Source: Hyphochytrium catenoides
Lineage: Eukaryota > Sar > Hyphochytriomycetes > Hyphochytriales > Hyphochytriaceae
DNA: 31,538 nucleotides
Reading direction: 5' to 3'
Assembly: GCA_900088475.1 (NCBI GenBank)
Contig: FLMG01001810.1
Coordinates: 1 to 31,538, forward strand
Part shown: in pieces, positions 1-31,538 of the stretch
Position numbering within the stretch: position 1 is the first letter of the stretch
How the letters are laid out: each line of letters opens with the position of its first letter
Notes under the pieces: model-generated
Databases searched by the model: none
What the model was told of the DNA's origin: nothing
What the model saw: only the letters and a program-made list of their open reading frames with translations
Made by a program: the position numbers and the translations under genes

Positions 1-44
1 CCTAACCCTAACCCTAACCCTAACCCTAACCCTAACCCTAACCC
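1..44. repeat. Telomeric repeat array (CCCTAA)n
   Basis: The window begins with about seven uninterrupted CCCTAA units and then changes abruptly to unique sequence at base 45. This is the C-rich strand of the TTAGGG-type telomere, read from the chromosome end inward. The array is short, which most likely reflects where the assembly stopped rather than true telomere length. The TTAGGG type occurs in animals, many fungi and several protist groups including stramenopiles, so it narrows the lineage only weakly. Confidence 0.97.
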
Positions 45-310
45 ATCTAAGTGCTAAGATACGCGTACAGTGTTCTTTCCATGCTCTTTCTAGCTCATGC
101 TCCCTAAAGATTGCCCCTACAAACGTACTACCCGTACTCGAAATTTCTCCCCCTTCTCCACCACTTCTCTATCCCTTCTCGCGAGCTCTAACCTCTGTAC
201 AATTTGTTTTAGTGCTCTTCGTCCCCTTGCTCCTAATTTTTATTACTTTCTCTTTTCCCTGAAATGAACTCCTTTCCCACTTATCTTTCCCAACTTCTAC
301 ATACTCCCTT

Positions 311-913
311 TTTGCGGACAAGTGCCGTCCGCCTGACTCCTTTGCTCGTGTCCTATATGCTTCTTATTCTTTCTAAGCCATTTTACGCTTTGTCAGTTTC
401 TCCTACTTCACCGCCCCTGCTTTCTATGCCATTTTACGCTTTGTCAGTTACTCCTACTTCACCGCCCCTGCTTTACTCTGCTTATTCTCACGAACGTCAT
501 CTTCTGTACCACCCCTCCTTCTGAGATGTTCCCTCTCCCTTGCTCTTAGTCCTTATCTCTCTTTCTCCCATATGGAAACTGCTCTTCCCATTCTCTTTCC
601 GAACCCTTAAAGTCCTCATTTTGTCTTTTCCCGTTGGCTTAACTCGTTTTCCTGACCAACATACTTCCCAACTTTCCTCCGATATCTCAACTTTGTCGTT
701 CACCTAACTTCCCTGCGCCTGCTTCCCTCACATTCTCGCAAATCCGTCCTGTGCACCATCCCTTCTAATAGTGTTTGTCGCCCTTGATGTCATCTTTATC
801 TCTCTTTGCTATCTATGATTACCATCTGCACTCCAAAATTCCTCTTAACCTCTAAATGATCCTTTGGTCATTTCCCGTCGGCTTGACTTACTTGCTCCTG
901 ACGTACATGCTTA
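311..913. repeat. Decayed subtelomeric repeat, three copies
   Basis: Three diverged copies of a roughly 55-60 bp block lie near 311-363, 605-666 and 850-913. They share the order CCCGT(T/C)GGCTT, AACTC or GACTT, a TGCTC-like stretch, CCTGAC and CATA or TACATGCTT. The second and third copies are closest to each other. Spacing is about 300 and 245 bp. They look like remnants of a longer subtelomeric unit. Confidence 0.55.
377..474. repeat. Two-copy tandem repeat, 51-bp period
   Basis: A block starting GCCATTTTACGCTTTGTCAG occurs at 377 and again at 428. The copies match for about 47 bases apart from one substitution, ending in a shared ACCGCCCCTGCTTT. This is a recent local duplication in the telomere-proximal sequence. 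No coding role is apparent. Confidence 0.9.
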
Positions 914-1588
914 AAATTCATACTCCAGGACCCCAGCTTTTTTACCCTCACTCCGATGCCCCGCTCCTGCTTCTCTGTACCGCTCTTCTCCACCTTTATC
1001 CTCTGTACAAAATCCTCTTTTTATTCTTTTTCTCTCCTTCCTCTTCTCCTCTTCGTCTATATCTCTCTTTTTTTACCCTGTTGGCGACTGCTCATCCATT
1101 CCCTTTCCTAATTGATACATTCTTCACTACGCTTTTCCCGTCTCCTTTACTGTTTTGCTCTGTCCCATATGCCTTTAGTACCCGTACTCCAATATTTTCA
1201 CCTTGTTGTCCCTCATTTCTACTTTTGTCTCTCCTGCAGGCAAAGAAAAAGGAAGCAGTAGGGAAGATGAAGCGGGAGTAGAAGCCTGGAGCATGCTCCG
1301 TGCCTTGGTTGACTAAGAAAAAAAGGTTGACAGACCGCTTTTTCCTTAGTTCCTTCTTCTACTCTTCTTGCAACTTTTTATTCGTCTATTCAAGCGTCCT
1401 CTATCCCTCTTCACTATCTCTGTAACGCTCGTCCCGGTGACAAGCGTCAAACAAGTTGGCAGATGACTGGAGGAAGAAGACAGGACAGGTGAAGTGTCGC
1501 CGTATTGGAAAGAATATAAAACTTTGGAGCGAGAGGAAAAGGAGAAGCGGAAGAAAGAGAGGAGGGAGCTGCATCGTCATTGTTGATT

Positions 1589-1608
1589 CTCTCTCTCTCT
1601 CTCTCTCT
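1589..1608. repeat. (CT)n microsatellite
   Basis: About ten uninterrupted CT dinucleotides lie within a purine/pyrimidine-biased stretch. No gene is assigned around it. Confidence 0.9.
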
Positions 1609-3661
1609 TAACGTTCCTTTGATTTCTTTGTCTGCCAAAACTTGGATCTCATGATCCCCTGCACTCTCTCACAATTTCATATACGATAGACGGACAAGAG
1701 GAGAAAGACATCAAAGAGCACCTGAAGGAGAAACAATAGAGAAACAGAGAGAAGGAATAAAAGAGAACATCCTCTGTGTATCCTGAGTGGTATCGTTAGA
1801 GGAGCAAATAGGTGCCTCAGGAAGACTTAAAACAAGGAGGAGACCTGCTCTCTGACAAGGTGGCACACGAGAGCAAAGAAACACTACCCGACTCTCTCTT
1901 CATAGGGCAAAAGAGCTTCTTGTCTCTATTCTCCTGTTCTTCTTTCTCCTTCATAGCTCTGTTGCTCTTCTCATTTTCTGCCTCGGAGTTCTTCATTTCC
2001 TTCAATAGTTGTCGCTCTCTTCGGTCCTCTTCGCTCTCATTTGTCTTCCTCTATCGCGGTTTTTTTGCTATTGTTAGCTTTAGCTTACGATTAGAAATCC
2101 TTCCAACACCGGAGAACGAGAAGGTGGGGGTTCAGTGCAAAGGCAACTGAAGAAAATGCCGATGGGATATTGAGTCTTGCTTCGCCCTCCCCCTTGCCTG
2201 AAGCCCTCTAGGTAGAGCAGATCTCTTCCGCCGTCCCGATTTTAACTGCTTGCAGAATTCCTGCTAAAGCGGCCTCTGTTCCTGCTTCCCTACTACAAAT
2301 CAGAATTCAGACTAGCACATAAACTTCCTCAGTTGTGGTCCTGATATACCGCAATCACTGACTCACAGGTGAAGAAGCAGCCTGACAGCATTAGTCAATC
2401 CTTCCTCTTCACCAACTGTCTTCTCTGCTTGAGCAGGCTACAAAGTGTGACCTCGTTGTTATTGCTTTAAGCGAAGCCAGACTGATTTTGCTTCCGAGAG
2501 CTCTAATAACTCCGTCGTCGTGCTGTAAAATTCCAACCCTCGCAGCACTAACGGGAGGAGAAGAAAACACGTATGAGGAAGTAACCTTACCAAAGCTCTC
2601 GTATAATGGCTCGGACCATCATCACCCAGTAGTAGCAGAGGAAGTAGAAGACGCTAATAACAACGACATAATATGTCACCCTGAGCACCAAAATTGATGT
2701 TGTCTTCTTGCGTTTTCCTTAGTCTCAAGCCCTTGATGTTATGAACTATAGCACAGTCTTTACTATACTGAACGTCAAACCCAGCATTTGAAGCAGATAT
2801 TTTGCTTGGCTTGCCTGCAATACTCTTCCAAAAGAAGATATTATTCTATGTTGCCCGACTGACCATGAATGACTGCTGCGAGGCGGTAACAACAAGCACA
2901 CAACGCATGGCGGTGAACCATGCACATCTCTTCCTTTTTTTTTAACTCACTGCAAACCCCTCCATGCTTGCCTCTTCTGCACGTTGCTTCTCCTTGCCTA
3001 GAATCACCCCTTTCTTTTTTGTGTCCTTATCTGCTACTCATCCATCTGTACTCCTTAATAGATATTCCGTCTTTGATGGCTTCCTGTTTCCATTCCAGCC
3101 TCGCCTCCGTTTCTCCGATAACGTCTGTTACCTACTATCCGTATCATCATGCCAGATGCTCTTTCCTTGATTCTTTCCTGCCCACCATTTCTACTCTACT
3201 TTTCTGATATTATCGCCGCTACACAATGACTTCCTCGCTCTCAGCCTAAACCTAAAGCCGCTGTTTGCCCTGACTGTCAGTTGAAGCACTATTTTTTTTG
3301 TTCGATCCGTGCGTCTTTCGTACCCCTCCTTCTTGTCCCTCTATAGTGTCATTCTTCTTCTCCCTCTCTTCTATGTCGCTTTAACCCGGTTTGGTTGTTC
3401 AGTCATCACTCCTTTCTCTTTGCGATCTGTCGGCTTCTCTCCTCTCCGTGAGTTTGGCGCTTTGCTGCTCTAGTGAGATTCTCTTCTCGTGATCTCCTCC
3501 CCTTTATCCCTTGCTCCTGCTCTGACTAAGAGAGAGAGATATAATCTCGCTTGGCTCCCATTGGGTCATGTTCCCTTCTTATTCCTTCTCGCGTCCCTGC
3601 GTCTACAAGTCGCTCATCCATTTCCATGGGCTTCTTCCTGCTTCTCAGTCGCTCTCTGTTA

Positions 3662-3718
3662 TTTCCTGCACTAAAGGTAGGAGGGCGATCCGCCCTTTCC
3701 TGCATTAAAGGTAGCAGG
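3662..3718. repeat. Direct repeat flanking a small inverted repeat
   Basis: A 23-base unit starting TTTCCTGCA, with TAAAGGTAG in the middle and ending AGG, is present at 3662-3684 and 3696-3718 with two mismatches. Between and overlapping them is the palindrome AGGGCG-ATC-CGCCCT (82-96 of the same block, i.e. 3682-3696). The arrangement could form a small hairpin between two direct repeats; no function is evident. Confidence 0.75.
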
Positions 3719-4778
3719 AGAGCGAGATGAGAAGTTACTTCACCGGAATAATAATAGAAAAGTAAGGTAGGCTGAGAAAAGGAATAGGCCACTACTAATC
3801 TCTTGATCATTACAAAGGCGAGAACAACGAGCTTGAGAGAGTTCAGTTGATGACTGTCAGAACAACCTCGAGCGAAGGGAAGAGATGAACCTTAGCCGAA
3901 GAGGTAAAGCGTTTCCCCAAACATACTTCAAATAAGAAACGTATCACAACATTGGGATGGCAGAGCTCTCTATGTACCCATGCTGCCTTGCTTCCCACGC
4001 TCCTACGTGAGACAAACTGATGGATTACTTTTATTCCTCATTGGAAAGCTGACGCTGGAAGCCAGTCGTGGGCAGCGTCAATTAACATCTATAAAGTACA
4101 GGTTATCCTCTGGCTGCATAATAACTTTCCGGCTGCCATATAGATTATTACCAATCCACTAAAAGGAAGCCTCCTCTCCCTTGCTTTTTCTATATCCTTG
4201 ACATCATGAAGTGACGCCTCAGCCACTACTACGTGTCAGATGTATTATTGAGAGCGTTGGACTAGCGCCGCGTTGCCTATCGCACCTCCCCTGTCTTCTG
4301 TGCCTCTCGTGATCCAAGGCACAGTCGCCCATCATTAGATCCATCGTGCTTCTCTCACCCTGCCTCTTAGTTTTTGTTGAGCGTTCACGACCTGCCTGGT
4401 AGTGGGCAACCACAAGCCAAAGCGACATACACTTTAAGCACATAATCACTCAGCTATAGAGCCTGACAGCGACAAATGCCACCATGAGCTAAAAGACATG
4501 CTCTGTTGCTTCCAGAGTCCGCAACTACTGAGGTCATAAATTATAAGATTACAATCATTGCGTGGAAAAGCGTCAGCCGAGAGCTTCAAAGCAGAGAATC
4601 TGCTTGGTCTGCAAGAAGTCTCGGAATGATGCTATCCTTCTTGAATGTTGCTTGCGCTCTTACGTATTATTATTATAAATATGCTAAACTCAAAGAAGGT
4701 CTCCCTCTGTTCTTGGTGTTGGTCTATATCTGTCTTCCATCCCTCTTTGATGTGGCTGATGAAAACGTACCACCGCGT

Positions 4779-6169
4779 CTATGATGTCGCTTGTCTTCCA
4801 GCAAACCTTGCCCAACCAGGCGCCGACTCACAAAGTGCGGCAATGAGCCCCGTCCGCTTATCTTTATCATGCAGAAGACGGGCCAGATCTGGTACCAGCC
4901 GCCCCACCAGCTCTGGGTCAAACGTCTGCATTAGGTAATCGTAGAACTGCTTTGCCGATATTTCTTCCGTACCAAATCGGCGGGTTTGCTTAAGGAAGCA
5001 GAGATGTTCAGATGGCGGTGATGACAATTAGGGGTGTAGAGAGATAGGTCATTGTCAGTGGCGTGCAGCTCAGCGAGTATGGAACTCTTAAGGGAGCATG
5101 ATCATGGACCGGTTTTGCAGGAAAGTGCAAGGAAAGCCATATGCGCAGATATTGATCGCACCTTTTTGAAGGCATCAAGTTTCTTCTTGTCACCACCAAA
5201 GGCGTCTAGAACAGTCTGAAGAATGGCACGGTGCAGCTTCGCGGCCTCTTCACCTTCAAGGGGTTGCACATCTCCTGTAGGAGGCGAGGGAGTTTAGTGC
5301 TTGGCTTCAAAAGTTCTGTTCGGGGCCTACATTTGAGCTTACCTAGGGCCTTCAGCCGTCTCGCTTCCTTAGCTCCCGCCTCACTTTTATCAATAGCAGA
5401 CAGTCAGCGACGGCGTCAGAAAGTTTTGAAGACTGCACAACTATAGGGATTAGACTCCATGAAACAAAGCGAAGACTTACAGTTTCCGTTTCTCCTCTTC
5501 TTCTCTCTTTTGCATTTCCTCTGCTTCTCTCTCTCGTTGCAGCTCTGCCTCTCTTTCCCGCGCCTCTCGCCGTCGCTGTCTCTCAACTTCAAGTCGATCT
5601 ACAAAGTCCTTGTGTGCCTGGAGCAGACTACCGCGCTTTACCTCGTCTGTCATATCTCAGGTCAGCAACCATATAGACAGAAGAGGTGAGGAGCCACCAG
5701 CACGTGAAGGGCCGCGTTGCGACGACATTCACAGCGTTTGCGACACAGGAAGAAAGAAAAATTGTAAAGCATGGTCCCGTCTCTCTTGAGCCTCGGACTC
5801 GCAGCGAACTAATTGCCTACCTGGCAGCAGCTTGGCCATGTCTGGTACCAGAGAAACAGTAAAGCTATTTCCAAGTATCTAGAAGCAACATCGTTTAGAA
5901 AACGTTAGCTGGAAAGGATAAGTATGGCGTAGTCGTCGCAGATGTGTCTATACTATACGCTGGCGAAGACGGTTTGTCAAAACTGAATGACAACACAAGC
6001 GGATGGACATATGAAGGCTGTCTCGGTATCTCCCTACCTGCGCAAGATGCCTAATCAGCTGCTCCGCCGACGTTTCTCCGGACCCGTACTTGCGAGACTG
6101 AAATCGAAATTCCTCAGCAAGATTGCCTTTACCCAGCTCATCACCCCGGCGGGTTATGCGCTCGATAAG
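4779..6169 (-). other. Formin C-terminal tail with two tandem helical modules
   Basis: Module 1 (exons 6169-6038, 5878-5821, 5655-5481) contains EEFRFQSRKYGSGETSAEQL, then SLVPDMAKLLPD. Module 2 (exons 5274-5162, 4988-4779) contains FKKQTRRFGTEEISAKQFYD, then RLVPDLARLLHDKDKRTGLI. Both follow the pattern F..Q...+(Y/F)G..E.SA.Q...L...LVPD.A+LL.D, so they are a tandem duplication separated by an E/R/K-rich coiled coil. The pattern resembles the C-terminal helical segment of ZNF598-type E3 ligases as I remember it. A function inside a formin is unknown; a DAD-like role is possible but not shown. Confidence 0.7.
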
Positions 6170-9100
6170 CTGGGAAGAAGAAAGAAAGAGTCGTAAGGGC
6201 ATGGGCCATGAGAAACAGGGCTACAGCAGACGCCAGCTAGGCAGAGTTGGGCTGCGCCAATCTAGTGCGGGACACTACCTTAGAGTAGAGAGCTTTTGCC
6301 TCAGGTCCCGTAACATATCCTGCCTGCCGTGCCTTCTCCGCAGCAATACGCGCTAGGAGAACAAGATAGTTTAGAGATATTGCCAGCGCTAACTAATAAG
6401 TATGGAGTGATCAACTATCAATTCGAGCGTGAAGTACGTCCGTCTTAAAGAGACTTCCGAGATGAACTGAACGCAACCTTTCTCTTCTTCCTCTGCATCC
6501 CTCTTGGCCGCCCGTTGCTCTTCTATCGCCTTGGCAATTTGCGGAGACCTATTCATCTCGATTGCGCTCTAATCATTTTAAGGAAGCGAGAAGATCAGGT
6601 AGGTTAGACAGGGTCATAAGTGGCAGTTTAGGCTTCTTAAGCTCATGAATTGGTAAAAAAGAAGGCCAAGATGGCCTATTGCCAGCGGACTTCACTGAGG
6701 TCTACTTTCCCTCTGAATGAATCACGTTCTTTTGCCTGGTAGCAAACGAATTGGCTAGATAGGAGACAGCGGCCGCGGCAGAGAAGATGGGCCGCAAGAA
6801 GGACAGCGAGGGTTTGAAGTCCGTACCTTGAAGGCCGAGGTGAACTGATCAAAAATTCCAAAAAACTCTTCTGAGGTCAGGATTTTTGGGTCTTCACCGA
6901 AGGAACCAACAATGGCCTTGTAAGAAAATTCCAAAGTGGTAAAGTCGGTTTCCAGCTCAGAAACCACCTGTCCGAAATGTAGTGAGGCAACAAATCAGCG
7001 CCAAGTTCCATGAGGAATCTACGAAAGAGTAGGAAAGAGCAGTGCCCACGCAAGGAGAGCTCCACTTGTGAGTCTCATTACCGTTTGGCAACAAGATGGT
7101 ACATAAAATCTAACAGAAATGTATCTCACGACTTAGGAGCCAAGGCGAATCGAAAACGGCCAGGGGTTCCCACAGTGTTTACCTGAGCTGCCTCCAGAAC
7201 AAACGGCTCCATAACCTCTGTAAAGCGATCCCCTTCTTGCGGTTGCTGCTTAGCAGCAGTCAACTGTGCTTCTGTCAATCTAAGATCTGCAGAAAGGCGT
7301 TGCAGCTCCGACCGTAGCGAAGGAAGGGAGATGGCCTTGGCAGAGGAAGAGTGCGACAACTGCATATGACCATAACAGATGTGGTCAGTCCAGGCTACGT
7401 CCGAAGACATCATGGGGGGAGGCAATTACGCATGCGCTGTTAAATCATGGTCGCGTACAGTTCCCGCATCGGGCGCATCCCGAATACAGCCCAAGATTCT
7501 AACTGCCATGACTTTGTCTGCAATCTCTATTCCGAAACAGCACTGCCTTACCTCAGCTGGCAGAGAGCTTGCCTCTGGAGATTTCTCTTCGATCACTAGT
7601 GCTAGATAATTCATCTGAAGATAAGAGGCACAAGGAGTCATCTTAACCAGGGGCGTCTTTCCTTCATGAACGAGATGGGAGACTAATAAGCAGTGACGGA
7701 TGTTCGGCGCGTCTTGCATAGGGCACAAGGGTAACGTGCAGTAGGTGAAAGAGTAAGGGCGAGAGTTCAATCGATAACACATCCAGCTGTCAATCTCATC
7801 ATACCAGAGACGTTTTGTTATCTACTGCTTTTAAGTTGGAGAGCTTCGAAAGAGTGTCCAACTTAAACCCGTAAGCTTGGCCTCTAGGCGTTGCAGCGTT
7901 CAAATAATTGCCGATGGCCAGCACAGCCTAACATGCGTTTCAAAGGTCCGTAAGCATTCTGGCGAGGTCCTCCAGCGCTGTACGCTACGAAAAGAGAATA
8001 GCACTAGACGGACCCACTCTACCCAGGCAATTAGCGAATAACAAGGCCCAGTTAAACAAGTCAAAATATTTCAAAACCATCCCATGACCATGGCGCTTCC
8101 TCGCGGCTGAGCGCAGACTCAAAGGGTCTTCCCTACCTCTAAGACTTTTCTTAGGCATCTGCTGTTCTTGATCTCATCTGTTGCTGCTAGTAGGGTATCG
8201 ATTTGATCTTGCACCTCAATAGCCTGATGGGATAGAAGAATTGAGAAGAAAAAAGTTAGATCGAGGCCCACATTAAAGCCCGCTTCTATCTGACAGTGGA
8301 CAGCAAGGTAGGAAGGGATCAAGACATGCAGCACTACATGAAAGTGCATACGATAGCTCACTGACCCTGTTTTCAAACTGCAGTCGAAATAGAAAGCTCT
8401 TGAGCCGCGGGATGTAGCGAGGAATAGTGAGTAGCTCACGCAGATACCTGCAGCGTGCAAGATCAGTAAGGATAAGACTATACGCACTATTGGCAAGTGA
8501 GTCGAGGCGGCATTGTCTGCCAAGAGAGACTGTCGATATGGACTACACCAGAGACTTTTTTCAAATGGCATTTAGGACACTTCGCTTCATCTTGGCTTAT
8601 GAATATTCGGGAAAGAGGATGACAGACCAACCACCATCTTACTTTTCGACGCTTCCAAGAGTATTCGGGTCTCCTTCAAAATTGCTTAATTGATCCATCT
8701 CCTCAGTGGTCGGCGCCTGTTCTATCAAGCTTGACACAATTTCCGGTGCTAAGAGGAGAGCAAAGAAAATTAAGAGTTAAGCAAACCCCTGATGTTAGGC
8801 ACGAGCCTTTACAACGTGAGAGCTGCCGCTCGCAAAGGTAAGCTCTAGATCGACTGGCGATAGAGAAGTAGCCTCAGTCTAGTCAAAAATACAGTCATGT
8901 AGCAGATGGGACTTTCTCTTACTCAATTTGGACTCATCCAGCTCAAAAATCGCTCTCTTCAGTTCAGATGCGGGCATTCTGTATCGAGCTATGGCTATTC
9001 CAATATTCTGTTGCCGCTTAGGGTCAAGGAGGAGAACGCTGGAAGGCTTCTTTGTACTTCCGCTCTCCTTCGAGTCACCAGCGGACGCGAACTTGTTAGA

Positions 9101-12100
9101 GGCTGAGCCAAAAGCGATAGATCAGTTCATTAGGATGAAGCCCATTGTACAGGAAAAGAAGCTACTTTAGTGCACCCGCATCAATCTATATATATATATA
9201 TACTGCGGTGTAAATAAACCAACCTGGCTTCTTCCTGAAGAACCATTCCAGGTCTGAAGCATCGAACTGGAACCTTTCATCGTTCATCTCAGTCCAAATC
9301 GTGTTGTTTAGCTGCAATAGCAAGTTGTTACTACTCCTGCTGCTTCCAGCGACCTGAGGACTCATGGTCACAGATGGTACTTCGGGTTATACCCCCACCT
9401 CTGCAGGAGCAACTTTGCTCCAAAACAAGCCTTTAAGCTCTACATTAGGCTTCAATTCCTTCTTCGGAGGCAGTTTCGGCTCAGGAGCTACATACAAAGC
9501 AGGGAAAGGTCAGCTGCCAGCAGAAGTGGGAAAGAGTTTTATGCTCCAGTCGGTATTATGCACAGCGAGCAGCGAAGACGGAATAGAAGCAACTGTGGTA
9601 ATGGCCTACTGCGGGACACCAAGGTTATCGGAAACAAGGCCTCATCAGCTGCAGCACAAACGTAAGGCAGCCAGTTTCGTCTTCCAGCTAAACCTGTTGC
9701 GGACAGTATGCAAGAACACCATAGAGAGAAGACATCCAAACAGATATGAGACGGACGTTTTGGCTTAGGCGGAGGTGCCGCTGCGCGAGCGGCCAACATT
9801 GCAGCAACCGGATTGGCCGGAGGTCGTGGCTCCACGCTGCTTGCAGTTGCCTGAGGGACCGCGGTGGCAGGAGACGAACGCGACGAAACCATCGCCCCGC
9901 TAGGGGAGTCTGCCTCCGGGTTATCCAAGAGTGATGGATCTAGGCCCTCTGTTTCATAGTGGTGGACAAGAAAGGTGGGCAGTCATCAGCAAAGTGGTAA
10001 CAATCAACTAAAGATTGAGGGGGTCGCAACAGGATCATCAGCCCCCGTACGCAGAAGGTACTTTTGTAGATATGTGCATAATTGACAGACATGGTGTAAG
10101 GAAGTTGAGAGTCAATGAAGCAAAACCTGCAGTCATCTTGAGTTTAATCTGTTCTACGGGCATCCCCATCTTCTGCAGTTTAAAAAACTTCGCAAACGAA
10201 GGATCTTCCCGAACGGTCATCTTTCTGGTCCCTGCACATCAAAGTATGGAAGGATTGGCGGTCATGGTCGCCGTAGAGGTCCCCAAAAGCACAACGTCGC
10301 TACCTGCTGATACAGCTGATGCCGTAGCATTCGGAGACGGAGCGTCTGGGGTGTCAAGTAGATCTGGATTCAGGCCTTCTGCACTCATTTTGAGCTTGAT
10401 CTGAGGGGGAGGCATCCCCATTTTCTGCAGTTTAAAAAACTTCGCATATGCTGGGTCATCCTATGGATGTTGAGATGTGGGTCCACACAAAAGTTTGAAA
10501 GGTGATAAGTCACAAGCATGAAATCGGAAACGGGAACGGGATGGGATGCGACCACGATGACACGACGAGCATATGGCACGGTAGTAGCAGTGGGGACCAC
10601 GTAAGGAGATCGAGGAAAAGGAGCATGATAGGTATGGTGATTGAGCATGCCCAGCAGACCAAGTGCAACATGGTTACGCCTAAACCAAGACAACTATACT
10701 ACCGATAAGAAGCACCTTTACTGTGAGAGAGCTGGAGAGCGGTGCAGACGAGATTGAGGACGCAGATGAAGCGGGAACGTTGGGAGAAGGGGCATCCGGT
10801 GTATCCAGTAGGTCGGGATTTAACCCTTCGGCGCTCATCTTTAATTTAATCTGCTCCGAAGGCATTCCCATCTTCTGGAGCTTGAAGAATTTCGCAAATA
10901 GCGGATCGTCCTAGAGGGAATGGCAAGCGGAAAATGTCAGGACGATCTACGTGGAGCTTTCTATTAACCTTCTAACGTAGGAAAGAACAAGCCAGGGCCA
11001 CACCAAAAAATTTAGACAAAGCTGGAAGAACCAGTAAGGAGTAAACTTTTGTAGCTCTCCAGTCCTTATCAGGAGCTAGACTGAGGCCAAGCTCAGGTCG
11101 TAAGGATTCTCTAGATGATTGCCTTCAAATACCTTTACTGTTAAAGCCGACACTACGGAACTCTCAGAGGGAGAAGGACCAGGCGGAGGCTGAGGACGGG
11201 TAGTTCCTGTCGTGGACGCAATTGTAGCTGCAGCGGCGTGAGCCTGTACGTAAACAGCAGTTAGTATTGGAGGACAGAAGCTCGGACAGAAACACTGAAG
11301 GGAAGTCATCGCCGCAGCATATCCAGTATAGAAAATGTCCCTTACCAGTCTTAACTCCTCTTGCAGCCTTGCCACCTCTTCTCTCAGCAACATGTTCTCC
11401 TCTTCAAGTCTTTGGTCCTCTTTGGGCGAGGGTTCCGGAGCCGGGGTTAGGGGTGGTGGTTGGCTTGGGGGTTGAGGAACCAAGTGTGAAGGAGGTTGGG
11501 GAAGGAGGGATGGGGGCGCAGGCGTAAGAGGAGGCGCCGGTGTGCGGGGAGGAGTAGGTCCGGTCGAAGTTGCTCGTGCTCTGGAGTCATTTGGGCTTTC
11601 TGGATAGCTAGTTGGCGGCCGAGGGCCAGAAACTATGGAGAGGTTCGGAGAGTCATTGGACAGCTAAGTATTGAGGCCTTCTTCCAAAAGTAAGTAATAG
11701 AGATAGCAGATTGATACAAACGACACCAACAAGGATCAGGCAGCCAAGAACAGACGTTGCGAGCCACCTCAGAGGGAGTCCTAATCAATAAAATGACCCA
11801 GAGCTGAAGAAAATTTGCAGTTTGCAGTGAAGAAGGCTGCAGTATCCAAACCTGAAGCGGGTGGTGTGGGTGTCAGCTTGGGCCCTGTGATTGTTCCCAC
11901 TGTCGGTGACGGCAGAAGGGACTGAGATGAATCGGAACGGGTCGAGCTTCCAGAGAGGCGCTGACTGGGAGGAGGTTGATACCGTCGCCTTCGCAGTCTG
12001 TTCAGCAAGCATTTTGGCTTAGCAAGAAGCATTAATCACACGTCCAACAGGAATAACAGGTCACGGAGAGTCGATTTCCAGCAAGCAACTGGGTCTTATT

Positions 12101-13154
12101 AAATCATCCACTCTAAACTCCAAGAATAAAACACGTTATAGACCCAGGCGACAGGCTTAACAACCACCATATCGCGGACCACTATATCGCTCTAAGGGAT
12201 CTTCCTACCTGATGCCCAGAATGCTTCTGCCCTTAGGACCATTCAGGGAGTTGCTGGAAGCCTGCCTCTTCACCTCAAAAACCTAAACGGAGACAAGCCT
12301 GGTCAATCCATGCATCTTTCCTACTCCGTCCTCTTCATTGCTCATAGCCAGTTCGGCCACTCTTACCTTCTCTCTTCTCCTAGTCCATCGTCTGCGTCTA
12401 ACCATGTCAAAGGTAGACGGTGTGGCCTTAGACTCACCCTTGAAGAGCTTCTTGTCCAAGCCACTCCAGCTCCTGGCATAACTCCAACCTAATAAATAGC
12501 CACATTTGTTGGCAGGGACGATGGATTGAAAAAAGCGGTTAGCGTTGACTGGACCAGAAGAGTCAAATGCTAATAGGTTTGCTTTAGAAAGTTGGGCCAG
12601 ACAAGACGATGAAAGACCCCGACGGGACGCCTTGGACTTAAAGAAGGGCGAGGAGGAGGACAGAGTGTCCTCCTCAAAAAATGTAAGCGACTCAAAGGAT
12701 AAGAACAAGCAGACTTCAGGGGCCATTCTTTAGTCTGCCGTTGAAAGTATGCGCGAGGAGTCAAGAGGACAAAGAAGAAAGTGTTCGGATGCTCCACCTT
12801 CACTGTCGCACTCTGTGTACGAGTAATCTATCTCCCAGTCGGAGATCCACCGCCAACCTTCAGGCAAGGGGAGACTCAGGGCAAGATCTTGCTCTCCTGG
12901 TGCTCTGCTTCCACCAGGCGGAACAGCGTGACGGAAACATGGGGGAAGGTTAGGGAATCTTCGTCATGATAGAGCTGAAGGATTGACTGTGTCTGTTGTC
13001 GCTCGACCCCAGCGCGTTCTCACCTGGAGATGCCCTCTCCTGCTCTGTCTGTGTAGGGTTCTCTGTCTACAATGCCCATCTTATCCGACCACTTGCCCCC
13101 CAGCGTCTTGCGCTGGTTCTCAAAGATCTCGTCCACATAAGTTTCAACCGTCAT
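4779..13154 (-). CDS. Formin (FH2) with DysF, CCDC53-like and ZNF598-C-like modules, 29 exons
   Basis: Predicted to be an actin nucleator and elongator of about 1218 aa. Coding exons, 5' to 3' on the minus strand: 13154-13024, 12904-12798, 12488-12367, 12282-12209, 11997-11852, 11632-11346, 11243-11133, 10910-10716, 10460-10304, 10231-10127, 9948-9757, 9487-9399, 9311-9224, 9102-8923, 8748-8643, 8447-8366, 8223-8137, 7927-7805, 7614-7552, 7359-7183, 6967-6827, 6568-6478, 6352-6279, 6169-6038, 5878-5821, 5655-5481, 5383-5343, 5274-5162, 4988-4779. All junctions are GT-AG and phase-consistent; the total is 3657 nt ending in TAG. Domain order by residue: DysF 6-120; proline-rich 194-265; coiled coil 268-289; three CCDC53-like motifs 327-495; short proline/lysine-rich linker 530-560; FH2 about 560-945, including AIGNYLN at 757-763; charged coiled coil 1055-1115; ZNF598-C-like modules at 985-1060 and 1145-1215. 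The ATG at 13154 is the only in-frame Met before the DysF domain, but a splice-acceptor-like CATTTGCCAG lies just upstream, so a 5' exon is possible. The weakest junction is the donor after 9757 (C|GTCCGT). Confidence 0.88.
6478..9487 (-). other. Exons encoding the FH2 domain
   Basis: Twelve exons read through a complete FH2 core. Landmarks in order: GLFWSKVAP; NNTIWTEM; LLLDPKRQQNIGIAIAR with MPASELKRAIFELDE; PTTEEMDQL with FEGD; IPRLKSFLFRLQFE; AIGNYLNAATPRGQAYGFKL; LSNLKAVDNKTSLMNYLAL; DRFTEVMEPF; and IVGSFGEDP with SEEFFGIFDQF. GNYLN and the GFKL segment are classic formin signatures. The junction 7805/7614 restores KTSL-MNYL exactly where formins have a TLLHYL-like stretch. No expected block appears to be missing, so nucleation and barrel-dimer function should be intact (inference). 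Confidence 0.93.
9186..9203. repeat. (TA)n microsatellite inside a formin intron
   Basis: About nine TA dinucleotides lie in the intron between exons 9311-9224 and 9102-8923. They do not overlap the splice sites. Confidence 0.85.
10127..10910 (-). other. Three tandem CCDC53-like motifs in the formin
   Basis: Exon 10910-10716 encodes motif 1 (DDPLFAKFFKLQKMGMPSEQ...). Exon 10460-10304 encodes motif 2 (DDPAYAKFFKLQKMGMPPPQ...). Exon 10231-10127 encodes the first half of motif 3 (EDPSFAKFFKLQKMGMPVEQ...), completed in exon 9948-9757 as EGLDPSLLDNPEA. Each reads DP..AKFF..QKMGMP..QIKLKM.AEGL.P.LLD.P.A. From memory this matches the conserved core of WASH complex subunit 3 (CCDC53, Pfam PF10152). 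Motifs 1 and 2 are followed by APSPN and low-complexity S/A/T linkers. Confidence 0.85.
12367..13154 (-). other. Exons encoding the N-terminal dysferlin (DysF) domain
   Basis: The first three exons of the formin give both halves of a DysF domain. The N half shows VDEIFENQRK, then GGKWSDK and DREPYTDRAGEG. The C half shows LPEGWRWISDWEID, DSEGWSYA and VRRRRWTRR, the usual paired GW.W..W..D / GW.YA / RRRRW pattern. This fold is known from dysferlin/myoferlin and fungal peroxins (Pex30/Pex23 type), where it is linked to membranes. The exons join in phase with the proline-rich formin exons (12282-12209 onward), which argues against a separate gene. Confidence 0.85.
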
Positions 13155-14288
13155 CCCTCCCGCACAACTGGCAAATGCCAAGGAGACAGAGCGTATAACT
13201 CTTGTGGATACTAAGAGCCCTCCGAGCACCTTAGGGCCCCTCGCTGATGGGCAAGACAGCAGGCTGTGCGCAACTGCTTTGAAAGAAGAGCGGAGGTGGA
13301 AGGGAGACTACAAGGCATCAAGGACTACAACGCAACCAGGATCGGTAGGTAGCCTCATGCGTGCGGGACTACTGCTAGTCCTGCCCTGTTGCCGTCAGCC
13401 CAACTTCTTCTGATAGTGCATTGAAGCCGTTGTCGGCTGCTGCAGCCTACTTTTCTCTCTTCATGCTACAAGTAGACTGCTGCTGTTGAAAAAAGCTGCG
13501 GGCAGTCAGAGGAGAAGCCTGAACGACTGAACTATCTCACTGTCTGAAGGGCTGAGTGCTGAGTGGAAGGGATCCTAGGAACTAGCTTGGCAGCAAAGCA
13601 GGAGTAGGAGAGTGGCGGGAGGGAAGAAGGCAGCACGAGGAGTGAAGCTTGCAAGCCCTCGAACGGAAAGAAAAAGTTTGGGCTCCCTTGCGAGCATCAC
13701 GAGGACAACGTCGGCGGTTAAGGATAAGGTAAGATGGCATTCTGGCAGTATTGATTTCAACTAGAAAGGACTAGCAAAGGGTTAAGGTTTGAGGCAAAAG
13801 ATGCGCCGTAATGTCCAGCCCAAGATTGAAGTCCCACCCACCGAAATATCGGAGTATGAAGATGAAAAATCATACAGAAATAGTGAAGAAGTACCGGCTC
13901 GGGATCCGCTATTGTACCTTCAGAGTGAGGGTGCTTGCGAATCATGAGTAACCTTTTTCACAGCAGCGGAGAGAGAGAGACACACAGAGAAAGAGACAGA
14001 GAGACAGACAGAGAGAGAGAGTGAGAGAGAGAGTGAGAGAGGGAAAGAGAGAAGGGAGACCAGAAGCGGGACGAGGAAGAGCATGAGAGGCCAGAGAGGG
14101 AAAGACTTCTTATTAGAAGATAGTGACTGAGCAAGGCAGTTGGAGAGAGAGAGAGAGACGGTTGACAGCTTAGAGTTGCCCCTTCTTCCTTGCTGGTCTT
14201 GCCCAGTGGCTTTGGTTAGGGTCAAAAGGCACTTTTAACCTCTCTTGCGCGCTTCTCCCTCCTCAAGCCTGCAGCCGCTGCTGCTGGC
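13155..14288. promoter_or_regulatory. Divergent intergenic region (formin / conserved protein) with GA-rich tract
   Basis: About 1.1 kb separates the formin start codon from the start codon of the plus-strand gene at 14289, so it should contain both promoters and 5' UTRs. Its main feature is a GA-rich purine tract at 13968-14060 with a second (GA)n run at 14142-14158, close to the plus-strand gene. I see no convincing TATA element. The minus-strand translation of the tract is a low-complexity S/L/V repeat and is not a gene. Confidence 0.6.
13968..14158. repeat. GA-rich purine tract
   Basis: Runs of GA with interspersed CA and GT steps cover 13968-14060, and a further (GA)n run lies at 14142-14158. 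It sits 130-320 bp upstream of the ATG at 14289. GA tracts of this kind can exclude nucleosomes or bind GAGA-type factors in other eukaryotes; here that is inference. Confidence 0.9.
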
Positions 14289-16086
14289 ATGGCGGCAGCT
14301 GGAAGAACTACCCCTCCTCTGCTTAATGGTCTGCTGCGTCGCGTGTCGTCGCTGTGTATGCTGCGGACGCTGGACGATGCGGTTTATGAGGAGTCCTTCA
14401 AAGCACATCTGCTCTCTGTAGCGCATGGGACAGAAACTACAGGGAACCATAGTCAGAGGAGAAAGGAGCGGAAAGACGTTAAGGACCCAGCTATCTGCTA
14501 CCCGGAACTCCTGCAGGTCCAAAGAGCTTTAGGGGATGAGCTTTGTCTTCACCATAACTGGCTTCGGCCTTGCTCTCCAATCTCATCACCTGTCGCAAGA
14601 GTCGAAAATCACCTGGGTCCGTCCTTCCATCCTATTCTGGACCCTCTGCAGCCTGAGGATGAGAAGAGAGTACAAGTTCAGCTGGCCCATCAGCTTTTGA
14701 CAGGCGTTGCTGAAGAGGAACAGGAAGAGTTGGGGTGCCGCGGCGAAAAAGGTAGGACAAGATGTGACTCTGTGATTGCGCCATTCTGGAGGTGGGGAGA
14801 GGCCGCGCGATACAAGGTTATCGCCAGAAATCTTAGAGGGAGGTGAGCGTACGCATAGAAGAGGATGAGATATAAGAGAGTCATTGACCCTGATTTCTTG
14901 CTTCTCGCGCTTCTGTCAGCCTGATAGCAATCGAACAGGAAAGTACAAATGCAAGCGTAGAGGCCAAGTCACACAGGGGCAGGCGGAGTAGGAAGCCACA
15001 AATGGAAGGCATCGGAGACCTGACGGAGACTGTGAAGCTGGAGACTGAGTCTACACTTAGAGAGTCCTTACGGCACCTGCCGCGGCTAACAGCGGAGAAG
15101 TCGGGAAGTTTAGACGATGAGACTGCTCTTTCGCTTCTCTCTAACATATGGAGGCAAACGAAGGCGAAGACCTGGCTCCTGTTGATGGGTTGCAACTTCA
15201 CGGTAAAGGGAACCACTTTCTCTGTCCTAAGCACCTCCTGTGTCCTATGCTACAAGGTTTCTTCCTTTGGCCCCGCATGACAATTCTCCGGGATCTAACT
15301 AAACAGTGGCTAACCTTTAGGTAGGAAGTGTCTACTGCATGCCTCCATCTCGTGGCGCCTGCCTCTCTTCCTTCAGGCACTGGCACCCGAAGGCTTCAGG
15401 AAGGCTAACAGTAGGTGCTCGAGCCTTTGCGAAACATTGTCACAGGGACTCTGATAAATTTTGGGGAACCCTAAAGGTCACTTTAGCCTTGATTGCCTCT
15501 CCCTCTCCTCTGCCATCTGCGGTTGGTCTGCGACCACATTCTCTGCCATTATCAGCTCCAACAAGCTCTTGCTTTGCCAGAGCCCTCTTTGCCTTTTCTA
15601 ACTAACCTCGGTACCTTCCCCAACTGGCTTTCACTGCAGGGTAATGACTCAGTCATCAACGCAGCCGCTGAAGAAAAAGTCCTGTCCATGTTGGCCTCTT
15701 TCAGCTGGGTAAACGTGCATCTACTTCCCCATCAGGAGCCCGTCCTAGAGATCAGAGGTACGTTTTTACGTTCACATAAGGTATCAAAGAGTGCAACTAT
15801 GGCATCTGTTCCCCAGAAAGTCCATGTATAAGGAGGAGAGGAGCAACAAAGCTTGTTGTTAATATCGTGTATTCTATCGTCTAAGATCAAAGCGTTGGCC
15901 TCTCTTTCTAATAAGATCTCTGCTGTCTCCCTTGACCTCTGGCTTTCCCGTCTCTTTGCTTTTCGTTCCTTGTGTTCTGCAGTGCCCGAGGGATATGGCG
16001 CACGGTGGTGTGCGGATGGGAGAAGGTTCCGAGGCTTCTTAGAACCCCACCGTATAGACGGGCATGATAACCGGTGGCGACACTGA
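14289..16086 (+). CDS. Conserved protein of unknown function with C-terminal GFLEP motif, 5 exons
   Basis: Exons 14289-14751, 14928-15202, 15321-15476, 15640-15757 and 15983-16086 join with GT-AG and matching phase into a 371-aa protein ending in TGA. The N-terminal 220 residues are hydrophilic and unfamiliar. The C-terminal 90 look like a folded, conserved segment: ARAFAKHCHRDSDKFWG, then SWVNVHLLP and EIRVPEGYGARWCADGRRFRG, ending GFLEPHRIDGHDNRWRH. From memory, plant and algal proteins of unknown function share this segment (SKHAHR..FWG ... GYGARW..DG..F.GFLEP...GH...W+H). I cannot name a function. The stop lies 236 bp from the convergent golgin stop. Exon 1 is a single open stretch, so an unseen intron there cannot be excluded. 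Confidence 0.8.
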
Positions 16087-16322
16087 GGAACAGTCGCTAC
16101 GGGGATAGGTCTGGTGTTAGTGGTAGATAGGAGCTACACTCGATGCAGGTAGCCGCGCTAAGTATTCTGGTGAGTCGACGATAAGTTGAAGAACCGGAGA
16201 ATAGCGCAAGAACCAACAATAGACCCCATAGGTAGGATGAGAGATTCAACCCTGATGGTAGACTTTCCAGAGCTGCATGCCTGGTGATGCAGCCCTACCA
16301 AAGCCGCGGCCAATATGACTGT

Positions 16323-19014
16323 TCAGCCCTTTTCCGCTGGATAGCGCCAGGCACACACGACATGGCGGCCAAAGGTTGAAGGGAAGGCAGCACGAGCATG
16401 AAAATCAGTTCCTCGCTGAAAAGCAAGCAGAGTCGCGGTAGACCTCATTCCTGTCATCATTCCACCTTCCCTGACCTTAACCCCTCTCGCTTACCTTCAC
16501 GAGCTCAACTTCTTGGGGAGAGAACTGCAATACTGTTGCGATGGCTCCCTCCATATGCTCCTTGACCTCCATCTCGGAGGCACTCATATAGTTTAGCACA
16601 ATATTTTTCAGGTACTCGTAGCGTTTCTGCTCCTCCAGCGATAGAGCATTGAAAGCAGAAGTCGAAGTACGCCGCCCAGCTTCCTACGTAGGTCCATGAG
16701 AAGGGAAGAGGGAATAAGATGGCAGTTCGTTAGCGACTGACCCATATAAGTTTAACCCTCCAACCTCGTGCGTCTTCTGGCGCACGGTTGAGAGTAAGAG
16801 CGAGAAACAATACAGCGGCGCTGACCATATGACTCCCACAAAGTTATGCATTGCATTGTACGGCTAAGCTCGTCAAGTTTAGTTTCTGCAACTTACCGGC
16901 GCCGGGGCTGCTGGCTGTACGAACTGCAGGCCTGCACTTTCTAGTTGTCGCTTGGCTGCCTGCAAAGCCTCTTCACGTTCGCGGATCACATCCATCGCAT
17001 TCTTCCGGTACGAATCTAGATGGGTTTCACGAGGTGCAATGATAAGAACGGGCATGAAATGCCACCATCAGAAGGAGAGCGCAAACAGTTGTATCTTACT
17101 ATATTCCCGTCTTAACCGATCCAGTTTCTCTTCCGCTGATTCTGCCCCGACCGAAGTCGAGGCATTGAGGTGTCCAACCTTTGCCAGCAGGTCGTCGCGT
17201 TCTTTCTGTAGATTCTCATATCTACAGAACAAAATGCTCAGGTCAACTGGGACAAATAAATGAGGCGAAAGAAAAACCCTGAATTCAACTGACCTTTCTC
17301 GCCATTCTGCAGCTAAAGACGCCTCCCCAGCTGCTGATTTCAACCTCGCCACTTCTTGCTCTGATCTTTCCAATCTTTGTTTCCATGTCGCCTCCTAGAG
17401 GTAAACGTCAGCCATTCCTCACTGAGGCTATCAAACATCCTTCTCTCATGTTCATACCATGTCGTCGAATTCATCCTGGAGTTTAGCAAGCCGCCGAATC
17501 TGTTGCCGCGCACTTTCCAGCTCCGCTGTCAAATCTGCCCCCGCAATTTTCTGCTGAGCCGCCGCCATAGTGCTGGCCTGGATCTGAAAGCCCGAAATGC
17601 CGTGCATGATCAGAATGGAGCGCATATCGACAAGAAGCAAGGAGGTGGAACGAAGCCAGCAGAGTGGTTAAGTTTCAATTCTAGTAACGACGAACCTTCT
17701 GGATCTCAGCCTCCTTTTGTTTTCGAAGAATCTCTGGCGGCAGAGAGCGCAGGCAAGAGGAAGTTAATTCCAGGCTTCTGGAGCCTGATGCTAAGCGCAA
17801 GGTACAAAGATTACCTGCCCGCACCCGATATCGGCGAAATTCCTCCTTCACTTTATCAACTTCCTTCTGAGCATTGGCTCGCTGAGTCCCCAAGGAAAGA
17901 GTGGTTAAACTGTGCAGTTACGGCGCCTTCCCAACTTAGAACATTATAACACCACTCACCACTTCCTCTGCTTCCGCTACCGTGAGGGAAGGAGGCGGAC
18001 AAACGAGAGGCTCCCCGCTTTTCTTCTTGCCAATAAAGGCCTCAAGCTCCGCCTCAGTCGAGAATTTCTTCCAGACCAGCTCGGGTTGCACTCTGCAGAA
18101 ACTTACTTAATGCCCATACTTTCTCACTTGCATTGCCATCGCCCACGTATCTCCTTCCCTAGAGGTTGGCCTATCCTTTTGTTCTCTTACCTTCCCGCCG
18201 CCTCACTATCTATATATTCAATCAGACACCACAGTGCCCCAGCATGCTGAACTCGCTGGTGAATTTTTCTTGGCTCTAAAGCGGCAGAACGATCTCTCGC
18301 TTGTATAGTGGCTGCGGCCTTAGCTGCTTGAATCTAAAGAGTGGGAAATTGACTGTCAGATGGCGCCTTTCATATGACGAGCATTGAATTCTTTTGCAGC
18401 CCGTCGAAGTCTCTAGTGACCGCTATGGAAGCGCAAGGAACCTGCGTTCGCAGTTCCTTTCTCTCGCAGGACCTCTCAGACATGTCGCAGGTGACTCAAG
18501 ACCTACTTCTTCCCGATGCTTCTCAATCACTCGATCCTTTTCCTGGAGCTCGCGCTTGCTGTTTTCAATGCTGCGCTTTGCTAGCTGGAGCAATCTTGTC
18601 AATTTGCTCTCCTATGTTGACACGGACGGCCACAAGGGTTACTTTTATATGTGGTAAACGAAGCTTGCCGGCAAGTGAGGAGAGAAGGGACATAGATGGG
18701 AGATTTGAAGATCAGAGAGCTCTCTGCCGTACCGTGGCCTGGAGCTCTTTGACCTTGACAGACAGCTCTTGTATCGTCTTTCTCTGAGTTTGGGCTTCTT
18801 TTGCAGGATCTTCAACCACAGCTGCCGAAGGCTGCAGTGCTGGAGATTTACTCTTCTCTGCATCACCAAGAGCATCACCGTCCACGGTAAGGCTCCCTGC
18901 TTTGCCGCTTAGCGCAGCGGACACTGTATCATCCTCAACGGCTCCTCCTGCAACAGCTTTCTCAAACGTGTCCAAGCTGCTAGTAGACGCAACCTCATCA
19001 CTGCTTGGGTCCAT
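16323..19014 (-). CDS. GRIP-domain golgin (GCC-type), 12 exons
   Basis: Predicted trans-Golgi tether. Exons, 5' to 3' on the minus strand: 19014-18733, 18611-18507, 18333-18191, 18092-17960, 17881-17815, 17733-17696, 17583-17458, 17394-17294, 17221-17100, 17015-16897, 16683-16495, 16415-16323. They join in phase into about 505 aa. Residues 1-75 are acidic and low complexity; about 75-400 are predominantly coiled coil (e.g. ESKLTRLLQLAKRSIENSK). A block RRYRVRAEILRKQKEAEI resembles the YK.RA..VLKQK motif seen in GCC-family golgins. The GRIP domain is at 431-475: YEYLKNIVLNYM, then EHMEGAIATVLQFSPQEVEL. GRIP domains bind Arl1 GTPase at the trans-Golgi. The start may lie further upstream: an in-phase segment continues 5' of the Met to an acceptor-like ACACTTAG. 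If the last intron is retained, the protein ends a few residues after the GRIP domain (near 16480). Confidence 0.88.
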
Positions 19015-19564
19015 ACTCCTCCTTCGGAAACGCTCGGAGGCTTTTGGACCAGTGATGGGTCTAAGTGTGGCTCCTTAAAGTTAGTCTAGGGTACCGACAT
19101 TTGAAGCTTCCCTGAGCGCTCCGCATCGGCAACTGCAGATGTCATGGTCATCGTTGGAGTCAATAGAGTAACTTCAGACAAAGCGGTGGAAAATAGTGAT
19201 GACGGTACAGATCTCCAACGGTCTTGCATCTCAAGGGCACCTTGGCCTTGGACTCCGTGTCCTTGCACCCGTCTGTCCTCATCACTTGGGCGGCGCTCAG
19301 CACGACACACAGCGTCGACGTTGCTGAAGATTCACCTTCGCACTCTTCCGATAACCTTTATCCTAGTCCTGGATCTGGGCAGGTGAGACGGAACCTGCAC
19401 TGTCATGGTGATCGCCTCAGTCTGACTTGTGCGTTCGTGTACCGCCTGTCAGTAACTCGAGCAGCTCCCGCTTCCAGCCGTTAGCGGACGGCACACCGTA
19501 CAATCATCATTACAATCATCATAAAGACTACTTGTACTTGGTTGATGATGTTGTTTGTTTGGTC

Positions 19565-19584
19565 ATCATCATGATCATGATGAT
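19565..19584. repeat. 20-bp perfect palindrome in a CAT/ATG triplet run
   Basis: ATCATCATGATCATGATGAT is its own reverse complement, centred on GATC. It lies in a wider run of TCA/CAT triplets. It may be a by-product of triplet expansion on both strands or a symmetric binding site. Confidence 0.85.
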
Positions 19585-20672
19585 CATCAGTCAACTGTCC
19601 GCGCCGATGGCCGCCTGCTGCCGTTTATTATTATCATGCTCCAGGCGCCAGTCTCTTCTGCTTCTCTTCTTTCTCCCTTCACTTTTCTACCGTCCTTTTC
19701 AGGCCCCTATTTCTTCTCATCATTTTGCTCCTCTGTCTTCTCTTCTTCTTTTCCCTCATCATCATCCTACTACTACCCTCCATCATCCTCTTTCTTTCTT
19801 TACGTTGCGTCCTTCTTCTCCCACCATTCATATGCTGCTGCATCGTCCATTTCCATCATCCTACTACTACTAGAGGGCGGCGGGCGGAAAGAGGATGCAC
19901 CCCTACCACCTTCTGCAGCTGCTGATGATTATTACTGCTGGGTCTTCTTCTTGTTTCTTCCTTCTTAATAGGGTGGTGGCGAGCGGCGAGGTATGTAGCG
20001 GGGTGACTAGATAAAAGATAGAAGGAGAAAAAGAAGAAAGAGAAGAAGAAGCATGAGGACGGAGCGGCGCACGGCGAGGAGCAGCAGAAAATAGATGTGG
20101 GAAAAACACGAGCTGCAACCTAACTCATCTTTCTTGAAATGTAAGCTTCTCTCTCTTTTTTCTTTGTCTCTTGCAAGCGTCATCATGGCCATCACCATCA
20201 GCGCACCAAAGGCAGCAGCTGCGTTAACCTCCTACTAATGCACTATGATGCGCCGCAAAGGGAGTGATGAAGAACATCTCCGTCACTGGAGTGCAGTGGT
20301 AAGTTCCACTTCTTGGTTGTTAGACTGTTATGAGGACGAGAAGAGAGTCAACAATACTAAATCACGATACAAACAACTTACACGTGCTCCTCCAGCCGGA
20401 AATATATAGGCTATCGGCGCCACCTTTGCATGTTTGTGGCAGCAAGTAATGATGGATGAAAGGCTCACACACGTTTAGTCGCAGAAGGGTGTCTTGAGGA
20501 ATGCGTCGATTTGAAGGCACAACGGCCATAATTACGTCAAATCTTTCTCTAGTCCTTATAAAAGACCTACTTTTTTATAGGCAAATAATGCATTATTACA
20601 ACATATTGCGGCGATATAAGGACAGCAGCAAGCAGACTGCGCTGACGCTGGGCTGACTGACTGACTGTCAAG

Positions 20673-20840
20673 ATGGCGCTCAACTTCAAGGATTGCACTC
20701 TTTTCTTCATCAGATCAACTCAAGGAGCAGACGCCGCTCATTATCTCAGTCACGGTCTACTACCAGTCAACAAGCAGTCCTCCTTGTCTCTCTTTGCCTT
20801 TGAGATCGCCACCCGCTTGAGACTCTCCAGACGAAGCTGA
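20673..20840 (+). CDS. Small ORF upstream of the lipase, doubtful (55 aa)
   Basis: An ATG in a favourable context (AAGATGGCG) opens a 55-codon frame (MALNFKDCTLFFIRSTQGAD...) ending at TGA, about 170 bp before the lipase ATG. It could be an upstream ORF in the lipase leader, a short independent gene or chance. It has no recognisable domain and cannot be fused to the lipase frame without an unseen intron. Included for completeness at low confidence. Confidence 0.2.
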   Translation: MALNFKDCTLFFIRSTQGADAAHYLSHGLLPVNKQSSLSLFAFEIATRLRLSRRS

Positions 20841-21011
20841 AGACGAAGACTTGTTGGTGGGCTACTCCTCCATCCGTTTCTCAATCGTTTACTCTTCGAT
20901 TGTCTTGGAGGAGCCTAGGATTGTGTTGAAGGTTCGCACCGGTGCTACGTCATACCCAATAGCGATAAAAGAAAATAGTTCTCATCGAGCTGACTCAGTT
21001 TCCCTGGAAGT

Positions 21012-22612
21012 ATGAGTAGCACAAGTCACATCGCGCTGCGGTTCGTGCAGCTGCTGAAAGCTGCAGCTTATGTCTACACCACGGCCTCAATTTTAATGGC
21101 TCTCAGAAAGTTCATGAGGCTTAGGCACACCAGAGCACGGCTAACCGGCCCAGCAACGACGGATCCGTGCCAGCATTCTCTCTTCTGCAACCACTATGTC
21201 ATGAGTAAGAAGGTGGGAAAACAGCTCTTCTACGGGGTATCCTGTTGTGTCTTCCTCTCATTGTCGCATGTGTCTAATCCATTCTGCATCTCTAGGGTCT
21301 TTGGCTCTTTACTCGTTCATGGGTGCCCACAAGTGGCCCCATCCGTGGTGTCATTTTTATCATTCATGGAATGAACGAGCACATTTTGCGGTACGAGGCC
21401 GTCGCGGAGATGTTGAAGGCGAATGGCTTCGCTGTCTTCGGCATGGACAACCAGGTATAGACCTTATATAGTGACTTCCAAGCAGGTGGATTTTCAAATG
21501 GACCGCATTTCTCAAAGGAAAACTGTGTCATTGGGAGAAGAGTTCTCTCATTCGATTTACCTTCTTAGCACATTTTCTGCCTTCTATATGTCTTTGAATC
21601 AGCTCTTCGTCACTAACTCATGTCCTATGCCTAGGGGATGGGCCGAAGTGAGGGCGATCGCCTCCACGTGGAGCATTTCTTAGACTATGTGGAGGACTAC
21701 TTGGACTTTATGCGCGGCGTACTGGACGAAAAGACCATCAAGAGCCCGGGCAAGCCATTTATAAAGCTGCCTCGCTTCATTTTAGCCCATTCGATGGGCA
21801 CTGTCATTGGCATTCGGTTGAGAGAGGTAAGTTTGGGTCAGGTGCAAGGAGTCAATAGAGCGACGAAGGACTTCATAAAATAGATGGAGAGACTTATGAT
21901 GGTCCTTACCTGCTTCTGCGGCGTCGGCATACGGGCTGCTTCTCTCATGTCCTGCCTGGCTCTTGATTAGGCTTGTGAAGCTGCGAACATCCCTTTGGAT
22001 GGTATTATTTTGTCAGGAGCAGCTCTAATGGTGGATCCTGGCCTGGACAACCCTGTCATGAGAATCGTCTCCAGGGTCCTTAGTTCCCTATTCCCGAAGA
22101 TGCCGGCCCCCAAAATCGATGCTCGTCTGATCTCAGAAGACGATACCGTACGTCTGTCTGTACTTGTTTCCCATTCTTAGCGTAACTCAGAAGACTATCG
22201 GGCCCAGCAGGCGGAGCATGGATCACCTTTATTAGTTGCTGAACAAAACGTCGTCCTCTGCCCTTTGCAGGTTGTCGAGCATTATCTGAGGGACCCGTTG
22301 GTCACTGTGGAGAGACCGACCATGAAGTTTGGAAAAGAGGCCGTGGACAGCATCCGATACTGCCAGAGCTACTGCAAGCAGCTGACAGAGCCACTTCTTA
22401 TTGTGCATGGCGCAGACGATAAGCTGTGCTTCCCTCAGAGTTCCAATCTCATCTACGATCAGGCAGCGTCTAAGGACAAGACTCTTAAAATATACGACGG
22501 GATATCCCACGAACTCTTTAACTCTCTCAAGCGGGATAAGGTGCTCTCTGACATTTTGCAGTGGCTGAATGTTCATCTTCCACCGTCCAGCCCCTCAAAG
22601 AAAAGTAAGTAG
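21012..22612 (+). CDS. Monoacylglycerol-lipase-like alpha/beta hydrolase, 5 exons
   Basis: Exons 21012-21236, 21296-21454, 21635-21826, 21971-22147 and 22271-22612 join in phase 0 throughout into a 364-aa serine hydrolase. The oxyanion-hole motif HGMNEH begins at residue 99, followed by FGMDNQGMGRSEG as in the monoglyceride lipase / lysophospholipase family. The nucleophile is Ser181 in AHSMG. The acid is Asp301 or Asp300 in HGADDKLCF, and the base is His331 in DGISHELFN. Residues about 12-35 form a hydrophobic segment near the N-terminus, suggesting a membrane anchor. The family cleaves monoacylglycerols or lysophospholipids to free fatty acid; exact substrate cannot be read here. The N-terminal 75 residues extend beyond the minimal fold. 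All catalytic elements are present, so it should be active. Confidence 0.92.
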
Positions 22613-23635
22613 ACCGGTGCACGAAGCAGCCATAGGAAGTGGTGATACAGTCACTCAGGCGCTAAACAGGCAATAAAAGACTGGTCCTAGCTCTTTCAAT
22701 GTTATCAAAGCTGAGCGTCTACCAGCGATCGAAGATTAATAGCCACCTCAGGTCCTGGGCTCTTTATCTTCGATTATATATAATGGGTAACAGCTAAGAC
22801 AAGAGGCTCACTCTGGTTTGAGCGGTGGTGAGGATTGAGCAGCCCATGCGTAGTACTCCGTCGCCATATGGACGTAAGAGCGGCATGACGGAAACTGTCG
22901 TCTTGAAGACACAGACTTGCGGTGACAGGAGATACGTTTGTCTAGACCTTTTCCATTGCCATCGCCAACTCTTTGTCCTCATCCTGTGCCCTACCAACCT
23001 GATGTTTATAAGTACAAGTAGTACTGAATGACCATTATCATAAACTGATAAGTACCACATGGTTAGGATATTAACCTAAATAGTTAGATTTAAGTGAGTT
23101 ACGTGACCGTTCTCACCATGTACTTGATACTTGCATTTGTACCCAGCATAACCTCTGCTTGTTATACTGTACGAAAGCGCGGACGACAATGATGATAGAA
23201 GGCCAAGAGCTAGGCCAAGCAAGGCCTTTCATCAGTAGGAACAGTTCTCATCCTCTCACAGGCTGACGGACAGGCAGGTGCACAGGTCTTCAAAACGTTG
23301 CTGATGGCTCGGTGACGTTATCTAGCTACCAAGCCCTTGCCCTCAGCTCATCCTCACCTCATCAGCGATCAGCGTTGTGACAGTGGAGCCCTCTGAGCCT
23401 GGGCTTGCTGCACCTTAAGACCATTCCCCGGTAGACCTATCACAACCGACCGCAAGACGCAGACGATTCCAGATGTGTTGGTTCTTAAAGGAGAGGTTGC
23501 GCTCTCGTTGCTAGCTCCTATTCCACATTGCTTGTGTATGGCCATAATGATCAGTGGTGCGTGAGCTCTGAAATCTAGCTCCGGCGATCTGTCCCAGGCT
23601 TGAGTCTTTCTGGAGTAGTGGCAGCTGTCATCAGG
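22613..23635. other. Intergenic region, lipase to HMG-box gene
   Basis: About 1 kb between a stop codon and the next start codon on the same strand. Expected contents are the lipase 3' UTR and the HMG-gene promoter. An AT-rich patch with TATATATA lies near 22775. Open frames on both strands look like chance and match nothing I recognise. Confidence 0.6.
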
Positions 23636-25285
23636 ATGGTAGAGAATGCTGATGCGACGCCAAGGGCACTTGGTGTCCGCGCCACTATTGTGTCGGAGCA
23701 GCAGGATTGGGATTATCACTATCTCATCAAGCGCTATGAAAGCTTAGCCAAAGATACAAAGCAGCTCTTCGACGAATATAAGGTCGTCGCCAGTGAGGAA
23801 TTGCGCCTGAAGAGCGAGAAAAAGTAGGTCTAATCCCATAGCACCTTTACAGCTTCATATGACTGCTTAAGCAATGCCTTGCCAACCTTTCTATGGAAAA
23901 GGTTCTTGATGGAGCGATTAGCCACCCTCAGACGTCGGAGAGCACTATCATTTGCTCCTGGAAGGCGAGGAGGAAGGACCCCGGGACGTGGAGTAAGCAA
24001 GCGTTCTCTCCTTTGCCATCTTCCTTTGAATCTCTCCCTCACTCGTCTACTCCCATTGCTTCTCCCTTCTGTTGTTCGTGTCCGTCGATCTCTGACGGAT
24101 TTCCTACGCATACAATAGGGTAGAGGCGGCGGCCGGCGGGGTCGAACCGAGACCCCGAGAAACCGCCCATCGCCGCTGACACCCACGCCGTCGGGCGCAG
24201 CAGGGAGACTGCCTGATGGAACAGCAGATCGGAAGCGAACCCCGCGCGGTAGAGGCCGCGGGACCCCACTTGGAAGTCGTCACCGAGCAGGAACTGGGTC
24301 CCCGAGATCCCTAAGTTCGTCAGAAGTAGCGCAGGTCCGGCGAGCCGCTAGCGCAACGGTGCAGGAAAAGGGGCTTGCTCGCGGTCCCCCAACACCATTC
24401 ATCCTGTTCTGTGAAGAGCAGCGGCAGAAGCTTGAAGACCATAATAAGCCGGTACGAGACTCTCCGGCTTTGTGGCAGTGCAATCCTCGCGAGAGTCAGA
24501 TCCCCTGATTACCTGGGTCATGCAGATACCAGCAGATTTCTCAAGGCTCATGGCTGACCTCTTTGACGATCTTTCGGAGAGTGAAAAGCAGGTAAATTTA
24601 GCGATTGCCCAAAGAATATAACCGTCGTCGATGGAAAAAGTAGGGCAGCGCATTCGTTGTCTAAGGAGTTAATTGGTTTGCTTGATAGGTGTACCAAGAT
24701 AGGCATATGGAGCTCACGAGACAGCATAAAGCCAAACATCCTGACTACCAGACGGAGCAGGTCAGGAAAGGGCGCGTCCAGGCCATCAACACTGCCAGCA
24801 GCCATTGACCCTTTTACCTTCTCTCATCTGTGCCCTTCCTTCCCTGCAACTCTTATGTATACTCCCTCTTCTGACTCCATCTTTATCCTCCTCCGGCGCT
24901 AAATCCGCCATAGCATGCTGCGCCGAGCTTCATCAGCCCACAACCACCAAGTTTGCCACAGCCGAGTCGAAAGTCTTTCCTATCCCACGTTATCCTGAAT
25001 CCAGACAGCGGCCCGTTTTCGAGCTCGTTGTTGCTGCACGATGAAGATGCAATGGAGGTCAGTGTCTAATGACTAAACATCAATTTTGACCTCCAGATCG
25101 CCGCCTCTTCCCCACCGGGTGTTCCGTCTCTTCTATCTATACTATCGGTTCCCTAATGGATGCGTACTGGTTCTCTGACGCAGAAACGAGACAGCGGGAT
25201 GATGGAGGAGGAGGATGAAGATGATGACGAAGACGAGGATGACGACGAGGATGACTTTACCCTTCTTAACAACCGCTATATGTAG
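23636..25285 (+). CDS. HMG-box protein with coiled-coil N-terminus and acidic tail, 7 exons
   Basis: Exons 23636-23823, 23902-23992, 24119-24451, 24526-24591, 24689-24760, 24914-25057 and 25184-25285 join in phase into about 331 aa. Residues 20-80 form a charged helix (YHYLIKRYESLAKDTKQLFD, then LRLKSEKKFLMERLATLRRR). About 80-150 is rich in R, G and P. The HMG box is at 183-250: PPTPFILFCEEQRQKLEDHN, then FSRLMADLFDDLSESEKQ, then VYQDRHMELTRQHK. The usual helix-2 Trp is Phe in LFDDLS. The protein ends with an uninterrupted D/E run (about 305-322) and NNRYM. It should be a nuclear, DNA-bending chromatin protein. The coiled-coil plus HMG arrangement is reminiscent of Nhp10-type INO80 subunits, which is inference. 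The first exon may start further upstream; a splice-acceptor-like GCTGTCATCAG precedes the ATG. If intron 5 were retained, a stop at about 24807 would remove the acidic tail. Confidence 0.85.
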
Positions 25286-25650
25286 AACAACCCGTAGCTC
25301 TCCCTTCTCTCAAGCTGAGATGTCCCTCCTTACCTCGCCTCTAATTTGTTATACACCTTCAGCCAGGCTCTCTATTCTTATCTTATTGTACATGCCGAGC
25401 TATCGATTGTAGGGCTCAGGCTCCGGTTAACTTTATGCATGGAGCTGCTTTTGCTTTCATTTAAATACATCTATTGGTACTTCTACGTCTGAGGTGTGCC
25501 CCAGCTTACGGTAATTGGCGTCCAATGTAGCGGTGAAGGACTAAGATCATCAGCTCTTGGTGTCTCGAGTGGTGTGGTCCGACGAATCATGGTCTTCCCA
25601 TGCAAATGCACCTTGGTCAGGCAACTTCTCCTCTCCTCATTCTTGTGGTC
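25286..25650. other. Convergent 3' intergenic region
   Basis: About 365 bp between the HMG-gene stop on the plus strand and the disordered-protein stop on the minus strand. It should hold both 3' UTRs. No gene or repeat is seen, and no clear AATAAA signal stands out. Confidence 0.6.
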
Positions 25651-28600
25651 TCAAACAGCTGTCATCCCTGATTCTTCTTCCTGTCTCAACGGGGAGCTCC
25701 ACAAGGCGTACCGCAGTCCAGCGTGCAACCCTTTGTCGGCGCTTTTGTCGTGGGGCCCAAGATCGGAGCCACCCTTAGCTTCGTGTGGCCTACCTTTCCC
25801 TTGTGAGAAGGACACCTGAGAGTCTATAGACGAAGTGAAGTTTCTGCCTGAAGGCTTCTGATTAGTGTCGCCACCCTGTCTAGTTACGTGGCCCTGTCCA
25901 CGCGAACCGCTAGCAAGATAGGCGACACGTGCAGCGTTTGGCGGCCTTTGCGGTAAGCCCCATGGAGGACTAAAAGGCATCTCCCCAAGCCGGCTCCCTT
26001 GAAAGTCCCGAAATGTACTTGAATGGACACTCGTGGGGACATGAGGAGGAGTAATGCTGGCGAACTCGGGGTTCCTGGACAACCTAGAGCGGGCTTCTTC
26101 TCTAAGACTGCGGAGCTGCAGTAGAAGTCTCCTAGTTCTCTCCTGTATATCGTCCTCTTCCGCAGCCTTCAATAAAGAGCTGCGAAGCCATTGAGGCGAA
26201 AACGCCGAGTCAGTGTTTAACCTCCTGCCCTCACCCGCCTTATCGCCTGTTAATTTTAGCTGTCCTGCTTGCTGATCACCAAACGACTCTGAGCGATCTG
26301 ACATACTGCTCAGGTGCACATCCGACGTGACAAAGTCAAGCCTTTCATGAATCTTGTGCCGGTCGTTTTCTGAAGCCATTCCCGACGGCCCTTCAATAGG
26401 TTCTTCGGCAACAGAAGTCCCGGCGCGGAGCTGAGGTTTAGGGTTGCGCCTGTCTATCTCTCCACTGCTAAAATTTGAAGGAACTGGCTCGTGCTGGACA
26501 TGCACCAAGCCATGGGGAGAAGCGGATTGTATTGTCCTTTGGAGCTCCTCTCTTCTAGTCTGCCCAACCTCTTCTCTACTTGATGGCAAGCAATTTGAAC
26601 TCCAATGCTCTCCTTGTTCTGCAGTATGGCCATCAGGGCCATTCGTTGACCTATCGCTGCCCATACAGTCTCCTTTCTCCTCGTCCGTTTCTGCTTCTGT
26701 TTGATGAGCTTGCGCGAGAGTAGCGTCCTGAAACATTGAACTCTGTTCAGCAGTCTGCTCTTGAGTCGATTGCGCTACTTGACGACTTCCCGTTTGAGCT
26801 GGTACCGCGGCCTGACTACTCGTATCACTGATGTGACTCCGATCCCGGTCTTGGCTTGGTGCTTCGCCCGACTGTGCAGGAGGGTGCTGGAAGTTGGGTC
26901 CGGTCGTCGTGCCCTCACGTTCTTTATCCGCCAGACTTGGGCTTGTGCAGTTCGATTCCAAGATGTCTGGTGCTCTTGCAGTGCCCGGGTGATGAGAGAG
27001 CGAGACGACCAAGGAGGCCAAAATCCTCTCTATGCTCTCTATTCGCTGCTGCTTTTCCTCCACCCGAGCGGAGAGAACCAACTCTGCAGGACTGGAGGGT
27101 AAAGATGGCCTAGGCGTACGTGCCACGGGAGTAAGGTTGCTTATAACCTGAGGCCGAGGGGCGGCTGCCGGTTGAAATCCTTCAGTACGCTGCTGCTGAT
27201 ATTGAGAAATGGGACCGTCGCTAGCAATGCAGACACCGTCGTCCTCGTCCACTTCTGGAACTTGGCTGCCTTTCTCGCTTTTTGTGACCTGGATGTGATT
27301 CCCGGCTCCGGTCAGATATACGCTACTTGCAGGCTCTGGTCTTCCTTCTAACCGCTCCTCAGGAATGGACAATGGGATCCCTGAGGCGCTGGAAGCGCCA
27401 CGGTCAACGGCTGTTGGGCGATACCCAGTTAGGTCAGGCCTAGAGGTCAGCTCGGGGGAGAGTCGGAACGGCGACGGCGGGGCTGACGGAAGTTGCTCTA
27501 TATCTAAGAAGATTGCGAGTGTCAGAATGCGAAACATCCATTCAAGACTATGAACTTTGGTGCCTACCCGGAGGTTGAAAAGGCTGGATCTCCACTCGGA
27601 GGCCACTCCCTTCCTGCCCTGGTGTTCTGCCGTCGTTGATCGTCAACCCCGCGTGCACCACCTTATTCTTTTCCCCGTCTACAGGGCCTGTGCCCTTTAA
27701 CCTGAATGTTTCGAATCAAGTTAGGATAAGATGAGGAAGAGGTCCATACTGAGGAAATCGAACCGAGTGATTTCTCTTTATCTACAGATTAGTCGGCCGT
27801 ACCTGTCCAGCCTGCTTCGTTCCCTATCTCTCAGCAGTCGAGATAAGCGCAGATGACTCTCTGGCAACTCCTCATCCGACGAGTCGCTGGCAGTAACAAG
27901 AAGAAAGCGGGAGGAATAGGGTTAAAGGGAAGGTTTGGCCCGCACGTGTTTGTGTGAGGGCAGGGCATCTCACCTATGCCATGCACTTGAGTTCTCCGGC
28001 TCCAGCCACAGTTTCCGCCGCTGCCGGCTCCGCGCACGCTATGAGCAGTTTTAAAGAGTGCTTAGGGTGCAGTTTTCTGCCAAAGGATATCAGAATGCCC
28101 TCCTACCATTGTGACGACCTTGGACAGTGGACTACTAGGCATGTCAGCTTTTAGCTTTCGCCACCAACCTAACTGTCTATGATCTAAGTCATCGCTGCTG
28201 TCGCTAAATGCCGACGAAGAAAGGGACAACGACGGAAAGACTTCATCCTTCGTCGCCGTCCGAGAACCTTGAAGATTTATGCGGGCGCAGTGCGGCGTTT
28301 CTGTGATAACGTCTAAAACGTCAGCCTCTGGGCCCTCTCTGACAATATCAGAAACGCCAGCATCCAGGCCTTCTACCTAGCCATTGGCATCAAACGTCTT
28401 AGGAGCGGAGTGACCAAGGAGAGAGCATTGGATGCACGAGAAACAGAGTTGAAAGCTGTGAGGGTACTGGCAAGGACCGAAAAAGCCCCTACAATAGCAT
28501 GCACTAGGGAGGTAAACACAGCGGAGTAGAGCAAACCGAAGATTGAGAAAGCGGCAAATATTCACACATCTCGCAGGTTTGCGTCTATGGAACCAACTCC

Positions 28601-29646
28601 AAGGCCGCTGTCTTCCAAGTCGTAGAGCACGCCTCGAGGATACAGATCAGGCCATTCCTCCAGTCCAGAAGGCGCAGAGCCTGCGTGCTTCTTCGTCTTC
28701 CGCTTTTCAGGCTTCCCATAGCTCACCGAGTGTCTGGAAGAATCGTGACGGCGAAGATAGGCATCCAGCTCGGATCTGGGCGAGGGCTGATCGCTTCGCA
28801 GCCACGGCGACAGGTCATCTTGTAGCAGCGACGTCCAGGGGAGTGTCATAGACAAGCACGGAGGTGATAGGATGAAAAAGGCCAGCCAACTTTATCACAA
28901 AGATGGATTACTTATGCGACATGACTCGAAGAAACTCCCTTACCTCTAAGAGAAGCGTCAAAAGAGTTTGATGAGGCTTTCCAAGGTGACCATCCTTCCT
29001 GTCCCTGCGACCTGCCTTTGCGGTCGTGGGATGGTGGTGTGCCAGTCGTGGTAGAGGAAAGCGGTAAGTGCCTACTTCCTTCCGCCCCTCGGCCACGGAG
29101 ATGAGAGCGGATGTGAGTGGGAAAGGGACTTGGAGAGCAGGAACTTTGTCGATTCATGTCCGCCTCCTCTAACTGGGAAACCTCCACTTTTGCTGGCCTC
29201 CCGTGACGCTCAGAACGATTACCACTTCTCATTGTGGAGGCAGAGGACGCCCCACTTGCGTCTGCCCTGCTCTCTTTTCCAGTACGAGGTGGTTCGGATA
29301 GAACCGTTCCGCTATGCGGTGGCTTATAGCTCTTGGCTAGGCTTGCTCTGGGTAGTGGACTTCTGCTTTGGCCACGTGTCATGCCTCGCGCGGGTGCCTC
29401 GCGTTGTTTTCCCTCTACGCCTGAGGCTCGTCGAGGACTGTAGTGACGCAAGCCCGCGGTCCAGGAAGTACCTGTCCTTCTATCCATCCTAAGGGACGCG
29501 GCCGATCTGGTTCTTCAGGGCCTTGCACCTGCCATATCCGGCCACTGCTGCTCATACAAGGTTGCTGGGTTCAGTGTGTTAGCGTTGGTATTAGCGGCGC
29601 CATTGACAGACGGTCCCAGAGCAAGCGAATATGTACTTTTTTCCAT
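25651..29646 (-). CDS. Large mostly disordered protein, unknown function, 8 exons
   Basis: Exons, 5' to 3' on the minus strand: 29646-29529, 29471-28944, 28818-28568, 28376-28107, 28038-27974, 27886-27803, 27701-27568, 27503-25651. All join in phase into about 1100 aa. It begins MEKSTYSLALGPSVNG, then LYEQQWPDMAG. Exon 2 is basic, S/R/G-rich and disordered. Exon 3 has folded-looking stretches (LSPWLRSDQPSPRSELDAYL; GLEEWPDLYPRGVLYDLED). Exons 6-7 give a helix (LRLSRLLRDRERSRLDRLKG), then beta-like VVHAGLTIND and LRVEIQPFQPPGDIEQL. The last 618 residues (exon 8) are Q/S/E/P-rich with one short helix (EEKQQRIESIERILASLV). I recognise no domain. Start: the ATG at 29646 is the first in the exon, and the acceptor at 29471 (after ACAG) is the least certain junction. 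Confidence 0.72.
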
Positions 29647-31538
29647 AACGTGGCAGCTCTGGGACTTAGTGGCCAGTGCACATACTGCGATGGTTCTCGC
29701 TCAAGCGTCTGGGGTACTCAAGGCCGCTACCTTCGCTCCCGCAGAGCAGGTTTCTCCTCGCAGACCCGGACTTGAACCCTTAGCTGGTCTTTCTTGCTTC
29801 TGATTGCTTTAGAGCCATGATGCAAGCAGCGGTCCGGCCTAGGCAGACAGAGGCGCCAAGCTTCCAACCAAATCTGCCATTTCACCACCGCAGACGCCAA
29901 GGCAGCCGAGCACCGAGCAGCAGTCCTGATCTTGATGATGAGGAGATATGACGATGGCGATGACAGAGGTGGCTCGGAGATCGGAACATCAGGAGAGGAA
30001 GAAGAAGAGAAGGCTCGATCTCTGGTCTCTCCGGACCAGCTGACCCTGACCCGGCAGCACCAGCAGAAAAACGCAATCTTGAAAAACCAACGCCCTCAAT
30101 GTTCCGAAAATAATGCGAAACTGTACATTGGTCTTCCCAAAATAACAAGGGAACCTTTCTAACTTCCTCCAGTTCTATAGAGGTTACCCAAACTACCCAC
30201 CTTTCATCAGTTAGACAGACCTCACAAAGAAAATAACATCATAGATCGCCATAACAAAGCGGTGTGGATCTTTGACTTGCAGATTCTACAGAGGTTGGCG
30301 ACGAAAGCAGCAGCCACCACCAGCAGCAGCAGCAAGCAGGCAGGCAGAGAAGGACGTCACCCCATTGAAGGAAACCCTTCATCGTTAGAAGGAGGAGGTG
30401 CGGCTGCTGCTGTTGGGGAGAGGAGGGTGCTAGACGATGCTACGTTATCCTCGGGCGGCCGCTTAGCATTGATTAGTAGAAAGCAAGTTTATCGGCTTTA
30501 GAAGAGTTGCTGCTGGGCTTCTTCTCGAATAAGCCTATACTACGACTTCTAAATAGTTAGTACGTAGATAGCGAGTAGCGTCGTTTGTTCATTCTTATCA
30601 TCATCTCAAGCTCAGGAGGGGTGGCTTAGGAACGACAGCAATAGTTGGTGCGACAACGACATAATAGTATTATGAGAATCCTCTTCTCGTCGAGCATCAC
30701 CATCCCATCGACGAACGCTACAACAAGAAAAAAGGAGGTAATAGTCGGGAAAACAAGCAGCAGTCAGCGCCTTCCCTCCGCCTTCTGTTTGTTTGTTCTC
30801 ACTATCAAAGAAAGGAGAAATAGCGACAAAGGTAACAACCAACGAGCTCTACGTACAGTATCTGACAGGAGGAAGGTAATAACTCCGTCGTCGTCCTGAA
30901 GCAAAGAAGGCTGCTGCGTCCCACGTTAGTCTTCTGTTCTACAAGCCGAACAGAAGCAGAAAATAGTAGAGGGCCGGCGCATCATCTTCTACTAGCTTTT
31001 TCCATCATCAAACTAAAGTTCTTTGGGCATGTTATTATGTAATATGAGAAGAGGACGCCGGCTGCCCCTCTTCCAGTTCACAAACCATAGGACCACCACC
31101 ATGATGCTAGCCCAAGGAGAGTTGTCTCACCCTTCATACGCGGCATTTGCCCTGAATGATGTAGAAGAAGGCAGCAAGTAGTACGCAAGACGACTGTCGT
31201 CGCGCGGAAGGGACCCAAGTGGACACTTTGCATTGCAGGGACGACAACACAATTTGAGAGCCCGTCGTCGTAGTACATCCATCCAGTGATAGCAGATGAC
31301 GCTGCAGCTGGTCATCCTCCGGATGTCGTAGCGACAAGCATACATTACGAAGCCAAAGAGAAGTTGAAACGTAATTGACTTTGACCGTTATTAGGAGTCG
31401 TCTACTAGTAGACGGAGCGTGGCCGGCCGCCACCATCAGGGACCATCATCAGTAACAATAATTGATGAATTCCTTCTTTCGACTTAGGACCCAAAAGAAT
31501 GAAGCAGCAAACAAAAGCCCCAATAACACTTGGGCCAG
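29647..31538. other. Terminal region without a supported gene
   Basis: About 1.9 kb upstream of the minus-strand gene that starts at 29646, so the proximal part is probably its promoter. A minus-strand open stretch between about 30108 and 29718 (including WQIWLEAWRL and KKDQLRVQVRV) has no convincing start and may be an unproven 5' exon. CAG/CCA triplets at 30308-30347 and many TCG/TCA triplets give the rest a low-complexity look. No RNA gene, mobile element or further exon could be supported. Confidence 0.5.
30308..30347. repeat. CAG/CCA triplet-rich microsatellite
   Basis: A short run of GCAGCAGCCACCACCAGCAG followed by further CAG and GGCA units. It is not placed inside a supported coding exon. 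Confidence 0.75.

Follow-up and report, generated by a model that had tools for sequence, protein, structure and literature searches.

Introduction

A survey published in 2008 scores the FH1 domain as present in stramenopile formins (PMC2386819, accessible part, Table 1). In the accessible portions of that survey, the terms DysF, CCDC and WASH are absent from the main text, and the legend of the supplement names FYVE among the domains found in a single species. A repeat module shared with WASHC3 and situated in the place of FH1 is unmentioned in the available passages of two formin surveys. DysF domains have been described in other proteins. The DysF domain of TECPR1 has a stacked core of tryptophan and arginine residues, W116/118/122/138 and R159/161/165/167, and exposed sphingomyelin was recognised by a single one of the human DysF domains compared in the available part of that study, the N-terminal domain of TECPR1, and therefore lipid binding is not a general property of DysF (PMC10476172). 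Our literature search, which covered few subscription papers, yielded no paper combining formin with CCDC53 and FH2, none combining formin with dysferlin domain and FH2, and none on oomycete FYVE-FH2 formins.

Here, we describe a formin gene in a stretch of 31,538 nucleotides from Hyphochytrium catenoides (the window), which is contig C1053 of the genome searched (42.5 Mb in 1105 contigs). The predicted protein is a variant of an existing but little described class of oomycete formins, shared with water moulds. What lies in front of its FH2 domain, an array of a motif known from WASHC3, is a more interesting lead than the novelty of the protein itself.

The gene and its product

Exons were traced independently of an earlier, sequence-only reading of this locus. 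On the minus strand, 13154..4779 encodes 1215 amino acids and a stop codon in a coding sequence of 3648 nt, with every phase consistent between its 30 coding exons. Exons 1-5 are 13154/13024, 12874/12798, 12488/12367, 12282/12209 and 11997/11852; exons 6-10 are 11632/11346, 11243/11133, 10910/10716, 10460/10304 and 10231/10127; exons 11-15 are 9948/9757, 9487/9399, 9311/9224, 9102/8923 and 8748/8643; exons 16-20 are 8447/8366, 8223/8137, 7927/7805, 7614/7552 and 7359/7183; exons 21-25 are 6967/6827, 6735/6706, 6568/6478, 6352/6279 and 6169/6038; and exons 26-30 are 5878/5821, 5646/5481, 5383/5343, 5274/5162 and 4988/4779. All 29 introns are GT-AG, with lengths of 68-309 nt (median 173), and retention of any of 28 of them breaks the frame. 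The sole exception is intron 6 (11345-11244, 102 nt), which has no in-frame stop and keeps the frame when retained. The earlier reading had placed the ATG at 13154, the stop at 4779 and a single GT-AG-joined frame between them, and all of this was recovered; its count of 29 segments was one short, which the open intron 6 may explain. The start codon at 13154 is the first in-frame ATG downstream of an in-frame stop, and in the alignment the Saprolegniales orthologues begin at the corresponding place.

The order of domains along the 1215-residue frame is DysF, proline-rich, coiled coil, three CCDC53 tail motifs, FH2 and two PAH_ZNF598. Pfam on the joined protein agrees with the order given previously, which is common to Saprolegniales except for their FYVE and zinc ribbon. 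The exons of the motifs, FH2 and the second PAH_ZNF598 align well to the orthologues, whereas exons 4-5, 22, 24, 27 and 28 align poorly. Residues 111-183, encoded by exons 4-5 (11852..12282, minus strand), form a linker, first basic and then rich in proline and serine, which is open and in phase but weakly conserved; it is the least secure join of the gene model. Exon 6 (11346..11632, minus strand) encodes a proline-rich stretch followed by the coiled-coil segment (LEEENMLLREEVARLQEELRL), which aligns with an LxxEN... segment in all eight orthologues compared.

The DysF domain

The DysF domain spans residues about 5-110 and is encoded by exons 1-3 (12367..13154, minus strand). Pfam matches the C-terminal part of Pex24p, the DysF region, to residues 9-106 (E=2.3e-9), and structures in the PDB match over the whole domain, dysferlin DysF at residues 5-110 (E=3.1e-6) and myoferlin DysF at residues 6-110 (E=5.1e-6). 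The Trp/Arg stack of TECPR1 can be followed by its spacing (W51/53/57/71 and R100/102/106/108), the last gap between tryptophans being 14 in the window protein versus 16 in TECPR1. No tryptophan is found in residues 90-99, at the spacing equivalent to the membrane tryptophan of TECPR1, and hence a role in sphingomyelin binding is not predicted; possibly this DysF domain binds another lipid or a protein partner. A protein search with the DysF region gave three matches among 67 candidates, P0092 (with C2), P0093 from Chlorella and P0094 at E=3.1, with FH2 listed in none of them.

One gene or two

Do the DysF exons and the formin exons belong to one gene? Read-through past exon 4 meets an immediate stop at 12207-12205 in intron 4, and an in-frame ATG at 12032, 172 nt beyond this stop, is continuous with exon 5. 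It is therefore conceivable that a DysF gene ends here and a formin gene begins 172 nt further on, and by sequence alone a gene boundary may lie in intron 4. Two neighbours on the same strand would then have been merged by the choice of splice sites: a small DysF gene consisting of exons 1-4 and ending at 12207-12205, and a CCDC53-FH2-PAH formin gene starting from the ATG at 12032 or later. Such a division would be in keeping with the slight conservation of exons 4 and 5, which share 7/24 and 10/38 aligned residues with Achlya, respectively, and with the DysF stretch without an FH2 match on contig C577 of this genome. However, intron 4 has an in-phase GT-AG pair, and the identical pattern of read-through stop plus in-frame ATG is seen in intron 18, which is located within FH2; these are the 2 introns of 29 having both features. 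A scan of 11900-12350 for bacterial-type promoters and terminators, which is inapplicable to eukaryotic signals, found no minus-strand sites. The sequence-only reading had argued for one gene from the agreement of phases. The phases do agree, but this is weak evidence by itself because the two-gene reading is also open.

The case for a single gene is comparative, coming from the orthologues. In four Saprolegniales proteins, P0037 (Achlya hypogyna), P0041, P0048 (Aphanomyces euteiches) and P0133 (Aphanomyces stellatus), all of them gene models taken as annotated in databases, the order is diverged DysF, FYVE, coiled coil, motifs, FH2 and PAH. Alignments to P0037, P0041 and P0048 cover 98-99% of the query, and the first 110 residues of these proteins, before FYVE, resemble a worn DysF domain. 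When the four N-termini were compared by hhalign with a DysF profile of six members, a probability of 95.4 and a score of 50.6 were obtained, against 19.1 for the best of 100 column shuffles, 13.7 for the highest-scoring of 14 segments taken from elsewhere in these proteins and 12.8 for the N-termini of five Peronosporalean proteins. The probability was 93.9 with the window sequence left out of the profile, and it was 2.4 for the window sequence alone versus the four N-termini. When 95 proteins were searched with the DysF profile, the top matches from oomycetes were three Saprolegniales members of the class, P0048 (E=3.3e-4), P0037 (0.0016) and P0041 (0.057, which fails the inclusion threshold). 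BLASTP detected the Saprolegniales DysF at E=3e-4 with 24% identity. Pfam Pex24p reached 3e-5 for Achlya and 0.0058 for A. euteiches, each under the cut-off, and did not match the Saprolegnia protein; a DysF match was likewise absent from the Peronosporalean and Albugo models scanned. The Achlya N-terminus alone did not retrieve a DysF structure, and AlphaFold2 assigned a pLDDT <50 to the first 110 residues of the protein from A. euteiches.

Because these four proteins carry a diverged DysF domain at the same N-terminal place, one gene is most likely, as the earlier reading held, and the combination DysF-CCDC53-FH2-PAH within it has most likely been inherited as such. We regard the merging of two neighbouring genes as unlikely. 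The search among relatives for the same order, which the earlier reading had proposed, thus found it in Saprolegniales, with FYVE and a zinc ribbon in addition.

The FH2 domain and the oomycete class

The FH2 domain, residues 541-911, is encoded by exons 12-21 (6827..9464, minus strand). It was considered complete from the outset, and the Pfam match extends over model positions 2-372 of 372 (E=1.2e-100), with a match to the mDia1 FH2 structure (3o4x) at E=8.7e-58. The isoleucine of N-[IL]-x-I and the lysine of L-x-KL matter for FH2 activity, and both are kept in the full-length alignment with mDia1; the domain may well be active in actin assembly. In an FH2 tree (FastTree, 31 rows, eight of which were assembled from exon matches of other loci in this genome), the window sequence groups with the oomycete class with a support of 0.971. 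Together with the motif, this tree suggests that the sequence comes from a stramenopile lying beyond the oomycetes sampled.

Downstream of FH2, Pfam assigns two stretches to PAH_ZNF598 (E=5.7e-31). The first is encoded by exons 25-27 (5630..6169, minus strand, limits approximate), and tblastn of its residues 989-1049 matched another PAH locus. The second, residues 1122-1198 in exons 29-30 (4833..5236, minus strand), lies in a region, 4997-4794, having 60% identity to Achlya.

A protein search with the window protein gave 91 matches, including oomycete proteins with FYVE, CCDC53, FH2 and PAH_ZNF598. The sequence-only reading knew of no characterised formin with this set; the class is in fact already in the databases, although our literature search yielded no paper on it. 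We looked for a hidden FYVE or zinc-ribbon exon by tblastn with four FYVE-ribbon segments, and the window gave no match at E<=1; a FYVE match is also lacking on contig C1053. The two modules were either lost here or gained in oomycetes. Pfam detected neither FH3/GBD nor PTEN in the window protein, which has DysF instead.

The CCDC53/WASHC3 tail motif

Pfam finds CCDC53 in three stretches of the window protein (E=4e-38). Motif 1 comprises residues 317-355 in exon 8 (10794..10910; Pfam E=7.9e-10 for the exon alone), motif 2 residues 382-420 in exon 9 (10344..10460; E=5.7e-11 for the exon alone) and motif 3 residues 442-480, encoded partly in exon 10 and partly in exon 11 (9914..10208), all on the minus strand and all found also by a motif HMM. 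The best Pfam stretch (residues 424-477) corresponds to model positions 93-147, and in the genome search contig C1053 matched positions 105-147 only; the N-terminal coiled-coil part of the WASHC3/CCDC53 family was not matched in the window protein. According to a profile built from 375 copies, the motif has the core K-F-F-K-L-x-K-M-G-M-P-x-x-x-V-x-x-K-M, followed by G-x-D-P and L-x-x-P-D. Within P0048, AlphaFold2 folds it into three short helices (block pLDDT mostly about 77-88), and exon 9 alone was predicted to form two confident helices, for which Foldseek returned a single match at E=9.4. The WH2 consensus has an LKKV core. An assignment of the motif to WH2 was considered and rejected: a glycine aligns by eye, but conservation is lacking at the LKKV leucine (column 17, with L at 27%).

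The FH2 model matches nine contigs of this genome, C217, C147, C425, C798, C1100, C113, C1053, C1049 and C1038. These loci were found by FH2 alone, and every one of them also has CCDC53 matches, in one to five copies, each time before FH2. CCDC53 matches occur on one further contig, C890, where the N-terminal part of the family is followed by two motif matches with polyproline stretches between them; this locus looks like WASHC3 itself. A RuBisCO search of this genome gave no match, which does not decide the question of photosynthesis, since contigs of a plastid could be missing from the assembly.

We assembled 147 proteins (146 retrieved and that of the window), of which 135 have FH2, 132 have the motif and 123 have both. 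The frequency of the motif in this set is biased because it was gathered with motif-bearing queries and includes the best 120 of 149 matches of one search. The motif is upstream of FH2 in 123/123, with a median gap of 55 residues (17-126) from the last copy to FH2, and in none does it lie more than 300 residues past the start of FH2. Among the matches listed are two ENA-derived proteins, P0135 and P0141, in which six motifs and FH2 are combined with a DSP/PTEN-like region (the domains of P0141 being taken from the database listing), as well as MYND-finger proteins carrying the motif. Of the FH2 proteins, 12 lack the motif, one of them being P0051, a member of the oomycete class.

The position of FH1

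Directly before FH2, where formins commonly carry the proline-rich FH1 that supplies actin, the window protein has a short proline-rich segment (PPPKPKPPEPKLPP; 9460..9790, minus strand, limits approximate), which is at most a reduced FH1: 25 of the 150 residues preceding FH2 are prolines, and the longest run is three. For the 123 proteins, the longest run in these 150 residues is 5 or fewer in 121 and 8 in the other two. In the 12 motif-free FH2 proteins, the longest runs are 1, 1, 3, 6, 7, 8, 8, 8, 8, 9, 10 and 11. At the nine FH2 loci of this genome, no run of at least 5 was found in open stretches of at least 15 residues in the three frames of the strand, over the interval that begins 900 nt ahead of the last motif and ends at FH2. 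In the formins examined here, a repeated module shared with WASHC3 sits in the place of FH1.

Might the arrays stand in functionally for FH1, bringing actin or an actin carrier to FH2? Their constant position N-terminal to FH2 and the shortage of long proline runs, both in the collected proteins and at the nine loci, would accord with this, as would the absence of a profilin match from a genome in which cofilin is found at E=3.6e-36, the profilin search being one without a positive control. On the other hand, Pfam recognises CCDC53 only, and not WH2, in five motif peptides, Foldseek yields no analogue at E below 9, clusters of proline persist before FH2 in the window protein, the supporting proteins were collected by means of the motif, and FH1 has been scored as present in stramenopile formins (PMC2386819, accessible part). 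Taken together, a functional substitution appears rather unlikely. Wider still is the idea that stramenopile formins dropped a long polyproline FH1 and that WASHC3-tail modules feed FH2 as a general actin-assembly module, coupled here to DysF; judging from these sequences, it would be unlikely.

The motif had originally been taken for a WASH/endosome-type signature, from which the CCDC53 copies might recruit or mimic the WASH complex and the formin might work with Arp2/3 at endosomes. The genome does contain the CCDC53/WASHC3-like locus on C890, the tail motif of which shares up to 67.5% identity with the repeats in the formin, and the oomycete orthologues have FYVE. However, the motif is no private link to WASH: it is not specific evidence for WASH or endosomes because it occurs at all nine FH2 loci here and in FH3-type and PTEN/DSP-like formins, and the MYND-finger proteins have it too. 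WASH_WAHD and strumpellin models gave no match in the genome in searches without a positive control, and the window protein yielded no match to FYVE, which is the endosomal module of this class. Diatoms are reported to lack Arp2/3 (PMC3298513). The evidence allows a partnership with WASH without pointing to one, and joint work with Arp2/3 at endosomes seems distinctly unlikely.

A proposed outline

We think it probable, though by no means settled, that one gene encodes a membrane-docked formin acting as follows: transcribed as a single unit, it would yield a protein that is held in position by its N-terminal DysF domain, most likely through binding to a lipid of a membrane or to the surface of an organelle. 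The coiled coil would add oligomerisation. A dimeric FH2 may then nucleate and processively elongate unbranched actin at the DysF-bound surface, with the three CCDC53-tail modules at the FH1 position serving as putative docking sites for an actin-assembly partner, and the two C-terminal PAH_ZNF598 helical domains may hold a regulator or cargo. If this is one protein, an actin polymerase is joined to a DysF membrane module (and to FYVE as well in Saprolegniales), and DysF-directed actin assembly becomes testable. These natural formin fusions also offer a way to test the function of the WASHC3 tail.

Comparison with known systems

The DysF domains of TECPR1 and ferlins share with the window protein a whole-length DysF with the spacing of the Trp/Arg stack; they differ in that the window DysF is joined to FH2 and has no tryptophan at the spacing equivalent to the membrane tip of TECPR1. 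From WASHC3 (CCDC53), the window formin has three copies of the C-terminal motif without a match to the N-terminal part of the family. Diaphanous-type and PTEN-type formins have a complete FH2, as does the window protein, and CCDC53 arrays also occur in FH3-type oomycete formins and in two PTEN/DSP-like proteins. The oomycete FYVE-CCDC53-FH2-PAH_ZNF598 formins (P0001 from Phytophthora capsici, P0037 and P0048), with a best local identity of 34-46%, have in common with it FH2, three CCDC53 motifs, the coiled coil and two PAH_ZNF598, whereas their FYVE and zinc ribbon are missing from the window protein. Those of Saprolegniales share the N-terminal DysF-like domain in addition, and the window DysF is far closer to the canonical domain than theirs.

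Related loci in the genome

Another formin locus is L030 (C1100; about 3500-5700, minus strand), where a FYVE domain and a CCDC53 motif share one open frame followed by FH2, and a WH2 match is found downstream (C1100:24411-24461). In the FH2 tree, the FH2 pieces of L030 group outside the class of the window formin. At two further loci, L040 (C350) and L041 (C961), a PAH_ZNF598 match is located near a FYVE match. Another DysF stretch, with 31% identity to the DysF of the window formin, is present on C577 (L038, 4767-5084, minus strand), a contig with no FH2 match.

Within the window itself, a low-complexity CT-rich stretch (13980-14160, minus strand) lies upstream of the formin start, and an open frame at 22181-22612 (plus strand) looks, by eye, like the C-terminal portion of alpha/beta hydrolases.

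Actin regulators and the CCDC53 motif outside formins

Profile searches of the contigs of this genome (G000), which may miss intron-split genes, gave a cofilin/ADF match (E=3.6e-36) and no match for profilin, strumpellin or WASH_WAHD. Locus L039 (C890:15500-25400, about 4608-6538, plus strand) matches the CCDC53 family including its N-terminal part, after which come two tail-motif matches (5321-5440 and 6449-6538) separated by several long runs of polyproline; judged by its sequence, it looks like a WASHC3-like locus. Among the matches listed, the CCDC53 motif also occurs without FH2 in the oomycete proteins P0083, P0138, P0140 and P0142, which carry a MYND finger according to database listings and, for P0138, also a domain scan.
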